From: Candidatus Polarisedimenticolaceae bacterium
Lineage (GTDB): Bacteria > Acidobacteriota > Polarisedimenticolia > Polarisedimenticolales > DASRJG01
Assembly: GCA_036275915.1 (NCBI GenBank)
Contig: DASUCV010000024.1
Location: forward strand, 1 to 64,000
Reading direction: 5' to 3'
Length of the DNA stretch: 64,000 nt
Shown: positions 1 to 64,000 of the stretch, in pieces
How the letters are laid out: each line of letters begins with the position of its first letter
Position numbering within the stretch: the first letter of the stretch is position 1
Notes under the pieces: generated by a model
The model's input: only the letters and a program-made list of their open reading frames with translations
Told to the model about the DNA's origin: nothing
The model's database searches: none
Program-made: the position numbers and the translations under genes

Positions 1-172
1 TGAATCCCGGGACGGTAACTGAGTTGCACTGCCGCTCGCTTGAACTCAAGGCCGTAGCTTGGCGTTTTCTTCGGGCCCGGTCGCCCCATCCGACACCCCC
101 TAGTTAGGCGGAAGTGTCTACTTTATCGAGGGAAGATCCTGCCACGGCTGCAACGCGTAGTTAGAAAGCGGG
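1..172 (-). other. Partial or degenerate attC region at array edge
   Basis: The minus-strand core CCCGCTTTCTAAC (172 to 160) is the exact complement of the start of the preceding cassette (729-741), so it should be the first arm of that cassette's attC. A second core-like GCCTAAC (minus strand, 109 to 103) lies 50 bp further on. No matching closing GTTRRRY is found before the window edge, so the site is either cut off or degenerate. No gene is seen in this stretch. Confidence 0.5.
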
Positions 173-181
173 CCTGGGCGT

Positions 182-715
182 TTACTGCTGGTCATACGCG
201 GGCACCGTGAACACTTCGTGGCACTTTGGACAGACCATTTCAGGCTCGAGGTCGATGATCGCATGTGCTAGCAACGGGTGGCCTTTCAGCGCCGCGATGC
301 TTCCCACGAGGTAACGCAGTTCGGTTTCCGTTGATGGCAAGCGCAGTGCGTCAACCGCAAGCGCCTCCGCCCTTTGCAGTGCGGCTCGATAATCCGATTC
401 AATGTCGTCTGGAATGGCAGGGGCTTTCGGACGATGGCGACATAGTTCGACGTAGGCGACGAAGAAGAGGAACGTCGGCCGATCCTCAACCGGCCGCGCC
501 GAAACCGCCGCCACTATGTGAGGGACCGCAGCGTAGGAGGCCGTGTACACATCGTCTTGATGACAGAGGGCGCTCCACAGCGAGTACCAAGGCTCCGCAT
601 TGGAGTCGTCCGAGACCGGTGCGCTTGGCAGCTGTTCAAGCAGTCCCGGGATGTCAGCTGCGTTGCCGTACGCATGCCGCAGCTCGTTCCATCGCGGACT
701 GTCTAGCGGAATCAT
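182..715 (-). CDS. Cassette-borne hypothetical protein
   Basis: A 177-residue protein that I do not assign to a named family. It has no signal peptide or membrane segment. The N-terminal third contains a Trp/Tyr-rich stretch (EPWYSLWSALCHQ, about residues 41-53) followed by a hydrophobic helix, and the C-terminus holds a single CPKCH motif (about 162-166), half of a zinc ribbon. The ATG at 715 is preceded by a GGAG-like ribosome site and lies 18 nt after the attC core; the stop falls 9 nt before the next core repeat, the usual placement of a cassette gene. Expression would depend on read-through from upstream cassettes or from the nrdJ side. Function is unknown. Confidence 0.75.
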   Translation of the reverse strand: MIPLDSPRWNELRHAYGNAADIPGLLEQLPSAPVSDDSNAEPWYSLWSALCHQDDVYTASYAAVPHIVAAVSARPVEDRPTFLFFVAYVELCRHRPKAPAIPDDIESDYRAALQRAEALAVDALRLPSTETELRYLVGSIAALKGHPLLAHAIIDLEPEMVCPKCHEVFTVPAYDQQ

Positions 716-734
716 CTCCGTTTTCTTTCCCGCT

Positions 735-842
735 TTCTAACGTAGCGCTAACCCGCGCGCGCGCCGAGCGGCACGTGCGCTTGCCGCTTTTTGCAAGCGC
801 CGTGACGCGAGAGTGCGCGGCGGGTTGAGCGCACTGTTGGAC
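735..842 (-). other. attC recombination site (108 bp)
   Basis: An imperfect palindrome with outer cores GTCCAAC/GTTAGAA (minus strand) and inner arms GCGCTCAACCCGC and GCGGGTTAGCGC. The first inner arm has one extra C relative to the second, the extrahelical base expected in L'' of an attC read on the minus strand. The centre folds as GCTTGC...GCAAGC. It is clearly homologous to the site at 1267-1369. Confidence 0.82.
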
Positions 843-1266
843 AGCAAGCCCTTCACGTTCACTTCCCGAGCCGCGTGCCCACCTGCGGTGACCGCGCGAC
901 GTGGTTGACTGTGGGAAAGTGTACGCCGCTTTCCGTGGCAACCAACGGAGCAAAGGGGTTGGGCATTGCGACCCCACCGCGCTGGGAGGTGTGTGCACGA
1001 AGCCAGCCGTCGGCTGGGCCTCCTGGCCGCGACGCTTCCAGCGCGAGCGAAGCTGGCCCGGTTGCCGAGAGGCACCCTCTCCTCGGTGAGCGTGGTTCGA
1101 GCGCGGCTGCGATCACCAGACCCGGCGCGTTGAAAGCTGGAGGCCAGCGCGAGACCTGCGATGCGGGGGCCAAGAAGACCAGAGCTGAGCCAAACCGAAG
1201 GCGCAGTGTGAGCGATTCTTCCCGGAGCCTGTTGTGTGTAGTTAACCCTTCCAGTTCTGGTCGTCT
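843..1266 (-). other. Cassette without a convincing gene
   Basis: The cassette lies between the core sites at 1273 and 836. The only long minus-strand frame starts at a TTG inside the core site (1272) and stops at 859, 17 nt before the next attC. Its translation is low in complexity, rich in Arg, Pro and Ala, and shows no recognisable domain. The stop position is what a real cassette gene would have, but no ribosome site supports a start. It could be a short unknown gene or a non-coding cassette. Confidence 0.4.
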
Positions 1267-1369
1267 GTCCAACGCTCGCGGTAACGCGCGCGCCCGACGG
1301 CGCGGCGCTTGCCGCAGTTTGCAAGCGCCGTGACGGCGGAGTGCGGCGCGTTGACCGCGATGTTAGGCG
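1267..1369 (-). other. attC recombination site (103 bp)
   Basis: Cores on the minus strand are GCCTAAC (1369-1363) and GTTGGAC (1273-1267). The inner arms CGCGGTCAACGCGC and GCGCGTTACCGCG again differ by one extra C in the first arm. The central hairpin GCTTGC/GCAAGC and the flanking GCCGTGACG motif match the site at 735-842, so the two belong to one attC family. Confidence 0.85.
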
Positions 1370-1381
1370 GCGGTCTCCGAC

Positions 1382-1774
1382 TCATGGCGCACCGAGCTCA
1401 ATGCCGAACTCTTCCTCGACGGCCATGACAAGTTCTACTACGTCGAGGGAGTCTGCTTCGAGTTCGTCGACCAACCGGTACTGCGGCGGCACCGCAGACG
1501 GCTCGACACCGAGGTGTTTCGCTACTCGGGCCGTGATGCGTTCCTGAATGCGCCTGAGTTCAGGACCGGAGCCGCGAAGTTTGGCGTGGACTAACCGGCT
1601 CAGACCTTCGGTGCTCAGTCCGACGGCCTGAAGGCCTCGATCGGTTCGTCGAACAAGCGACCCGCAGCGCGGACACAAGGCCAGTCCCGGAGGCTCGATA
1701 AACTCGGGTAGCGGATGGTTTCCGCAGGAGGGGCAACGTGAGTGCGCTGTTTCTCGGGTTGCCTGTTCTTGCAT
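1382..1774 (-). CDS. Acyl carrier protein with N-terminal zinc ribbon (cassette gene)
   Basis: A 130-residue protein. The C-terminal ~60 residues are an acyl carrier protein: a helix, then ELEADSLDVVELVM, in which the Ser of DSL is the expected 4'-phosphopantetheine attachment site. The N-terminal ~45 residues carry CPSCG and CPRCG, a rubredoxin-like zinc knuckle pair, so a zinc ribbon is fused to the carrier. The ATG at 1774 is chosen because GAGAAGA precedes it and because it lies 28 nt inside the cassette; the open frame extends upstream into the attC but would not normally be translated. The stop is 13 nt before the attC. The partner synthase or ligase is not in the window. The ACP call is sure; its pathway is unknown. 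Confidence 0.85.
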   Translation of the reverse strand: MQEQATRETAHSRCPSCGNHPLPEFIEPPGLALCPRCGSLVRRTDRGLQAVGLSTEGLSRLVHAKLRGSGPELRRIQERITARVAKHLGVEPSAVPPQYRLVDELEADSLDVVELVMAVEEEFGIELGAP

Positions 1775-1801
1775 CGATTCTTCTCTGATGTCTTTTCCGC
1801 C

Positions 1802-1949
1802 GCCTAACAAGAAATGGACAGGTCTCGGTATCTGTTCGCACCGCGATATCGCGCAGCGATATCGCGGTCGCAAATTCTTTGAGTCGTCTGCTTCGTGCTC
1901 TCCTGTCAGCGCTTCGGAGCGGGCGCGATGGTCGATGCCTTTGTTATAC
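1802..1949 (-). other. attC recombination site with long terminal hairpin (148 bp)
   Basis: The core GTTAGGC (minus, 1808-1802) is paired with a degenerate GTATAAC (minus, 1949-1943). Inner arms GACAGG and CCTGTC are present. The centre is a perfect 12-bp hairpin, CCGCGATATCGC (1841-1852) with GCGATATCGCGG (1856-1867) and a 3-nt loop. It differs from the other two sites, so its cassette probably came from elsewhere. Confidence 0.65.
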
Positions 1950-2034
1950 CGCGAAATGCGGTCTCGGTAGCAAAGTTAGCGGTCGGCGATGTGGTCAACG
2001 GGACTCCGGAAGTGTGGTCCGGAACCGTTCGCAC

Positions 2035-2067
2035 AAAAGAAAAAGGGGGACGCTCTCGCCTCCCCCT
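2035..2067 (-). terminator. Rho-independent terminator of nrdJ
   Basis: On the minus strand, 40 nt after the nrdJ stop, GGGGGA pairs with TCCCCC across a ~10-nt loop and is followed by TTTTTCTTTT. It should isolate nrdJ from the cassette array downstream. Confidence 0.8.
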
Positions 2068-2071
2068 CCGC

Positions 2072-2099
2072 CTGTCAACTGCCAACTGTGAACTGTCGA
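2072..2099. repeat. Period-7 tandem tract after nrdJ stop
   Basis: Four consecutive degenerate heptamers, CTGTCAA, CTGCCAA, CTGTGAA and CTGTCGA, start 4 nt beyond the nrdJ stop codon. Similar period-7 tracts lie at 34715-34735 and 40403-40423. Confidence 0.7.
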
Positions 2100-2103
2100 C
2101 TAC

Positions 2104-4890
2104 TTACGAGCACCCGCTCGTGCTTCCGCAATTCACGCACGCGTAGCAGGCGCCGTTGCGGATCATGATCGAGCCGCACTCGTGGCACGGCGGCGCGTCG
2201 GCCTGGCGGACGTAGACGTCGCGCTCGCGGGCCTGCGCGGCGGCGGCGGTGTTCTGCGTCTCGGATTCCGCGGTGATCGAGAGGTCGGTGCCGTTCGTCG
2301 CGGCGACGGCGGGTGTCGGCGGCTGGTCCTCCTGCGGGAGGAACTGGAGCGCCATCCAGCGGAAGACGTAATCGATGATCGACTTCGCGATCGGGATCTG
2401 CGGGTTGCCGGTGAAGCCCGACGGCTCGAAGCGCACGTGCGTGAACTTGTCGACGAGGAACCGCAGCTCGACGCCGTGCTGGAGAGAGAACGAGACGGCG
2501 GTCGCGAACGAATCGGCGAAGCCGGCGAGCGTGGAGCCGGCCTTGCCGAGCGTGATGAAAATCTCGCCGGGCTTCCCGTCCTCGTAGAGGCCGACGTTGA
2601 TGTAGCCGTCGTGGCCGGCGACCGAGAACTTGTGCGTGATCGAGTGGCGCGTGTCGGGGAGCTTGCGGCGGCGCGGCGTCGGGGCCTCGGCGACGGCCTT
2701 GGCGGTCGCCTTGTCCTCGTCCTTGCCGGTCGAGAGCGGCTGGCTGCGCTTGCAGCCGTCGCGGTAGATCGCGATCGCCTTCAGGCCCATCTTCCACGAT
2801 TCGATGTACGCCTTCTCGATTTCCTCGACCGTCGTGTCGTTCGGCATGTTGACGGTCTTGCTGATCGCGCCGGAGAGGAACGGCTGCGCGGCGGCCATCA
2901 TCTTGACGTGGCCCATGTAGTGGATCGTGCGCGAGCCCTTCGCCGGCTTGAACGCGCAGTCGAAGACGGGCAGGTGCTCGGCCTTGAGGCCGGGCGCGCC
3001 CTCGATCGTGTCGTTGGCGTTCACGAAGTCGACGATCGTCTGGATCTCGTCGTGCGTGTAGCCGAGCTTCTTGAGCGCGAGCGGCACGGTGTTGTTGACG
3101 ATCTTGAAGAGGCCGCCGCCGACGAGCTTCTTGTACTTGACGAGCGAGATGTCGGGCTCGATGCCGGTCGTGTCGCAATCCATCATGAAGGCGATCGTGC
3201 CGGTCGGGGCGAGAACCGTCGCCTGGCCGTTCCTGAAGCCGTGCTCGGTGCCGAGCGTGACGACGTCGGCCCATGCGGAGCGGCTCGCCGAGAGCAATTC
3301 GTTCGGGACGAGCTTGCCGTCGATCCCGTCGGCGTGCGCCTGGTGCTTGCGCATGACGGCGAGGAACGGCTCCCGGTTCCTCTCGTAGCCGGCGAACGGC
3401 TGCTTGTGGGCCGAGATCCTGGCCGAGGTCGCGTAGGCCTCGCCGCACATGAGCGAGGTGATCGCGGCGGCGTAGGCGCGGCCGCCGTCGCTGTCGTAGG
3501 GGAGCCCGCGCGACATGAGTAGGGCGCCGAGGTTCGCGTAGCCGAGGCCGAGCGGCCGGTAGTCGTGCGAGTTCTTGCCGATCATTTCGGTGGGATACGA
3601 GGCGTTGTCGACCCAGATCTCCATCGCGGAGATCGTGACCGCGACGGCGTGTTTGAACGAGTCGACGTCGAATTCGCCATCGGCGCGGCGGAAGCGCATG
3701 AGGTTGAGCGAAGCGAGGTTGCACGCCGAGTCGTCGAGGTACATGTACTCGGAGCACGGGTTCGAAGCGTTGATGCGGCCGCTGTTGGGTGACGTGTGCC
3801 ACGTGTTGATCGTCGTGTCGAACTGCACCCCCGGATCGCCGCACACCCACGCGGCCTCGGCCATCTCGCGCATGAGGTTGCGGGCGCGGTACGTGCCCAT
3901 CGGCTTGCCGGTGGTGACGGCGTGCGTGATCCACTCGCCGTCCGAGACGACCGCGCGCATGAACTCGTCGTTGACGCGCACCGAGTGGTTCGCGTTCTGG
4001 AAGAACACGGAGTCGTACGCGCCGCCGTGGACGTTGAACTCGCCCGAGTAGCCGGCTTCGATGAGGGCCCAGGCTTTCTTCTCTTCGTCGGCCTTCGAGT
4101 GGATGAACTCCTTGATGTCCGGGTGCTCGACGTTGAGGATGACCATCTTCGCCGCGCGCCGCGTCTTGCCGCCCGACTTGATCACGCCGGCGAACGCGTC
4201 GTAGCCCTTCATGAACGAGACCGGCCCCGACGCGGTGCCGCCGCCCGCCAGGTGCTCCTTCGACGAGCGGATCCCGGAGAGGTTCGAGCCCGTCCCCGAG
4301 CCGTACTTGAAGAGCATCCCCTCGGTCTTCGCGAGCCCGAGGATCGACTGCATCGTGTCCTGGACCGAGTTGATGAAGCACGCCGACACCTGCGGGTGCG
4401 TCTCGATCCCGCAGTTGAACCAGACCGGCGAGTTGAACGAGACCATCTGGTGGAGGAGCAGATGCGTCAGCTCCGCCTCGAACACGACGGCGTCTTCGTC
4501 GGTGGCGAAGTAATGGCCCTCGCGCCCCCACTTCGCGGCGGTCTTCGCGACGCGATCGAGGAGCTGCCGGACCGAGTGCTCGCGCTCCGGGCTTCCGAGC
4601 GTGCCGCGGAAGTACTTCTGCGCGACGACGTTCGTCGCGAGCTGCGACCAGAACTTCGGGACCTCGACGTTCCGTTGCTCGAAGGCGACCTCGCCTTTAC
4701 CGGAGGAGATCACGGCGTCGCGCAATTCCCACTCGATCTCATCGTAGGGGTGCACGTTCGGCTTCGTGAAGCGGCGCGCGAAGCGCATCCCGTCGCGTGG
4801 GCTCGGGGTCGGCGCGGGCGTTCCGCCCACCTCGCCCGGAACCTGGATCGCGCGCTCGTCCTTACCGGATCTCTGGTCGCGCTGGAGCAT
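2104..4890 (-). CDS. nrdJ: Adenosylcobalamin-dependent ribonucleotide reductase (class II)
   Basis: A 928-residue NrdJ that reduces ribonucleotides to deoxyribonucleotides for DNA synthesis, using a B12-generated radical and working with or without oxygen. Visible family features are the QVSACFINS segment with the first redox cysteine (about residue 130), NPCSEYMYLDDSACNLASLN with the active-site Cys-x-Glu, and a C-terminal Cys-rich tail (CHECG, CYACVNCG) that forms a zinc site and relays reducing power. The length fits the long NrdJ subtype. The ATG at 4890 has AGGAGGT 9 nt upstream. A promoter and a ~120-nt leader precede it and a terminator follows, so it is monocistronic. No class I or III reductase is in the window. 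A very long antisense open frame over this gene is a GC-codon artefact. Confidence 0.96.
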   Translation of the reverse strand: MLQRDQRSGKDERAIQVPGEVGGTPAPTPSPRDGMRFARRFTKPNVHPYDEIEWELRDAVISSGKGEVAFEQRNVEVPKFWSQLATNVVAQKYFRGTLGSPEREHSVRQLLDRVAKTAAKWGREGHYFATDEDAVVFEAELTHLLLHQMVSFNSPVWFNCGIETHPQVSACFINSVQDTMQSILGLAKTEGMLFKYGSGTGSNLSGIRSSKEHLAGGGTASGPVSFMKGYDAFAGVIKSGGKTRRAAKMVILNVEHPDIKEFIHSKADEEKKAWALIEAGYSGEFNVHGGAYDSVFFQNANHSVRVNDEFMRAVVSDGEWITHAVTTGKPMGTYRARNLMREMAEAAWVCGDPGVQFDTTINTWHTSPNSGRINASNPCSEYMYLDDSACNLASLNLMRFRRADGEFDVDSFKHAVAVTISAMEIWVDNASYPTEMIGKNSHDYRPLGLGYANLGALLMSRGLPYDSDGGRAYAAAITSLMCGEAYATSARISAHKQPFAGYERNREPFLAVMRKHQAHADGIDGKLVPNELLSASRSAWADVVTLGTEHGFRNGQATVLAPTGTIAFMMDCDTTGIEPDISLVKYKKLVGGGLFKIVNNTVPLALKKLGYTHDEIQTIVDFVNANDTIEGAPGLKAEHLPVFDCAFKPAKGSRTIHYMGHVKMMAAAQPFLSGAISKTVNMPNDTTVEEIEKAYIESWKMGLKAIAIYRDGCKRSQPLSTGKDEDKATAKAVAEAPTPRRRKLPDTRHSITHKFSVAGHDGYINVGLYEDGKPGEIFITLGKAGSTLAGFADSFATAVSFSLQHGVELRFLVDKFTHVRFEPSGFTGNPQIPIAKSIIDYVFRWMALQFLPQEDQPPTPAVAATNGTDLSITAESETQNTAAAAQARERDVYVRQADAPPCHECGSIMIRNGACYACVNCGSTSGCS

Positions 4891-5018
4891 CGTTCTCTAC
4901 CTCCTGGGTCCAACGTGTGCGGCGTCAGGTGGGGGACGTCGCTCGATTTCTCGACCTCGCGAGGGAAGCTTCGATCCCACCCGATCGCTCCCCACGAATT
5001 CCCGTTCGGTGCTCGCCT

Positions 5019-5048
5019 GTGATAGCAAGGAAGGGGAAACGCTGTCAA
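5019..5048 (-). promoter_or_regulatory. Sigma-70-type promoter of nrdJ
   Basis: The -35 TTGACA (5048-5043) is perfect and is followed after 18 nt by TATCAC (5024-5019). Transcription would start near 5012, giving a leader of about 120 nt. Just upstream (5058-5073), GATATTTTGTG resembles one half of an NrdR box (consensus around ATATATTGTG); the other half is poor. Confidence 0.65.
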
Positions 5049-5137
5049 GACGAGTTGCACAAAATATCGCGGTATGAAAACGCCATGCCACTAGATATGG
5101 TGGTCGCGGTGCCGCGCCGTCGAGGCTAGGAACACGC

Positions 5138-5491
5138 CTAGACTGGGGGCAAATCGGCGCCGACTTTCTTCGCCCATTCCCTGTAGTGGGTGAACCATTC
5201 GGGCGTCGGGTCGACGAAGCAGAGCCCCATCCCGCATTCGAGGACGTGGGCCAGGGACGGCGGCACCGACTTCGCCCAGACGACCCGCGCCCACATGCTG
5301 AACGTCTTGTCCGGGAATTGAATGTGGACCTGGATCGTCGTCCCCGGCTTGAAGACGAAATTCGTCTGCACGAAGAGGCCGGTGTCGGAGACGTTCTTGG
5401 TAAACGCCGTCTTCTCTGCGGCCGACGTGCCGTACTTGACCATCAGACGCCGCTTCGCGCGGTTCCCGATCCGCTTGTCGCCCGGCTTCAC
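5138..5491 (-). CDS. PilZ domain protein (c-di-GMP receptor)
   Basis: A 117-residue single-domain PilZ protein. The first ligand loop is present as RAKRR (about residues 11-15) and the second as NVSDTGLF (about 33-40, the D/N-x-S-x-x-G motif); GMGLCFVD matches the end of the barrel. Such proteins bind cyclic di-GMP and pass the signal to motility, polysaccharide or secretion machinery by contact. No partner is encoded next to it, so the output is unknown. The GTG at 5491 has GAGGGGG 8-9 nt upstream. It lies between nrdJ and queG, apparently unrelated in function. Confidence 0.85.
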   Translation of the reverse strand: MKPGDKRIGNRAKRRLMVKYGTSAAEKTAFTKNVSDTGLFVQTNFVFKPGTTIQVHIQFPDKTFSMWARVVWAKSVPPSLAHVLECGMGLCFVDPTPEWFTHYREWAKKVGADLPPV

Positions 5492-5576
5492 GCGGCGGCA
5501 CCCCCTCAGGTGGGGCGGATGTTAGACCTGTTCGAAAGACTTTCGGATAGGAAACCCAAGCGACCGTCCCGGTCCT

Positions 5577-6623
5577 CTATCCCTTGCCTTCAATGCGCTC
5601 AATCGCCCATTGCGCGTGCTCTCGGACCACCGGATCGTCGTCCTCGATTGCTCGCCTCAACCCCGGCAGGGCCTCGAAATCCTTCCTGTTTCCCAGCGCG
5701 ATGCATGCGTTCCTGCGCATCCCCTCCCACTTCGCGCGCATGAGCGGGGTCCCTGAGTAGCGCTTGCGGAACGTCGCTTCGTCCATGGCGAGGATCTCTT
5801 CGGGGTCGAGGCCATCGAGGTCGTCGCGCCGCTTGAAGAGTCCGGTCGCAGCCGGCTTCGAGAAGGAGATGTTCCAGGGGCAGACGTCTTGGCAGACGTC
5901 GCAGCCGAAGATCCAGTCGGCGAGGCCTTCGCGCTTGTCCGCGGGGATCGAGCCGCGATGCTCGATCGTCCAGTAGGAAATGCAGCGCTGCGCGTCGACG
6001 ACGCCGGGGTCAACGATCGCCTGCGTCGGGCAGGCGTCGAGGCAGGCGGTGCACGTCCCGCAAAACTCCTGGTGTGGGCCGGCATCGTGAGCGAGTTCGG
6101 CGGCGGTGAGCAGCTCACCGAGGAGGAGCCACGATCCCATGTCGCGCGTGAGGAGGTTCGCGTTCTTGCCGATCCAGCCGAGGCCGGATCGCTCGGCCCA
6201 CGCGCGCTCGAGGACGGGCCCGGTGTCGACGAAAGTGCGAGCGGGCTGTCCCGAAGTTTGACTCAGCCACGCGGCGAGGTCCTTGAGCTTCTCGCCGATG
6301 ACGCGGTGGTAGTCGCGCCCCTGTGCGTAGCGGGCGACGCGGCCGCGGCGAGAGTTTGGGTGAGATTCGGAAGCTGTCCCCTCTTTGTAGTTCATCGCGA
6401 CGGAGACGACGGCGCGGCAACCGGGGAGAAGAGACGAGGGGTCGGAGCGTTTCTCCGAGCCCTTCTTCATCCAGGCCATCGTCGCGTGACGGTCGGCGGC
6501 GAGCCAGGCGGCGAGCGCGGCGCGATCGCGCTCGAGCGGCGCGGCGTTCGCGATCGCGACCTTGTCGAAGCCCAGCGCGAGCGCCTTCTCCTTCAGCGCG
6601 GCGGTGAGCTGGTCCGGATTCAT
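5577..6623 (-). CDS. queG: Epoxyqueuosine reductase
   Basis: A 348-residue cobalamin and [4Fe-4S] enzyme for the last step of queuosine synthesis in tRNA wobble position 34. Family marks are DTGPVLERAWAERSGLGWIGKN (shared by all QueG; the Asp is the proposed proton donor), two ferredoxin-type clusters (CGTCTACLDACP and FGCDVCQDVCPWN), and a short HEAT-like C-terminus with REHAQWAIERI. Two short segments differ from the family: GTASESHPNS near residue 84 and SQTSGQPA near residue 125. Both coincide with DNA resembling the REP-like element at 9388-9441, so the gene seems to have accepted small in-frame insertions. The start overlaps the trmJ stop (ATGA), which indicates translational coupling. 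Confidence 0.95.
   Translation of the reverse strand: MNPDQLTAALKEKALALGFDKVAIANAAPLERDRAALAAWLAADRHATMAWMKKGSEKRSDPSSLLPGCRAVVSVAMNYKEGTASESHPNSRRGRVARYAQGRDYHRVIGEKLKDLAAWLSQTSGQPARTFVDTGPVLERAWAERSGLGWIGKNANLLTRDMGSWLLLGELLTAAELAHDAGPHQEFCGTCTACLDACPTQAIVDPGVVDAQRCISYWTIEHRGSIPADKREGLADWIFGCDVCQDVCPWNISFSKPAATGLFKRRDDLDGLDPEEILAMDEATFRKRYSGTPLMRAKWEGMRRNACIALGNRKDFEALPGLRRAIEDDDPVVREHAQWAIERIEGKG
6246..6264. repeat. REP-like half-element within queG
   Basis: CTGTCCCGAAGTTTGACTC resembles the right arm of the palindromic element at 9388-9441 with internal changes. It lies in frame in queG. Confidence 0.5.
6362..6381. repeat. REP-like half-element within queG
   Basis: GAGATTCGGAAGCTGTCCCC shares TTCGGAAGCTGTCCCC exactly with the right arm of the element at 9388-9441. 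On the queG strand its head is GGGGACAGCTTCC, containing the GGAC tetranucleotide seen at the 5' end of many REP sequences. It encodes the peptide GTASES, in the same reading frame as the copy in the ATPase gene. Confidence 0.65.
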
Positions 6624-7390
6624 TTCCGCTCGGGGATGTCGAGCTTCGCCTCGCGCGCGAGCCAGAGGATCTGCCGCGCGATGCCGCGAACGACTTGCAC
6701 GTCGCCGGCGGTGAGCGCGGCGCGGCCGAGCATCCGCCGCAGGCGGCGCATCATCCCCTCGACCTGTCCGTCCTTGAGGAAGCCGATCGCGTAGAGCGCC
6801 TCGTCGAGGTGCGCGTACATCGCTTCGCGCGACACATGGTCGGCGAGCGCCAGCTCGTTGTCCTCGGCATCCGCGGGCGCCGGGTGGTCGACGCCGATCG
6901 CGCGGCTCAGCTCGTACGCGGCGATCGCGACCGTCTGCGCGAGGTTGAGCGCTGGATAGGCCTCGGAGGTCGGGATGTAGGCGAGGTGCGTGCAGAGGTC
7001 GAGATCGGCGTCGCTCATGCCGGAGTCCTCTCGGCCGAACAAGATGGCGACCTCGCCGCGAAGGGCAAAGCCGGCGAGCGTCGGCGCCAGCTCGTGGAGC
7101 GCGTAGTGGGGCTGCCGCTGCTTGCCCATGCGACGCGAGGTGCCGACGACCGTGGCGGCGCCGTCGAGGGCGGCGTCGAGGGTCGCGTGGGTCTTCGACG
7201 CGGCGAGGAGGTCCTTGGCGTCGACCGCCATCTTCATCGCCTCGGCGTGGTCCGCGCCCTCGTGCGGATCGACGAGGTCGAGACGCCCGAAGCCGAAGTT
7301 CTTGAGGACACGGGCCGCCGATCCCACGTTTCCCCCGTAGAGCGGCTCGACGAGGATGAAGCGGAAGGCGTGCGGGACGGCGCTCGGCAT
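6620..7390 (-). CDS. trmJ: tRNA (cytidine/uridine-2'-O)-methyltransferase, TrmJ type
   Basis: A 256-residue SPOUT-fold methyltransferase. The signatures of the TrmH/TrmJ group are present: NVGSAARVLKNFGF near the N-terminus, then IPxxxxYPALNLAQTVAIAAYE and LFGREDSGMSDADLD, which make the knotted S-adenosylmethionine site. TrmJ methylates the ribose at position 32 of several tRNAs in the cytoplasm. The ATG at 7390 is preferred; an ATG at 7405 would add five residues. The C-terminal third is helical and Arg-rich, as in TrmJ. The gene overlaps queG, so two anticodon-loop modification enzymes are co-translated. It is divergent from the hydrolase at 7424 with only ~30 bp between starts. Close relatives with other targets cannot be excluded. 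Confidence 0.88.
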   Translation of the reverse strand: MPSAVPHAFRFILVEPLYGGNVGSAARVLKNFGFGRLDLVDPHEGADHAEAMKMAVDAKDLLAASKTHATLDAALDGAATVVGTSRRMGKQRQPHYALHELAPTLAGFALRGEVAILFGREDSGMSDADLDLCTHLAYIPTSEAYPALNLAQTVAIAAYELSRAIGVDHPAPADAEDNELALADHVSREAMYAHLDEALYAIGFLKDGQVEGMMRRLRRMLGRAALTAGDVQVVRGIARQILWLAREAKLDIPERK

Positions 7391-7423
7391 GAGGGTCGCT
7401 GGCATTATGCCCGAGGGGTCGAC

Positions 7424-8215
7424 GTGAGGCTGACCGTCCACGGCACGTCCGGTCCGTTCGTCGTCAAGCTCGCGGGAATCGCGGGCGGGACGGGGCTCTA
7501 TCGCGAGGAGATGGAGGCCGCGGCGTCGGCCGGATATCGGGTGATCGCGCTCGAGACCACGGGCGACCTTCACGACGACCCGGCGCCATGGCCCCTCTCG
7601 TGGGACGGCTTCTCCCGCGACCTCGAGGCCGGCCTCGACCGCGCGGGCGCCGAGCGCGCGGTCCTCTGGGGGACGTCGTTCGGCTGCCTGGTCGCGCTCG
7701 CCTGCGCCGCGCGCCTTCCCTCGCGCGTGTCGGGCCTCTTGCTCTGCCATCCGCCCGACCCGCTGTTCCGCCCCGCGCGCTACGTCGGCTTGCTCGAGTG
7801 GTCCGAGAGGCGGCGGCGGGCAGATCTCGCGGCGAGGCTCCTCTTCTCCGCGGGGTTCATCACGCTGACGTCGTGGGAGGGCGTGATGCCTCGGCTCTGG
7901 TCCCGCCTCCCTGCTCTTCTCTCGGCTTCGCTCGAGGCGGCGACGCCGCCTTCGACGGTGCGGGGGAAGCTCGCGCTCCTCTTCCGCGACGACCCAGGGC
8001 TTCCCTCGAATCCTTCACTCCCCATCGAGATCGTCGTCGGTGCGTGGGACCTCGTCGCGCCACTCTCGAGGGCGCGCGGTCTCGCGTCGCGTCTTCCGTC
8101 GGCGCGCATGACGGTGATGGGATTCTCCGGCCACGCCGGCGCCTACACGCGGCCTTCGACCTATCGCCGTGTCGTGCAGGGCGCGCTCGCGCGGCTCTCG
8201 TCGCATGCGAAGTGA
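7424..8215 (+). CDS. Alpha/beta-hydrolase fold protein
   Basis: A 263-residue hydrolase. The nucleophile elbow is GTSFG (Ser about residue 86), the acid is probably the Asp of VGAWD near residue 210, and the base the His of FSGHAGAY near 235. These make a plausible Ser-Asp-His triad. No signal peptide or membrane segment is seen, so it should be cytoplasmic; the substrate cannot be told. The GTG at 7424 has GAGGGG 6 nt upstream and was preferred over the far longer open frame that begins inside trmJ on the other strand. It is followed after 27 nt by the GHKL ATPase gene. Confidence 0.8.
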   Translation: MRLTVHGTSGPFVVKLAGIAGGTGLYREEMEAAASAGYRVIALETTGDLHDDPAPWPLSWDGFSRDLEAGLDRAGAERAVLWGTSFGCLVALACAARLPSRVSGLLLCHPPDPLFRPARYVGLLEWSERRRRADLAARLLFSAGFITLTSWEGVMPRLWSRLPALLSASLEAATPPSTVRGKLALLFRDDPGLPSNPSLPIEIVVGAWDLVAPLSRARGLASRLPSARMTVMGFSGHAGAYTRPSTYRRVVQGALARLSSHAK

Positions 8216-8242
8216 ACGATCGATCGTGCTAACTTTCGCTCG

Positions 8243-10060
8243 ATGAGCGGAACGCGCGGACGCCTCGCCCCCGACGCCGTTCGGGGGATGTTGAAGGCGC
8301 GCGATCCGTTCGAGCTGATCCGCTGGCTCGCCTACTCGCAGCCCGACCCGCGCAAGGCGCTCGCCGAGCTCGTGCAGAACTCGCTCGACGCGGGCGCTTC
8401 GACGGTGAAGATCACGCGCTGTCAGGAAGGCGGCTCGAGCTGCCTCAAGATCTTCGACGACGGCCAGGGCGTGATCCCCGAGATGGAGCGGCGCGATGCG
8501 CTCCAGTACGTGGCGACCCACATCGGCCACTCGCGCAAGCGCCACCTTTCGCCGCAGGAGCGACTCTCGCTCATGACGCAGGGTCAGTACGGGATCGGGC
8601 TCCTCGGCTTCTGGAGCCTCGGCGAGCGCCTCGAGATGCGCTCGACGGTCGCCGGCGACCGGCCGCATCGGCTGACGCTCTACCGCGACCGGCCGGGGTA
8701 CGTCATCGAGCCGCTGCGCGAGCACCTGCCGCTCGGCGACCGCTGGACCGAGGTCGTCGTCTTCGACCTCGACGAGGCGGCGCTCGGCGCGACCGCCGGC
8801 AAGCGCGCCGCTGACTACCTCGCCGCCGAGCTGCGCGGCCAGCTCCTCGGCCGGCCGGTCGAGGTCTCGGTCGAGGATCGGATCACGCGCGGCGGCGCCG
8901 GCAAGGTCATCCCGGTCACCCCCGCTCCTCTGCTCGGGAAACCGATCGCGGGGGTCGACGGCGTCGACGTCCCCGGCTTCGGCAAGGCGACGATCGACGT
9001 GGGTCTCTGGGACGGGAGCCTCGACGAGGCGCCGGGGATTGCCGTCTACTGCGGCGGCACGCGCGTCGCCGATCGCTTCCACGAGCTGAAGGCGTTGGCA
9101 CTCGATCGCCTCCCCTGGACCGATCCGCGCCTCACCGGAACGGTCGAGTATCCCCATTTCACCGTTCCGCCCGGCTCGCGGGAAGGGATCCTCCCCGACG
9201 ACGCGGCGCTCGCCTTCTCGCGCGCCCTCAAGACGGTCGAGACGCGGGTCTTCGAGGCGCTCCACGAGCACGAGGAGGCGGTGGCCGACCGTGCGGAGCG
9301 CTCGATGCTGTCGGACCTCAGGGGTGCCTTCGAGGAGATCGCGCGGAAAAACCCGGGGTTGGCTCTCCTTCCGGTAGCGAGAGCGGAGGGGACAGCTTCC
9401 GAGACTCCGCCCCGAGCGGCGGAGTTTCGGAAGCTGTCCCCGCGCCAACATGGACTCCTTCCTCCGGGGCCGATGGTCGAGATCGTCCTCACCCCCGACC
9501 CGGTCGCGCTCGCCCGCGGCGCCGCGATCACCATCAGTGCATCGGCACGCGACGCGCTGGGTCACGAGGTCGAGGATCGCGTCGACATCCGCTGGGCGAC
9601 CGCCGGCGCGTTCGCCACCGTCGTGCCGGCCGAAGACGACCCGCTCGCAGCGACGCTCACCGCCGGCGGAGCGCCGGGTCGCGGCCTCCTCCGTGCGACC
9701 GCCCGTGGCGCGGGCCGCGAGGTGGAAGCGGTGGTCCAGTACGAGATCGTCTCGAACGCCGTGGCCCGCGACCCGCGATGCGGCATTCCCGACCCGGCCT
9801 GGGTCGAGGACGCCGCGAGCGACTGGCGGTCGCGCGTGATCGCCGGCCGCTTCGAGGTGAACACCGCCCACCCCGACTGCCGCGCTGCCGATACGACCTC
9901 GGCGAAGCTCCGCTACCTCTCGCTCCTCCTCGCGAAGGAAATCGCCCTCCACAACGCTGCCTTCGGCGCGTCGTGCGAAGAGGTGCTCGACGTCGCAGTC
10001 GGCATCGCCGCCGCCGCCGAGCGGGCGATGGCCGACCGGGGACGCAAGAAGCCCCGCTAG
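8243..10060 (+). CDS. GHKL-type ATPase with Ig-like domain
   Basis: A 605-residue protein. The N-terminal part is a Hsp90/MutL/histidine-kinase type ATP-binding domain: N box ELVQNSLD (42-49), G1 DDGQG (72-76) and G2 QYGIGLLG (115-122). A second alpha/beta segment follows to about 375, as in MutL/Hsp90-type transducers. Residues ~382-400 are encoded by a palindromic REP-like element. Residues ~413-500 look like a bacterial Ig-like beta-sandwich, and the C-terminal ~100 residues are helical (FEVNTAHPD, KLRYLSLLLAKEI). There is no phospho-acceptor or DNA-binding motif, so a kinase is unlikely; a chaperone-like or MORC-like clamp is possible. TAACTT lies 7 nt before the ATG and no Shine-Dalgarno is seen. 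The role is unknown. Confidence 0.8.
   Translation: MSGTRGRLAPDAVRGMLKARDPFELIRWLAYSQPDPRKALAELVQNSLDAGASTVKITRCQEGGSSCLKIFDDGQGVIPEMERRDALQYVATHIGHSRKRHLSPQERLSLMTQGQYGIGLLGFWSLGERLEMRSTVAGDRPHRLTLYRDRPGYVIEPLREHLPLGDRWTEVVVFDLDEAALGATAGKRAADYLAAELRGQLLGRPVEVSVEDRITRGGAGKVIPVTPAPLLGKPIAGVDGVDVPGFGKATIDVGLWDGSLDEAPGIAVYCGGTRVADRFHELKALALDRLPWTDPRLTGTVEYPHFTVPPGSREGILPDDAALAFSRALKTVETRVFEALHEHEEAVADRAERSMLSDLRGAFEEIARKNPGLALLPVARAEGTASETPPRAAEFRKLSPRQHGLLPPGPMVEIVLTPDPVALARGAAITISASARDALGHEVEDRVDIRWATAGAFATVVPAEDDPLAATLTAGGAPGRGLLRATARGAGREVEAVVQYEIVSNAVARDPRCGIPDPAWVEDAASDWRSRVIAGRFEVNTAHPDCRAADTTSAKLRYLSLLLAKEIALHNAAFGASCEEVLDVAVGIAAAAERAMADRGRKKPR
9388..9441. repeat. REP-like palindromic element inside the GHKL ATPase gene
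   Basis: Two 24-bp arms (9388-9411 and 9418-9441) match at 23 of 24 positions around the 6-nt centre CCGAGC. The arms begin and end with GGGGACAGCTTCC and its complement. The insertion is in frame (54 bp, 18 codons) and lies in the linker between the ATPase module and the Ig-like domain. Confidence 0.85.
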
Positions 10061-10986
10061 GGCTGGATCGCCTGCAGTCGGACCGTTCCCCGCACGAAGT
10101 ACTCGCGCTCGCTGGAGTTCGCGAAGGGGTCGTAGTGGACCGGCTCCCAATGCCCTGCGGCGTCGAGACGCGTCCACCCGACCTCGCCGGCGCTCCCGCT
10201 CTCCGCATCGACCCAGTCGACCCAGTCGACCCAGAGCTTCCCGGCTTGGGCGTGAACCTGCGGAGAGACCATCCCTGTGTTGTTCGTCATCGCCACGACT
10301 TCGGTGACGAAGGCGGCTCCGTCGTAGCGGGACAAGACGACTTCGCGCGGCGAATTGCCGAACCCGAAGTCGTGAACCTCGTAAGCGACGCGAAGAACCC
10401 CTTGGTAGACCGCGCCCGAAGGACGGCACGCGACCTCGCCGGGCTGAGAAACGACCGACGGCGACGACCAGGTCTCGAGATCGGTGCTTCGCACTTCGAG
10501 CACTTGCGGGGAGGCCCCGTCGCGCCAATAGAGGAGATGTGCGACCCCCGCGGCGTCGACGACGAGCTGTGGATCGAGGGCGTTGGCCGCCTCGTCTGCC
10601 ACGACTTGCGGGGTCGTCCAAGCGCCGTTCGTGAAACGGCTCACGACGACGTCGAATCCGGAGACCGAGTTGCGCGACCATGCCGCGACGAACCAGCCGC
10701 GGGCGGGATCGGAGAGGATCGAAGGCTCGCCGTCGCCGTTCGCTTCGCCTTCTGGGTTCAGGACCACATTGGCGGAGCCGACGGGACTGAATCGGTGCCA
10801 GATGTTGCCTCCGACCGGGTCGGGATCGTCGCCGATGAGCTGCATCTTCCCGATGCCGAGCGTCGCGGTCGGGCCCGGCGACCACGTCGCCGAGACTTCG
10901 GCCTGCGACACGCCGATGGCGAGTGCCAGCACGAGGATCGATCCGGCGGCTGCCGGAACGCAAAGTCTCATCATGACGCTCCTCAT
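10057..10986 (-). CDS. Secreted beta-propeller (BNR/sialidase-like) protein
   Basis: A 309-residue exported protein. An N-terminal signal peptide ends near AIGVSQAEV. The mature part has repeats of the type DGEPSILSDPARGWFVAAWS, DPQLVVDAAGVAHLLYW and RSTDLETWSSP, resembling the Asp-box and four-stranded blades of sialidase/BNR propellers. No catalytic Arg triad typical of true sialidases can be assigned, so a binding role is as likely. The ATG at 10986 overlaps the stop of the upstream regulator (ATGA), so the two are co-translated; ATGs at 10974 and 10971 are alternatives. The stop codon overlaps that of the convergent ATPase gene. Confidence 0.72.
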   Translation of the reverse strand: MRSVMMRLCVPAAAGSILVLALAIGVSQAEVSATWSPGPTATLGIGKMQLIGDDPDPVGGNIWHRFSPVGSANVVLNPEGEANGDGEPSILSDPARGWFVAAWSRNSVSGFDVVVSRFTNGAWTTPQVVADEAANALDPQLVVDAAGVAHLLYWRDGASPQVLEVRSTDLETWSSPSVVSQPGEVACRPSGAVYQGVLRVAYEVHDFGFGNSPREVVLSRYDGAAFVTEVVAMTNNTGMVSPQVHAQAGKLWVDWVDWVDAESGSAGEVGWTRLDAAGHWEPVHYDPFANSSEREYFVRGTVRLQAIQP

Positions 10987-12170
10987 GATTCCCCTCGCCG
11001 CAGGTAGTCGCGGAATTGCTCGGCCTCCGTCAGCTTCGACTCGATACGCCCCAGGTACGACCGGAGCGCCCGCTCGTTCAGCTTGGCTGCGGAGGCGTCG
11101 CCGCGTTGCCTCGCGATTTCCCACAGGTAGTAGCAGTTCCGGAAGACCAGGACATGGTGCTCGATCGTGCGCGCGATGGCGTTGGACCGCAGCGCGTGCC
11201 GCTCGGCGCTGTCGAGATCGCCTTTCTTGTACGACAGGGTCGCGACGAGACTGAATCCGATCGCCCTCTGCCTCTCGAACCCGTGCTCCTCGGCGCGCTG
11301 CAGCTCCTTTGCGATGCGACGGGACGCCTCGTCGAGACGTCCGAGCGCGATGAGCGCCTCGCCGATCTCGAGCCCGGCGCGGCACGATTCGAGACGATTC
11401 GGGATGGCGTCGTACGCCGCCTGTGCGCGTTCGAGATGACCGAGCGCTCGATCGGGCGTTCCGGCGTCGACGAACACGTTGCCGCGGATCAGCTCGAGGT
11501 CGCCGGCGAGGCGGCGAGGGGTGTCGGGCAGGTCGAGCTCCGAGCTGACCTGATCGAGCGCCATGATCGCGAAGTTGTAGCGACCGAGCCGGTAGCAGCA
11601 AATCGCGAACTGGAGGGTCGTTGCGAGCCGCTGGCCTCGCGTGATCTCCGCGTGCCCGAGCAGCTCCTCGCACAGCGTCTTCGCGAACTCGTACCGACCG
11701 AGCTGTCTCAAACATGTCGCCACGCGGATCCGCACGTCGAGCAGCTCGACCCGTTTCTCGGGCGAAAGGCCCTCGGGATCGCCGAACCGCTCGTCGATGA
11801 GCGAGAGCAGAATGACGAGCGCATCGTTGTAGCTGCCGGCCAGCCACAGCCGCTCGACGTCTTTGATGATCTCGACGTTCGACTTGCCTTCGAGATCGAC
11901 CGTCGACATCCCGCGCCGCAGCTCGATCTCGTAGCGCTCGGCCATGCTGGCGATCGGCACGCCGTAGATGTGGCTCATCGCCATCAGGCGCGGGAAGGTC
12001 GGGAGTGCCAGACCGTTCTCGACGCGTGACAGATGAGACTTCGTGACCTTCTCCGGGAATCCGGCGGACAACTCTTCCACGGCGTCGAGCGAGAGCCGTT
12101 TGCCCTCGCGCACGCTGCGGAGATAAGCCCCGAACTGCGGGTTCCCGCGGGTTTCGTCGTTTTGTTCCAA
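10983..12170 (-). CDS. XRE-type regulator with TPR domain
   Basis: A 395-residue transcription regulator. An N-terminal helix-turn-helix (about residues 8-70: FGAYLRSVREGKRLSLDAVEEL, then VTKSHLSRVENGLALPTFPRL) is followed by roughly 300 residues of TPR-like helical repeats (for example GRYEFAKTLCEELLGHAE, LGRYNFAIMAL, GDLDSAERHALRSNAIA). This layout is that of Rgg/PlcR/PrgX-like and MalT-like sensors, in which the TPR part binds a small ligand or peptide. The TTG at 12170 is chosen because GGGGGAG lies 5 nt upstream; longer frames start further out. A dyad at 12259-12279 may be its own operator. It is coupled to the secreted propeller gene that follows, its probable target. Confidence 0.82.
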   Translation of the reverse strand: MEQNDETRGNPQFGAYLRSVREGKRLSLDAVEELSAGFPEKVTKSHLSRVENGLALPTFPRLMAMSHIYGVPIASMAERYEIELRRGMSTVDLEGKSNVEIIKDVERLWLAGSYNDALVILLSLIDERFGDPEGLSPEKRVELLDVRIRVATCLRQLGRYEFAKTLCEELLGHAEITRGQRLATTLQFAICCYRLGRYNFAIMALDQVSSELDLPDTPRRLAGDLELIRGNVFVDAGTPDRALGHLERAQAAYDAIPNRLESCRAGLEIGEALIALGRLDEASRRIAKELQRAEEHGFERQRAIGFSLVATLSYKKGDLDSAERHALRSNAIARTIEHHVLVFRNCYYLWEIARQRGDASAAKLNERALRSYLGRIESKLTEAEQFRDYLRRGES

Positions 12171-12258
12171 GGTACTCCCCCCGAACCACGGAACCTGAGC
12201 GGACGTTGCTATGGATACACGCCGAACGTTCCGCCCCTGCAACCGCTTTGTGAGAAGT

Positions 12259-12279
12259 GGGTTGCCCATGTGCAACACC
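12259..12279. promoter_or_regulatory. Possible operator dyad upstream of the TPR regulator
   Basis: GTTGC (12261-12265) and GCAAC (12272-12276) form an inverted repeat with a 6-bp spacer, within GGTTGCCCATGTGCAACACC. It lies about 95 bp upstream of the regulator start in the 262-bp divergent gap towards the permease gene. The rest of that gap shows nothing recognisable. Confidence 0.35.
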
Positions 12280-12432
12280 CGATCTCGAGGTGGCCAGTGG
12301 ACCTTTTAGGAATTCCAGTTTCCACGTGCTCTGACTCCTGGGCGGCAGCGTAGCGCCGGAAGCAGGGGTCACGGCCGTCTTGCGGACCAAACTGGGTTTG
12401 CCAGAGGCAACCCTCCGTTACGATCCGCGCCC

Positions 12433-13887
12433 ATGACCGCCCCCTCCCCCACCCTCGAGCGCCGCCTCGGCTCGCTCGACGCCACCGCCCTCGTCGTCGG
12501 GTCGATGATCGGGTCGGGGATCTTCATCGTTTCGGCGGAGTCGGCGCGCCTCGTCGGGTCGCCGGGTTGGCTGCTCGTCGCGTGGGCGCTCGCGGGCCTC
12601 ATGACGATCACGGGGGCGCTCTCGTGCGCCGAGTTGGCGGCGATGTTTCCTTCGGCCGGCGGCCAGTACGTCTTCCTCCGCGAGGCCTACGGGCCGGCGG
12701 TCGCGTTCCTTTTCGGCTGGGCGCTCCTCCTCGTCTTCCAGTCGGGGACGATCGCGGCGGTCGCGGTCGCCTTCGGCAACTTCCTCGGGGTGCTCGTACC
12801 GGCGATCTCGTCCGACCGCTTCCTCGTGCGTCCGATCGTCCTCGGGCACTACGCGTTCAGCCTCTCGACGCAGCAGGCGGCGGCGATCGCGAGCATCCTC
12901 CTCCTCACCCATCTCCACACGCGCGGCCTCGCGGTCGGGCGCGCGATCCAGAACACGCTCACCGCGATCAAGACGACGGCCCTGCTGGGACTCATCGTCC
13001 TCGGCCTCGTGCTCGGGTGGAACGCGTCGAGCGCCGCGGTCGCCTCTCCTTGGTGGCACTCCGCCGCGGTTCCCGCCGGCGGGCTCGCCTTCGCGCTCGT
13101 GCTCGGCCGGGCGACGGTCGGCCCGCTCTTCGCGCAGACGGCGTGGACCAACGTCACCTTCATCGGCGAGGAGGTCCGCGATCCGGGGCGCACGCTGCCG
13201 CGAGCCCTCGCCCGCGGCTGCATCATCGTCGTCGGCCTCTACCTCTTGGCCAACGTCGCCTACGTCGTCACGCTTCCGCTCGACACGATCCAGCACGCGC
13301 CGGGGAACCGGGTCGGCACCGCCACGATGGCGGCGATCCTCGGTCCGGCCGGGACCGTGCTCATGGCGGCGGCGATCGTCATCTCGACCTTCGGCGCCAA
13401 CAACGGACTCACCCTCGCCGGGGCGCGCGTCTCGTACGCGATGGCGAGGGACGGCCTCTTCTTCTCCCGGATCGGCAGGCTCAACGCGCGGCACGTACCC
13501 GCCGCCGCGCTTTGGGCGCAGGGAATCTGGGCCTCGCTTCTCACCCTTCCGCGCACCGCCGCCGTCGATCCCACGACCGGGGCCGTCACCTTCGGCAACG
13601 TCTACTCGCAGCTCATCGAGTACATCGTCCCCGCGGACCTCGCGCTGTGTGGGCTCATGGTGGCGGCGGTCGTCGTCCTCCGCCGGAGGTCTCCCGACGC
13701 GGCCAGGCCTTATCGCACCTGGGGCTATCCCGCCGTTCCCATCCTTTATGTCCTGCTCGCGGCCTGCCTCATCCTCGATTTGGGGTACGTCGCGCCCGCG
13801 ACATCGGGGATCGGCTATGCCATCGTGCTCGCCGGCGTACCCGCCTACGTGATGTGGCGGCGACGCGCGCGGCGCGTCCTGGTGTAA
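12433..13887 (+). CDS. APC-family amino acid/polyamine permease
   Basis: A 484-residue integral membrane transporter with about twelve hydrophobic helices. The start of TM1 carries the APC signature VVGSMIGSGIFIVS, whose unwound Gly-rich segment binds the substrate amine and carboxylate. LSCAELAAMFPSAGGQYVFLREAYG matches TM2-TM3 of amino acid permeases. It resembles the basic amino acid/polyamine antiporter and LAT-like groups; the substrate is uncertain. It sits in the inner membrane. The start is ATG 12433; TACGAT lies 8 nt upstream and there is no clear ribosome site. The merB gene follows 35 nt later and might be cotranscribed. Confidence 0.9.
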   Translation: MTAPSPTLERRLGSLDATALVVGSMIGSGIFIVSAESARLVGSPGWLLVAWALAGLMTITGALSCAELAAMFPSAGGQYVFLREAYGPAVAFLFGWALLLVFQSGTIAAVAVAFGNFLGVLVPAISSDRFLVRPIVLGHYAFSLSTQQAAAIASILLLTHLHTRGLAVGRAIQNTLTAIKTTALLGLIVLGLVLGWNASSAAVASPWWHSAAVPAGGLAFALVLGRATVGPLFAQTAWTNVTFIGEEVRDPGRTLPRALARGCIIVVGLYLLANVAYVVTLPLDTIQHAPGNRVGTATMAAILGPAGTVLMAAAIVISTFGANNGLTLAGARVSYAMARDGLFFSRIGRLNARHVPAAALWAQGIWASLLTLPRTAAVDPTTGAVTFGNVYSQLIEYIVPADLALCGLMVAAVVVLRRRSPDAARPYRTWGYPAVPILYVLLAACLILDLGYVAPATSGIGYAIVLAGVPAYVMWRRRARRVLV

Positions 13888-13894
13888 ATTCCCA

Positions 13895-13916
13895 CTCCTA
13901 CTATCGCCGATAGGAG
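13895..13916 (+). promoter_or_regulatory. Dyad overlapping the merB ribosome-binding site
   Basis: CTCCTA (13895-13900) is complementary to TAGGAG (13911-13916), and CTATCG (13901-13906) to CGATAG (13908-13913). TAGGAG contains the Shine-Dalgarno of merB, 6 nt before its GTG. The element could be a repressor operator, like the ArsR-type dyad at 53824-53847, or an RNA hairpin that masks the ribosome site. Confidence 0.5.
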
Positions 13917-13922
13917 ATAGGC

Positions 13923-14600
13923 GTGGACGTCGACGTCGCGGTCAAGCTCGCCATCTATCACCACTTCGCGGAGACCGGATCCCGGCCCTCGCCCGACGAC
14001 GTCGGCGCCCGCATCGGTACGAAACGGACCGAAGCTCTCGCCGCCTACGAACGGTTGCGTCAGCAGCGCGTTCTCGTCCTCGAAGGCGACGGCGCGTCGA
14101 TCCGCATGGCGCCTCCGTTTTCCGGCGTGCCGACGCAGCACGTCGTCGAGGCGGACGGCATCCGCTACTACGCGAACTGCGCATGGGATTCCCTCGGCAT
14201 CCCCGCCGCGCTCCGCAAGCCCGCCCTCGTGCGATCGCGGTGCGAGCAGACGAAGGATCCGCTCGTTCTCGAGGTCGAGAGCGAAGGCCCGGAATCGAGC
14301 TCGTGGCTCTTCCACTGCGCCGTTCCGGCCGCGCGGTGGTGGGACGACATCGTCTTCACCTGAAGCCGGATGTTGTTCTTCCGGTCGGAAGAGAACGTCG
14401 CCGCGTGGTGCCGCACGCACGACACTCCGATGCGTCCTCTCGTCACGATCGCGCAGCTCTGGGGTCTCGCCTCGGCGTGGTACGCCTCGCGCCTCCGTCT
14501 CGACTCGCGCCGCCCCCAGCCCGACGAGATGCGCGCGATCTTCGAGCGCCTCGGACTCGTCGGCCCGTTCTGGGATCCGCAATCGGACACGTTTGGCTAG
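13923..14600 (+). CDS. merB: Organomercurial lyase, selenocysteine-containing (putative)
   Basis: MerB cleaves the carbon-mercury bond of organomercurials in the cytoplasm. Read straight through the in-frame TGA at 14361-14363, the gene encodes 225 residues, the family length. An N-terminal winged-helix-like part (1-65) is followed by APPFSGVP and NCAWDSLGIP, giving Cys86 and Asp89, equivalents of Cys96 and Asp99 of the plasmid R831b enzyme. The TGA is codon 147, where the family has its third catalytic residue, Cys159 (WDDIVFT-C). Downstream, LFFRSEENVAAWC and LGLVGPFWDP continue the MerB sequence in frame without loss. A SECIS hairpin follows the TGA at the standard distance, so selenocysteine is the most likely reading; a nonsense mutation is the alternative. 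The start is GTG 13923 with AGGAG 6 nt upstream. Standard gene calling would split it into two. Confidence 0.85.
14361..14396 (+). promoter_or_regulatory. Bacterial SECIS element with in-frame UGA
   Basis: UGA (14361-14363) is followed after 19 nt by the tetraloop GGUC (14383-14386). The loop is closed by UUCC/GGAA (14379-14382 with 14387-14390) and, past a two-base GA bulge, by GUUC/GAAC (14375-14378 with 14393-14396). In E. coli fdhF the loop that SelB contacts is also GGUC, 18 nt after the UGA. Confidence 0.82.
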
Positions 14601-14606
14601 GCGGCC

Positions 14607-14675
14607 TCCTCCTGTGGGTGTAGCCTCCCGCGATCGCGACGTGCGCACGGAGCGCACGCCCGGCGCACAGGAGGA
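14607..14675 (+). promoter_or_regulatory. Leader hairpin masking the ribosome site of the peptidase gene
   Basis: TCCTCCTGTG (14607-14616) is perfectly complementary to CACAGGAGGA (14666-14675), which contains the Shine-Dalgarno of the gene starting at 14684. The loop encloses a palindrome CGCGATCGCG and a 6-bp hairpin GTGCGC/GCGCAC (14641-14657). Folded, the leader would hide the ribosome site, so translation may be conditional. Confidence 0.55.
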
Positions 14676-14683
14676 CTCAGAGC

Positions 14684-15769
14684 ATGAAATTGCTTCGAGT
14701 GATGGCCTTGATCGTGCTCGTGGCCGCTTCGATCCCCGTTCTCGCCGACGGAGGTCCGAACCACCAGGTCAAGCAGACGCCGCCGGTGAAGATGGGCACG
14801 TCCGGCGGCAGCAGCGCCGATGCGAGCCGGCTTTATTGCTGCGGCGGGACGCTGGGCTCGCTCGTCCGCTACGACGGCGTGCTGTCGATTCTGAGCAACA
14901 ACCACATCCTCGCGCGCTCGGGTAGCGCGACGACGGGCGAGGACACGATCCAGCCCGGCCTCATCGACGTCAACTGCAACGGCGCGACCGCGAACATCGT
15001 CGGCGACTTCGCCGGCGACAAGGTTCCCTTGGGCACGAAGAACGTCGACACCGCGATCTCGACCGCGCGCTCGGGGATGGTCGATTCGACCGGCGCGATC
15101 ATCGACATCGGGGTCCCCTGCGCGTCGCCGGCGACCGGCACGGTCGGCATGGGCGTCACGAAGAGCGGCCGCACGACCGGCCAGACGACCGGGAGCATCA
15201 CCTCCGTCAACACCAGCGTCTCGGTCCAGTACCAGAAGGGCTGCAACGCCGGGAAGAGGTTCGTCGAGACGTACACGAACCAGCTCGTCATCTCGGGGAG
15301 CGGCAGCTTCAGCGCCGGCGGCGACTCGGGCTCGCTCATCGTGACGAACGACAGCTCCCACCACCCGGTCGGGCTGCTCTTCGCCGGCAACACCACGCAA
15401 ACGATCGCGAACCCGATCCAGGCCGTGATAAGCGCCTACACCGCGGGCGGTCACACCTTCACCTTCGTTGGCAACAACTGCCTCGCGTCGTCCGCCGAGG
15501 CGACCAGCGGCCTGGGCAAGATCGGCCCGCTCCCCGCCGACATCGATTTCGCGACGACCGTCAAGGAGCGGTACGAGGCCGAGCTGTTCACGCGGCCCGG
15601 AGTCATCGGCGTCGGCGTCGGCGTCGATGAGACCGACGCGTCCCGCGCGGCGATCGTCATCTACACGACCGCCGGCATCGGCGCGCACGTTCAGCCGGGC
15701 AGCTTCCCGGCCGACATGGACGGCGTCACGGTGCGCGTGATCCCGACGGAGCCGTTCGAGGCGCAGTAG
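14684..15769 (+). CDS. Secreted trypsin-fold serine peptidase
   Basis: A 361-residue protein with a typical signal peptide (MKLLRVMALIVLVAASIPVLA). The mature domain is a chymotrypsin/Nal1-like S1 fold: the His is in LSNNHIL (about residue 73), the Asp in KNVDTAIS (about 124) and the Ser in GGDSGSL (about 217), so a complete triad is present. Several Cys pairs suggest disulfides outside the cytoplasm. The C-terminal ~80 residues (YEAELFTRPGVIGVGVGVDE) form a small extra domain. The substrate is unknown. The start is set by AGGAGG 8-10 nt upstream of ATG 14684; this site can be masked by the leader hairpin. A terminator follows at 15795. It lies just downstream of merB but shows no obvious functional link. 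Confidence 0.85.
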   Translation: MKLLRVMALIVLVAASIPVLADGGPNHQVKQTPPVKMGTSGGSSADASRLYCCGGTLGSLVRYDGVLSILSNNHILARSGSATTGEDTIQPGLIDVNCNGATANIVGDFAGDKVPLGTKNVDTAISTARSGMVDSTGAIIDIGVPCASPATGTVGMGVTKSGRTTGQTTGSITSVNTSVSVQYQKGCNAGKRFVETYTNQLVISGSGSFSAGGDSGSLIVTNDSSHHPVGLLFAGNTTQTIANPIQAVISAYTAGGHTFTFVGNNCLASSAEATSGLGKIGPLPADIDFATTVKERYEAELFTRPGVIGVGVGVDETDASRAAIVIYTTAGIGAHVQPGSFPADMDGVTVRVIPTEPFEAQ

Positions 15770-15794
15770 CCGTCGGCAGGAATTAGGCGGAAAC

Positions 15795-15820
15795 GGGGCG
15801 GCTGGGGGGCCGCCCTTTTT
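15795..15820 (+). terminator. Rho-independent terminator after the serine peptidase
   Basis: GGGCGGC (15796-15802) pairs with GCCGCCC (15809-15815) across the loop TGGGGG and is followed by TTTTTCTTT. Confidence 0.88.
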
Positions 15821-15847
15821 CTTTGTTCGCTGCCGTCGGCTTCGCGC

Positions 15848-16021
15848 CTAGAGATCTTCGGGTTTGAGAAGACGATCGGCAATGACGCGAAGAGCAAGCG
15901 CTTGGACTTTCGCGGTCGCTTCATCCTTCGTCGCGCCGTAGGCCATGACACCGGACAGTTCGACGACCTCGGCGATCCACCGCCCGTCGACTTCCTGCTC
16001 GATCTCTAAGCGAAACGTCAT
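15848..16021 (-). CDS. Orphan HicB-like antitoxin domain protein
   Basis: A 57-residue protein with the HicB/UPF0150 partial RNase-H-like fold: FRLEIEQEVDGRWIAEVVEL, then GVMAYGATKDEATAKVQALALRVIADRL. In HicAB systems this domain neutralises the HicA mRNA interferase. No HicA (a ~60-80 residue double-stranded RNA-binding-like protein) is visible on either side, and there is no separate C-terminal DNA-binding domain. It is therefore a solitary member, as is common in environmental genomes. The ATG at 16021 is chosen over an upstream extension that overlaps the divergent gene. Its role as an antitoxin is unproven. Confidence 0.75.
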   Translation of the reverse strand: MTFRLEIEQEVDGRWIAEVVELSGVMAYGATKDEATAKVQALALRVIADRLLKPEDL

Positions 16022-16137
16022 GGCGACTCCGTTGAGCTCGGCAGCGGCAATATACGACGTGCCGGCGAAGCCGCACCAACGTGCTGTTGCATGGAGGAGA
16101 CGGCCAGCCTGCGTATGATGCGCCTCCGGAGGCCGGA

Positions 16138-17796
16138 TTGGCGCAACGGGAGAACCAAGCAAGGAATCGCGCGCCGTGGGCCGCCGTCGCGCTCGTCCTT
16201 CTCACCGTCGTCGCGCACGCCGGCGCCTTCCGTGCCGGGTTCATCTGGGACGACGACGACTACGTCACCGAGAACACGGCGCTGCACGACCTTCACGGCC
16301 TCGGGCGGATCTGGTTCGAGCTCGGTGCCGTTCCGCAGTACTACCCGCTCGTGCACACGACCTTCTGGATCGAGCACCAGCTCTGGGACGACCACGCGGC
16401 GGGCTATCACGCGGTCAACGTCCTGCTCCATGCCGCGAATGCGCTCCTGCTCTGGACGATCATGCGGCGTCTCGGACTCTCCGGCTGCTGGCTCGCGGCG
16501 GCGATCTTCGCCGTTCATCCCGTGCACGCCGAGTCGGTCGCGTGGATCACCGAGCGCAAGAACGTGCTGTCCGGCCTGTTCTACCTCTCGTCCCTGCTGG
16601 CGTGGCTGCGATTCGACGACGAGGAAGACAGGCGAGCCTACCTGTCGAGCCTCGCGCTCTTCGCATGCGCGCTGCTCTCGAAGACGGTGACGGCGACGCT
16701 TCCTGCGGCGTTTCTCGTGATCGCGTGGTGGCGTCGCGGCACGCTGCGACGCGCCGATATCCTTCCGACGCTCCCGTTCTTCGCGCTCGGCGCCGCGGCG
16801 GGCGCGCTCACGAGCTGGATGGAGCGCTTCTACGTCGGCGCCGTCGGCGGCGACTGGGCGCTCTCGTTCGTCGAGCGTTTCCAGGTCGCGGGGCGCGCGG
16901 TCTGGTTCTATCTCGGCAAGCTCATCTGGCCGCACCCGTTGATGTTCATCTACCCGCGGTGGCGGCCGGCGACCTGGGGCACGGCGGGATTCGTGTGGCT
17001 GATCGCCGCCGTCGCGACGCTCGCCGCGCTGTGGGCGCTTCGCGATCGCGTCGGGCGTGGACCGCTCGCCGCGGCACTGTTCTTCGGCCTGACGCTCGGC
17101 CCGGCGCTCGGCTTCGTCAACGTGTATCCCATGCGCTTCTCCTACGTCGCCGACCACTTCCAGTATCTCGCCAGCCTCGGGCCGATCGTTCTTGCGGCGG
17201 CATGGATCGCGCGGCAGTCGTGGCGTCCCGTGGCGGCGGGTGTCGCGCTCGCCGTCCTCACGATCCTCACGTGGCGGCAGGAGACGATCTACGCGAGCGA
17301 AGAGACGCTCTGGCGGAAGACGATCGAGACCGATCCGAACGTGTTCATCGCGCAGAACAACGTCGGCGGGATGCTCTTGAACCGGGGCCGCGGGAACGAG
17401 GCCGAGGCGTACTTCCGGCGGGCGATCGCGATCGAGCCGACGTACCCCGAGGCGTACGACAACCTCGGCATCGTTCTCCACGATCAGGGCCGGATCGACG
17501 ACGCGATCGCGGAGTATCGAACGGCCGTCCGTCTCGACCCGCGCTACCCGATCGTCCACAACAATCTCGGCATCGCGGTCGCCGAGCAGGGGCACCTCGA
17601 CGAGGCGATCGCCGAGTTCCGCGAAGCGCTCCGCCTCAAGCGTCCGTTCGCCTTTCCCAAGGCGCAGCTCAATCTCGGGATCGCGCTCCTCAAGCAAGGG
17701 AAGAAGGACGAGGCCGTTGCCGCGCTTCGAGAGGCCGTCCGCGTCGCGCCGAACGATCCCGAGGCCGCGAACGCCTTGCGCGTCGCGATGCGGTAG
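16138..17796 (+). CDS. Polytopic GT-C-like membrane protein with TPR domain
   Basis: A 552-residue TMTC-like protein. The N-terminal ~370 residues contain about nine to ten hydrophobic helices. The first periplasmic loop carries WDDDDYV, an acidic motif like that of protein O-mannosyltransferases and TMTC proteins, followed by HPVHAESVAWITERKNVLSGLFY, typical of bacterial TPR-containing members. The C-terminal ~150 residues are four TPR units (PTYPEAYDNLGIVLHDQGRIDDAIAEY and relatives). The family probably transfers sugar from a lipid donor to exported proteins, but no bacterial activity is assigned here. The TTG at 16138 has GGAGG 5 nt upstream and is preferred to the GTG at 16081. Its stop abuts the stop of the convergent VOC gene. 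Confidence 0.8.
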   Translation: MAQRENQARNRAPWAAVALVLLTVVAHAGAFRAGFIWDDDDYVTENTALHDLHGLGRIWFELGAVPQYYPLVHTTFWIEHQLWDDHAAGYHAVNVLLHAANALLLWTIMRRLGLSGCWLAAAIFAVHPVHAESVAWITERKNVLSGLFYLSSLLAWLRFDDEEDRRAYLSSLALFACALLSKTVTATLPAAFLVIAWWRRGTLRRADILPTLPFFALGAAAGALTSWMERFYVGAVGGDWALSFVERFQVAGRAVWFYLGKLIWPHPLMFIYPRWRPATWGTAGFVWLIAAVATLAALWALRDRVGRGPLAAALFFGLTLGPALGFVNVYPMRFSYVADHFQYLASLGPIVLAAAWIARQSWRPVAAGVALAVLTILTWRQETIYASEETLWRKTIETDPNVFIAQNNVGGMLLNRGRGNEAEAYFRRAIAIEPTYPEAYDNLGIVLHDQGRIDDAIAEYRTAVRLDPRYPIVHNNLGIAVAEQGHLDEAIAEFREALRLKRPFAFPKAQLNLGIALLKQGKKDEAVAALREAVRVAPNDPEAANALRVAMR

Positions 17797-18183
17797 CTAC
17801 TTCTTGCGCTTGGGCGCGACCTTCTTTTTCGCGCTCGCTCCGTATTTCGGCCTCGCGTGGCGCGGCTGATAGACGCCGAGCTTCCCGCCGCCGGGTAGCG
17901 TCAGTTGCGTCAGCAATCCCCATCCCTGATCGCTGATCGGGTCGCAGGCGATCTTCTTTTTCTTCATCGCGGCGACGAGCGCCTTGACGTCGTCGCACAT
18001 GAAGAACAGCTCGTGGTGATCGTTCTCGTCGGAGGGATGGATCGCGATCTCGGACGGGGGCATCGCGAAGATGAGCCAGCCTCCTCCGACATCGACGTGA
18101 GGGAGGCCGAGCACGTCGCGCAGGAACCTGCGGTCGGCTTCCGGGTTCTTGCTGTAGACGATGGCGTGCGCGCCGTTGATCAT
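17797..18183 (-). CDS. VOC-superfamily (glyoxalase-like) protein
   Basis: A 128-residue single VOC domain: two beta-alpha-beta-beta-beta units with HAIVYSKNPEADRRFLRDVLGL in the first and HHELFFMCDDVKALVAAM in the second. Possible metal ligands are His6 and His/Glu residues of the second unit. The C-terminus is a Lys/Arg-rich tail (KKKVAPKRKK), unusual for the family and of unknown use. The substrate cannot be predicted. The ATG at 18183 is 11 nt after the stop of the methyltransferase gene, so the two are probably cotranscribed. Confidence 0.83.
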   Translation of the reverse strand: MINGAHAIVYSKNPEADRRFLRDVLGLPHVDVGGGWLIFAMPPSEIAIHPSDENDHHELFFMCDDVKALVAAMKKKKIACDPISDQGWGLLTQLTLPGGGKLGVYQPRHARPKYGASAKKKVAPKRKK

Positions 18184-18194
18184 CGCGGTCTCCT

Positions 18195-18956
18195 TCAGTC
18201 TTTCTTCACCACCATCGTGTTCGGCCGGAGCGAGCCGAGCGTGACGATCGCGATCCAGGCCTCGCCGAGCTTCGAGTCGGTGAGTCGAACGTCCCGGCAG
18301 CCGCTCTCCTCGAACTGCTTCGTGTATTGGGGCATGTGACGGATGTCCGAGATGACGGCGCGGCCGCCCGGGGCGAGGACGCGCGCGATCTCGCGGATGG
18401 CGGCATCGCGGCCTCGAGGGTCGTAGACGTTGTGAATCGCCGCGCGCGAGACGACGACGTCGAACGAACCGTTCTCGAACGGGAGCTTGCGCATGTCGGC
18501 CGACTCGACCGTGACGCGCGTTTCGACTCCCTCGCGCTTTGCGTTCTCGAGGGGAACTTCCGGCCTGTTCCCCGACAGGTCTTCGGCTTGCCAGATGTCG
18601 ATGCCGACGGCGCTCCCCTTCGGGACGCGCTTCGCGGCGCCGACGAGCATGAGGCCGCGGCCGCACCCGACGTCGAGCACGCGCTCGTCGCCGCGCCACG
18701 CGATCTTGTCGAGCAGGCGCTCGCGCTCCTTGATCTTGCCGTAGCGGCTGCCAAAGTACATCCAGGCGGCGCCGAAGAAGAAGCCGAGCGCGGGAGGGAG
18801 GAAGGTGCCGATGCTCGAGACGGTCACGGCGCCGATCGTGACCTGGCGCGGGACGACGCCGGCGAGGCCGAGGATCGCGACGACGAAGCAGGCCGCGCCG
18901 ATCAGGGCGAGGTTGCGGACGACGCCGGGGGCGTCGATGCCGTAGTCGGCGTTCAC
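18195..18956 (-). CDS. Membrane-anchored class I methyltransferase
   Basis: A 253-residue protein. Two N-terminal hydrophobic helices (about residues 13-33 and 45-65) anchor it. A Rossmann-type S-adenosylmethionine domain follows, with motif I VLDVGCGRGLMLVGAA, the acidic residue of motif II (GIDIWQAED) and the post-motif segment SFDVVVSRAAIHNV. It resembles class I methyltransferases acting on small molecules or lipids; the membrane anchor favours a lipophilic substrate, which is inference. The GTG at 18956 is preferred because the upstream extension is low-complexity and overlaps the next gene. Confidence 0.85.
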   Translation of the reverse strand: MNADYGIDAPGVVRNLALIGAACFVVAILGLAGVVPRQVTIGAVTVSSIGTFLPPALGFFFGAAWMYFGSRYGKIKERERLLDKIAWRGDERVLDVGCGRGLMLVGAAKRVPKGSAVGIDIWQAEDLSGNRPEVPLENAKREGVETRVTVESADMRKLPFENGSFDVVVSRAAIHNVYDPRGRDAAIREIARVLAPGGRAVISDIRHMPQYTKQFEESGCRDVRLTDSKLGEAWIAIVTLGSLRPNTMVVKKD

Positions 18957-18981
18957 GCGGCGGAGTGTAGTCGACCGCGCC

Positions 18982-19458
18982 TCAGGCGGTTCGCTTGCGC
19001 CAGCGATGGATCGCCTTGCCGACCCAGAGCTGGTACGAGATGCCGATGAGAAAAGCGAAGGCGGCGGTGGGAAGCGACGCTCGTCCACCGAAGATGAGGT
19101 AGGGGTAACCCCATACGGCGAGCGGGACATAGAGGCCCATTCCGGTCAACATTCCGGGGGAGTACCGGTTCGTGCGGAGGGCGCCGGTCGCGTGCCACAC
19201 GCCGTTCGCCGACTCCAACGCGACGACGGTCAGCCAGAGCGCGATGCCGGCCGGCTTCCCGAACATCGCACCCGCGTCATAGCAGAGGATGAGGAAGAGG
19301 GCGTTGACGATGACGTGGAAGCGCGGGGTGATCGTCGAGGCAAATTCCGGCCGGTAATCGCGATCCCACGCGGCGAACCCACCGGGCACGACGAACTCTT
19401 CCACGATGTGCAAGACCGCGGCGATCAGCGGGAGCCACGGGATGAGCGCCGGCGTCAT
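18982..19458 (-). CDS. HXXEE-domain membrane protein
   Basis: A 158-residue protein with about four hydrophobic helices. The first contains LHIVEEFVVPGGF, the His-x-x-Glu-Glu motif that names the family, and a later HVIVNALF and ESANGVWHAT add conserved His residues. The motif may bind metal. The biochemical function of the family is unknown. The start is either ATG 19458 (AGGA 8 nt upstream) or ATG 19467. It belongs to the minus-strand run with the methyltransferase. Confidence 0.78.
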   Translation of the reverse strand: MTPALIPWLPLIAAVLHIVEEFVVPGGFAAWDRDYRPEFASTITPRFHVIVNALFLILCYDAGAMFGKPAGIALWLTVVALESANGVWHATGALRTNRYSPGMLTGMGLYVPLAVWGYPYLIFGGRASLPTAAFAFLIGISYQLWVGKAIHRWRKRTA

Positions 19459-19484
19459 GGCCGCCATCCTACGCCTGCCGGCCG

Positions 19485-19937
19485 CTACGGCACCTGCGCG
19501 AGCAGATCGTCCCTCGAGACGACGCGGCTCTCGAGCTCCCGGAGCAGGCTCCGCGCATGCGCGAGCGTCGACTCGCGCGTCGCGCCCGGCTCCGGCTTGA
19601 GGTCCATCCCCAGAGCACCGATGACCACGCCGCGCGGGTCGTGCAGAGCCTGCGTGATGTCGTAGACGGGGTCTTTCCTGGACGGCGGCTCGACGCCGGG
19701 CCTCCCCGTGCGGATCGGACCGAGCTCGCCGCCGTCGCACTTCCCGCCGACTTCCTCGCGGGCGGTCGCGGCGACGGTGCGGCAATCGGCGCCGACGAGA
19801 AGCGCCAGCTCGGCTCCCGCAAGCTCGGGATGGGCGCCGACGAGCTCGTCGACGAGCCGCTGGGCGGTCGTCGTGCGCGGGGACGCATCGGCTCGAAGCG
19901 ACAGCGAAAGAGCAAGGCCGAACAGTACCGTCCGCAT
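19485..19937 (-). CDS. Secreted hypothetical protein
   Basis: A 150-residue protein with a short signal peptide (MRTVLFGLALSLSLRADA). The mature part resembles a small single-domain sensor: LVDELVGAHPELAGAELALLV, CRTVAATAREEVGGKC, then a gap and RGVVIGALGMDLKPEPGA. The last motif is reminiscent of PDC/Cache or ligand-binding folds, but I cannot name a family. Two cysteines could form a disulfide. A TTATAT hexamer lies about 9 nt before the ATG. Confidence 0.6.
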   Translation of the reverse strand: MRTVLFGLALSLSLRADASPRTTTAQRLVDELVGAHPELAGAELALLVGADCRTVAATAREEVGGKCDGGELGPIRTGRPGVEPPSRKDPVYDITQALHDPRGVVIGALGMDLKPEPGATRESTLAHARSLLRELESRVVSRDDLLAQVP

Positions 19938-20000
19938 CTCTACAGATATAAGGAGCGGGCCACCGGATTTCCAGCCTCCAGGAAATCGGTGCCTGTGCCT

Positions 20001-20837
20001 CTATTTGTCGGCCTCGATCTCGACGCGGTAGTGCTTCAAGAGGTCGTCGTGCAGGCGCTCGCGGGCGCGCACCCGGGCATCTTCGCGGAACGCGCGGCGG
20101 ACCTCGTCCTTCACCTGGTCGAACGCCGGTGGCGCGGCCGGCGTCCTCGCCGTCACGACGACGACGTGGAGGCCGTAAGACGACGCGACCGGTCCCTCCC
20201 ACGAGCCGGGGGGCAGCGCTGCGACCGCCTTCGCAAACGCATCGCCGAAGCGCATCGCGATCTCGCTCGGTGTGACGCCGTCGAACGCCCGGTCGAGGAC
20301 GAAGGGATCGCCGAGCCCTTCGATCGTTGCAGAAGCGCCGCGCCCGCGGAGCTCGGCAAGGGCCGCCCGCGCGTCGGCCTCCGTCTTGGTCCCCCGCGCC
20401 TCGCGGTTGAAGTAGACCTGCCGGAACGAGAGACGCTCCTCGCCCTGGAAGAGATCCCGGTGGCTCTCGAAGAAGGCGGCGAGCTGGGCGTCGGCCGGCT
20501 CGGTCTCGGCGTCCGCCTCCGCGAGGAACTCGAGCTGCTGCTGGAGGCGCCGGCGGATCATCGGGTCGCCGCGGTCGAGGCCGCGCGCGGTCGCCTCGCG
20601 CACCGCCGCCTCCTCGAGGACGTCGTCCTTGATCAGGCGTTCGCGCTCGGCGTCGGTCGGGTCGCGACGCCACGTCTTCTTGTAGTCAGCGACGAGCGAC
20701 TCGATCCGGGCGCGGGAGACGACGATCGTCTCGGGCTCGGGGGCGGCGCCGTGGCCGGCGATCGACCACAGACCGAAGAGCACCGCGCCGATCGCGACGA
20801 AGTGGACGAGCGGCTCCCGCAGGATCGCGCGGTTCAT
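20001..20837 (-). CDS. Membrane-anchored parvulin-type peptidyl-prolyl isomerase
   Basis: A 278-residue PpiC/SurA-type protein. One N-terminal hydrophobic helix (FVAIGAVLFGLWSIA) anchors it to the inner membrane with the rest outside. A SurA-like N-terminal helical region (about 40-120) precedes a parvulin domain (about 125-240: FRQVYFN near its start, GEIAM-like and SSYGLHVVVV towards its end). Such proteins help fold exported and outer-membrane proteins. The start overlaps the stop of the lipoprotein gene (ATGA). The sequence between gene and domain borders is ordinary. Confidence 0.83.
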   Translation of the reverse strand: MNRAILREPLVHFVAIGAVLFGLWSIAGHGAAPEPETIVVSRARIESLVADYKKTWRRDPTDAERERLIKDDVLEEAAVREATARGLDRGDPMIRRRLQQQLEFLAEADAETEPADAQLAAFFESHRDLFQGEERLSFRQVYFNREARGTKTEADARAALAELRGRGASATIEGLGDPFVLDRAFDGVTPSEIAMRFGDAFAKAVAALPPGSWEGPVASSYGLHVVVVTARTPAAPPAFDQVKDEVRRAFREDARVRARERLHDDLLKHYRVEIEADK

Positions 20838-21988
20838 CGCGCCGCTGCCGGCGTCGCGGCCCGGCCGTGCGCTTCGCGCCACCGCGCGAGCTCCGCCTCC
20901 GGATCGAGAGAGGCCAGGATGACCGGGTAGAAGGTGCGCAGATCGGCCGAGGAGGCCTCGTAGCGCTCGAGCTGGTCCCAGAAGAAGCGCTCGAGGATGT
21001 AGCCGGAGCGGTACTCGTCGTTCATCGTCTTCACGAGCGTGGCGCGGCGCTCGCCGCGCTCCCCGGCGAGGTAGCGGAGCGAGATCGCGCGCACGAGGCA
21101 CTCGTCGACGAACGCCTCGGCGGAGCCGAATGCCGCGTCGCCGCCGAGCGCTTTCGACGCCTCGTCCACGAGCGGCTGGAGCCGCGCGTCGAGCGCGCGC
21201 GTCGCCGCGGAGTAGACGGCGGGGTTCGTCACCGCGTGGACGAACTCGTGCGGGTTGTAGCCGATCTTCGGCTGCGGGCCCTCGATGCTGATGAACCGGC
21301 CGCCCAGCTCGAACGAGAAGGCGTGCTCGTACGAGTCGAGCAGGTTCGGGATGACGAGCGCTTCCGATCGCTCGCCCGGAGGGGCGGCGCCGAGCGCCTC
21401 GACGTCGCGGACGCGGCAGTAGTTCAGGACGGCGACGACCTGGCGGCGGATCTCCATCTCGTAGGCGCGGACGTACTCGACGTAGTCGATCCGCACTCCG
21501 TCGTAGAGGCCGGGGACGTCGGCGGCGGCGTAGAACATCGGCATGAGGTCGTGCAGGTCGTCGAGCGAACCGAAGCGCTCGTTCTTCTGGATGTCGTTCC
21601 AGTCGGGAGTCGGGGTGAACGCGGGCGGCCCCGAGGTCGCCTTCGCGACGACGGAATAGGCCCAGGGATCGGCGTGTCCCCTATGCGCGTCGTAGAAAGC
21701 GCGCAGGCGCTGGCGCAGCGCGGGGTCGAGCTTCGCGGCCAACGCGTTCCTGACCCGAACGCGCACCGGGTGCATCTGCGGCAGATGCTCGTCGTCGTAG
21801 CCCGCCGCGTTCAAGAGCGCGAACAGCGTGAAGACCGTCAGGTCTTCGGTGACGGTCACACGCCGCGAAACGCTCTCGGAGAGACCGCGCTCGCCGCGCA
21901 GCCCTTCCCGGTCCTTGGTGCACGAAACGCCGGCGAGCACCACGAGCCCCGCCGCGGCGACAACCTCGACGCACCTGACCATCCGCAT
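20834..21988 (-). CDS. DUF4932 lipoprotein, putative metallopeptidase
   Basis: A 384-residue protein with a lipoprotein signal: hydrophobic helix and lipobox LAGVSC (Cys23). The mature domain matches DUF4932, whose conserved centre here reads PKIGYNPHEFVHAVTN; HEFVH is a zincin-like HExxH variant in which two His and one Glu could hold zinc. A downstream ESAEAFVDECLVRAISLRY-like helix could supply the third ligand. The catalytic role is inferred; no substrate is known. The overlap with the PpiC gene suggests joint work on exported proteins. Confidence 0.75.
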   Translation of the reverse strand: MRMVRCVEVVAAAGLVVLAGVSCTKDREGLRGERGLSESVSRRVTVTEDLTVFTLFALLNAAGYDDEHLPQMHPVRVRVRNALAAKLDPALRQRLRAFYDAHRGHADPWAYSVVAKATSGPPAFTPTPDWNDIQKNERFGSLDDLHDLMPMFYAAADVPGLYDGVRIDYVEYVRAYEMEIRRQVVAVLNYCRVRDVEALGAAPPGERSEALVIPNLLDSYEHAFSFELGGRFISIEGPQPKIGYNPHEFVHAVTNPAVYSAATRALDARLQPLVDEASKALGGDAAFGSAEAFVDECLVRAISLRYLAGERGERRATLVKTMNDEYRSGYILERFFWDQLERYEASSADLRTFYPVILASLDPEAELARWREAHGRAATPAAAR

Positions 21989-22125
21989 GAATGCGACCCC
22001 CGAGCCTGGGGAGCATAACGCGAACGGCTCGGACTCCGGAAGCGCGCCTAGTTGAGGGCGTAACCCTCGAACTCCATGCGCTCCTTGAGCGCCTCCATGA
22101 GGAATGCAAGAGGCGTAACGGTGGA

Positions 22126-23097
22126 TCAGGGACTATCGGCGATGTGGATGACGCTGCTGTAGACACCGTCGACGACACCAGCCATGCGCCGGTAATCGAG
22201 CGAATCGGCCGTGTCGGTCGCGGTGTGATAGTGGAGATTCCTGATCGGCCCGGTATCCGTCACCATGAATGCGGGATATCCCTGAGCCCAATAGTTACGC
22301 TGATCGGAGAGATCGATACCCGGTCCGGTCGGGCCGGAATAGCTCACCGCGCGCACGTCGGTCGCGCCGCGAAAACATCGCTTCGCGCGCCGGACGAGAT
22401 CGCGATCGCTGAAGCGTCCCGCCAGTGCGACGAAGTCGCCGTCGCTCGGATACAGCAAGTGGAGGAGTGAGCCGGCCGACGGCTGCGTGTCGGTGTAGAG
22501 ACCGATCATCTCCAAGGAGATCATCGCCCGCGGCCGCGCGCCCGACCGAGCCAGGGACGCGGCGTGCACCGCGCTCCCCATCTCGTCGCCGCCGAAGTAC
22601 GGAGGCTCCTCGGTCGAGTAGGCGACGAGAACGACCGGTGCGCGAGGCGGTGTGCGGCCGAGGAGGCGGCCGACCTCGAGAAGACCGGCGATGCCGCTTG
22701 CATTGTCGTCCGCTCCGGGAAACGGACCGCACACGTCGTAGTGCGCGCCGACGACCACCGAAGGATCGCCGGCGGGGCCGAACGCCGCGACGACGTTCGA
22801 CATCTCGCGGCCTCCGGCGCGATAAGGTTGCCGCGAGACGGACGCGCCGGTCTCCTTGAGCGCGCTCTCGATATAGGCCGCCGCTCTCGTCAGCTCTTCG
22901 GGGTGGCGCCAGTCACGCGGATGGTCGGGGGCCGCGAGGTATCGCACGTGCGACTCGAGCCGCGCCGACTCCGCGTGGTCATTCCCGGGAAACTCCTCGC
23001 GACCGAAGGTCGGTTGACGCAGCGACCACGCCAAGGCGATCCACGCGGCGCCGAGCACACAGACGACCGCTAGGACGATGCGGAGGAGACTCCTCAC
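22126..23097 (-). CDS. M28-family zinc peptidase
   Basis: A 323-residue exported or membrane-anchored peptidase; residues 3-25 form a hydrophobic helix. The M28 metal sites are present: His in VGAHYD, bridging Asp in GADDNASG, the catalytic and ligand Glu pair in STEEPPYFG, an Asp in the SLEMIGLYTD segment and a terminal His in NLHYHTATDT. These would make a dinuclear aminopeptidase. GTG 23097 overlaps the stop of the epimerase gene (GTGA), so start and coupling are clear. The 107 bp downstream hold a 22-codon in-frame tail without a start signal. Confidence 0.86.
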   Translation of the reverse strand: MRSLLRIVLAVVCVLGAAWIALAWSLRQPTFGREEFPGNDHAESARLESHVRYLAAPDHPRDWRHPEELTRAAAYIESALKETGASVSRQPYRAGGREMSNVVAAFGPAGDPSVVVGAHYDVCGPFPGADDNASGIAGLLEVGRLLGRTPPRAPVVLVAYSTEEPPYFGGDEMGSAVHAASLARSGARPRAMISLEMIGLYTDTQPSAGSLLHLLYPSDGDFVALAGRFSDRDLVRRAKRCFRGATDVRAVSYSGPTGPGIDLSDQRNYWAQGYPAFMVTDTGPIRNLHYHTATDTADSLDYRRMAGVVDGVYSSVIHIADSP

Positions 23098-24059
23098 CCG
23101 TGCACGACGCGTCCCGCCTCTTCCCAGCGGCGGCACAGGTCCTGTGCGGCGCGACGCCAGTCGGGGAAGACGAACTTGAAGCCGCGCTCCTGGAGGAGGC
23201 CGGGGGCGACGCGGCGGCTCTTCAAGATCAGCTCGGTCTCGGTCTTCATCGCGAAGGCGCCCAGCTCGAGCATCCACGGGGCGGACGGAAGTCCGAAGCG
23301 CACGCCGGCGGCCTGGCGCAGCTCGCGCATGAACTCGGCGTTGGGGAGCGCCCCGGGAGAGGCGACGTTGACGGGTCCCTCGACATCGTCGTGCTGGATG
23401 AGCCAGCTCACGGCGCGCACGAAGTCGAGCTCGTGGATCCACGAGACGTACTGGCGGCCGTCGCCGAGCCGGCCTCCGAGGCCGCGACGGGCGAGCGAGA
23501 CGAAGCGATCGAAGGCGCCGCCGGGATCGGGGCTCATCACGATCGCAGAGCGGAGCTTGACGCGGCGCGTCGCCGTGACCTGCGCGGAATCGAGCTCGCG
23601 CTCCCAGGCGCGAGCGACGTCGATGCTGAAGCGCCAGGTGTCGGGCGCGTCGGGCTCGCGTCCGCCGAGGATTCCGGTCGCCTCGTCGTTGGGTGCGTCG
23701 AAGCGGTGCGCGTAGATCGTCGCGGTCGACGCCTGGAGCCAGACGCGCGGGGGCCGTTTCGCGCCGGCGATCGCCTCGCCGACGAGGCGCGTCGTGCGCA
23801 CGCGCGACTGCATGATCGCGCGCCGGTTCGTGTCGTTGTAGCGGCAGTTGACACTGCGTCCCGCGAGGTTGATGACGACGTCGGCGCCGTCGATCTCGTC
23901 GGTCCACGGCCCGGGCTTCTGCGCGTCCCACGTCACGGTGCGCGTGCCGTTCGTGGCGGCGCCGCGGCTCAGGACGACGACGTCGTGCCCGTCCTGCGCG
24001 AGTGCTCGCGTGAGAAGCGCCCCGACCTGTCCGCTGCCTCCTGGAATGACGACTTTCAC
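23094..24059 (-). CDS. TIGR01777-type NAD-dependent epimerase-like protein
   Basis: A 321-residue extended SDR of the SDR39U1/YfcH group. The dinucleotide motif is PGGSGQVGALLTRAL at the N-terminus; NLAGRSVNCRY and the family phrase ASTATIYAHRF follow, and the C-terminal DUF1731 region ends with a Trp-rich helix. The family is linked to nucleotide-sugar-like chemistry by fold only; the reaction is not known. GTG 24059 gives the first residue directly before the nucleotide-binding strand. Confidence 0.87.
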   Translation of the reverse strand: MKVVIPGGSGQVGALLTRALAQDGHDVVVLSRGAATNGTRTVTWDAQKPGPWTDEIDGADVVINLAGRSVNCRYNDTNRRAIMQSRVRTTRLVGEAIAGAKRPPRVWLQASTATIYAHRFDAPNDEATGILGGREPDAPDTWRFSIDVARAWERELDSAQVTATRRVKLRSAIVMSPDPGGAFDRFVSLARRGLGGRLGDGRQYVSWIHELDFVRAVSWLIQHDDVEGPVNVASPGALPNAEFMRELRQAAGVRFGLPSAPWMLELGAFAMKTETELILKSRRVAPGLLQERGFKFVFPDWRRAAQDLCRRWEEAGRVVHG

Positions 24060-24103
24060 TGCGACGCAGGATAACCCGCACGCAGCGGCGCGCCCACTTG
24101 GGG

Positions 24104-25072
24104 TCAGACGCCGATCAGCTCGAAGAACGTCGCGAGGTCGAGGTTGCCGCCGGAGACGACGGCGACGATCGGCCCCTGACCCGCTCTCCCCGAGAGCGCG
24201 GCGGCAACCGGGAGCGCGCCGGCGCCTTCGGCGATGACGCGTGCCTTCTCGGCCATGAGGCGCATCGCCTGTTTCGTCTCGTCGAGCGTCACGACGAAGA
24301 CGCCGCTCACCACCGGCTTCATCCGCTCCCACATGCGCGGGAAGACGCTCTGCCCTCCGGCACCGTCGACGAAGGAGCGCTGCCAGTTCGGGAACGCCTG
24401 CGCCGAGCCTTTCTCGAACGAGAGCGCCGCGGGCGCCGCGGTCTCGGGCTCGGCGCCGTAGACCTTGACGTCGGGCTTGAGATGCCGGAACGCGCTCCCG
24501 ACCGCGGTGACGAGCCCGCCGCCTCCCACCGCGGCGATCACCGTCTTCACGTCGGGCGCGTCCTCGAGGATCTCGTACGCCATCGTCGCGTTTCCCGCGA
24601 TGAAGTTGTGGTCGTCGAACGGGTGGATGAACGTTCCCTGGACGCCGGGGAAGGCGCGGTCCTCGAAGGCGTCCCACGCCTTCTGGAACGGAACGAGCAC
24701 GAGGCGCGCCCCGAGCGCCTCCATCCGCTCGAGCTTCGCCTTCGGCGCGGTCTCGATCGCGACGACGGTGCACGGCACGCCGAACCGGCGCGCCGCGTAC
24801 GCGACCCCCTGCCCCGCGTTTCCCGCGCTGATCGTCCAGACGCCCTTCGCGCGATCGGCCTCCGAGAGCAGCGCGACCGCGTTCGCCGCGCCGCGCAGCT
24901 TGTAGGCGTTGATCGGCTGGAGGTTCTCGAGCTTGAGGCGGACGTCGGGATAACCCGGGCCCATCTCGAGGCGCACGAGCGGCGTGCGCACGGCCGTTCC
25001 CATGATGCGGCGGCGCGCGGCGTCGATGTCCTCGAGGGCGATCGGGCGAACGGGCTCGATGGAGGTCGGCAT
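24104..25072 (-). CDS. PLP-dependent threonine/serine dehydratase family protein
   Basis: A 322-residue fold-type II PLP enzyme. The Schiff-base Lys is in NAYKLRGA (about residue 56), the Gly-rich phosphate loop is GGGGLVTA (about 175-182), and the Ser contacting the pyridine N is probably in VVSGGN. It lacks the C-terminal ACT domain of biosynthetic IlvA, as in catabolic threonine dehydratases and serine racemases. Probable reaction: deamination of L-threonine or L-serine to the 2-oxoacid and ammonia. ATG 25072 is preferred. It is 2 nt from the next gene upstream. Confidence 0.88.
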   Translation of the reverse strand: MPTSIEPVRPIALEDIDAARRRIMGTAVRTPLVRLEMGPGYPDVRLKLENLQPINAYKLRGAANAVALLSEADRAKGVWTISAGNAGQGVAYAARRFGVPCTVVAIETAPKAKLERMEALGARLVLVPFQKAWDAFEDRAFPGVQGTFIHPFDDHNFIAGNATMAYEILEDAPDVKTVIAAVGGGGLVTAVGSAFRHLKPDVKVYGAEPETAAPAALSFEKGSAQAFPNWQRSFVDGAGGQSVFPRMWERMKPVVSGVFVVTLDETKQAMRLMAEKARVIAEGAGALPVAAALSGRAGQGPIVAVVSGGNLDLATFFELIGV

Positions 25073-25074
25073 CG

Positions 25075-25707
25075 TCACTTCTCCTCGGCGTAGGTGATCC
25101 CCTCGGGTCGCTGAAACAGCTCCATCTTGGGGGCGAGCGCGTTGTTGTACTCGTCGTAGCGGAGCGCGAAGGCGAGCTTGGCGCCGTCGTAAAGGAACAA
25201 GGAGATCGGCGTCAGGCTCCGCTGCATCACGGAGAGGACGACGCGGTAGCGGTCGATCTTCTTCTCGTACTGGCTGACCCGTTGACCGTCGAGATCGGCC
25301 TTCTTCGTCGGTACGCCCTTCATGAACGCCATCTCGCAGCCGAACTCGAGTGCGGTGATCGACGGCGGCAAGTCGGGATCGCCGACGACCGGCGCCTTGA
25401 AGCCCGATCCTGCGTCGGTGTCGTGGAAGTGCCGGCCGTGCTTCGTCAGCAGGTCGATCATCCAGATATCGGGCTCGTTCGCGACCATGACCGGCTGCGT
25501 GTTGTGCTGACGATCGATGGCGCCCTCGACGCGCGCGTACTTGGTGCCGAGCCGGTACAGCGTCTCCGGCTGGCCGCCGGGCGACGATGGGTCGACGCCG
25601 GGGCTGATGTCGCGGTAGACGACGCGCACCATCTTCTGCGGGTCGCACACCTGCGCCTGCGCGCACGTCGCGACGAGAATCGCGATCGCTACAAGCGCCG
25701 GCCTCAT
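25075..25707 (-). CDS. Secreted hypothetical protein
   Basis: A 210-residue protein with a signal peptide (MRPALVAIAILVATCAQA). The mature part starts with one Cys pair candidate (VCDPQ) and contains VEGAIDRQHNTQPVMVANEPDIWMIDL and a Lys/Glu-rich C-terminus. I recognise no family; mixed alpha/beta content with no enzyme motif. ATG 25707 overlaps the stop of the upstream MORN-like gene (ATGA), which sets the start. Confidence 0.62.
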   Translation of the reverse strand: MRPALVAIAILVATCAQAQVCDPQKMVRVVYRDISPGVDPSSPGGQPETLYRLGTKYARVEGAIDRQHNTQPVMVANEPDIWMIDLLTKHGRHFHDTDAGSGFKAPVVGDPDLPPSITALEFGCEMAFMKGVPTKKADLDGQRVSQYEKKIDRYRVVLSVMQRSLTPISLFLYDGAKLAFALRYDEYNNALAPKMELFQRPEGITYAEEK

Positions 25708-25961
25708 CGCTTCTTCGCGGCTTTCTTCTTCGGGGCGACGGTCTTCGCCTTCATCATCGTGACTTTCTTGACGGCGCCGGTCCGGTCGTACGTCGTCCAC
25801 TTGCCGGTCTGCTCACCGTTCTCGAAGGTGCCCGACCGCATCCGCACGCCGTCTTTTCGGAACCACTCCCAATACCCGGTCATGACGCCGCCCGCGAGCC
25901 AGCCTTTCGCCCACACCGAGCCGTCGGCGTGGCGGCCGATGTGCCGCTTCGGTGCCTTCAA
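25704..25961 (-). CDS. MORN-repeat (YwqK-like) small protein
   Basis: About 85 residues with two to three MORN-type units: GYWEWFRKDGVRMRSGTFENGEQTGKWTTYDRTG. Related proteins are annotated as YwqK-type antitoxins, but the repeat is a general beta-hairpin module. The C-terminus is Lys-rich (KKKAAKKR), echoing the 19-residue peptide gene at 51678. The start is uncertain; TTG 25961 is a guess based on the first conserved residues, and a degenerate REP-like element lies just upstream. Confidence 0.55.
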   Translation of the reverse strand: MKAPKRHIGRHADGSVWAKGWLAGGVMTGYWEWFRKDGVRMRSGTFENGEQTGKWTTYDRTGAVKKVTMMKAKTVAPKKKAAKKR

Positions 25962-26019
25962 TGATCGACCGGCATGCCGCTCGATTATAGCGACGGTTTT
26001 CAGCGGCGATTCGAGTTCA

Positions 26020-26056
26020 GGGACTCCGCGATGCGCGCTCTGGAAGCCGTCCCCTC
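26020..26056. repeat. Degenerate REP-like element
   Basis: TCTGGAAGCCGTCCCC (26040-26055) matches the consensus TTCGGWAGCYGTCCCC of the other copies. The left half (GATTCGAGTTCAGGGACTCCGC) is degraded. It lies between two minus-strand genes and spans the 3' end region of the metallo-hydrolase gene. Confidence 0.45.
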
Positions 26057-26061
26057 GGACC

Positions 26062-26949
26062 TCACTCCGCCGCTTGCAACACCGCGCCAAACCTGTCCTT
26101 CGCCGCCGCGACCCACGCGGCATAGCCGTCGGGATCGACCCAGGCCTTGGCACCGTCTTTCACGGCGCGCTCCCGTTTCGCGGCGAAGTCGAGCACCTCG
26201 AGGTGCGACGTCAGCCAGATGTCCGGCTTGAGCGACCCGAGGACGTCGAAGGTGCGCTTGTAGTCGTCGGCGATGCCGGGGTACGACGGGTTCTTCCCCA
26301 GCCGATAGCTCGAGGGAACGCCCGCGCCGTCCGCGAAGACGACCTCGTACTTCTTCATGCCGTCGTGGATCGTCGTGGTCCACGTCGTTGCGCCTCGCGT
26401 GTGTCCGGGGGTGAGGTGCGCGGTGAGCTTCACCTTCCCGAGCGCGACCGTCTCGCCGTCGCGCACGGTGCGATCGGGAATCACCCGGTCGAACGCGAAG
26501 TCGCGGACCTTTCCATACTGGAAATCGGTGATGCCTCCCGAGCGGAGCAGGTTCGCTTCGACGTCCATGACGACCACTTTGGCCCCGGTCGCCTTCTTGA
26601 GGTAGGCGAGCGCGCCGACGTGATCGACGTGGGCGTGGCTGACGAGGAGGAGCTTCACGTCCTCGGTCTTGAATCCGAGCTTCCTGATCGATGACTCGAT
26701 CATCGGTCCGGAGCCGGGCATCCCGGTGTTGAGGAGCATGTGCCCCTTCGACGTCGTGATCAGCCAGACGCCGAGCCCTTCGGTCCCGACGAAGTAGATC
26801 GGGCCGGCGATCTTCACCGGATCCACTGCTTCCGTCCAGTGGAGCGACTCGCTCGCCGCGTTGAGATCCGCCGCCGCATCGCCGGCGCGCGCCGGAACGA
26901 GGGAAAGGGTTAAGGCGAAGGCGATCGGAACGAACGTGTGGTGTCTCAT
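26062..26949 (-). CDS. Subclass B3-like metallo-beta-lactamase-fold hydrolase
   Basis: A 295-residue exported protein with a signal peptide (ending near PARAGDA). The dizinc motif is SHAHVDHVGALAYLK (HxHxDH), with further His in TPGHTRGATTW and SHLEV. Overall layout, including the early GLGVWLITTSKGHMLLNTGMP, is that of subclass B3 enzymes such as L1. True beta-lactamase activity cannot be deduced: the family includes many periplasmic hydrolases of other substrates. ATG 26949 is the first Met before the signal peptide. Confidence 0.85.
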   Translation of the reverse strand: MRHHTFVPIAFALTLSLVPARAGDAAADLNAASESLHWTEAVDPVKIAGPIYFVGTEGLGVWLITTSKGHMLLNTGMPGSGPMIESSIRKLGFKTEDVKLLLVSHAHVDHVGALAYLKKATGAKVVVMDVEANLLRSGGITDFQYGKVRDFAFDRVIPDRTVRDGETVALGKVKLTAHLTPGHTRGATTWTTTIHDGMKKYEVVFADGAGVPSSYRLGKNPSYPGIADDYKRTFDVLGSLKPDIWLTSHLEVLDFAAKRERAVKDGAKAWVDPDGYAAWVAAAKDRFGAVLQAAE

Positions 26950-27055
26950 GGGTCCGCCGATCCTACACGACCCGACACACGCCGTGACGGCCGGCGCGCG
27001 CCCGCGTCGTCGTTCGCATTCAAGATCGCGATGGGACCGGTGCAGACTCTGACGG

Positions 27056-27469
27056 CTAGTGAACCATCTCCACGGCACCGGTGAACTCTTCGAGGCGAAC
27101 GTCTTTCTTGGGGATGATGAGGACGTCTTTCCCCTCGATGACGATCTTCCTGCGGTTCGAGCCGAGGAGCTCGAGGCGCGCGTAGCCGCGCTTCCGGAAC
27201 GGCAACGGAATGAGATTCGCGTACCGCTCGCCCCGCACCTCGAGCTGCCCCGACGCGATGCGCAGGGAGCCACGCGGCGGGCCGCCGCGGACCTGGCCCT
27301 TCCGGAACTCGAAGTAGAAATCTTCGAGCCAGAACGAGCTGCCGCCTCGAGCCGACGGATGCGAAGGATGGTGGATGTACGCGGTCACGGAGATCGCGAC
27401 ACCGTCACCGAACGACATGACCCACTTGAGCGTGGAGTCCTGGATCTCGATCGCCGACGCTTCCGGCAT
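27056..27469 (-). CDS. Hypothetical protein, predicted all-beta
   Basis: A 137-residue cytoplasmic protein without signal peptide. The pattern of alternating hydrophobics (STLKWVMSFGDGVAISV, LEDFYFEFRKGQV, LEVRGERYANLIPLPF, KIVIEGKDVLIIPKKD) suggests a small beta-barrel. No family is recognised. It stands alone with gaps of ~100 bp on both sides. Confidence 0.6.
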   Translation of the reverse strand: MPEASAIEIQDSTLKWVMSFGDGVAISVTAYIHHPSHPSARGGSSFWLEDFYFEFRKGQVRGGPPRGSLRIASGQLEVRGERYANLIPLPFRKRGYARLELLGSNRRKIVIEGKDVLIIPKKDVRLEEFTGAVEMVH

Positions 27470-27566
27470 GAAGCCCCCCCTCAGCCGAATACGTATCTGG
27501 TCTTACGAAGCCGTCCTAGTTTGGAACGCAGAATCAGACCGCGCCAGCAAAAGCGGGAAGAAATTT

Positions 27567-27974
27567 TCAGCCGTCGACGCCCCGTGGCGCCTCGCGTCCG
27601 GGGCACTGGAGCACAATCGTGCCGCTCGGCGCGTCGGGACCGAACTTCACGACCGCGTCCTTGCACCCTCGCGCCTGGAATCGATAGCAGGGCCATTCGA
27701 TGATCGCGGGAGCGCCCGTCTCCTTGCCATCGAGCGTGATGGTGTGAATGAAATGTGCACCGACGGTCAGAGGAATCGTCCCATCGGGATAGACACCGAT
27801 GTGCTCCTGCGATTGAGCTTCGAGGCCGCAACCGCCTTCGCCCCAGCCGACGAGGATCGCATCGGGAATCACCGTCGCCCCACGGTCGACGAGCCGGCCC
27901 TCGAAACGATAGGAAGACCCCCCCGCCTGGCCCATGAGCAGGAGACAGATGCCGACGATCGGAATCGAGCTCAT
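27567..27974 (-). CDS. Secreted hypothetical protein
   Basis: A 135-residue protein with a short signal peptide (MSSIPIVGICLLLMGQA). The mature part is rich in beta-strands and has four Cys (GGCGLEA, EWPCYRF, ARGCKDA, VLQCPG) that could form two disulfides. No family is recognised. ATG 27974 overlaps the stop of the membrane hydrolase gene (ATGA). Confidence 0.6.
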   Translation of the reverse strand: MSSIPIVGICLLLMGQAGGSSYRFEGRLVDRGATVIPDAILVGWGEGGCGLEAQSQEHIGVYPDGTIPLTVGAHFIHTITLDGKETGAPAIIEWPCYRFQARGCKDAVVKFGPDAPSGTIVLQCPGREAPRGVDG

Positions 27975-28504
27975 CGAGGACCCCTGTGACGTTGCACGAA
28001 GCATACGCCGATCGTCGCGATCAGGACAGCGGGCAGCCAGACCCAGAGCAGCTCGCTCGCCAAGACCGCAGCGCCTCCCTCGCGGAAGAATCCCGTGAGG
28101 CCGATCGGCGAGACCTCGATCGGTCTCACGGGAAAGAAGATGCGGCGATCGTCGAAGGGTGCGAGCAGGGCGATGCCGAGGCCGCCGTTCGTCAACGCAT
28201 CGAGGATCCCGTGAGATGCGATGGCGATGAAGAGATAGGTCCAGATCGCCGCTCTCTGTCCGCCTTCGATCGACGTGCGCAGCGCGACGAGAGACAGGAG
28301 CGCCGCGAACACGAGAGAGTGCGTGAACCCGCGGTGACCGAGGATGTCTTCGTAGTGCACGCCGAAGCGAAAACCGATGACGTCGAAGTCGGGGACGATC
28401 GCGCATGCAGCGCCGACGATCCACCAGCGCCGAGGAACGAGACGTCGAGGGAACAGAGTGCCGATGGAGACCGCTGCGGCGGCGTGCGTGGGGATCGTCG
28501 GCAA
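27971..28504 (-). CDS. YdjM/LexA-binding family membrane hydrolase-like protein
   Basis: A 177-residue inner-membrane protein with about four hydrophobic helices. The family motif starts with PTHAAAAVSIG at the N-terminus and continues with IVPDFDVI and GHRGFTHSL, giving His and Asp residues thought to bind metal; SHGILDALTN is the third motif. YdjM in E. coli is SOS-regulated; no LexA box is visible here. The start is TTG 28504, since PTHA normally begins within the first few residues. It is coupled to the secreted protein gene downstream. Confidence 0.8.
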   Translation of the reverse strand: MPTIPTHAAAAVSIGTLFPRRLVPRRWWIVGAACAIVPDFDVIGFRFGVHYEDILGHRGFTHSLVFAALLSLVALRTSIEGGQRAAIWTYLFIAIASHGILDALTNGGLGIALLAPFDDRRIFFPVRPIEVSPIGLTGFFREGGAAVLASELLWVWLPAVLIATIGVCFVQRHRGPR

Positions 28505-28517
28505 GGAGACGTTCCGC

Positions 28518-28805
28518 TCACACCCCTTCGATCGCGACGAGGTTCGATCGCGTCGAGCGCTCCCGCAGCTCGCGGAGGGGCTGATAAGCAGGGTCCTCGT
28601 GAAATGACTTGAGGGCGGCCATGTTCGGGAACTCGAGGATGACGGCGCGGCGCGGCTGCCAGCTCCCTTCGAGCACTGAGACGGCGCCGCCGCGCGCGAG
28701 GTAGCGGCCGCCGTGACGCTCGATGAACGCCGGAACGAGGCGGCGATACTCGGCGAATGCTTCGGAATCCGTGATCTCGATGTCGACGATCAGGTAAGCG
28801 GCCAT
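28518..28805 (-). CDS. DUF1330 family protein
   Basis: A 95-residue ferredoxin-like alpha/beta-barrel protein. Conserved DUF1330 features are AYLIVDIEITDSEAFAEYR at the N-terminus and GGRYLARGG followed by RRAVILEFPNMAALKSFHED. The domain forms dimers; no reaction is established. It ends 14 nt before the YdjM-like gene. Confidence 0.85.
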   Translation of the reverse strand: MAAYLIVDIEITDSEAFAEYRRLVPAFIERHGGRYLARGGAVSVLEGSWQPRRAVILEFPNMAALKSFHEDPAYQPLRELRERSTRSNLVAIEGV

Positions 28806-28890
28806 GACGGCTCCTAGGTGAGATCGACCATGGCGGAAGTCTAAGCCGATGAAGGAGGCGGGCAGCGAAAAGAAAGGGATCGCTTCCCGG

Positions 28891-29265
28891 TCAGCGCGCG
28901 CCGGCCAACGATCCGAGGAGCGTCATGAGGTCGTCGAAGTCGACCGGCTTCACGAGGTGGCCGTCGAACCCGGCATCCATCGAGCGCCGCCGGTCTTCCT
29001 CCTGGCCCCAGCCGGTGAGGGCGACGAGCGTCATGTCCTTGCCCCACGGCTGCTCGCGGATGCGTTGCGCGGTGTCGAAGCCGTTCATCTTCGGCAGGCC
29101 GATGTCCATGAGGACGATCTCCGGCCGGTGCTTCTCCGCCGCCTCCAGAGCTTCGAGGCCGTCATGGGCGGTGTGGGTCTCGTTGCCCTCGATCGACAGC
29201 AACATCGCGAGCGACGCGGCGGAGTCGACATTGTCGTCGACCACGAGGAACTTGTGTGCGGTCAT
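28891..29265 (-). CDS. Stand-alone response-regulator receiver (CheY-like)
   Basis: A 124-residue receiver domain without output. The acidic pair is VVDDN (Asp9-Asp10 region), the phospho-acceptor Asp is in VLMDIGLPKMNG (about residue 53), the switch Thr in VALTGWG and the Lys in LVKPVDF. It should pass phosphate to or from an unlinked histidine kinase. The start ATG 29265 has GAAGGAGAT about 7 nt upstream. A perfect 12-bp palindrome, AGAATCGATTCT, lies upstream at 29331-29342. No kinase gene is adjacent. Confidence 0.9.
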   Translation of the reverse strand: MTAHKFLVVDDNVDSAASLAMLLSIEGNETHTAHDGLEALEAAEKHRPEIVLMDIGLPKMNGFDTAQRIREQPWGKDMTLVALTGWGQEEDRRRSMDAGFDGHLVKPVDFDDLMTLLGSLAGAR

Positions 29266-29351
29266 GGTCGATCTCCTTCGCCGCGCTGTGGTGGCCGAAC
29301 CCGTAGACGTACACCGACCTGTGCTCTATGAGAATCGATTCTGAGCCTGCG

Positions 29352-30098
29352 TCAACGGGTCGGACAGAAGAATCCGAGGGTTCTAGGTCGTTTTCCTACC
29401 GGCCACTCAGAGGATCCCGGACGCACGGAAACGCTCCGGAAATCGGATCGCGCCGAGGGCCAGCGCCGAGTCCAGGTTCTCAGGCTGCGCACCGACGCCG
29501 CGTGGCGCGCGAGCCAGCGCGTCGACTCCGGCCTCTCGAGCGGCCCCGTGACGACGTACGCCATGCTCTCGAGAAAACAGTTCGCGCGCGCTGCGCGGAA
29601 GTACGGCACGACCTCGGTACGCCACAGCTCGCCCATGCGCGCCGCGTCGGCGAGGTCGACGACGAAGGTGACGAGACCTTGGAGGGCGGTGGCGACGAAG
29701 CGCTCGTCGGAAGCGCCCCGCGTCTTGGCCGCATGTCGTGTCGACCGGATGGTCGCCAGAATCAGCTCGGCCTGCCACCAGGGATCGCCGCTCACCGAAG
29801 GCACGCGCATCGCCGTCGTCGGCGGCTCGCTCGGAAACTCGGGCACGAGCAGCTTGAAGACGCGCGACGCCACCGCCCGCGCGCTCGCGGACCCCTGCTC
29901 GATCATCGCGTATCGCACATAGGCGAGCACCGCCTGCGCGGTGCGGCCGTGATCGTCGTGGCATCGTGCGAGCACAAGCCAAGCTTCGGGAGTGTCCGGC
30001 GCTTCGAGCGCGACGTCCTCCAGACGCGTCGTGCGGCCCGGGTCGTGAGTCGTGAAAGGATCCAACGTGACCCCGGCGTACGATGCCAATCGCTCCAT
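29352..30098 (-). CDS. Hypothetical helical protein, possible 3' frameshift
   Basis: A 248-residue frame, rich in Ala and helices, with an N-terminal TPR-like segment (EAWLVLARCHDDHGRTAQAVLAYVRYAMIEQG). The last ~45 residues turn Arg/Ser/Trp-rich and look like a wrong-frame read. In the neighbouring frame the same DNA gives a smoother end (PENLDSALALGAIRFPERF) stopping at 29407. A one-base indel near position 29480, natural or a sequencing error, would explain this. No family is recognised. Confidence 0.5.
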   Translation of the reverse strand: MERLASYAGVTLDPFTTHDPGRTTRLEDVALEAPDTPEAWLVLARCHDDHGRTAQAVLAYVRYAMIEQGSASARAVASRVFKLLVPEFPSEPPTTAMRVPSVSGDPWWQAELILATIRSTRHAAKTRGASDERFVATALQGLVTFVVDLADAARMGELWRTEVVPYFRAARANCFLESMAYVVTGPLERPESTRWLARHAASVRSLRTWTRRWPSARSDFRSVSVRPGSSEWPVGKRPRTLGFFCPTR

Positions 30099-30286
30099 GA
30101 CCAGGCTCTCCTTGCGGAAGATCGTACTGCGCGAGAGACCTGATAGGGAGGTTGCTCAGTCCGTTCATCGCTTCATTCCCACCGCAGGAGCTTTCTCCGG
30201 CGCCGACGCGTAACACGCCTAGGGGTTTCAACGGAGAGAGCGCCCGCGTGATCGATTCGAGTCCCGCTCCGCGATCGCGGCGAACG

Positions 30287-31426
30287 TCACTCCGTCCCGA
30301 CGGGGCGCGCCTCCCGCTCGAGGGGCTCGGGGTCGGCGATCTCTTTTCCGGATCCGGCGCCCATCTCGCGCATCTTGCGCGCCGTGACGAGCACGCGGCT
30401 CGCGAGCGACGCCATCGCCTGGTTGTACGCCTTCACGGCGCCATCCAGGCCCGCGCCGAGGTCGCGGAAGTGCGAGGTCATCGTGGCGACGCGATCGTGG
30501 AGCGTCGCGCCGAGCTCGCGGATCTCCTCGGCATGGGCCGCGACCTTCTCCTGCTGCCAGGCGTAATGGACCGTCTTCAAGAGGGCGACGAGGTTCGTCG
30601 GCGACGCGAGCACGACGCCTTTCGAGAAGGCGAACTCGAGGAGCTCGGGATCGCGCTCGACCGCGGCGGCGAAGAACGCCTCGCCGGGGATGAAGAGGAC
30701 GACGAACTCCGGCGTCGCTTCGAGCTCGGCCGCGTAGCTGCGGAGTGAGAGGCGCGCGATGCGGTCGCGGACCTGGCGCGCGTGGTCGGCGAGCTTCGCG
30801 GCACGGAGCGTATCGTCGGTCGTCTCCTGCGCCTCGAGATAGGACGTGAGCGGGACCTTGGCGTCGACGACGAGGCGGCGGCCGCCGGGGAGGCTGACGA
30901 TCATGTCGGGCCTGAGGACGCCCCCCTCGGCGTTGACCGTCGTCTGCTCGGTGAAGTCGCAGTGGGGCTGCATGCCGGCCAGCTCGACGACCCGCCGCAG
31001 GTGGATCTCGCCCCAGCGTCCGCGCGTGTGCGGCGCGCGGAGCGCCTGGGCGAGCGTGGCCGTCTCCGTACGCAAGCGGTCGTTCGCGCGGCCCATGTCG
31101 GCGACCTGCGTCTTCAGCTCGCGGTAGGCGCCCTCGCGCTCGCGCTCCAGGAGCCGGAGCTTCTCGTCGACCTGCTGGAGCGATTGCTCGACCGGTCGCA
31201 CGAGGTCGAGGAACGACCGTTGCGTCGACTGGAGGACATCGCTCGACAGCGCGACGAACGACTCCCGCTGGAGTCTGGCGACGTCGGCCTGGGCGGCGAG
31301 CTCGGCCCGGGCCCGCGCCAGCTCCTCGCGGAGCCGGCCGCCCGAACGCCCTGCTGCGACCGCGACGGCGAGCCCCCCGATGAGCCCGCCGATGACTAAA
31401 CCCAGGAGCAGGCTCGCGGAGTCCAT
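30287..31426 (-). CDS. rmuC: RmuC-type DNA recombination protein
   Basis: A 379-residue protein. An N-terminal membrane helix (LLLGLVIGGLIGGLAVAVAAG) is followed by a coiled coil (about 40-120) and the RmuC domain: GRWGEIHLRRVVELAGM, GGVLRPDMIVSLPGGRRLVVDAKVPL and PEFVVLFIPGEAFFAAA. The second phrase resembles a PD-(D/E)xK nuclease core. RmuC limits inversions and aberrant recombination in E. coli. ATG 31426 is the first Met before the membrane helix. The 188-bp gap downstream (30099-30286) holds nothing recognisable. Confidence 0.92.
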   Translation of the reverse strand: MDSASLLLGLVIGGLIGGLAVAVAAGRSGGRLREELARARAELAAQADVARLQRESFVALSSDVLQSTQRSFLDLVRPVEQSLQQVDEKLRLLEREREGAYRELKTQVADMGRANDRLRTETATLAQALRAPHTRGRWGEIHLRRVVELAGMQPHCDFTEQTTVNAEGGVLRPDMIVSLPGGRRLVVDAKVPLTSYLEAQETTDDTLRAAKLADHARQVRDRIARLSLRSYAAELEATPEFVVLFIPGEAFFAAAVERDPELLEFAFSKGVVLASPTNLVALLKTVHYAWQQEKVAAHAEEIRELGATLHDRVATMTSHFRDLGAGLDGAVKAYNQAMASLASRVLVTARKMREMGAGSGKEIADPEPLEREARPVGTE

Positions 31427-31507
31427 GAGGGTAAGGATAGCGCCGTCCTGGGGAAAGGAAGTGTGTGCTTTGCGTTCTTGTCGCCGTTCTGAAACCATAG
31501 CGGGATC

Positions 31508-32770
31508 ATGAAGATGCGTGGGCTCATCGTCACCGCCGTCGTCCTCGCCGCCGCCGTGGGCGCGTACGGGATCTACCAGAAGCGGTCCTCCAAAGCGCCC
31601 GAGGCGAAGTACACGACGCAGGTCGTCGACACGGGCACGGTCATGGAGACGGTGACGGCGACCGGCACGATCGCGCCGGTCAACACCGTCCAGGTCGGCT
31701 CGCAGGTGTCGGGGATCGTCTCGAAGCTCTACGTCGACTTCAATTCGCCGGTGAAGAAGGGCCAGCTCCTCGCCGAGCTCGACCCGACGCCGTTCGTGCT
31801 CCAGGTTCAGCAGCGTCAGGCCGACCTCCAGCAGACGACGGTTCAGATGAGCAACGCGAAGATCCAGCTCGACCGCAACGCGCGCCTGCTCGCGCAGCAG
31901 CTCGTCGCCCAGGCCGATTACGACACGGCGAAGGCGACCTACGACGGCATGAAGGCCCAGGTCGACCAGTCGGAGGCGGCGCTCAAGCAGGCGGAGACGA
32001 ACCTCGGTTACGCGAAGATCTTCTCGCCGATCGACGGCGTCGTCGTCGCTCGGCAGTACGACATCGGGCAGACGGTCGCGGCGTCGTTCCAGGCGCCCAC
32101 GCTGTTCACGATCGCCGAGGACCTCACGAAGATGCAGGTGAAGGCCGACGTCGACCAGTCGGACATCAGCCGCGTCACGAACGGACAGACCTCGCGTTTC
32201 ACGGTGGACGCGTATCCGGAAGAGCCGTTCACCGGCAAGATCTCGCAGATCCGTCTGAACGCGACCGTGAATCAGAACGTCATCACCTACCCGGTCATCA
32301 TCGACGTTCCGAACCCCGACGGCCGCCTGAAGCCGAACATGACCGCCGACGTGACCATCGAGGTCGCGCGCGTCGCGGACGTGCTCCGGATTCCGAACGC
32401 GGCGCTCCGCTTCAAGCCGATCGAGGTCGGACGCGCGGGCGGCGGCGAGACCGCGACCAAGGCGGCGGTTGAAGGCAACCCGCCACGAGGCGCCGCGCGC
32501 GCCGGCCAGGCGCTCGGCGGAGGACCACGCCCGCCGAAGCACCAGCAGACGGTCTACGTCGTGCTCGCGGACAACAAGCTGAAGCCGGTGGAGGTCAAGA
32601 CCGGGATCTCCGACGGGCGATTCACGGCCGTCACCGACGGCGAGCTCAAAGCGGGCGACAAGATCGCGATCGGCTTCATGACCGCCAAGGCGGATCAGCA
32701 AGGCGCCTCGCCGATGGGCATGGGCGGCGGGCCCAGGCCCGGCGGTGGCGGCGGGGGCCGTCGTCCTTGA
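31508..32770 (+). CDS. MacA-like periplasmic adaptor subunit
   Basis: A 420-residue membrane-fusion protein. An N-terminal anchor (LIVTAVVLAAAVGAYGIY) is followed by a barrel-sandwich (lipoyl-like) half, TGTIAPVNTVQVGSQVSGIV, an alpha-hairpin coiled coil (about 100-170), the second lipoyl half ETNLGYAKIFSPIDGVVVARQYD, and a beta-barrel. The C-terminus ends in a long Gly/Pro tail (GGGPRPGGGGGGRRP), which is unusual. It should link the MacB-type transporter downstream to an outer-membrane channel not encoded here. The stop overlaps the ATPase start (4 nt). Confidence 0.92.
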   Translation: MKMRGLIVTAVVLAAAVGAYGIYQKRSSKAPEAKYTTQVVDTGTVMETVTATGTIAPVNTVQVGSQVSGIVSKLYVDFNSPVKKGQLLAELDPTPFVLQVQQRQADLQQTTVQMSNAKIQLDRNARLLAQQLVAQADYDTAKATYDGMKAQVDQSEAALKQAETNLGYAKIFSPIDGVVVARQYDIGQTVAASFQAPTLFTIAEDLTKMQVKADVDQSDISRVTNGQTSRFTVDAYPEEPFTGKISQIRLNATVNQNVITYPVIIDVPNPDGRLKPNMTADVTIEVARVADVLRIPNAALRFKPIEVGRAGGGETATKAAVEGNPPRGAARAGQALGGGPRPPKHQQTVYVVLADNKLKPVEVKTGISDGRFTAVTDGELKAGDKIAIGFMTAKADQQGASPMGMGGGPRPGGGGGGRRP

Positions 32771-33471
32771 TCGAGATCCGCGACCTCGTCAAGATCTACT
32801 CGCTCGGCGAGGTCGAGATCCGGGCTCTGGACGGCGTCTCGCTCTCGATCGCGGAAGGTGAGTTCGTCGCGATCATGGGGCCGTCGGGCTCGGGCAAGTC
32901 GACCCTCATGAACCTCCTCGGTTGCCTCGACCGGCCGACCTCCGGCACCTACGTCCTCGACAAGGTCGACGTCTCGCGCCTCGACGGGAACGCCCGCGCC
33001 GAGATCCGGAACGCGAAGATCGGGTTCGTGTTCCAGAGCTTCAACCTGCTGCCGCGCACGACCGCGATCGAGAACACCGAGCTGCCCCTCCTCTACTCGG
33101 ACAACGGCGTGGGCTCGGGGGACCGCGTGGCGCGCGCGCGGGAGGCCTTGAAGCGCGTGGGCCTCGCGGGGCGCGAGCGCTCGACCCCCTCGCAGCTCTC
33201 CGGCGGCCAGCAGCAGCGGGTCGCGATCGCGCGGGCGCTCGTCACCGACCCGCCGATCATCCTCGCGGACGAGCCGACCGGGAACCTCGATTCGAAAACC
33301 TCCGAAGAGATCATGGCGATCTTCCAGCGGCTCAACGACCAGGGGGAGACCGTCCTGCTGATCACGCACGAGCCGGACATCGCGCAGCACGCGAAGCGCG
33401 TGATCATGCTCAAGGACGGGAAGATCGTCTCGGACGAAACGATCACTCAAAGGAAAGCGGGGACGGCATGA
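32767..33471 (+). CDS. MacB/LolD-type ABC transporter ATPase
   Basis: A 234-residue ATP-binding subunit: Walker A GPSGSGKST (38-46), Q-loop in FVFQSFNLLPRTTA, signature LSGGQQQRVAIARAL, Walker B ILADEPTGNLD, switch His in LLITHEP. The subgroup works by mechanotransmission, exporting drugs, lipopeptides or lipoproteins rather than importing. The start TTG/ATG-like codon at 32767 overlaps the adaptor stop, and its own stop overlaps the permease start (ATGA). Confidence 0.94.
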   Translation: MIEIRDLVKIYSLGEVEIRALDGVSLSIAEGEFVAIMGPSGSGKSTLMNLLGCLDRPTSGTYVLDKVDVSRLDGNARAEIRNAKIGFVFQSFNLLPRTTAIENTELPLLYSDNGVGSGDRVARAREALKRVGLAGRERSTPSQLSGGQQQRVAIARALVTDPPIILADEPTGNLDSKTSEEIMAIFQRLNDQGETVLLITHEPDIAQHAKRVIMLKDGKIVSDETITQRKAGTA

Positions 33472-34697
33472 GAAGCGTCGTGCTCCGGACCGTGAACATC
33501 GTGAAGGTCGGCCTGCGCTCGATCGCGCGCAACAAGATGCGGTCGTTCCTGACGATGCTCGGCCTCGTGTTCGGCGTCGGCTGCGTCATCGCCGTCAACG
33601 GGATCGGGAACGGCGCCTCGGTGTCGATCCAGTCGAACATCAACTCGCTCGGCGCGAACTACATCATGATCTTCCCGGGTGCGGTCACCTCCGGCGGCGC
33701 GCGCATCTTCTCGGCCCAGTCGTCGCTCACCGAGGACGATGCCAACGCGCTGAAGACCGAATGTCCCTCGGTTGCCTACGTCTCGGCCGGTGCGCGATCC
33801 GCGGGAACGGTCGTCGCGGGTGAGAACAACTGGTCGACCGAGATCTTCGGCGCCGACGTCGACTGGCCGTTCATCAGGTCGTGGAACGTCAAGAACGGCA
33901 CCTTCTTCACCGACGCCGAGGTCAAGGCCTCGGCGAAGGTCGCGGTCCTCGGCAACACCGTCAAGGACAACCTCTTTCCCGATTCCGATCCCATCGGCGC
34001 GGTGGTCCGCGTGAAGAACGTCCCGTTCAAGGTCGTCGGCGTCCTCGAGAAGAAGGGCGGCAGCACGATGGGGAACGACCAGGACGACCAGATCGTCATT
34101 CCGTACACGACGGTGATGAAGCGCCTGTCGGGCAACTCGCGCCTCAACGTCGTGCAGGTCTCCGCCGTCTCGCCCGATGCGATCCAGAACGCCATGAGCG
34201 AGATCCGGGCGCTCCTCCGCCAGCGCCACCGCTTGACGGCCGGCCAGGACGACGACTTCACGATGCGGTCCCAGGAGGAAATCGCCGCCGCCGCCGGTCA
34301 GACGACGAAGACGCTGTCCATGCTCCTGATCATCGTCGCGGTCGTGTCGCTGATCGTCGGGGGCATCGGCATCATGAACATCATGCTCGTCTCGGTGACC
34401 GAGAGGACGCGCGAGATCGGGATCCGCATGGCGATCGGCGCCAAGTCGCGCCACGTCCTCCTCCAGTTCCTCCTCGAAGCCGTGACTCTCTCGGTCCTCG
34501 GGGGTGGCCTCGGGATCGCGCTCGGGATGGGCGCGTCACGCGGCGTCGCGACGTTTCTCGGCTGGGTCGTCATCGTCGATCCGACGTGGATCCTGCTCGC
34601 GTTCGGCATCTCGGCAGCCATCGGCGTCTTGTTCGGGTTCTTCCCGGCGTGGAAGGCGTCGTCGCTCGATCCGATCGAGGCGCTGCGGTACGAGTAG
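33468..34697 (+). CDS. MacB/FtsX-type ABC transporter permease
   Basis: A 409-residue permease with four membrane helices: one near the N-terminus (KMRSFLTMLGLVFGVGCVIAV), a large periplasmic MacB_PCD domain (about 50-280), then three helices at the C-terminus, with TREIGIRMAIGAKSRHVLLQFLLEA coupling to the ATPase. Together with the two genes before it this is a complete inner-membrane part of a tripartite efflux or lipoprotein-export pump. Substrate unknown. Period-7 and REP-like DNA follow the stop codon. Confidence 0.94.
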   Translation: MRSVVLRTVNIVKVGLRSIARNKMRSFLTMLGLVFGVGCVIAVNGIGNGASVSIQSNINSLGANYIMIFPGAVTSGGARIFSAQSSLTEDDANALKTECPSVAYVSAGARSAGTVVAGENNWSTEIFGADVDWPFIRSWNVKNGTFFTDAEVKASAKVAVLGNTVKDNLFPDSDPIGAVVRVKNVPFKVVGVLEKKGGSTMGNDQDDQIVIPYTTVMKRLSGNSRLNVVQVSAVSPDAIQNAMSEIRALLRQRHRLTAGQDDDFTMRSQEEIAAAAGQTTKTLSMLLIIVAVVSLIVGGIGIMNIMLVSVTERTREIGIRMAIGAKSRHVLLQFLLEAVTLSVLGGGLGIALGMGASRGVATFLGWVVIVDPTWILLAFGISAAIGVLFGFFPAWKASSLDPIEALRYE

Positions 34698-34714
34698 TTC
34701 GGAAGCGTTCCAGC

Positions 34715-34735
34715 CTGAACGCTGAACCCTGAACC
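34715..34735. repeat. Period-7 tandem tract after the permease stop
   Basis: CTGAACG, CTGAACC and CTGAACC in tandem, 17 nt after the stop codon. Confidence 0.7.
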
Positions 34736-34741
34736 TCTGGT

Positions 34742-34760
34742 AATTCGGTAGCCGTCCCCG
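34742..34760. repeat. REP-like half-element
   Basis: AATTCGGTAGCCGTCCCCG, matching the family consensus TTCGGWAGCYGTCCCC; it lies between the permease and the carbonic anhydrase genes. Confidence 0.5.
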
Positions 34761-34773
34761 TATTCTCCGGCGG

Positions 34774-35382
34774 ATGAGCGACCTCGAGAAGCTGTTCGAG
34801 AACAACCGGGCGTGGGCGCACGGGATCACGAAGAAGGATCCGAACTTCTTCCGGTCGCTCGCGCAGCAGCAAGCGCCGGAGCACCTCTGGATCGGTTGCG
34901 CGGACAGCCGGGTTCCCGCCAACGAGATCGTCGGGCTCGCTCCCGGTGAGATGTTCGTCCATCGCAACATCGCCAACGTCGTCGTCCACACCGACCTGAA
35001 CTGCCTCTCGGTCCTCCAGTACGCGCTCGACGTGCTCCACGTGAAGCACGTCATCGTCTGCGGCCACTACGGCTGCGGCGGCGTGCTCGCGGCGCTGCGC
35101 GACACGGCGGTCGGCCTCGCCGACAACTGGATCCGCCACGTCCAGGACGTGCGGGACAAGCACGCTTCCGCCCTCAAGGTCCTCGACGGCGAGGGGGCGC
35201 GCCACGACAAGCTCTGCGAGCTGAACGTCATCGAGCAGGTGCACAACGTCGCGCAGACGACCGTGATGCGCGACGTCTGGGCGCGCGGGCAGAAGGTCAC
35301 GATCTACGGCCTCATCTACAGCTTGAACGATGGGCTGCTTCACGACCTGGCGACGCGCCACTCGGGGCCGAGAGCAAGGTGA
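34774..35382 (+). CDS. can: Beta-class carbonic anhydrase
   Basis: A 202-residue enzyme interconverting CO2 and bicarbonate. The zinc ligands and catalytic dyad are visible: IGCADSRVPAN (Cys41, Asp43-Arg45) and CGHYGCGGV (His/Cys pair near residues 98-101). Length and MSDLEKLFENNRAWAHG start match the Can/YadF type. TATTCT lies 7 nt before the ATG and there is no clear ribosome site, so the mRNA may be leaderless. The stop overlaps the GTG of the next gene (GTGA). Confidence 0.94.
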   Translation: MSDLEKLFENNRAWAHGITKKDPNFFRSLAQQQAPEHLWIGCADSRVPANEIVGLAPGEMFVHRNIANVVVHTDLNCLSVLQYALDVLHVKHVIVCGHYGCGGVLAALRDTAVGLADNWIRHVQDVRDKHASALKVLDGEGARHDKLCELNVIEQVHNVAQTTVMRDVWARGQKVTIYGLIYSLNDGLLHDLATRHSGPRAR

Positions 35383-36650
35383 GATCGAGCGTCGCGCTCG
35401 CCGCCGCGCTCGTCGCGAGCCTACCGGCATTCGCGGCGGATCTCTGGCCCCAGCTCGAGCCGGTCTACACCGACCTCCACGCTCACCCCGAGCTCTCCGG
35501 TCAGGAGATCGAAACGGCGGAGAAGCTCGCCGGCAAGCTGAAGGCGCTCGGCTTCGACGTCACGAGCGGCGTGGCGAAGACCGGAGTCGTCGGCGTCCTG
35601 AAGAACGGAGCCGGGCCGACGGTGATGCTCCGCACCGAGATGGACGCCCTCCCCGTCGAGGAGAAGACCGGGCTCCCCTATGCGAGCAAGGTCAGAGCGA
35701 AGAACACGGCCGGCGACACGGTGAGCGTCATGCACGCGTGCGGGCACGACGTCCACATGACGGCATGGCTCGGGGCGGCGACCGTCCTCGCCGGCGATCG
35801 CGCGTCGTGGCACGGCACGCTCGTCATGGTCGGCCAGCCCGCGGAAGAGATCGGAACCGGGGCGCACGACATGCTCGCGGACGGCCTCTTCACGCGCTTC
35901 CCCAAGCCGGACGCCGCGCTCGCGGTCCACGATTCGGAAATGCTCGCCGCGGGCACGATCGGGATCAGGCCGGGCCCCGTGTTCGCGAGCGCGGACTCGG
36001 TCGACATCGTCGTCCACGGGCGCGGTGGCCACGGCGGGAAGCCGCAGGTCACGGTCGATCCGATCGTGATCGGCTCGCGCATGGTGCTCGCGTTCCAGAC
36101 CCTCGTCTCGCGCGAGACCAACCCGTTCGACCCCGCCGTCGTCACCGTCGGCGCGTTCCGTGCGGGCACCCGCCCGAACATCATCCCCGACACCGCGGAG
36201 CTGCTGCTCACCGTGCGCGCGTACAGCGACGAGGTCCGGGCGAGCCTGCTCGCGGGGATCCGCAGGATCGCGAAGGCCGAAGCCGAAGCCGCGAACGCGC
36301 CGGAGGCCCCCTCGATCTCGACGGCGGGCGTCGCCGAAGTCACGATCAACGATCCGGCCCTCGCCGCGCGCATCGAGAGCTCGCTCAAGAAGGCGCTCGG
36401 CGACGCGCGGGTCGTCGAGCAGATCCGCGTGATGGCGGGCGAGGACTTCTGCGAGTACGCGCGCGCCGGAGTCCCGTCCGTGACGATGCAGCTCGGCGCC
36501 ACGGCACCGGATGTCCTCGCCAAATCGAAATCCGAGGGCACGGTGGTCCCGAGCATCCACTCGTCCCTGTTCGCGCCGGATGCCAAGCCGGCCGTCACGA
36601 CGGGGATCGATGCGCTCGTCGCCGCCGCGAAAACGGTCTTCGCGCGCTGA
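35379..36650 (+). CDS. Exported M20-family amidohydrolase/peptidase
   Basis: A 423-residue protein starting with a signal peptide (SSVALAAALVASLPAFAA). The M20D catalytic domain holds GHDVHMTAWLGAA (metal His and Asp), QPAEEIGTGAHDML (Glu pair) and a late His in PSIHSSLFAPD; a dimerisation insert (about 195-310) contains GRGGHGGKPQ. Relatives hydrolyse N-acyl amino acids, hippurate or indole-acetyl amino acid conjugates. The GTG start at 35379 is given by overlap with the carbonic anhydrase stop. Export to the periplasm is less usual in this family. Confidence 0.9.
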   Translation: MRSSVALAAALVASLPAFAADLWPQLEPVYTDLHAHPELSGQEIETAEKLAGKLKALGFDVTSGVAKTGVVGVLKNGAGPTVMLRTEMDALPVEEKTGLPYASKVRAKNTAGDTVSVMHACGHDVHMTAWLGAATVLAGDRASWHGTLVMVGQPAEEIGTGAHDMLADGLFTRFPKPDAALAVHDSEMLAAGTIGIRPGPVFASADSVDIVVHGRGGHGGKPQVTVDPIVIGSRMVLAFQTLVSRETNPFDPAVVTVGAFRAGTRPNIIPDTAELLLTVRAYSDEVRASLLAGIRRIAKAEAEAANAPEAPSISTAGVAEVTINDPALAARIESSLKKALGDARVVEQIRVMAGEDFCEYARAGVPSVTMQLGATAPDVLAKSKSEGTVVPSIHSSLFAPDAKPAVTTGIDALVAAAKTVFAR

Positions 36651-36680
36651 GCTCGCCCCGTCGCCCGGCGGGGACTATCT

Positions 36681-37742
36681 TTGGACTTCGTGCCTCAACT
36701 CGAGATCCACGAGCTGGCGGCGGCCGAGCTTTCGTCCGCGGCGGCGGTCCTCGGCCGCGGCATGCGCGACAACCCGCTCCACGTCCGCGTGTTCGGAGAG
36801 GATCCCGCACGGCGCGAGGAGTCGCTGACGCGCTTCTTCCTCCCCGTGCTCCGCGGGATCGCGCGCAAGGGGATCGTTCTCGGCGGCTACCGCGGCGATG
36901 CGCTCGTGGGCGTCTGCGCCATGGCGCGACCCGGGCGTTGCCAACCGTCGGTGGCGGAGAAAATGCGCTTGGCGCCCGGGCTGATCGCGCGTGAGGGGCG
37001 CACGACGCTCCACCGCGTGCTCGAGTGGACCGGAGCGTGGTCGAAGCACGATCCCACGGATCCCCATTGGCACCTCGGCCCCATCGCGGTCGACCGTACG
37101 GCGCAGGGCCAGGGGATCGGGAGCGCGCTCCTCGAGGCGTTCGCTCGGCGGATGGACGAGAGGCGTGCCACCGCCTACCTCGAGACCGACAAGGAAGCGA
37201 ACGTGAGACTCTACGAGCGCCTCGGCTTCACCGTGCAGGGTGAGGAGGCGGTTCTCGGTGTCCCCAACTGGTACATGATGCGGACGCCGCTCTCGGCCGC
37301 CCGCTCGCGCGGCACCGTCGCCGAGGAGAGGCCCGCGGTCAAGCACGTGCTCGAGACCGCGCTCTACTGCGACGATCTCGAAAAGACGACGCGCTTCTAC
37401 TGCGACGTGCTCGGGCTCATGCCTCTCTTCGCGGACACGCGCCTCACCGCGCTCGATGCGGGGCATGGCACCGTCCTGCTCCTCTTCAGGCGGGGCGGAT
37501 CGCTGGCGCCGATGCCGTTCCCGGGCGGGATCATCCCACCGCACGACGCCGCGGGGCCGGCCCACGTCGCCTTCGCGGTCGGTGCCTCCGAGATGGAGAG
37601 CTGGGAGCGGCGCCTCGAGTCCGCCGGCATCGCCACCGACGGCCGCGTGAACTGGGAGCGAGGCGGCCGGAGCATCTACTTCCGCGACCCCGAGGGCCAC
37701 TCGATCGAGCTGGCCACGCCCGGGACCTGGCCGACGTACTGA
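36681..37742 (+). CDS. GNAT acetyltransferase fused to VOC domain
   Basis: A 353-residue two-domain protein. Residues ~8-205 are a GNAT fold: LGPIAVDRTAQGQGIGSALLEAF holds the acetyl-CoA pyrophosphate loop (Q/R-x-x-G-x-G/A) and ETDKEANVRLYERLGF the C-terminal signature. Residues ~222-350 are a VOC domain (LETALYCDDLEKTTRFYCDVLGL and HVAFAVGASEMESWERRLESAGI, ending with RDPEGHSIELATPG). The fusion is continuous without stop or frame change. Substrates are unknown. TTG 36681 (GGGGA 9 nt upstream) or GTG 36690 may be the start. Confidence 0.85.
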   Translation: MDFVPQLEIHELAAAELSSAAAVLGRGMRDNPLHVRVFGEDPARREESLTRFFLPVLRGIARKGIVLGGYRGDALVGVCAMARPGRCQPSVAEKMRLAPGLIAREGRTTLHRVLEWTGAWSKHDPTDPHWHLGPIAVDRTAQGQGIGSALLEAFARRMDERRATAYLETDKEANVRLYERLGFTVQGEEAVLGVPNWYMMRTPLSAARSRGTVAEERPAVKHVLETALYCDDLEKTTRFYCDVLGLMPLFADTRLTALDAGHGTVLLLFRRGGSLAPMPFPGGIIPPHDAAGPAHVAFAVGASEMESWERRLESAGIATDGRVNWERGGRSIYFRDPEGHSIELATPGTWPTY

Positions 37743-37746
37743 TCCT

Positions 37747-39381
37747 CTAAGCGTGCACGCCGGGAGCTTCGTGCCCGGTGGATGCCACGTACTCGGCGTA
37801 ACCGCCGAGGTAGGTCATCGGCCGCCGGTCGCCGTCGTCCGGATGCAGCTCGAGCACGCGGCTCGAGAGTCCGCGCAGGAACGTGCGGTCGTGGGAGACG
37901 AACAGCATCGTCCCCTCGAACGTCGCGAGGGCGGCCACGAGCATCTCCTTCGTCTCGAGGTCGAGGTGGTTCGTGGGCTCGTCGAGCACGAGGAAGTTCG
38001 GCGGGTTCAAGAGCATCCGCGCGATGACGAGTCGCGACTTCTCGCCGCCGGACAGCGCGCGCACCGGCTTGTCGACGTCGTCCCCCGAGAACTGGAAGGC
38101 GCCGAGGAGCGCCCGGAGCGTCCCCTGCCCCTCGAGCGGAAAATCCTTCTGCATCTGCTCGAAGAGCGTGAGCGCCGGATCGAGGAGATCGAGCGACTGC
38201 TGGGCGAAGTAGCCCATGTTGAGCGACGCGCCGAGCCGTACCGAGCCCGCGTCGGGCGTGAGCGCACCGGCGACCATCTTGAGGAGGGTCGTCTTCCCCG
38301 CGCCGTTACGCCCCATGACGCACCAGCGCTCTCCGCGCCGGATCGTGAGGTCGAGCCCGTCGTAGATCGACTTGTCGCCGTACCGCTTCACGACGCCCGC
38401 GAGCAGCGCGACGTCGTCGCCCGAGCGCGGCGGCGTGCGGAAGTCGAAGGAGACCGCCTTCCTCCGCCGCGGCGGCTCGAGCGTCTCGATCTTCTCGAGC
38501 TTCTTGACGCGGCTCTGGACCTGGGCCGCCTTGGCGGCGTGCGCGGCGAAGCGCTCGATGAACCGTTGCTCCTTGGCGAGCATCGCCTGCTGGCGCTCGT
38601 AAGCGGCCTCCTGCTGCGTGGCGCGGAGCGCGCGCTCCCGCGCGTAGAAGTCGTAGTCGCCCGCGTAGGCGACGAGCTCGCCGCCGTCGATGTCGACGAT
38701 CCGGTCGACGACGCGGTTCATGAAGTCGCGGTCGTGGCAGGTCATGAGCACGGCGGCGCGCGTCGTCGCGAGGAACGACTCGAGCCAGAGGATCGACTCG
38801 ATGTCGAGGTGGTTCGTCGGCTCGTCCATGAGCAGGACGTCGAAGTCACCCAAGAGAACCTTCGCCATCGCGACACGCATCTTCCATCCGCCCGACATCG
38901 CCGCCACGTCGCCGTCGATCGCGCGATCGTCGAAGCCGAGGCCGTGGAGGACCGCGCGCGCCCGCGCTTCCAGCTCGTATCCTCCGCGCTCCTGGTACTC
39001 GTGCTGGACCTCGCCGAACCGGGCAAGGATCGCGTCCATCTCGTCCGCACGCGACGGGTCACCCATCGCGTGCTCGAGATCCGAGAGCTCGTGATGGAGA
39101 TCGCCGAGCCGTCCGCTCCCCGCGATCGCCTCGTCCAGAACGGTGCGGCCGCCCATCGCTTCGACGTCTTGCCGGAAGTAGCCGACCGTGACGCGCTTGG
39201 GGAGCGAGACTTCGCCGGCGTCCGGCTCTTCCTCGCCGGCGATCATCCGGAAGACGGTCGTCTTCCCCGCCCCGTTGGGCCCCACGAGGCCGACCTTCTC
39301 CCCCGGGTTGAGCTGGAACGAGGCGTCGACGAGGAGGATGCGACGGCCGTACTGCTTGCAGACGTTCGTGAGAGCGATCAT
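37747..39381 (-). CDS. ABC-F subfamily ATPase
   Basis: A 544-residue cytosolic tandem ATPase without membrane segments. Domain 1 has GPNGAGKTT and MSGGWKMRVAMAKVLL with LLMDEPTNHLD; domain 2 has GRNGAGKTT, LSGGEKSRLVIARML and LVLDEPTNHLD. The ~80-residue linker (about 235-320) is the charged P-site tRNA interaction motif of the family. ABC-F proteins act on the ribosome, rescuing stalled complexes or giving antibiotic protection. It resembles the YbiT/Uup-like housekeeping group more than resistance forms, but the assignment is not firm. It converges on the GNAT-VOC gene with a 4-bp gap. Confidence 0.92.
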   Translation of the reverse strand: MIALTNVCKQYGRRILLVDASFQLNPGEKVGLVGPNGAGKTTVFRMIAGEEEPDAGEVSLPKRVTVGYFRQDVEAMGGRTVLDEAIAGSGRLGDLHHELSDLEHAMGDPSRADEMDAILARFGEVQHEYQERGGYELEARARAVLHGLGFDDRAIDGDVAAMSGGWKMRVAMAKVLLGDFDVLLMDEPTNHLDIESILWLESFLATTRAAVLMTCHDRDFMNRVVDRIVDIDGGELVAYAGDYDFYARERALRATQQEAAYERQQAMLAKEQRFIERFAAHAAKAAQVQSRVKKLEKIETLEPPRRRKAVSFDFRTPPRSGDDVALLAGVVKRYGDKSIYDGLDLTIRRGERWCVMGRNGAGKTTLLKMVAGALTPDAGSVRLGASLNMGYFAQQSLDLLDPALTLFEQMQKDFPLEGQGTLRALLGAFQFSGDDVDKPVRALSGGEKSRLVIARMLLNPPNFLVLDEPTNHLDLETKEMLVAALATFEGTMLFVSHDRTFLRGLSSRVLELHPDDGDRRPMTYLGGYAEYVASTGHEAPGVHA

Positions 39382-39405
39382 GAAGCGGACAAAGTAGCAG
39401 GCGGG

Positions 39406-39783
39406 TCAGCGTGTGTACGGGACGATCACGAAGGCGTGGCGGCGCGGCGGAAAATCCTTCGTATTCCTGGTGGCGAGAGAGAACCCGTGATGGAGAGCCG
39501 CGGCCGCCTGCAGAGCGTCCGGCAGCCTCCATCGATGCGCGCGCCGCAGCTCGGCCGCGAGATCGGCGACCGGCGCATCGATCGCGACCAGCGGGATGGC
39601 GTCAAGAAGCGACCGGACCCGCGAGATCATCGATGCCGGCGCGCCGGCGAGGACCTCGGCACGAGTGATCGCCGAGATGTGCGCCCGGTTTCCCGTCCGT
39701 CGCATGAACGCGGTCGCTTCGTCGACCCCGTTCAGATGATCGATGACGATCACGGAGTCGAGGAGGACGCCTTCACCACTCAC
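39406..39783 (-). CDS. vapC: PIN-domain toxin, VapC type
   Basis: A 125-residue PIN ribonuclease. The acidic active site is visible: first Asp in LLDSVIVIDHL, Glu in ISAITRAEVLAG, later Asp in RLPDALQAAAAL and the last acidic residue in TRNTKDF. VapC toxins cut initiator tRNA or rRNA. GTG 39783 overlaps the antitoxin stop by about 10 nt, the usual arrangement. It is 24 nt from the ABC-F gene upstream on the same strand. Confidence 0.87.
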   Translation of the reverse strand: MSGEGVLLDSVIVIDHLNGVDEATAFMRRTGNRAHISAITRAEVLAGAPASMISRVRSLLDAIPLVAIDAPVADLAAELRRAHRWRLPDALQAAAALHHGFSLATRNTKDFPPRRHAFVIVPYTR

Positions 39784-40003
39784 GGCGCATCTTCCTCTGG
39801 TACGAGAGACCGTCGACCAGCTTCCAGCTGCCGGACGTCGCATCGAGGAGGTCGTCGAGCTGCGGGCGCTCCCGTCGGGTCTGATCGCGGAGCAAACGGA
39901 CCGCCCTCCGAATGAGCTCCGTCATCGGCACCCCTTCGGATGCCGCGGTCTTGTCCAGCCAGCGCTTGTCTTTCTGCTCGAGCGAGATGACGGTTCGGAC
40001 CAT
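39773..40003 (-). CDS. vapB: Ribbon-helix-helix antitoxin, VapB-like
   Basis: A 76-residue protein with an N-terminal ribbon-helix-helix (VRTVISLEQKDKRWLDKTAASEGVPMTELIRRAVRLL). The C-terminal 30 residues, ending in KLVDGLSYQRKMRREW, should wrap the toxin. It precedes and overlaps vapC. ATG 40003 has GGAG 8 nt upstream; a longer frame to 40030 is unlikely. Two GATATC half-sites just upstream are the likely autoregulatory operator. Confidence 0.85.
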   Translation of the reverse strand: MVRTVISLEQKDKRWLDKTAASEGVPMTELIRRAVRLLRDQTRRERPQLDDLLDATSGSWKLVDGLSYQRKMRREW

Positions 40004-40013
40004 GATGCACTCC

Positions 40014-40039
40014 GATATCAACAAGACCAATATGATATC
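40014..40039. promoter_or_regulatory. Paired GATATC operator of vapBC
   Basis: Palindromic GATATC occurs at 40014-40019 and 40034-40039, exactly 20 bp (two helical turns) apart, inside a larger dyad CCGATATCA...TGATATCATCGG. The element lies between the divergent starts of vapB and the DUF1801 gene. TATCAT (40036-40041), 6 nt before the latter's ATG, could be its -10 box. Confidence 0.6.
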
Positions 40040-40047
40040 ATCGGGCC

Positions 40048-40398
40048 ATGAAAGTCAACGCCGGCACGGTGACCGCCTGGCTCGACGCCTTGCCCAACGA
40101 TCGCCGGGACGCCCTCTCGAAGCTCCGCGAGATGATCGAGCACGCCGCGCCTAAGGCGAAGGGGACGATGCAATACGGCACGCCGAGCTGGCACCTCGGT
40201 GGGCCGCTCTTCGCGATGGCTTCGCACCCCAATGCGATGGAGCTGCTGGTCGCCGATCCGGCGCTCGTGAAGGCGCGGAAGAAAACCCTCGGTAACGTCG
40301 AGGTCGGCACCGCGGGGTTCCGGTTCAAGCGCCTCGACGATCTCGATCTGGAAGGTGTGCAGAGCCTGCTGGATGCGGCTGCTGCGAAGCGAAAGTAA
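40048..40398 (+). CDS. DUF1801 family protein
   Basis: A 116-residue YdhG-like domain: VTAWLDALPNDRRDALSKLREMI at the N-terminus, then MQYGTPSWHLGGPLFAMASHPNAMELLV. The fold is known but no reaction is established. It diverges from vapBC with a 44-bp gap and has no ribosome site, so its transcript may be leaderless. A period-7 tract follows its stop. Confidence 0.85.
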   Translation: MKVNAGTVTAWLDALPNDRRDALSKLREMIEHAAPKAKGTMQYGTPSWHLGGPLFAMASHPNAMELLVADPALVKARKKTLGNVEVGTAGFRFKRLDDLDLEGVQSLLDAAAAKRK

Positions 40399-40402
40399 CT
40401 AC

Positions 40403-40423
40403 CGACCGTCGACTGCCGACGTC
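40403..40423. repeat. Period-7 tandem tract between convergent genes
   Basis: CGACCGT, CGACTGC and CGACGTC fill the 25-bp space between two convergent stop codons (40398 and 40424). Confidence 0.6.
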
Positions 40424-41101
40424 TTACTGACTTCCCGCCTTCAGCGGAAACGTCTCCTGGATGTCGCGCGGCTGCGGGAGGCGCTCGCCGGCGACCGAGA
40501 TCATCGTCTTCGTCATGAAGAGGGTGACCCCCTTCGTGCGGCGCGTGTTCGCGAAGTCGAGCTTGCGCATGTAGCGATCGCGGCGGTCTTGGGGGACGTC
40601 GCGGGCGGCCTTGGTCGCGTCGTAGTTGACGGCGCCGGTCCAGCCGACGCGGAAGCCGGTGTCGTCGTAGAGGATGACCTCGAGGCGGCGCTCCTGGATC
40701 AGCGTGTTCTTGAGGTTGTCGTAGTAGAGGCCGATCTCGTTGACGCCGTCGCCGTCGAGGTCGAGCAGCGCCACCTCGCCGCGGCCGACGAAGCCTCCGT
40801 TCTCCTTCGCCGCATCGCGCGTGTAGAGCGGGACGAGGTCCTTCCCGTCCTGCCGGTAGACGGCGAGGATGACGTCGAGCGCGTCGTTCTCGTCCTTCTT
40901 CCCGGTGAGATAGGTCACGACGGCGACGATCTGCTTGGCGTCGCCGGGGAGGACCTTGGCGGTCGTCACCGAGCTGTTCATGACGTCCTTCGGCTTGATG
41001 CCGAGCTGCTTGTAGACGTCGAACGCCGTGTCCGCGCGGGCCGTGCCGAAGAGGGCCGCCGCGAAGACCGCCATCATTCCCCATCTGCCCATCGCGCTCA
41101 C
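40424..41101 (-). CDS. Secreted FG-GAP-like hypothetical protein
   Basis: A 225-residue protein with a signal peptide (GMMAVFAAALFGTARA). The centre contains ALLDLDGDGVNEIGLYYDN, an FG-GAP/calcium-binding-like loop, in a mixed alpha/beta context. No named family is recognised. A GTG at 41101 overlaps the stop of the YkgJ gene (GTGA); the ATG at 41092 is an alternative start. Confidence 0.68.
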   Translation of the reverse strand: MSAMGRWGMMAVFAAALFGTARADTAFDVYKQLGIKPKDVMNSSVTTAKVLPGDAKQIVAVVTYLTGKKDENDALDVILAVYRQDGKDLVPLYTRDAAKENGGFVGRGEVALLDLDGDGVNEIGLYYDNLKNTLIQERRLEVILYDDTGFRVGWTGAVNYDATKAARDVPQDRRDRYMRKLDFANTRRTKGVTLFMTKTMISVAGERLPQPRDIQETFPLKAGSQ

Positions 41102-41574
41102 CTCGCCGCCTGCCGCCGCGCGGCCGACTTGGCCGCCTTACGCCTCTTGGCCAGCCGTGCCTCTCGCTTCGCGAGCTCGACCTTCGACCAGGCGACGAAT
41201 TTCTCCTGGGTATCGAAGAAGAGGTCGTACCCGCCCTCGTCGGAGAAGTAGTCGCAGGGCGGCTCGTCCGGCTTGTCCTTGTCGGGCCAGCCGTAGTCGC
41301 GGCAGATCTGCGGGCGGGTGTGGTAGATGCCGCAGCTGTTGTCCGCCTGGAGGTTCTGGCAGCGCGTCCGGACCTCGAGATACCACGCCTTGTCCATCAT
41401 CCAGACGACGACGTGCTCGTGCATGAGGTACCAGCGGATGAAATCGTGGTCCTCCGGCGTGACCGGCGCGTCGATCTCGAGGGCGAAGTACTTGCAGCAG
41501 CGGGCGGTGCAATCGTGACAGGGAGGGCCGACTTTCGGATCGAACGTCGGGGTGCCGATTTGAACGAGCCGCAC
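41098..41574 (-). CDS. YkgJ-type cysteine cluster (putative Fe-S) protein
   Basis: A 158-residue protein with the CxxCxxxCC cluster (CHDCTARCCKYF, about residues 19-30), then CQNL, SCGIYHTRPQICRDYGW, the metal-cluster pattern of the YkgJ/UPF0153 family, which may hold a zinc or iron-sulfur centre. The C-terminus is a basic coiled helix (KREARLAKRRKAAKSAARR). No reaction is known. It is coupled to the secreted protein gene downstream. Confidence 0.85.
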   Translation of the reverse strand: MRLVQIGTPTFDPKVGPPCHDCTARCCKYFALEIDAPVTPEDHDFIRWYLMHEHVVVWMMDKAWYLEVRTRCQNLQADNSCGIYHTRPQICRDYGWPDKDKPDEPPCDYFSDEGGYDLFFDTQEKFVAWSKVELAKREARLAKRRKAAKSAARRQAAR

Positions 41575-41657
41575 GCGTCAAACTCCTCAAAGGACACGCG
41601 CCGGCGAGTTTAGCATGCGGGTTTGGGCCGGGCCCGGCGCGTATACTCGTTCTACGA

Positions 41658-42908
41658 ATGATTCTCTATGCCGCGAAGCATCTGCTTCCCGTGTCGTCGC
41701 CTCCGATTCAAAGCGGTGCCGTGGTGGCGCACGAAGGAAGGATCGTCGCCGTCGGGCGGCGGCGCGATCTTCTCAAAGCTCATGCCGATGCCGAAGTCCG
41801 CGATCTCGGTGACGCGGTCCTGATACCCGGCCTCGTCAACGCCCATACCCACATCGAGCTGTCGTGGATGAACGGCGAGCCTCCGGCCGGCGGCTCGTAC
41901 ATGACCTGGCTCGAGGACCTCATCGCGCGCCGCGGATCGATCGAGGAAGCGACGGCCCGCGCCGCCGCCTCGAGCGCGATCGAGTCGATGCTGGCGCGCG
42001 GAACCGTCGCAATCGGCGACGTCGCGAACCAGAGCTGGGCGGCGCCGCTCCTCGCGAGCTCACGCCTCGCGGGAACGGTTTTCCTCGAGATCTTCGGCTT
42101 CAAGTCCGGCGACGCCGAGTCGATCCTCGACGCGGCGGCCGGCCGCCTCGAGGCGATCGACGCGACGCCCGAGATGAAGGCGGCGAAGGGGCGCATTTCG
42201 GCGATCCTGACGCCGCACGCCGCCCAGACGACGTCGGCGCCGCTCCTGAAGGCTCTGGGCGGCCGGGCCGCCGCGGCGGGCGAGGCGCTTTCGATCCACG
42301 TCGCCGAAAGCATCGAGGAGTCGCAGCTCCTGCGCGACGGGACCGGGCCGTTCCGCGACCTCCTCATCCGCCGCGGCGCCTGGGACGACGCGTGGAAGGC
42401 GCCGGGGCTCACGCCGGTCGAGTACCTCGACCGCCTCGGAGTCCTCTCGCCGCGCACGCTCGCCGTCCACTGCGTCCACCTCGACCATCACGATCTCACC
42501 CGCCTCCAGGCGCGCGGGGTGACGGTCGTCACCTGCCCGCGGAGCAATCAGAGGCTCGGTGTCGGCAAAGCCCCCATTCCGAAGCTTCTCGCGTCGGGGA
42601 TCCCGGTCGCGCTGGGCACCGACTCGCTCGCCTCGTCCCCCGACGTCGACGTGTTCAACGAGGTCGCGGTCCTGAGGCAGGAGCACCCCGGCCTCGCGCC
42701 GGCGGCCGCCCTTCGCATCGCGACCCTGAACGGAGCGCGGGCCCTCGGGCTCGCGAAGGACCTGGGGACGATCGAGCCGGGAAAATCGGCGGCGCTCGCG
42801 GTCGTCGGCCTCCCGGACCCGAACGACGACCCGCTCGAGGCGGTCACCTGGACTTCCGAGCAGGTCTTCGCACTCGACGGGGCGCCGTTCGAGACGGTTG
42901 CCCGTTGA
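41658..42908 (+). CDS. Amidohydrolase, aminofutalosine deaminase-like
   Basis: A 416-residue metal-dependent deaminase of the ATZ/TRZ group. The metal site is NAHTHIELSW (HxH), with His in SIHVAES and in VHCVHLDHHDL, and Asp in LGTDSLASSPD. In the futalosine route for menaquinone this family (MqnX) deaminates 6-amino-6-deoxyfutalosine. The next gene, a UbiA-type prenyltransferase, supports that role; the substrate is inferred, and guanine or S-adenosylhomocysteine deaminase are alternatives. TATACT lies 10 nt before the ATG with no ribosome site. The stop overlaps the UbiA start (TTGA). Confidence 0.82.
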   Translation: MILYAAKHLLPVSSPPIQSGAVVAHEGRIVAVGRRRDLLKAHADAEVRDLGDAVLIPGLVNAHTHIELSWMNGEPPAGGSYMTWLEDLIARRGSIEEATARAAASSAIESMLARGTVAIGDVANQSWAAPLLASSRLAGTVFLEIFGFKSGDAESILDAAAGRLEAIDATPEMKAAKGRISAILTPHAAQTTSAPLLKALGGRAAAAGEALSIHVAESIEESQLLRDGTGPFRDLLIRRGAWDDAWKAPGLTPVEYLDRLGVLSPRTLAVHCVHLDHHDLTRLQARGVTVVTCPRSNQRLGVGKAPIPKLLASGIPVALGTDSLASSPDVDVFNEVAVLRQEHPGLAPAAALRIATLNGARALGLAKDLGTIEPGKSAALAVVGLPDPNDDPLEAVTWTSEQVFALDGAPFETVAR

Positions 42909-43792
42909 CCGCCGCTGCCCCGGCCCTCCGCTCGATCGGCGCGTGGGGGCGGATGGTCAAGTTCTCCCACAGCGTCTTCGCGCTGCCCTTCGCGCTCTCC
43001 GGAACGGCGCTCGCCGCGGCCCGTCATGGCATCTCGCTCCGTCAGGTCGTGTGGGTCGTCGTCGCGATGGTGGCGGCGCGCAACGCCGCGATGGGATGGA
43101 ACCGGCTTGCCGATCACGCAATCGATGCCCGGAACCCGCGGACGGCGGGGCGCGAGCTGCCGGCCGGCGTGCTCTCGCGGCCGGCGGTCCTCGCGTTCAC
43201 GCTGGGGCTCGCCGCGCTGTTCGTCGTGGCGTCGTTCCAGCTGGGCCGGCTCTGCGGCCTTCTGTCGCCCGTGGCGCTCGCCGTCGTCTTCGGCTACTCG
43301 TACACGAAGCGCTTCACCTGGGCGAGCCATCTCGTCCTGGGCCTCTCGCTCTCGATGGCGCCGATGGGCGGGTGGCTGGCGGTCGCGGGGCGCTTCGACC
43401 TCGTGCCCTGGTGCCTCGCCGCCGCCGTCTTCTTCTGGGTGGCGGGGTTCGACACGATCTACGCCTGCCAGGACGAAGCATTCGACCGGAGCGCGGGGCT
43501 CTTCTCGATCCCCGCCCGCTTCGGCGCGGCCACCGCCCTCGTCCTCGCCCGCGTCTTCCACCTGCTGGTGCTCCTGGCGATGGCGGCCGTCGGCGCCGCG
43601 GCGCACCTCCACCCGGTCTACTGGGCGGGGATCGCGCTCATCGCGGCGGTGCTCCTCTGGGAGCACCGGCTCGTGCGCGCGGACGATCTCTCGAAAGTCG
43701 GCGTCGCCTTTCTGAACGCGAACGGGCTCGTGAGCATGCTCTACCTCGGGGTCGTCCTCACCGCGCTCGCCTTCGGGAGAATGGCGTCATGA
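42905..43792 (+). CDS. UbiA-family prenyltransferase (MqnP/UbiA-like)
   Basis: A 295-residue inner-membrane prenyltransferase with eight to nine helices. The two magnesium-pyrophosphate sites are present: NRLADHAIDARNPRTAGR (NDxxDxxxD type) and DTIYACQDEAFD. YSYTKRFTWASH is typical of 4-hydroxybenzoate-like members used for menaquinone in futalosine-pathway bacteria (MqnP). It attaches a polyprenyl chain to an aromatic acid. The TTG start overlaps the amidohydrolase stop, and the stop overlaps the LOG gene (ATGA). Confidence 0.9.
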   Translation: MTAAAPALRSIGAWGRMVKFSHSVFALPFALSGTALAAARHGISLRQVVWVVVAMVAARNAAMGWNRLADHAIDARNPRTAGRELPAGVLSRPAVLAFTLGLAALFVVASFQLGRLCGLLSPVALAVVFGYSYTKRFTWASHLVLGLSLSMAPMGGWLAVAGRFDLVPWCLAAAVFFWVAGFDTIYACQDEAFDRSAGLFSIPARFGAATALVLARVFHLLVLLAMAAVGAAAHLHPVYWAGIALIAAVLLWEHRLVRADDLSKVGVAFLNANGLVSMLYLGVVLTALAFGRMAS

Positions 43793-44595
43793 AACCCCAC
43801 GACCACGACGAAGCGATGGTCCCCGCCTTCGAGGACCTCGAATTCCTGAGGCGGGACGAGCTGCGACCGACGCGGCTCATGCTCGAGCACTTGAAGCCGG
43901 AGCTGTTCCTGCGCTCAGCGGGAATCCGTTCCACGATCGTGGTCTTCGGGAGCGCGCGCATCATCGAGCCGGCGCTCGCGGCCGCGCGCCTCGACGAGAC
44001 GAAGCGCCTCCGTGACCGCCGGCCCGGCGATCCGGCTTCCGAGAGGCTCGTGCGCATCGCCGAGCGCCTCGTCCTCAGCTCGAAGTACTACGAGACCGCG
44101 CGGGAATTCGGCAAGATCGTCTCGACGGAGAGCGACCACGTCGTCATGACCGGAGGCGGGCCCGGCGTCATGGAGGCCACGAACCGCGGTGCCCGCGATG
44201 CCGGCGCGAAATCCGTGGGGCTCAACATCGAGCTGCCGCACGAGCAGTCTCCCAACCCCTACATCACGCGCGGCCTCTCGTTCAACTTCCACTATTTCGC
44301 GATGCGGAAGATGCACTTCATGCTGCGGGCGAAGGCGCTCGTCGCCTTCCCCGGCGGCTTCGGCACGATGGACGAGCTGTTCGAAGCGCTCACGCTCGTG
44401 CAGACGGGGAAGGTCGCGCACCTGCCGGTGATCCTCGTCGGGCGCTCGTTCTGGGAGAAGGCGATCGACTTCGACCTCCTCGTCGACGAAGGGCTCATCG
44501 CACCCGAGGACGTTCTCCTCTTCCGCTTCGCGGAGACGGCGAAGGAGGCCTGGGAGCACATCGTCGCCTACTACGCGAAGTACGGGGACGAATGA
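43789..44595 (+). CDS. LOG family protein (lysine decarboxylase-like)
   Basis: A 268-residue Rossmann-type enzyme with GGGPGVMEATNRGA (nucleotide-phosphate site) and PGGFGTMDELFEALT. LOG proteins are 5'-phosphoribohydrolases that release bases from cytokinin-type or other nucleotide monophosphates; in this operon it may recycle nucleotide by-products, which is inference. The ~60 N-terminal residues (FEDLEFLRRDELRPTRLMLEHLKPE) form an extra helical cap seen in the longer bacterial group. Confidence 0.9.
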   Translation: MKPHDHDEAMVPAFEDLEFLRRDELRPTRLMLEHLKPELFLRSAGIRSTIVVFGSARIIEPALAAARLDETKRLRDRRPGDPASERLVRIAERLVLSSKYYETAREFGKIVSTESDHVVMTGGGPGVMEATNRGARDAGAKSVGLNIELPHEQSPNPYITRGLSFNFHYFAMRKMHFMLRAKALVAFPGGFGTMDELFEALTLVQTGKVAHLPVILVGRSFWEKAIDFDLLVDEGLIAPEDVLLFRFAETAKEAWEHIVAYYAKYGDE

Positions 44596-45305
44596 CGGCG
44601 AAGCGGCTCGTGCTGTTTGACATCGACGGCACGCTCATCGATACCGCGGGCGCCGGCCGGCGCGGGCTGACCGCGTCGTTCCGCGCCGTCTTCGGTCTCG
44701 ACGGGGTGGACGAGGCCGCCGAACGCGTTCGCTTCGGCGGCAAGTCCGACCCGACGATCATCGCCGACATCGCGCGCGAAGCGGGCCTGCCGCCGGCGCT
44801 CGTCGCGGAGCGTTACGCTGACCTTCAGGCGGCCTACCTCGAGGCGCTCCTGTCCGAGCTCGCCCGGCCCGACACCGCGCGGCGCGTCCTCCCGGGCGTC
44901 CGCAGTCTTCTCGACGGACTCGCGGCGCGCGGGGACGTCGTCCTCGGCCTCGTCACCGGGAACATCGAGGCCGGCGCACGGGCGAAGCTCTCGGCGTTCG
45001 ACCTCAACCGCTACTTCCAGGGCGGCGGGTTCTCGTCGGACCATCCCGATCGCGGCGAGATCGCGAGGATCGCGCACGAGAGGCTCTCCCGCGTCGCCGG
45101 GTTCCGCTTTCCCGCGGGCGACGTCGTCGTCGTCGGCGACACCGAGCTCGACGTGGCGTGCGCCCGCACCAACGGCTTCCGGGCGATCGCGGTCGAATCC
45201 GGCTGGATCCCGCGCGCGGTCCTCGAAGCGGCCGAGCCTCACGCGCTCTTTGCCGACCTCACCGACCGCGACGCGGTGATGGCCGCGATGGGCCTCGCCG
45301 GCTGA
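44592..45305 (+). CDS. HAD-superfamily phosphatase (phosphoglycolate phosphatase-like)
   Basis: A 237-residue subfamily IA HAD hydrolase. Motif I is FDIDGTLIDT (Asp nucleophile and acid/base Asp), motif II is near LGLVTGN, and motif IV is VVVVGDTELDVACAR; a helical cap lies between. It removes phosphate from a small molecule; phosphoglycolate or a nucleotide are candidates. The start overlaps LOG (ATGA), the end runs 47 bp into the convergent glycosylase gene. Confidence 0.9.
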   Translation: MTAKRLVLFDIDGTLIDTAGAGRRGLTASFRAVFGLDGVDEAAERVRFGGKSDPTIIADIAREAGLPPALVAERYADLQAAYLEALLSELARPDTARRVLPGVRSLLDGLAARGDVVLGLVTGNIEAGARAKLSAFDLNRYFQGGGFSSDHPDRGEIARIAHERLSRVAGFRFPAGDVVVVGDTELDVACARTNGFRAIAVESGWIPRAVLEAAEPHALFADLTDRDAVMAAMGLAG

Positions 45306-45999
45306 GGGCGACCGCCCGTTTCAGGACGTCGTCGAGCATCGCTCGAGTCAGCTTCCCGGTGTTCGTGTTCTGCCGGCTCGGGTGGTACGACCCGACGAGC
45401 GCGATCTCCGGCCCGCCGGCGGTCAGGCGGATCGAGGCGACGGCGCCGTGTCCGAACACGGGGCGGGGCCGTGGCAGCTCGCCTGCGCGCACCGCACGCC
45501 GCAGGACGGTGTCCCAGGCAATCTTGCCGAGCGCGACGACGACGGCGATCCCGGGCAACAGCTCGATCTCCCGATCGAGGAACGGCGCACAGCGTGCGAG
45601 CTCCTCCGGCGTCGGCTTGTTGTCGGGAGGGGCGCACCGCGCAGAGGCGGTGATGAACGCGGAGCGAAGCGCGAGGCCGTCCCCCCGGCTCTCCGAGCCC
45701 GGCCGGTTCGCGAGCCCCGCCCGGTGCAGAGCGGCGTAGAGCCAGTTCCCCGAGTCGTCGCCGGTGAACATCCGCCCCGTGCGGTTCGCGCCGTGCGCCG
45801 CGGGGGCGAGCCCGACGAGGAGGATCTTCGCCCGGCGGTCGCCGAAGCCGGGAACGGGCTTCGCCCAATAGGTCTCGTGGCGGAACGCGCGGCGCTTGAC
45901 CTGCGCGACCGTCTCGCAGTGCGCCCTCAGTCGCGGGCAGCGGGTGCAGCGCGCGATCTCCCCTTCGAGCCGCGCCCAGGCCTCGACGGAGACGTTCAA
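45259..45999 (-). CDS. Family 5 uracil-DNA glycosylase (UdgB-like)
   Basis: A 246-residue base-excision repair enzyme. Motif 1 GLAPAAHGANRTGRMFTGDDSG (shortened here: GLAPAAHGANRTG) lacks the catalytic polar residue of other families, as is typical for family 5; the C-terminal motif is HPSRQNTNTGKL. Cys residues near the N-terminus (CTRCPRLRAHC and later ARCAPF) fit the [4Fe-4S] ligands. It removes uracil and other deaminated bases from DNA. It is downstream of, and overlaps, the TlpA-propeller gene (ATGA). Confidence 0.9.
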   Translation of the reverse strand: MNVSVEAWARLEGEIARCTRCPRLRAHCETVAQVKRRAFRHETYWAKPVPGFGDRRAKILLVGLAPAAHGANRTGRMFTGDDSGNWLYAALHRAGLANRPGSESRGDGLALRSAFITASARCAPPDNKPTPEELARCAPFLDREIELLPGIAVVVALGKIAWDTVLRRAVRAGELPRPRPVFGHGAVASIRLTAGGPEIALVGSYHPSRQNTNTGKLTRAMLDDVLKRAVALSRRGPSRPSPRRGR

Positions 46000-47423
46000 T
46001 GCCCGGCGAGCGCCGCGATCGAGTGGCCGGACGCGACGAGCAGCTCGTCCTTGCCGTCGCCGTCGAGATCGATCGAGGCGAGGTCGTGAAGGTCGGGCCA
46101 GACCGCGTCGAACAGGATCTTGCCGTCCTTCGCGTCGAGGAGGACGAGCCGTCCCGCGTACGTGGCGAGCGCGATCTGCTCTCCGCCACCCGGCAGGAAT
46201 TTCCCGGCCGCCGCGGCGACGGCGGTACGCGGTCCGACGAGGACGCCGCCGGCGTGCGCGAAGACGAGGCGCGGCGCCTCGTCCGCCTTTGCCGAGAACG
46301 CGCCGGCAGGTTCGAGCGAAGCGATCGATCCGTCCGCGCGAAGGACGAGCGCCGCGCCTTCGCTCGAAGCGACGTCGCGCGCCTTCTCGAAACCCGTCAC
46401 CGCCGTCGACGAGGCCTGCGCCGGGTCGGCGATCGATGCTCCCGCGGTCGTCACGACGACGACCCGCGCGCCGGCGGCGGCCGCGTTGACGATCGGGGCA
46501 TCGACGGCGATCTCCTTCGCCGTGCCCTCGGGAAGCTGCAAGGTTCCGATCGTCTGGCCTCCGGGCCGAAACGCCGCGACGAGGCGGGTGTCCTTATCGA
46601 TCGCAAGGAGGCGCCCGGCCCAGCTCGGTACCGGCAGCGTCCCGGTCACCGTGCCGTCGGCCGCGTAGAAGCTGAGCGTTCCTCCGCCCGAGGCAACGGC
46701 GCGCGCGCCCGAGGCGAGGCCGGGCGCGAGCCCGAGCACGCCGTCGGCGCTTCCGCGGATGTCACGCGACCAGAGCGGCGACAGGCGCCCCGCGCCCGCG
46801 GCGACGTCCGCGATCGACCGTCCGGGGTTCTTGTCGTCCGCGCCGAGTAACGTGTCGACGAGCGCCGCGATGTCGTTCTCGTCGCCGGTGCGGTAACCGT
46901 TCCAGCGTCCTCGCATCCGGCCCTGCCGGTCCACGACGAGGGTCGTGGGGAGGCTCAGCTGCTGGACGTTGAGCTTGCGGAAGAACTCGTTGTCGTTGAG
47001 CGCGATCGTCATCGTGAGGCCGATCTTCTTCGCCGAGGCGCGCGCCGTCGCGGCGTCCTCGTCGACGTTGATCGCGAGCACCGTGAGCCCTTTGGCCGAT
47101 CGCGACTCGAAGAGCTTCTCGAGATGGGGCAGCTCCTGGAGGCAGGGCGTGCACCACGACGCCCAGTAGTCGATGATCAGGACGCCGCCGCGTGCCGAGG
47201 CGACGTCGAAGACGCCGCCGGCCGCGAGCGGGATCTTCGCGTCCGGCACCTTCGCGTAGTTGACCGGCGCCAGGAGAGGACTGGTCTTCGGGGGCAGCTC
47301 GCGACCGACGGCGGCGGTCCATCCGGCCTTCCCCGCTGCGATCCACCTGACCTCATCGCGGTCTTGTGCGTACGTGAGCGACGCCGTCGCGGCGAGTGCC
47401 ATAGCGGCAAGGGCGAGGCGCAT
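45996..47423 (-). CDS. Secreted TlpA-like thioredoxin fused to beta-propeller
   Basis: A 475-residue exported protein: signal peptide (MRLALAAMALAATASLTYA), a thioredoxin-fold domain (about 75-200) with ASWCTPCLQELPHLE (redox WCxPC), then ~270 residues of propeller-like repeats ending in ASIDLDGDGKDELLVASG (FG-GAP type). The thioredoxin part would reduce disulfides or haem-protein thiols in the periplasm; the propeller probably binds a partner. The two-domain layout is unusual. Confidence 0.82.
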   Translation of the reverse strand: MRLALAAMALAATASLTYAQDRDEVRWIAAGKAGWTAAVGRELPPKTSPLLAPVNYAKVPDAKIPLAAGGVFDVASARGGVLIIDYWASWCTPCLQELPHLEKLFESRSAKGLTVLAINVDEDAATARASAKKIGLTMTIALNDNEFFRKLNVQQLSLPTTLVVDRQGRMRGRWNGYRTGDENDIAALVDTLLGADDKNPGRSIADVAAGAGRLSPLWSRDIRGSADGVLGLAPGLASGARAVASGGGTLSFYAADGTVTGTLPVPSWAGRLLAIDKDTRLVAAFRPGGQTIGTLQLPEGTAKEIAVDAPIVNAAAAGARVVVVTTAGASIADPAQASSTAVTGFEKARDVASSEGAALVLRADGSIASLEPAGAFSAKADEAPRLVFAHAGGVLVGPRTAVAAAAGKFLPGGGEQIALATYAGRLVLLDAKDGKILFDAVWPDLHDLASIDLDGDGKDELLVASGHSIAALAGH

Positions 47424-47474
47424 CGAGCTAGTCTACCGGAACTCGCCGCGATGGCATTACGACAACGACTCTCC

Positions 47475-47599
47475 TAAAATGACGGGTGGCCCGAAAGGGC
47501 TGTGCCCCCGGGGAGGCGTCTCGTCTCCCCCCACAGGACCGGTCGCTTCCCCGGATGGGCACTCTTCCCGGAAGTCGACAGTGAGTAGACGGTTTTTTT
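47475..47599 (+). ncRNA. Candidate structured RNA with terminal T-run
   Basis: A 125-nt intergenic stretch that can fold into three hairpins: GCCC-GAAA-GGGC (47489-47500, a GNRA tetraloop), CTGTG...CACAG (47500-47536) enclosing GGGGAG/CTCCCC, and GTCGCTTCC with GGAAG-T-CGAC (47542-47579). It ends in T7 (47593-47599). No protein-coding frame fits. It matches no RNA class I recognise; a riboswitch, a small RNA or a plain bidirectional terminator zone are all possible. Confidence 0.4.
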
Positions 47600-47799
47600 C
47601 AGGCGTTCGTGGCGCGCCAGGTCGAGTAGATCGTCGCGGCCTTCGACGTCTCGATCTCGACGAAACGGCGGTAGACCTTGTGGCGCGAGGGGTCGATCTG
47701 GTAGGTGTGAGATCCGAAGCTGAAGTTGATGACGTGGACTTTGGGCTCTGCTTTCGCTGGCTTCTTCTTCACCACGACCCCCCTCTTCTTGATGCTCAC
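47599..47799 (-). CDS. Small basic hypothetical protein
   Basis: Up to 66 residues; begins with a Lys-rich segment (IKKRGVVVKKKPAKAEPK) and continues with VHVINFSFGSHTYQIDPSRHKVYRRFVEIETSKAATIYSTWRA, a likely beta-alpha unit. No family is recognised. A GTG 47799 start is possible, but AGGGGGG precedes an internal GTG about 8 codons later, which could be the true start. It converges with the structured segment at 47475-47599. Confidence 0.5.
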   Translation of the reverse strand: MSIKKRGVVVKKKPAKAEPKVHVINFSFGSHTYQIDPSRHKVYRRFVEIETSKAATIYSTWRATNA

Positions 47800-47917
47800 A
47801 TCCCGAATAGATACAAGGCCTATACCAGGCTGCCGTCGCGCCGCTGCTAGGAAATCGACCGAGGCTGTCGCGTGCTCGCGGTCACATTGGCTGAGTCTCA
47901 CGCTTCACTCCGTCAGC

Positions 47918-47948
47918 TTGGCCGGATTCCGTCCTTCTTCTCTATAAT
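47918..47948 (+). promoter_or_regulatory. Promoter of the sigma-54 activator gene
   Basis: A perfect -10 TATAAT (47943-47948) stands 6 nt before the GTG start codon, with TTGGCC (47918-47923) 19 nt upstream as a weak -35. The transcript would begin at or next to the start codon, so it is leaderless. Confidence 0.6.
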
Positions 47949-47954
47949 CGCGAC

Positions 47955-49361
47955 GTGAGCGGGCTCGGTCCGGACGGCAAGCGCATCCTCGTGCTCGAGC
48001 CCGACCGGGACCATGCGGAACGTGTGCGAGGGATCCTCTCCCGCGCCGGGTTCACCGCCACCCTCGCCGTGAGCGCGCGTCAGGCCTTGGAGCTGCTCGA
48101 GCGGCGCCTCCACGACGCCGTGCTCATCGATCTCGATCGCGCCGAGCGCGAGCGACTGCTCGAAGCGTTTCGCGAGATCGCGCGTGCGACCCCGATCCTT
48201 CTCCTCGTCGACGCGGTCCGCATCGCCGAGGCGGTGAGGCTCCTTCGCGAAGGCGCCGACGACTACGTCGTCCGTCCCGCCGATGCCTTCGAGCTGCGAG
48301 CGCGCCTCGTCCGCCTTCTCGAGCGTCACGACCTCGACTCGCGCCTCGCCCTTCTGCAGCACGAGGTCTCGAAGAACTACGGGGTCAAGAACCTGGTGAG
48401 CCGGTCGCCCGCGATGGGCGCGGTCCTCGATCGCATCCTGCGCGTGGCACCGCTCCGCGCCACCGTGCTCGTCTTCGGCGAGAGCGGCGTGGGCAAGGAG
48501 CTGGTCGCGCGCGCGATCCACTTCAACTCGCCGCGGCGGGATTTCCCGTTCCTCGCGATCAACTGCGCCGCGATCCCGGCGGGGCTCATCGAATCGGAGC
48601 TTTTCGGCCATGAGAAGGGCTCGTTCACGGGCGCCCACGTGAGAACCCGCGGGAAGTTCGAGACGGCGCATCGCGGCACCCTCTTTCTCGACGAGATCGG
48701 GGAGACCGACCTCTCGACTCAGGCGAAGCTCCTCCGCGTGCTCGAGGAGAAGGAGTTCATGCGGATCGGCGGCGACCGTCACGTCCGCGTCGACGTGCGG
48801 GTCATCGCGGCGACGAACGCCGACCTCGAGGCGATGGTCGAGAGCGGCGCGTTCCGCCGCGATCTCTACTACCGCCTCAAGGTCGTCACGATCCAGGTGC
48901 CGCCACTGCGTGACCGCAGGAGCGATATCCCGACCCTCGTCGAGGCGTTCCTCGACGAGCTGGCACGCGCGAATGCGGTGCCGCGGAAGTCGATCTCGCC
49001 CGAGGCGCTCGAGGCGCTCTCGGGTTACCAGTGGCCGGGCAACGTCCGCGAGCTGAAGAACATCCTCGAGAGCGTGCTCGTCTCCAGCCCGGGAGACCGG
49101 ATCCTCCCCGAAGATCTCCCGCCCTCGGTCCTGCGGGAGCGCGCGGCCCCGGCCCGCCCCGTGGTCGCCGCGGGAACCAAGCTGGAAGACATGGAGCGCG
49201 ACCTCATCCGGGCGACCCTCGAGCAGACCGGAGGCAACCGGACTCACAGCGCCGCGATGCTCGGGATCGGCGTCCGGACACTTCAGCGAAAGATCCAGTC
49301 TTTTGGCCTGGAGATCGCGAGCAAGCGCCGCAGGCCGCGCCGGCGGATCTCCGTCACCTGA
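47955..49361 (+). CDS. NtrC-family sigma-54-dependent response regulator
   Basis: A 468-residue activator. The receiver (1-120) keeps an acceptor Asp in VLIDLD, but the family's usual acidic pocket (EPDRD) is altered. The AAA+ domain (about 140-375) has Walker A GESGVGKE, the sigma-54 loop as GSFTGA instead of GAFTGA, Walker B GTLFLDEIGE, and YRLKVVTIQVPPLRDRRSDIP. The C-terminus is a Fis-type helix-turn-helix (GGNRTHSAAMLGIGVRTLQRKI). It opens sigma-54 promoters from upstream sites; the target and kinase are not in the window. Confidence 0.93.
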   Translation: MSGLGPDGKRILVLEPDRDHAERVRGILSRAGFTATLAVSARQALELLERRLHDAVLIDLDRAERERLLEAFREIARATPILLLVDAVRIAEAVRLLREGADDYVVRPADAFELRARLVRLLERHDLDSRLALLQHEVSKNYGVKNLVSRSPAMGAVLDRILRVAPLRATVLVFGESGVGKELVARAIHFNSPRRDFPFLAINCAAIPAGLIESELFGHEKGSFTGAHVRTRGKFETAHRGTLFLDEIGETDLSTQAKLLRVLEEKEFMRIGGDRHVRVDVRVIAATNADLEAMVESGAFRRDLYYRLKVVTIQVPPLRDRRSDIPTLVEAFLDELARANAVPRKSISPEALEALSGYQWPGNVRELKNILESVLVSSPGDRILPEDLPPSVLRERAAPARPVVAAGTKLEDMERDLIRATLEQTGGNRTHSAAMLGIGVRTLQRKIQSFGLEIASKRRRPRRRISVT

Positions 49362-49431
49362 TTGTCGGATTGTCACGACCCGGCCTGGGGCTTATTCTCT
49401 CCCAGCACGGTTTCCCGATTAAGAGGACCGA

Positions 49432-51540
49432 ATGGCCGAGATCGACGACCAGACGCGGCGTGCCGCCGCGGATCTGGACCTGGACAGCCCGCAGCTCTAC
49501 GTCAACCGCGAGCTGTCCCTTCTGCAGTTCCAGCGCCGCGTTCTCGAGGAGGCCCAGGACCCGTCCGTGCCCCTGCTCGAGCGCGTCCGATTCCTGTCGA
49601 TCCTCGGCTCGAACATGGACGAGTTCTTCATGATCCGGATGGCCGGCCTCAAACAGCAGGTCGCCGCCGGCGTCGTCGAATCCGGGCCCGATGGGATGAC
49701 GCCGTCCGAGCAGCTCGCCGCGGCCCGTGCCCTCGCCAACGAGATCAAGACCGAGGCCCGCTCGGTCTGGCGTCAGCAGCTCGTCCCGCTGCTCGCGAAG
49801 GAAGGGATCCGCGTCCTCGCCTACGACGAGATCCCCATCGAGGCCCGCCTGCGGCTCCGGACCTACTTCGAGGAGTCGGTCTTCCCGGTTCTCACGCCGC
49901 TCGCGGTCGATCCCTCGCGGCCGTTCCCGCACATCTCGAACCTGAGCGTGAACCTGGCGGTCGTCGTCCGCGACGTCGCCGGCCGCGAGCAGTTCGCCCG
50001 GGTCAAGGTGCCGGCGACCCTCTCGCAGCTCGTGCCGATCCCCGGGCTCGGGACCGCCGCCGACTCCTGGTTCGTCTCCCTGGAGCAACTCATCGCGGCG
50101 AACCTCGACGCGCTCTTTCCCGGGATGCAGATCCTCGACGTCCACGCGTTCCGCGTGACCCGGAACGCCGATCTCGTCATCCAGGAGCTCGAGGCCGGCG
50201 ACCTCCTCGAGACGATCGAGGAGAGCGTCCGGCAGAGGCAGTTCGGCTTCGTGACCCGGATCACCGTCGCGCCGACGATGCCTCTCCGCATCCTGGACGA
50301 CCTGCTCGTGAACCTCGAGGCCGATCACGCCGACGTCGAGCTGGCCGACGGCCCACTGGCGCTCATCGCGCTCGGCGGCCTCTTCAACCTCGACCGCCCC
50401 GACCTCAAGGAGCCTCCGTTCCAGCCGGCGCTCCCCCGCTCGTTCGAGGGGAGCCACGCCGACCCGTTCGCGGTCGTGAGGCAGGGCGACGTCCTCCTCC
50501 ACCACCCGTACGACTCGTTCACGCCGGTGATCCACTTCCTCCGCGCCGCCGCGGCCGACCCCGACGTCCTCGCGATCAAGATGACGCTCTACCGGATCGG
50601 ACGGAACGCGCCGGTCGTCGACGCGCTCCTCGCCGCCCGTGAAGAAGGGAAGCAGGTCGCCGTGCTCGTCGAGCTGAAGGCCAGGTTCGACGAGGCGAGG
50701 AACATCGAGTGGGCGCGGGCCCTCGAACACGAGGGCGTCCACGTCGTCTACGGGCTCCTCGGCCTCAAGACCCACGCCAAGATCGCCCTCGTCATCCGGC
50801 GCGAGGGGGACCGGATCCGCCGCTATACCCACCTCTCGACCGGGAACTACAACGCGGTCACCGCACAGCAGTACACCGACCTCGGCCTCATCACGTGCGA
50901 CGACGCGATCGGGGCCGATGCGAGCGACCTCTTCAACTACCTGACCGGCTATTCGGCCAAGATCGACTACCACAAGCTCGCGGTCGCCCCGATCGGCCTC
51001 CGGCAGACGCTCGAGCGCCTCATCGAGCGCGAGATCGAGCACCAGGCCGCCGGCCGGCAGGGCCACATCATCATGAAGATGAACGCCTTGGCCGACCGGA
51101 GGATGATCCGCCTGCTCTATCAGGCCTCCCAGGCCGGCGTGAAGGTCGATCTCGTCGTCAGGGGAATCTGCTGCCTCAAGCCGGGAGTTCCCGGAGTCAG
51201 CGACAACATCCGGGTCGTCTCCATCCTGGGCCGATTCCTCGAGCACAGCCGCGTCTTCTACTTCAGGAACGGCGGCGACGAGGACGTCTACCTCGGCAGC
51301 GCCGACCTCATGCCGCGGAACTTGAACGGCCGCGTCGAGGCGATGTTCCCGGTCGCCGATCCTCGCCTCGTCAACGTCCTCCGTGAAGAGATCCTCGCCG
51401 CGTATCTCGCCGACAACGTGAAGGCGCGCGCGATGAATGCCGATGGGACCTACACGCGCATCGCCCCTTCGCAAGACGCGCCTCGCTTGAGCGCGCAGGC
51501 TTGGTTCTTGAAGGCGCGCGCGGTCGCAAGGCGCGCCTGA
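49432..51540 (+). CDS. ppk1: Polyphosphate kinase 1
   Basis: A 702-residue PPK1 that makes polyphosphate from ATP. The four domains are recognisable: N domain (LYVNRELSLLQFQRRVLEEA), head domain (about 110-320) and two PLD-like C domains. The phosphorylated His is in YTHLSTGNYN (near residue 464), and a second HxK-like His lies in the C2 domain. Length and ILGSNMDEFFMIR match the family. AGAGGA precedes ATG 49432. GTCGGATTGTC upstream (49365 onward) only weakly resembles a Pho box. With ppx and a PhoB-type regulator nearby it forms a phosphate-storage cluster. Confidence 0.95.
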   Translation: MAEIDDQTRRAAADLDLDSPQLYVNRELSLLQFQRRVLEEAQDPSVPLLERVRFLSILGSNMDEFFMIRMAGLKQQVAAGVVESGPDGMTPSEQLAAARALANEIKTEARSVWRQQLVPLLAKEGIRVLAYDEIPIEARLRLRTYFEESVFPVLTPLAVDPSRPFPHISNLSVNLAVVVRDVAGREQFARVKVPATLSQLVPIPGLGTAADSWFVSLEQLIAANLDALFPGMQILDVHAFRVTRNADLVIQELEAGDLLETIEESVRQRQFGFVTRITVAPTMPLRILDDLLVNLEADHADVELADGPLALIALGGLFNLDRPDLKEPPFQPALPRSFEGSHADPFAVVRQGDVLLHHPYDSFTPVIHFLRAAAADPDVLAIKMTLYRIGRNAPVVDALLAAREEGKQVAVLVELKARFDEARNIEWARALEHEGVHVVYGLLGLKTHAKIALVIRREGDRIRRYTHLSTGNYNAVTAQQYTDLGLITCDDAIGADASDLFNYLTGYSAKIDYHKLAVAPIGLRQTLERLIEREIEHQAAGRQGHIIMKMNALADRRMIRLLYQASQAGVKVDLVVRGICCLKPGVPGVSDNIRVVSILGRFLEHSRVFYFRNGGDEDVYLGSADLMPRNLNGRVEAMFPVADPRLVNVLREEILAAYLADNVKARAMNADGTYTRIAPSQDAPRLSAQAWFLKARAVARRA

Positions 51541-51589
51541 TCGCTCGCGTCGACGATCGTCGACGACGCTCTCGATTCGAAAAACTCTC

Positions 51590-51618
51590 TTGACACCCTT
51601 TCACGCTCCTCTCATATT
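51590..51618 (+). promoter_or_regulatory. Promoter of the Lys/Ala peptide gene
   Basis: TTGACA (51590-51595), a 17-nt spacer and CATATT (51613-51618). Transcription would start near 51625, giving a ~50-nt leader before the gene. Confidence 0.7.
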
Positions 51619-51677
51619 CGATGACGTGCTCCAAGCGACGATCGTGATGACGATCTGCGAAGGGAGGTGAGAGACAC

Positions 51678-51737
51678 ATGGCGACGAAGAAGAAGGCTGC
51701 CAAGAAGACCGCGAAGAAGAAGGCCGCCAAGAAGTAA
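51678..51737 (+). CDS. 19-residue Lys/Ala peptide (histone H1-like)
   Basis: MATKKKAAKKTAKKKAAKK, 10 Lys in 19 residues, ending in TAA. The composition equals the C-terminal tails of bacterial H1-like proteins, which bind DNA or polyanions. It is not a chance frame: a strong Shine-Dalgarno AGGGAGGTGA lies 7 nt upstream, a consensus-like promoter precedes it and a perfect terminator follows 36 nt after the stop. Its place between ppk1 and ppx suggests a polyphosphate- or nucleic-acid-binding role, which is speculation. It could also be a remnant of a longer H1-like gene. Confidence 0.72.
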   Translation: MATKKKAAKKTAKKKAAKK

Positions 51738-51769
51738 CGGCCCCAGCGGTATCAATCACGCAAGAGATA

Positions 51770-53380
51770 TCAGGGGGACGCCGGTCGACGGCGTCCCCTC
51801 TTTTTTTTCCTCGCCTTCTTTCGCGACGCACGCGACGGCGCCCTCATCCGTAGCGCGATCTCGGCGGAGAGAAGCTTCTCCAGGAGCTCCGTTCGCCTCT
51901 TGGCCTCCCACACTTCGAGAGATGCCTCGGGCCCCGAGGTCTGAAGCTCGATCGCCACGCGGCGGCCCTTCCCTCGCACCTTCACGTCGCGGACGACCGC
52001 GTAGTGGCTGCGATCGAGCCCCTCGGCGAGGCGGAGAATCGCGGCGCAGGCCTTCACCTGACGCCAGGTCTCGGGCGCGAGCAGGGTGCTCCCCCCTTCG
52101 CCGGGCTTCGGCACTCCTTTCCGGTGATGGTGCATCGCGATCTGTCCGATCGCCTCGATCTCATCGGGCCGGAACCCGAAGAGCTGGGAGTTCACGATCA
52201 GGTAGTAGGAGTGGCGGTGATGCTCCTCGTGGTCGATGAGGTGGCCGACGTCGTGAAGGAGGGCGGCCGCCTCGAGCCAGCCACGGCACTCGGCCCTGAG
52301 CTTGAGGCGGCCGCGGAGCTGGTCGAAGAGGCGGAGCGCCAGACGGGCGACGTGCTCGCTGTGGCCCGGCGTCGAGCCGAAGCGCCGCATGAGCCGGACG
52401 ACGCTCCTCCGCCTCACGTCGCCGAAGCGGGCCGATTCCTCGATCCCCTTCGTGTGCCCGGCGATGTAGTCCTGGAGAAGCCCTTCACGAAGCGCCCAGG
52501 TGCAGGCCTGGAGCCTCGACGCCTCGAGCCGGCGAAGCACGATGTCGGTGAGGACCGCCCCGGCGACGACGAGGTCGACCCGCTTCGGATCCATCCCGCG
52601 CATCGCGAGGCGCGCCTCGCGGTCGGCGCGGACGAGGCCGCGACGGAGCTTCGAGACCTCCTCCGCCGGCACCTCGAGTCCGTGGATCTGCGTCCCCGGG
52701 TGGACGCCGAGGCGGTGCGCCGCCATCGAGACCAGGGTCTGCAGCGTGCCCGACGTCCCGACCACGCGGCGCGCCTTCCGCCGGATCGCGCCCGCGAGCG
52801 CCGGCTCGAGCTCGGCCCGCAGGTACTTCTCGAGCTTCGAGATCTCCCGTGAGCGCGGCGGATCGTTCTCGAAGAACTCCTCGGTCATGCGGGAGACGCC
52901 GAGCTTCAGGCTGTGCAGCTCGGTCGCGCGCCCCTTTTCGATGAGGACGACCTCGACGCTGCCACCGCCGATGTCGAGGATCACGCTCGGCGGCCCGCCG
53001 AGGTCGACGACCTGCGCGACGCCGAGATAGATGAGCCGTGCCTCTTCGATCCCGGGGATGACGCGGACCCTGAGGCCGACCTCGTCGTAGATCCGCTGGA
53101 TGAACTCGCCGCCGTTCCCCGCCTCGCGGACCGCGCTCGTCGCGACCGCCCGGAACCGGTTGACCCCGTGCCGGAGTGCCAACGCCTTGAAGCGCGCCAG
53201 CGTCTTGATACCGCGGTCCATCGCCGGCTTCGTCAGACGGCCGGTCGTGAGCGATCGCTCGCCGAGTCGGACCATCTCCTTCCCGCGGTCGAGAACGACG
53301 TAGTGCCCGTCCGGCCGCGCCTCGGCGACGACCATGTGGATCGAGTTGCTCCCGACGTCGATGGCGGCGATGCGCATCAT
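51770..53380 (-). CDS. ppx: Exopolyphosphatase / guanosine pentaphosphatase (Ppx/GppA)
   Basis: A 536-residue hydrolase of polyphosphate or pppGpp. The ASKHA nucleotide fold shows AIDVGSNSIHMVV, the catalytic Glu in ATSAVREAGNG, and VILDIGGGSVEVV. Residues ~320-510 are the HD-like C-terminal part (AALLHDVGHLIDHEEHHRHS, then IAMHHHRKGVP). The C-terminus is a basic tail (RKKARKKKRGRRR), part of which is encoded by the terminator hairpin of the facing gene. It is the functional counterpart of ppk1. The ATG overlaps the arsC stop (ATGA). Confidence 0.93.
   Translation of the reverse strand: MMRIAAIDVGSNSIHMVVAEARPDGHYVVLDRGKEMVRLGERSLTTGRLTKPAMDRGIKTLARFKALALRHGVNRFRAVATSAVREAGNGGEFIQRIYDEVGLRVRVIPGIEEARLIYLGVAQVVDLGGPPSVILDIGGGSVEVVLIEKGRATELHSLKLGVSRMTEEFFENDPPRSREISKLEKYLRAELEPALAGAIRRKARRVVGTSGTLQTLVSMAAHRLGVHPGTQIHGLEVPAEEVSKLRRGLVRADREARLAMRGMDPKRVDLVVAGAVLTDIVLRRLEASRLQACTWALREGLLQDYIAGHTKGIEESARFGDVRRRSVVRLMRRFGSTPGHSEHVARLALRLFDQLRGRLKLRAECRGWLEAAALLHDVGHLIDHEEHHRHSYYLIVNSQLFGFRPDEIEAIGQIAMHHHRKGVPKPGEGGSTLLAPETWRQVKACAAILRLAEGLDRSHYAVVRDVKVRGKGRRVAIELQTSGPEASLEVWEAKRRTELLEKLLSAEIALRMRAPSRASRKKARKKKRGRRRPASP
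51774..51808 (+). terminator. Rho-independent terminator of the peptide gene
   Basis: A perfect 10-bp stem GGGGACGCCG (51774-51783) / CGGCGTCCCC (51789-51798) with loop GTCGA, followed by TCTTTTTTTT. It overlaps the last codons of the convergent ppx gene. Confidence 0.93.
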
Positions 53381-53799
53381 GGCGCGCGCATTCTCTCATC
53401 CATCCAAGCCTCGATCAGCGCCGAGAGCCGATCCCTGGCCTCGCGAAATCGCTCGAGGCTCGCCTCCCGAGCGGGATCCTCGATCGGCCAGAACGAGCGT
53501 GTGATCCCGCCGTGGAATCCCGTCGGGCACGCGCGGCTGGCGCCGTCGCAGACGACGATCAGGTGGTGACCGTCCGTCCCCGCGAGGGCTTCGGCGACGG
53601 TCTTGGGCCGCTGCCGGGAGATCTCGATCCCGATCTCGGCCATCGCGCGCACCGCGAGGGGATGGAGACCGGCGGCCGGCTCGGTTCCGGCGCTCCGCAC
53701 GTCGAACCGGTCTCCCGCCTTCGCGCGAAGGAGCCCCTCGGCCATCTGGCTTCTCGCCGAGTTGCCGGTGCACAGGAACAGGACCGTTTCGGTCGGCAT
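53377..53799 (-). CDS. arsC: Arsenate reductase, thioredoxin-coupled type
   Basis: A 140-residue low-molecular-weight phosphatase-fold enzyme. The P-loop is CTGNSARS (Cys10), and the Cys pair that completes the disulfide cascade is in VVCDGASRACP (about residues 84 and 91); the general acid Asp is in IEDPAREA. It reduces arsenate to arsenite using thioredoxin. It is transcribed with ppx, away from arsR. It is slightly longer than the S. aureus enzyme, with an Arg-rich C-terminus. Confidence 0.93.
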   Translation of the reverse strand: MPTETVLFLCTGNSARSQMAEGLLRAKAGDRFDVRSAGTEPAAGLHPLAVRAMAEIGIEISRQRPKTVAEALAGTDGHHLIVVCDGASRACPTGFHGGITRSFWPIEDPAREASLERFREARDRLSALIEAWMDERMRAP

Positions 53800-53823
53800 C
53801 GTCCATCCTTTCTCGTTGCGCGT

Positions 53824-53847
53824 TTCGATAATTCTACTATTATCGAA
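53824..53847. promoter_or_regulatory. ArsR operator
   Basis: A perfect 9-bp inverted repeat, TTCGATAAT (53824-53832) and ATTATCGAA (53839-53847), around TCTACT. It lies in the 50-bp gap between divergent arsC and arsR. TATTAT (53838-53843) with TTGCGC (53816-53821) at 16 nt makes a promoter whose start coincides with the arsR ATG, so bound ArsR would block it. Confidence 0.85.
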
Positions 53848-53849
53848 GT

Positions 53850-54203
53850 ATGCAGGCCATCGATCGGTTCGCGGAGATGTTCGGCGCCCTCGGGAACGAG
53901 AGCCGCCTCAAGATCGTGCGCCTCCTCCTTTCGGCCCACCCCGAGGGGCTCGTCGTGGGCGAGATCCAGTCCGAGCTCGGCATCGCGCCGTCGACCCTCT
54001 CCCACCATCTCGAACGCCTCAAGAATGAGGGGCTCGTCGTGGTGAACCGCGAGGCGACGTTTCTCCGGTACACGGCCAACGCCGACGCGCTCGAGGACTT
54101 GCTGAAATTCCTGTTCGCCGAGTGCTGCTCCCGCACGAAGACGGTCGACGCGGCCGTCATCGTCGACATCTGCAGTCCCGAAACGAAGCGGAGGAGATCA
54201 TGA
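53850..54203 (+). CDS. arsR: ArsR-family metalloregulator
   Basis: A 117-residue winged-helix repressor: FGALGNESRLKIVRLLLS, then the recognition helix APSTLSHHLERLKNEGLV and wing NREATFLRYTA. The C-terminal ECCSRTK supplies a vicinal Cys pair; arsenite binding through C-terminal cysteines is known for some ArsR types, in contrast to the alpha-3 CxC of the plasmid type. It should be released from its operator by arsenite and derepress both arsC-ppx and arsR-arsM. The transcript looks leaderless. The stop overlaps arsM (ATGA). Confidence 0.92.
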   Translation: MQAIDRFAEMFGALGNESRLKIVRLLLSAHPEGLVVGEIQSELGIAPSTLSHHLERLKNEGLVVVNREATFLRYTANADALEDLLKFLFAECCSRTKTVDAAVIVDICSPETKRRRS

Positions 54204-55018
54204 GCCAGGACAACTTGAGAGAATCGGTTCGCGATCATTACGCCGAGGCCGCCCGCCGCGCCGTCGCGGGGAAGGCCACGTCGTGCTGTGGAGGAAGCTG
54301 CGGCCCGGAATCGACCGATCCGATAAGCGTCGGCCTCTACGCCGACGGCGAGAAGGCCGAGCTGCCCGACGCGGCACTCCGCGCTTCGCTCGGCTGCGGG
54401 AACCCGACGGCCCTCGCTGAGCTTTCGCCGGGCGAGGTCGTCCTCGACCTCGGCTCGGGAGGCGGCATTGACGTCATCCTCTCGGCCAAGCGCGTCGGCC
54501 CGGCCGGTAAGGCCTACGGCCTCGACATGACCGACGAGATGCTCGCCCTCGCCAACGCGAACAAGGCCGAGGCCGGAGTCGCGAACGTCGAATTCCTCAA
54601 GGGCCACATCGAAGAGATTCCCCTCCCCGACCACTCGGTCGACGTCGTGATCTCGAATTGCGTCATCAACCTCTCCGGCGACAAGGATCGCGTGCTGGCG
54701 GAGGCGTTCCGTGTCCTCCGCCCGGGCGGCCGCTTCGCAGTGTCCGACGTCGTCGTTCGCGGCGAGGACGTCCCCGAGCCTATCCGCAAGAGTGTGGAGC
54801 TGTGGGCCGGGTGCATCGCCGGAGCGCTCGAGGAGATCGAATACAAGGCGAAGCTGACGCGTGCGGGATTCACCGACGTCTCGGTCGAGGCGACCCGCGT
54901 CTACGACGTGAACGATGCGAAGGAGTTCCTGGCCGCCGAGGGGATCGACGTCGCTGCCATCGCTCCGGAGGTCGACGGGAAATTCATCAGCGCTTTCATT
55001 CGCGCGACGAAGCCCTAA
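54200..55018 (+). CDS. arsM: Arsenite S-adenosylmethionine methyltransferase
   Basis: A 272-residue cytosolic enzyme that methylates arsenite to mono-, di- and trimethyl forms. N-terminal CCGGSCG supplies one Cys cluster, motif I is [22 protein letters not shown] gives the Cys of the As(III) site and [13 protein letters not shown] the next. Three conserved Cys are therefore present. The start has GGAGGAG upstream and overlaps arsR. The end overlaps the convergent PhoB-type gene by 4 nt. Confidence 0.95.
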
Positions 55019-55713
55019 GCCTGAACGGCGGGATCCTGGATCCTGTACCCGACGCCGCGCACGGTGACCAGCCAGTCGGCGGCGGGGCCGAGCTTGGTTC
55101 GCAATCGACGAACGTGCGTATCGACAGTGCGCGAGAGAACCTCGGAGTCGTAGCCCCACACCTCCGAGAGGAGCGTCTCGCGCGTCCGTATCCGGCCGCG
55201 GGCGCGGACGAGGTCCTCGAGGAGGCGGAACTCCGTCACGGTCAGGACGAGCGCTTTCCCGTCGACGAGCGCGCGGTGATCGGCGGGCTGGATCTCGATC
55301 GGCCCCGCGCGAACGGGATTGACCTCGGCTTCGGGCCGCACCTCATTGCGCTTGAGGAGTCCCCGGATCCGGAGCACCAGCTCGCGCGAGGAGAACGGCT
55401 TGGTGACGTAGTCGTCGGCACCCAGCTCGAGCCCGAGCACACGGTCGATCTCCTCGCGGCGGGCGGTGAGGAGGATGATCGGAACCGTGCGAGTCTCCGC
55501 GCGTCCGCGTAGCTCCTTCAGGACGTCGATGCCGGAGAGCTCCGGGAGCATCCAGTCGAGGACGACGAGGTCGGGCTTCTCCTGGCGCGCCGCCTCGAGC
55601 GCCATGAGCCCGTCCTTGGCGACGCCGACGATGAAGCCTTCGCGTGTGAAGACGTGGCGGAGGAGCTCCGCGATGTCGGTTTCGTCCTCGACGACGAGTA
55701 TCCGGTGCATCAC
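55015..55713 (-). CDS. OmpR/PhoB-type response regulator
   Basis: A 232-residue regulator. The receiver has VVEDETD, acceptor Asp in VVLDWMLPE, the Thr in ILLTARRE and Lys in VTKPFSSREL. The C-terminal winged helix has LTVTEFRLLEDLV and SRTVDTHVRRLRTKLG. The phrase DYVTKPFSPxEL and the location beside ppk1 and ppx point to PhoB, but no PhoR kinase or pst genes lie here. GTG 55713 or ATG 55710 is the start. Confidence 0.9.
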   Translation of the reverse strand: MMHRILVVEDETDIAELLRHVFTREGFIVGVAKDGLMALEAARQEKPDLVVLDWMLPELSGIDVLKELRGRAETRTVPIILLTARREEIDRVLGLELGADDYVTKPFSSRELVLRIRGLLKRNEVRPEAEVNPVRAGPIEIQPADHRALVDGKALVLTVTEFRLLEDLVRARGRIRTRETLLSEVWGYDSEVLSRTVDTHVRRLRTKLGPAADWLVTVRGVGYRIQDPAVQA

Positions 55714-55746
55714 ACGGAGGACGGTACCGTCAGCGAGTCCTGACGG

Positions 55747-55775
55747 AGTTACGCGGACGTAAAGTCGCTGTAACT
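55747..55775. promoter_or_regulatory. Inverted repeat upstream of the PhoB-type gene
   Basis: AGTTAC (55747-55752) and GTAACT (55770-55775), 17 bp apart, in the 61-bp gap before the regulator gene. It may be an operator or, for the gene upstream, part of a weak terminator. Confidence 0.3.
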
Positions 55776-56923
55776 TAAGGCTTGGAACCGGAGCGCAACG
55801 CGACCCAGCGCTGGAGGCGCGCCGACTCGACCGGGTCGGGCTCGACCGTGGCGTAACGGTCGGCGAGCCGCCCCGCGGTCGGCCAGTCCCCGACCCGGAG
55901 CGCGCAAGCGATGATGACCGGAATCGCCCCGCGCTCGAATCGCTCGGCCCGGTCGCCGGTCAGCCGGCGCACGTCTTGAAGGACCGCGTCGGCCAGCTCG
56001 GGGTCGCCGGCGTCCGCCGCCGCCTCGATCCTCTGGACGCCGGCCGCGATCAGCCGGTCGCGGCCGGAAACGTGGTCGGGCACGATCGCGATTCCCATGG
56101 CGGCGATGTCGTAGGCCTCCTCGAACCGGCCGCCGTCGTAGGCGATCCGGAACGCCTGCGCGAGCGCGGTCTCGGTGCCTTCGAGGCCCATGGAGACGGC
56201 CGGGTGCAGCGCGGCGGCTTCACGGAAGAAGACCGCGGCGCTCACGGCGTCCCCGTGCTCGAGGGCCCGCTTTCCCGAGTTGTGCCAGACGAAGGCCGGT
56301 GCGTGCTCGAGCGGGATCGGCTCGCCGACACCGCGGTAGAGATCGACGATCGCCCGCGAACCCCGCGCCGAGATCTCCTCCGGGGTGGCGAGCTTGTAGG
56401 CGAGGAGGAGCCGCCCCGCGCGCCCGGCGTTCTTCCGGGCATCGAATCCGTCGGGCGCCGTGGTCTCGATGTCGACCGAGCGCCCTTCGGGCAGCTCGAC
56501 GCGGAGGAAGACGTGCTGCGGGCCGGCGACGAACCAGGTGTCGAGACCGAGCGCGCGTCCGAGGAGCCCTTCCACGAGGGAAGCGGAGACGCAGTTGTAC
56601 TCGCCGGTCGTGAGAACGGTCAGAGGGCTGTCCGCCTCGATGCGGTAGAGCTTGAACGTATCCGAGTGGAGACGCTCGTGAAGACGCTTGGCGCGGCGCT
56701 CCAGGGAGCCGCTGGTTCCGACGGAAGAGGCGAGCCTGCGGGCGAGGTCGTCGAAGCGATCGATCGCGTCGGCGCGCTGATGCGTGTCCAAGAGGCCGGT
56801 CGCGCGCAGCGACTCATCGAAGATGGGATTGATGACGTCGAGATCTCGCGGTACGTCGTGGCGGGCGTAGGCTGGGGCGGCGGTCAGCGCAACGACGATC
56901 GCAACTGATCCCCAAACTCGCAT
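55775..56923 (-). CDS. Secreted transglutaminase-like protein with TPR-like C-terminus
   Basis: A 382-residue exported protein with signal peptide (MRVWGSVAIVVALTAAPAYA). A transglutaminase-like cysteine-protease fold (about 95-175) shows TTGEYNCVSASLVEGLL (Cys), AGPQHVFLRVEL (His) and SVDIETT (Asp), the triad order of the superfamily. The remaining ~200 residues are helical TPR-like repeats (ALEHGDAVSAAVFFREAAAL). The substrate is unknown. Confidence 0.8.
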   Translation of the reverse strand: MRVWGSVAIVVALTAAPAYARHDVPRDLDVINPIFDESLRATGLLDTHQRADAIDRFDDLARRLASSVGTSGSLERRAKRLHERLHSDTFKLYRIEADSPLTVLTTGEYNCVSASLVEGLLGRALGLDTWFVAGPQHVFLRVELPEGRSVDIETTAPDGFDARKNAGRAGRLLLAYKLATPEEISARGSRAIVDLYRGVGEPIPLEHAPAFVWHNSGKRALEHGDAVSAAVFFREAAALHPAVSMGLEGTETALAQAFRIAYDGGRFEEAYDIAAMGIAIVPDHVSGRDRLIAAGVQRIEAAADAGDPELADAVLQDVRRLTGDRAERFERGAIPVIIACALRVGDWPTAGRLADRYATVEPDPVESARLQRWVALRSGSKP

Positions 56924-56986
56924 CCGGCCTCGCCCGGCGGGCGGCGCGGATGCCGCTCGAGGGCAAACCCCAATCTAGGCCCCTTA

Positions 56987-57847
56987 TCACGGCTGGGCAA
57001 GGTTTCCTGTGCCAACAATGGGACAATTCATCATCGGGATCAGCACCTTGCCCGCGCCGTCGACGACGCGGACCAGGGGCGAGTACCCGGCACCCTTCGG
57101 CCACGCCTTGGCCCGTGCCTTCCCGTTCTGGAGGACGACTTCTCCGATGGGAATCATCCCGTTCTCGTCGAGCCTGAGGCTTCCCTCGAAGTAGAGGTAG
57201 GCCGCCCGCTTGCCCCGGTACCAAGCGAAGTAGCGCTGCGTGGCTCCACCGGTCCGGCCTTCCGCCTTGAGGCTCGCCGTCGTCCCCTCGGGGACGATCG
57301 GAGCGTTCAAGTAGATGCCGGTCGACTCGGCGGTGAATCCGTTCTTCTTGTCGGCCAGGAACTCTTCGAGCACCTTCGCGTCGCGCAACCAGTTGGTCTC
57401 GTAGAACACGTCGGGTGTGTAAACCTTCCAGATGTCCCAGAGATCGGAGTAGCCGGGATCGCCCGGGATCGAGTCGATGACCGGGTACTGGCCGAGCCGG
57501 TAGTTGTTCGCGCTGTCGTAGAACACGTAGAGGCGATTCGGCTTCGCCGGTCGGGAATCCAGCCGGTAGCAGTACGCCTTTCTCCCGTCGGGACCTTCCA
57601 CCTCGAGGCGGAACCGCGGGTCGTCGAGGGACAAAGGGACGTTCGGTCCGGGGAGCGACGGGTCGGCGCTGCGGCGGAATTGTGTTCCGGCCGCGTCGGA
57701 GAACCGGTCGACGGAGACGAGAGGAGCTTCGATCCCCGGCTCTCCTCGCGGCGCCGGATTTCGGTCGGTACGGCCGTGATCCGGCCCGGGGACATCGCTC
57801 GCGACGGCGAAGAACATCGCGCTGACGAGAGTGGCGAAAACGATCAC
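56987..57847 (-). CDS. Secreted hypothetical protein next to TonB receptor
   Basis: A 286-residue exported protein (IVFATLVSAMFFAVA signal). The mature part has RFRLEVEGPDGRKAYCYRLDSRPAKPNRLYVFYDS and YFAWYRGKRAAYLYFEGSL, suggesting beta-structure, and two Cys. No family is recognised. GTG 57847 is preferred because AGGAGG stands 6 nt upstream. It follows the receptor gene by 10 nt on the same strand and so is probably co-expressed. Confidence 0.65.
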   Translation of the reverse strand: MIVFATLVSAMFFAVASDVPGPDHGRTDRNPAPRGEPGIEAPLVSVDRFSDAAGTQFRRSADPSLPGPNVPLSLDDPRFRLEVEGPDGRKAYCYRLDSRPAKPNRLYVFYDSANNYRLGQYPVIDSIPGDPGYSDLWDIWKVYTPDVFYETNWLRDAKVLEEFLADKKNGFTAESTGIYLNAPIVPEGTTASLKAEGRTGGATQRYFAWYRGKRAAYLYFEGSLRLDENGMIPIGEVVLQNGKARAKAWPKGAGYSPLVRVVDGAGKVLIPMMNCPIVGTGNLAQP

Positions 57848-57857
57848 CGCGTGCCTC

Positions 57858-60800
57858 CTAGAACGCAAGCCGGACGCCGAGACGGATCGAGCGCGGCGCT
57901 TCGAGCTGGGTCGACTGGCCGAAGCGTGCGTTCAAGCCGCCGCAGAGCGAGTAATCCGAGGGGAGTTGCGCCGGGCAGTTCGAGAACCCCGGGTAGGCAG
58001 GAACGTCGCGCACGACCCCGTCGATGAGGACGGGAACCGTCTCCGTCCGAAGGAAGGTGTAGAGGGCTTGAAGCGAGTGGAAGCGACCCTCGAACGATCC
58101 CGCCCACCGGTTCCACTCGTCGGGTGTCACGATGCCGTCGCCGTTTCCGAACTTCCCGTCGATGTAGCCGTCGAACGGCTCGCCGCGCCCCTCCTGCTGG
58201 AAGAAGAAGCCGAGGTTGGGGTCGTAGAACGCGCCCTTCCACATCCCGGCGGCGAGGAACTGAGAATCGACCTTGACTGCATTCTGCTCGTTGAGCACGT
58301 TGAAGACGTCCATCGTCAGCGTGAGCTTGAGGCGCGCGGAGTCGCGGATGTCGTAAGCGAACCCCATGTCGAAGTTCGTGAGGCCCGGCGTCCGGCCGGC
58401 AGACCCGCGGGGCATGAGGTAAATCGGCCCAAGAAAGGGAGTCGAGCCGCCGAGAGGATCGGTGGTCGCGTCGAGCGGCGTTCCCGAGGAGTAGCGGAGC
58501 GTGCCTGAGAGTGTGATGTCCTCGGAGACGCGATAGCTCCCGTACATCTTGACCTGCTCGGGACGATCTTGCGGAAGGCGGCCGTAGGTGTTCACAGCGA
58601 GGGCGGGGACGTCGAACGCCTCCGTCTGGTTGGGATCGCGCTCCTCGGTTTCGACGAAGTATCGGCCGCGGTAGTTGCCGACGGTCTTCGAGTGCAGGTA
58701 GGAGAAGTTGAACCAGAACTTGTCGGTGAGCTGTTTGGCGAGCGTGAACTCGAGGCCGCGGAAAGTCCGCTGCGCAGAGGGAACGGCTCCGAGACCCATC
58801 GACTTCATTTCCTGGGGCGTGACCGTGCAGATCGTGCCGGCGGAGCAACCGTACATCTGGCCCAGACCCGCGCGCGCGGAGTAGTCGGTGCTCGTCGGAT
58901 CGTAGTTCGGGTTGTACATGTCCGGATTGTTCGGGTCGATGTAGAAGTGATACGGCCCGCCCGGATTCGCGATGATGAACGTGCGGCCGAGGTCGAGGCT
59001 GATGTCCTCGATGGCGTCGTTCAATTTGCGCCCGATGATGCGCACGCCCGCGGTCCATGACTGCTTGAACGTCCAGTCGAACCCTGCCATGACTTCGTCC
59101 GTCGACGAGCCCTTGAGGTCGTTCACGATCGGCGAGCGGTAAAGCGACCCCGAGGTCACGATGACGTCCGGCACGAAGAGGCCGCGGGGGTTCCCGGAAT
59201 TCAGGAGCCCGTTCGGCGAGTAGACCTTGTCGACGAAGCCGGTCGTTTGATAGGGGTTCGTGATGAGGTCGTAACTTTCGAAGTCCCAGCAGGTCGGCGT
59301 GTTGTAGTCGTCCCCCGGCGTGTTCGTGGCACAGAGGCCATAGCCGGTCTGCTCGGGACCGACGTTGAAGCTGTTGATGAAGTCGAGGTAGCTCCAGTTC
59401 CGTGTGCGGTAGAGGCGCGTCATCGTCTGGCGCGGCGCGAAGGCGCGGCTCATGACCTGGAGAGGCACGGTGTCGTAATAGCGCCCGGCGCTCATGTAGA
59501 GCTTGGAGCGGCCGCCGCCGAGGACGTCCCAAGTGAACCCGAGGCGCGGCGCGAAGTTCTTGTCCATCTTGACGAGCACGTTGCCGTCCGAGTCCTTGAC
59601 CGATTGCGACTCCCAGCGGAGCCCGTAGTTGACGGTCAGATCGGCGGTCGGCTTCCACTGATCCTGGACGAAGGCCCGCATGGAATCGGTCGACGCCTGC
59701 GCGTGGATCTGGTGGTTCCAATCGAGGCACGCACCGTGCCCGTCGCCCCAGCAGCGCCGGATCCCCACCTGCTGCTCCTGCTGCAGCGCATTGGGTTGAG
59801 TCGCGTCGGCCCACTCGAGGGAGATGCCGGTACCCCAGCCGTACTTCAGGTCCTGATCGAAGGAGGACGGCTCGAACTCGACGCCGAACTTCGGCGTGTG
59901 TTTGAGGTACGAGCCCTCGATGCTGGCCTTGATGAACTGACGGTCGCCCGACGTGTCTCCCGAGTAGGCGTACGGGCCGACCTTGAGGCTCACGTCGTTG
60001 GCGCCGCCGGAGCTCCCCGTCTCGGGGTCCGTCGAAGCGATCTTGACGCGGATCGACTGATACGAGAGGCGGCGGTTCTCTCCGATGGGGTTGCTCTCGC
60101 GCCTGTCGAGTGTCGGCAGCGTGTCGGCATTCTCCGTGTGGAGACCGGCGGAGGCGTCGAAGACCCAACGCTTGCCGAGGACCGAAGTGAAATCGAGCGC
60201 CGCGGTCGTCCCTCCCGTCGTGAGCTCGTAGTCGCCGCCGTAGCCGCCCAGCTCGTCGCGGTAGTTCGCCACGCGGGGGTCGGAGAAGTAGTTGGCGGTC
60301 AAACGGTTGTTCGCAGTCACCTGCCAGGTGGTCTTCAAGGAGTACATCGCGCTGCGGTCCGTGTCCTCCGCGAACTGCCGCGATGTCGCCGGCTGGCCGG
60401 GGGTGTCCAAGAGGTTCAGGTACTCCTGCGGCGCAACCCCGCGGATGGTGCGGTCGGCGATGGCGGCGAAGAACCAGAGCTTGTCCTTCACGATGGGGCC
60501 GCCGAGCGTGCCCGAGACCTCACGCCCGTCGGGAGTGGGAAGCTGCGTCCCAAGATCGTTCTGCTTCGGCTGAGACGAGAGCTGGTCGGGGCTGAGATAG
60601 ATGTTGAACGACCCTGCGAACAGGTTCGTGCCGGTCTTCGTGCTGACGTTGACGACGGCTCCCTGCGCGCCGCCGAATTCGGCGTTGTACCCGCCCGTCT
60701 TGATCTCGATCTTGTCGATCATGTCGTAGTTGATGTTCGTGGAGGGGCGCCCGGTATCGATCGAGGTCGTGTTGACGCCGTCGATGATGTAAGACGACTC

Positions 60801-61334
60801 GAGCGACGACGACCCGTATACGGAGATCCCCGACGGTCCCCCGTTGGAATTGCCGCCTGTATCTTCGGTGACGCCCGGTGCGATCTTGAGCACATCCGTG
60901 TACGACCGTGCGGTCGGGATGTATTCGAGCTTCTTCGACTGGAACGTCTCGCCGGTCGTCGTGTTCCCCTGCACTTCGACCTCGTCGACCTTCGCCGTGA
61001 CCTCGACCGTCTGGACGACGAGGGAGAGCGGAGGAACGTCGACGGCCTTCCCGTCGGTCACCATGATCGGCGGCGCGGCGACCGGCTCGCCCCCCGCGAA
61101 CGAGGCCTGGAGCGTGTACTTCCCCGCCGTGACGTCCTTGAACGTGTAGCGCCCGTCGGCGCCGGTCATCGCGGCTTTCGGCGGCACTCCTTCGCCCTGT
61201 AGCTGGACGAGGGCGCCAATGACCGGTCCGTCCTGATCGACGACGACGCCGCTGACGACGACGCCCGCCGCGAGGGCGGGCCAGGCAGGCAGACACAGAA
61301 CCGCAAAGAGAACGAGTCTCCGAAGAACTCCCAT
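57858..61334 (-). CDS. Oar-like TonB-dependent outer-membrane receptor
   Basis: A 1158-residue outer-membrane protein. After a signal peptide (VLFAVLCLPAWPALA) comes a carboxypeptidase-regulatory-like beta-sandwich (about 25-110: GVVVDQDGPVIGALVQLQGEG and GADGRYTFKDVTAGKYTL). The plug follows (about 125-240: VLKIAPGVTEDTGG, IDGVNTTSIDTG), then a ~900-residue barrel ending with the aromatic C-terminal strand SIRLGVRLAF. Such Oar-type receptors are abundant in Acidobacteria and take up large substrates or assemble surface proteins. ATG 61334 has GAGGGG nearby. The TonB/ExbBD complex is not in the window. Confidence 0.93.
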   Translation of the reverse strand: MGVLRRLVLFAVLCLPAWPALAAGVVVSGVVVDQDGPVIGALVQLQGEGVPPKAAMTGADGRYTFKDVTAGKYTLQASFAGGEPVAAPPIMVTDGKAVDVPPLSLVVQTVEVTAKVDEVEVQGNTTTGETFQSKKLEYIPTARSYTDVLKIAPGVTEDTGGNSNGGPSGISVYGSSSLESSYIIDGVNTTSIDTGRPSTNINYDMIDKIEIKTGGYNAEFGGAQGAVVNVSTKTGTNLFAGSFNIYLSPDQLSSQPKQNDLGTQLPTPDGREVSGTLGGPIVKDKLWFFAAIADRTIRGVAPQEYLNLLDTPGQPATSRQFAEDTDRSAMYSLKTTWQVTANNRLTANYFSDPRVANYRDELGGYGGDYELTTGGTTAALDFTSVLGKRWVFDASAGLHTENADTLPTLDRRESNPIGENRRLSYQSIRVKIASTDPETGSSGGANDVSLKVGPYAYSGDTSGDRQFIKASIEGSYLKHTPKFGVEFEPSSFDQDLKYGWGTGISLEWADATQPNALQQEQQVGIRRCWGDGHGACLDWNHQIHAQASTDSMRAFVQDQWKPTADLTVNYGLRWESQSVKDSDGNVLVKMDKNFAPRLGFTWDVLGGGRSKLYMSAGRYYDTVPLQVMSRAFAPRQTMTRLYRTRNWSYLDFINSFNVGPEQTGYGLCATNTPGDDYNTPTCWDFESYDLITNPYQTTGFVDKVYSPNGLLNSGNPRGLFVPDVIVTSGSLYRSPIVNDLKGSSTDEVMAGFDWTFKQSWTAGVRIIGRKLNDAIEDISLDLGRTFIIANPGGPYHFYIDPNNPDMYNPNYDPTSTDYSARAGLGQMYGCSAGTICTVTPQEMKSMGLGAVPSAQRTFRGLEFTLAKQLTDKFWFNFSYLHSKTVGNYRGRYFVETEERDPNQTEAFDVPALAVNTYGRLPQDRPEQVKMYGSYRVSEDITLSGTLRYSSGTPLDATTDPLGGSTPFLGPIYLMPRGSAGRTPGLTNFDMGFAYDIRDSARLKLTLTMDVFNVLNEQNAVKVDSQFLAAGMWKGAFYDPNLGFFFQQEGRGEPFDGYIDGKFGNGDGIVTPDEWNRWAGSFEGRFHSLQALYTFLRTETVPVLIDGVVRDVPAYPGFSNCPAQLPSDYSLCGGLNARFGQSTQLEAPRSIRLGVRLAF

Positions 61335-61389
61335 GTCACCCCTCACGGAGGTCTCCCTCCGAGCTCACCCCTCACGGCGAAACACGGCA

Positions 61390-61427
61390 GGGCGCCTGGA
61401 GAGGAGGGGTGTTCTCTCCAGGCGCCC
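61390..61427. terminator. Strong hairpin between secreted-protein and receptor genes
   Basis: GGGCGCCTGGAGAG (61390-61403) is perfectly complementary to CTCTCCAGGCGCCC (61414-61427), a 14-bp stem with a 10-nt loop. The side following on the plus strand is TTTCTCG; on the coding (minus) strand no T-run follows. It may attenuate or end transcripts of the upstream gene, or stabilise their 3' ends. Confidence 0.6.
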
Positions 61428-61462
61428 TTTCTCGAACCTTTCGGACCGAGCCGTGGACCTGA

Positions 61463-62611
61463 CTAAGGACAGGAAGCGGGAACGTTCCGGACCGGGCCGT
61501 TATGTCCCTGACCGACGGTCCCCGCCCCGCAGCTCGTCCGCGCGCGGACGAGATAGAGGAAGAGCCCTCCGGTGGACGGTGTCGTCGGATCGCTTGCGGT
61601 CGTCACCGAGAGCGACGACGCGAAGCAGCTGAAGGCGGGGTTCGTGCCGGCGAACGTCGCTTTGAGCAAGTCGTACACCGTGTGCGTCGACCCCGGATCC
61701 GCGGGCGGCGCCCAGGTCTCGTCGGATTTGTTGCTCGCGAAGCCGCTGAACTGCACTTCCGCCGGGATCGCCCAAACGGTGTTGTCGGCCTCGTTGCAGT
61801 CGCACGGCGCCGCGTGGAGGTCGCCGTCAGCGTCCGTGTTGTTCGTGCTGTTCACGCCCGGACAAAGGTCCGCGTTCGGATCGGATCCAGGCGCGACGTC
61901 GGGGAGGAAGTCCCCGTCGTCATCCGGCCAGAAGTCGGCCGTCCCGTCGGTGAACACGACGAAGTAGCCCACGTAGCCACGCGACGACCCGCTCGGGTTG
62001 CTGACCGCGCTGTCGAAGTGGATCTTCGCCGTCTGCGTACGGACGCCGGTGGAGCTGGAGAGGCGGGTCTCCACGTTCCAGACGACCTGGCCCGAGAGGC
62101 TGCCCTGACCCGAGCCGTTCAAGGACTGCTGGTAGGAACCGAACACGTTGCCTGGGAACCTCGCGGCGTTCAGGTGGCACGGCGCGCTGCCGACCTCGCT
62201 CGAGAACTGAGGGATCCCGGTCGCCCACGAATCGACCTGGTTGGCGGCACCGATGATCGAGCTGGAACCGAGCTGCGTGTCGTCCTTGGGACCGTTCGTC
62301 GAGATGAGCGCGTCGCGCGTCGACGGATTGCTGACCCCGAAGAAGCCGACCCAGAGATTGGCCGTCGTTCCAGGAAAGATCGTCGAGAAGTCACCCGCCG
62401 AAATATCCGGGAGGGTGAGCATCGTGGTTGCGTTGAGGAAGGTGGTCCGGTCGCCGAGATCGATGATGTACTCCTGCCCCGGCGGGTTGTTCTGGTAAGC
62501 CACGTAGTAGACGTGGCCCGGCGTGTACGTGAAACACGTATTCACCGCCCTGGAGGGCGTCCCCGCGCCGACTGCGACAGCGAGGATCGCCAGCGTTGCG
62601 ATGCGCTTCAT
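61463..62611 (-). CDS. Secreted hypothetical protein with calcium-type repeats
   Basis: A 382-residue exported protein (MKRIATLAILAVAVGAGTPSRA signal). The centre contains WPDDDGDFLPDVAPGSDPNADLCPG and NTDADGDLHAAPCDCNEAD, thrombospondin type-3-like Asp-rich calcium loops, and several Cys. The N-terminal part is beta-rich with VYYVAYQNNPPGQEYIIDLGD. No named family. It is 11 nt from the gene upstream, so the two are an operon. Confidence 0.7.
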   Translation of the reverse strand: MKRIATLAILAVAVGAGTPSRAVNTCFTYTPGHVYYVAYQNNPPGQEYIIDLGDRTTFLNATTMLTLPDISAGDFSTIFPGTTANLWVGFFGVSNPSTRDALISTNGPKDDTQLGSSSIIGAANQVDSWATGIPQFSSEVGSAPCHLNAARFPGNVFGSYQQSLNGSGQGSLSGQVVWNVETRLSSSTGVRTQTAKIHFDSAVSNPSGSSRGYVGYFVVFTDGTADFWPDDDGDFLPDVAPGSDPNADLCPGVNSTNNTDADGDLHAAPCDCNEADNTVWAIPAEVQFSGFASNKSDETWAPPADPGSTHTVYDLLKATFAGTNPAFSCFASSLSVTTASDPTTPSTGGLFLYLVRARTSCGAGTVGQGHNGPVRNVPASCP

Positions 62612-62621
62612 CACGACCCCT

Positions 62622-64000
62622 CTATGGCTCGTTGCAGAAAGTGGCGTACGCCTTGCTCGGGAACGGCGCGGAGCCGTCGCGTGCGCGCGAGAAGAACATG
62701 TCCGTGAGCGGGACGAGCGTCGGATCGGTCGACGCGTCGATCGTGAGCTGCGAGAACAGCTCGAGGATCGCCTTCTCCTTGATGCTGCCCGCGGGGAAGA
62801 AGTAGCCGCGACGTCCGTTGACGGCGATGTTCGCATCGTTGTCGTAGTACTCGCGCTCGACCGTCCAATACTGGTAACGGCCGCAACGGATGTTGGCCTT
62901 GTTGTAGTGGGTACCCTCGTACGGCAAGACGTCGTAGTTGTCCGCGGCGTTGTTCCGGATCGCCCAGTCGTCGTGCGGATCGGCCGGCGTGCCGGGATCG
63001 AAGGACGTGAAGCGGTCGCCTCCCAGGACGCCGAGGGAAATCGTGTTCGCATTCGTGCCCGTGCACGCGGCCGAGACCGCTCCGCCGCCGAGCACGCCGG
63101 TCGATTGGTTCTCGCCGCACGCCGCGGCGTTCGTCCCGCACCACTGATTGCCGTTGACCGCGGTCACCATGGCGCCGGAGCCGCTGACGAACATGTCGCC
63201 CTGCCCGGGCGCCGAGTTCTCGAGGACCTGGATGTTGAAGTAGCGGCGGGTTCCGGACAGGCGGTTGCGCATGACGGTGCCGATGTTCCGGAAGGCGCTC
63301 GGGTCGACGTCCTTGCTGAAGAAGCGCCAATCACACGAGTTGTTGGCGCCCCAAATGGCGAAGCCCTTCTGCGGAGTCATGCTCATGGTCCCGTCGAGCT
63401 TCACGCAGTCTCCCGCCGCATACGGGCATCCGCTCGCGGGCACCGTCTTCGCCCGTGCGTTCACAAGGGGCTCGATGCCGCGGTTGACGATGAACCCGAA
63501 GCCGTTCACGAAGACGTTCGTCTCGGTGTCGTCAAAAATGTTGGGGCGGCCGATCTGTGCATTGGAGACGACGGGTTCGCAATTGCCGTATGAGACGTCG
63601 GATCCGGCGAAGTTGGCGTAGAGCGGATTGCCGATCTCGTCGCTCAAGAGATTCGCCGCCTTGAGGCCGCCGCTGCCGCTGCTCGGAGCGCCCGCCGCGT
63701 TCGGGTCGCACACGTTGAAGTTGCTCAGCTTGTTGTCGAGCGCGTTGACGCCCTCGCACGAACCGAGGTTGTCCCCGACGAAGGCGCGGACGCATGTCTC
63801 GGCACCGTTCCCCGGGTTTCCGTCGAGGTCGCGCTTGCAGCGGTACACCTTGATGACGGAAGTGCAGGTGTTGACCGGATCGCCGTAGAGGCTCTTCATC
63901 GCCTGATTGATCGACGGGTTTGCCGCCGTGGAGCCGAAGTACACCAAGTTGACCGTGACCTGTGCGTCGGTGCACGGATTCGCGCACGCCTGAGCGTTCG
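62622..64000 (-). CDS. Secreted hypothetical protein (5' end beyond window)
   Basis: At least 458 residues are encoded here; the frame continues past the window edge, so the N-terminus and signal peptide are missing. Many Cys pairs (CTSVIKVYRCKRD, CEPVV, CPYAAGDC, CGTNAAAC) suggest extracellular disulfides. DETETNVFVNGFGFIVN-like beta-rich segments and FGSTAANPSINQAMKSL near the visible start recall periplasmic binding proteins, but I do not assign a family. The last visible codons read in frame as CANPCTDAQVTVN. Confidence 0.65.
   Translation of the reverse strand, partial: NAQACANPCTDAQVTVNLVYFGSTAANPSINQAMKSLYGDPVNTCTSVIKVYRCKRDLDGNPGNGAETCVRAFVGDNLGSCEGVNALDNKLSNFNVCDPNAAGAPSSGSGGLKAANLLSDEIGNPLYANFAGSDVSYGNCEPVVSNAQIGRPNIFDDTETNVFVNGFGFIVNRGIEPLVNARAKTVPASGCPYAAGDCVKLDGTMSMTPQKGFAIWGANNSCDWRFFSKDVDPSAFRNIGTVMRNRLSGTRRYFNIQVLENSAPGQGDMFVSGSGAMVTAVNGNQWCGTNAAACGENQSTGVLGGGAVSAACTGTNANTISLGVLGGDRFTSFDPGTPADPHDDWAIRNNAADNYDVLPYEGTHYNKANIRCGRYQYWTVEREYYDNDANIAVNGRRGYFFPAGSIKEKAILELFSQLTIDASTDPTLVPLTDMFFSRARDGSAPFPSKAYATFCNEP

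Follow-up and report, generated by a model that had tools for sequence, protein, structure and literature searches.

Predicted selenocysteine in place of the third catalytic cysteine in a family of organomercurial lyase (MerB) homologues

The gene at 13923-14600 on the forward strand of the window, the whole stretch of 64,000 nucleotides analysed in this study, almost certainly makes one mercury-detoxifying enzyme with selenium in its active site. Our overall explanation, in which we place high confidence, is that an in-frame UGA would be decoded as selenocysteine (Sec) to give a full-length organomercurial lyase (MerB) with a site made up of Cys86, Asp89 and Sec147. The comparative evidence makes the insertion of Sec at the TGA appear virtually certain, and organomercury is probably the main substrate.

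Results

The frame at 13923-14600 is open apart from a single in-frame TGA at 14361-14363, and when this codon is read as selenocysteine it runs for 225 residues from a GTG start to a TAG stop; all features described here lie on the same strand. Reading of the sequence places an AGGAG ribosome-binding site at 13912-13916, 6 nt 5' of the GTG. This motif is also the 3' end of an imperfect inverted repeat, CTCCTACTATCGCCGATAGGAG (13895-13916), and a hairpin formed by the repeat could hide the ribosome-binding site. The repeat was sought upstream of the relatives' genes and was not seen there.

The readthrough protein matches the Pfam MerB family PF03243 with a score of 100.7 bits (E 7.6e-29), the cut-off being 27. 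In a phmmer alignment to R831b MerB (3f2g), with positions counted off the printed alignment, Cys86 (14178-14180) corresponds to the catalytic Cys96, Asp89 (14187-14189) to the catalytic Asp99 and Cys107 (14241-14243) to the structural Cys117, and the TGA, codon 147, falls on Cys159 with no gap in the site. A preliminary description of this DNA had proposed the same two catalytic matches and a TGA at the Cys159 column with family sequence continuing after it, and the alignment bears out both. The equivalents of Cys86 and Asp89 are invariant in a 33-sequence alignment. Cys107 is conserved in part of the Sec-containing MerB (Sec-MerB) clade only, its place being taken by Asp or other residues in some members. 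Selenocysteine at position 159 is a chemical analogue of cysteine, and Cys86, Asp89 and Sec147 would constitute the MerB triad with selenium replacing one sulfur.

An AlphaFold model of Sec-MerB, built with 32 relatives, has a mean pLDDT of 95.9. At E < 0.001 a Foldseek search with this model returned MerB entries only (E 2e-11 to 3f0o), and VIA-align gave Z 18.5 to MerB2 (5c17; 187 residues aligned, rmsd 3.2) and Z of about 15 to the R831b MerB structures; full-length structural matches to the predicted fold were MerB chains only. A C-terminal tail (residues 197-225) extends past the range aligned to solved MerB. With L212 and W217, both invariant in the 33-sequence alignment, this tail is peculiar to the Sec-MerB clade.

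A homologue search of 396 genomes of the phylum and another genome collection gave 99 matching loci, the window's included. A stop codon occupies the residue-147 column in 91 of them (33-69% identity), as TGA in 88 and as TAG in three, and none of the 91 has a further in-frame stop in its aligned parts. Mean identity to the window protein among these homologues is 48% upstream and 48% downstream of the stop, and median dN/dS for 30 close pairs is 0.17 upstream and 0.15 downstream. The preliminary description had suggested counting TGA and Cys among MerB homologues, and had considered that relatives might carry a decaying downstream frame or that the TGA might be a sequencing error. The counts favour its reading, the relatives keep the stop with a downstream region under purifying selection, and recurrence of the TGA in 87 other loci rules out error. 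By record titles the phyla represented are Acidobacteriota, Verrucomicrobiota, Chloroflexota, Actinomycetota, Planctomycetota, Eiseniibacteriota, Gemmatimonadota, Fidelibacterota, Calditrichota and Sysuimicrobiota; as the carriers are mostly MAGs, individual phylum labels may be wrong. Within the window's phylum, stop-codon MerB was present in 14 of the 396 genomes.

Among the homologues, Cys occupies the site in R831b MerB, L036, L037 and L038. Two other loci, L073 and L112, were considered as Cys forms among close relatives and rejected, both being deletions or frameshifts; in L112 the TGA is still there in another frame. A decayed copy of Sec-MerB was also observed on plasmid 1 of Rubrobacter radiotolerans (NZ_CP007515.1; L154, 1450-1916). 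The N-terminal part of this copy is absent, the TGA is kept, the downstream part is frameshifted and the loop of the hairpin described below is lost.

Just past the TGA there is a SECIS-like hairpin, UUCUUCC-GGUC-GGAAGAG (14376-14393; +13 to +30 after the TGA), with a 7-bp stem that starts 12 nt past the TGA and a GGUC apical loop (14383-14386) at 19 nt. The stem-loop had been described as forming from 19 nt downstream, a distance that is right for the loop; the stem starts already at 12 nt. The apical loop is GGUC in 83 of 90 distinct sites and AGUC in six. In 46 distinct sequences, 95.3% of the cells of the helix are paired, compared with 48-65% when the partners are slid. Four of the seven pairs covary, both sides having changed, and the observed values were reached by 0 or 1 of 500 shuffles. 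Found over 91 loci, the conserved stop and hairpin are not due to chance. Synonymous choice within the loop, which falls in codons 154 and 155, is fixed as well. Its Ser codon is TCG in 90 of 91 genes as against 35% of their Ser codons elsewhere, and its Arg codon is CGG in 83 of the 84 genes with Arg there as against 27% of Arg codons elsewhere, binomial values for this choice ignoring relatedness. The GGUC loop is absent from the Trp-bearing L031 and the Cys-bearing L038.

The Sec pathway, for which a search had been proposed, is present in the source genome (4.53 Mb, 98% complete) as selA (518 bits), selB (score above the cut-off), selD (L011, C11) and a tRNA-Sec with anticodon UCA (72 bits). 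The selD gene is itself a selenoprotein gene, with an in-frame TGA of its own within the motif Gly-Sec-Ala-Ser-Lys (GUASK), which suggests that this organism decodes UGA as Sec in other genes as well. A selA gene, which 249 of the 396 sampled phylum genomes carry, is found at E 1e-129 or better in each of the 14 that have a TGA-MerB, among them the source genome (Fisher p 0.0013 for co-occurrence). Among 50 carrier genomes from the other collection, mostly MAGs, selA scored over the cut-off in 43, gave a weaker or partial match in four and was not found in three; the carriers with weak matches or none are probably incomplete MAGs.

The three TAG-bearing genes come from Geodermatophilus saharensis, Blastococcus capsensis and Blastococcus saxobsidens (loci L079, L098 and L102). 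In all three genomes the tRNA-Sec has the anticodon CUA, owing to which ARAGORN prints it as tRNA-Pyl. Nocardioides sp. zg-1230, the tree neighbour of the TAG genes (support 90/97), has a TGA gene and a UCA tRNA-Sec. Codon and anticodon agree throughout, TAG with CUA in L079, L098 and L102, and TGA with UCA in L086 and the source genome. A stop codon that tracks the anticodon of tRNA-Sec in this way, a test beyond those named in the preliminary description, is close to decisive for selenocysteine. Neither a pseudogene, nor sequencing error, nor generic readthrough can explain it.

Maximum-likelihood analysis joined the stop-codon forms with L031, L036 and L037 in a single group (support 99/99), separate from canonical Cys-MerB. 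Inside this Sec group, L036 and L037 carry Cys both at the Sec site and where Asp89 (the Asp99 equivalent) would be, so that their site contains three cysteines; of the two genomes concerned, one shows a trace selA match only. Their state is as expected after Sec loss, long branches leaving the placement unsure. An unannotated match on a Paraburkholderia plasmid (H2), of similar identity, may be kin of these two. In L031 (G167, 1501-2148), whose genome has selA, Ser is found at Cys86 and Trp (TGG) at the Sec site. This sequence is possibly a non-lyase descendant, and its two replacements suggest that some relatives are not classical lyases.

Sec-MerB is sporadic, being missing from the sole other genome examined of the same family. 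No mer operon or conserved neighbours were found across 98 loci, small sets of close relatives excepted, and in the window the gene is flanked by those for an amino-acid permease and a Nal1_C-like protein. This scattered, solitary occurrence suggests horizontal movement; Sec-MerB was searched for on phages, and none carries the gene. The source genome has no MerA over the cut-off of 454 bits, the best matches scoring 335 and 284 bits. The higher of these is probably a lipoamide dehydrogenase, with a dihydrolipoamide acyltransferase-like gene downstream.

Discussion

The Sec machinery, the conserved stop, selection downstream of it and the match of TAG with CUA support the earlier proposal that this gene encodes a selenoenzyme, and other accounts of the TGA have to be weighed against them. 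Readthrough of UGA happens at a low level in bacteria, and the codon might be decoded not by Sec-tRNA but by a suppressor or near-cognate tRNA (for Trp, Cys or Arg), a view that the Trp at the site in L031 could be taken to favour. We consider this very improbable, given that TAG stands in place of TGA in the genomes with a CUA tRNA-Sec, that the SECIS-like hairpin is conserved and that the genomes have the Sec pathway. It is harder still to believe that translation truly ends at the TGA and that the frame after it is a relic. TGA is of course a standard stop, and a decayed copy does exist on the Rubrobacter plasmid; however the downstream frame is conserved like the upstream one, carriers from ten phyla retain the TGA, the helix shows covariation and the codon becomes TAG exactly where the tRNA-Sec is CUA. 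The pseudogene reading was rejected on conservation, dN/dS and this TAG/CUA match. A sequencing or assembly error for TGC or TGT (Cys159) has the least credibility of all. Although a one-base change would give back the canonical Cys, the idea is refuted by the independent copies of the TGA, and in the stop-codon forms synonymous choice within the GGUC loop is fixed.

Insertion of Sec would require termination to be prevented at the UGA, and it is proposed here that SelB with Sec-tRNA-Sec binds the GGUC-loop hairpin just past this codon, so that the ribosome could decode it as selenocysteine and complete the full-length MerB. In MerB, Cys96 and Cys159 bind mercury, Asp99 handles the proton and exogenous thiols strip Hg(II), and one computed route of Hg(II) removal begins with Cys159 protonation (PMC4525700). 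By analogy Sec-MerB would act on organomercury, and its mercury chemistry in vivo may be similar. The mature active site would contain Cys86, Asp89 and Sec147, selenium standing for one of the two mercury-binding sulfurs. Thiolate and selenolate would together bind R-Hg+, Asp89 would handle the proton with release of R-H, and Hg(II) would stay between Cys86 and Sec147 until thiols take it off. A selenolate at the Cys159 position should be deprotonated at neutral pH and hold mercury more tightly, and its lower pKa and higher mercury affinity could make the capture of scarce organomercury easier. It might likewise speed capture, protonolysis or product transfer. As no MerA over the cut-off is present in the source genome, the product would probably pass to cellular thiols or be kept as Hg-Se species.

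With no mer operon around the gene and no MerA over the cut-off, genomic context does not establish that mercury is the substrate. It is conceivable, if rather doubtful, that Sec is inserted and that the natural substrate is another carbon-metal(loid) bond (organotin, organolead, organoarsenic or selenium species), or that the protein is a metal sensor or chaperone. The solitary gene without conserved neighbours, the MerA gap, the sporadic family and the deep separation of the Sec clade from canonical MerB in the tree would all fit such a role, as would the related SaoL, which has been put in organometallic metabolism although no substrate of it is known (PMC13188914). Against this, the 33-sequence alignment shows no variation at either of the other two catalytic residues, and the fold is the MerB fold. 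Moreover merA is missing in about half of merB-carrying genomes anyway, with which the gap in the source genome agrees (PMC8261052). Organomercury is the substrate we prefer.

The presence of Sec in the MerB superfamily has been predicted earlier and is not new, as two entries, the Sec-containing MerB-like SaoL and 'Organic mercuric lyase MerB2', are already listed among predicted selenoproteins (PMC13188914, PMC9312934, PMC7435645). In the accessible literature we found no description of the stand-alone, full-length Sec159 clade, of selenocysteine in place of Cys159 or of the UAG-encoded form. The main MerB census, of 84,032 genomes, recorded no Acidobacteria with MerB (PMC8261052). The Sec-MerB family was invisible to it because Cys159 was required, and the window protein has at this position a TGA, read as Sec. 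The protein also misses the NCBIfam MerB cut-offs (NF009710/NF033555; 51.5 vs 193 bits and 48.9 vs 200 bits). Sec-MerB is hidden from annotation too: automatic annotation would split the window gene in two at the TGA, and in the annotation of the Rubrobacter plasmid the decayed copy appears as a merB of 90 residues that stops at the TGA. The family is largely missed by mercury-gene surveys. We think it reasonably likely that about ten phyla contain a large, ancient and as yet uncounted class of Sec-dependent lyases for organomercurials or other organometals, encoded with UGA in most and with UAG in Geodermatophilaceae, which censuses overlook when they rely on annotated proteins or insist on Cys159.

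The affinity of selenium for mercury is far above that of sulfur, and a demethylating enzyme with selenium as mercury ligand would therefore join two element cycles. It would also bear on the breakdown of organomercury at low concentrations. Culturable hosts, Blastococcus, Geodermatophilus and Nocardioides, make the Sec-MerB claim testable at once.

Comparison with known systems helps to place the family. The SECIS of E. coli fdhF has a GGUC apical loop 18 nt from the UGA; the loop is the same here and the distance is 19 nt. The stem of the window hairpin is a continuous one of 7 bp, and that of fdhF has a bulged U. SaoL (NF040728) of the SAO system is a MerB-like organometallic lyase and predicted selenoprotein (PMC13188914, citing Haft and Gwadz 2023), and like the window protein it belongs to the MerB superfamily with a predicted Sec. 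It is listed however with a CU motif (PMC13188914) in contrast to T-U-S in the window protein, which at 41 bits against a cut-off of 140 is placed outside SaoL by the NCBI cut-off. None of the 396 genomes of the window's phylum has SaoL over the NF040728 cut-off, and no SAO transporter genes lie beside the window gene, none of eight nearby proteins scanned being an ABC-type transporter. SaoL was sought on plasmids by way of the G074 relative, and among the matches listed there were ordinary MerB records only. The name of 'Organic mercuric lyase MerB2' (PMC7435645) suggests a Sec-containing MerB homologue; it is a table entry without sequence, position or distribution, and may or may not be the window family.

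A CUA tRNA-Sec is known in Geodermatophilaceae, together with the UAG selenoproteins FDH, a UGSC-motif protein and AhpC (PMC5330540). The CUA tRNA-Sec lineage and a UAG at the Sec position are common to these and to L079, L098 and L102, and MerB is absent from those named, so the UAG Sec-MerB apparently adds to the known set. In comparison with MerB itself (PF03243; R831b, 3f0o/3f2f; MerB2, 5c17), the window protein has Sec in the column of Cys159, at about 20% identity, and its gene lies outside any mer operon; the winged-helix N-terminal part and the catalytic core are common to both.
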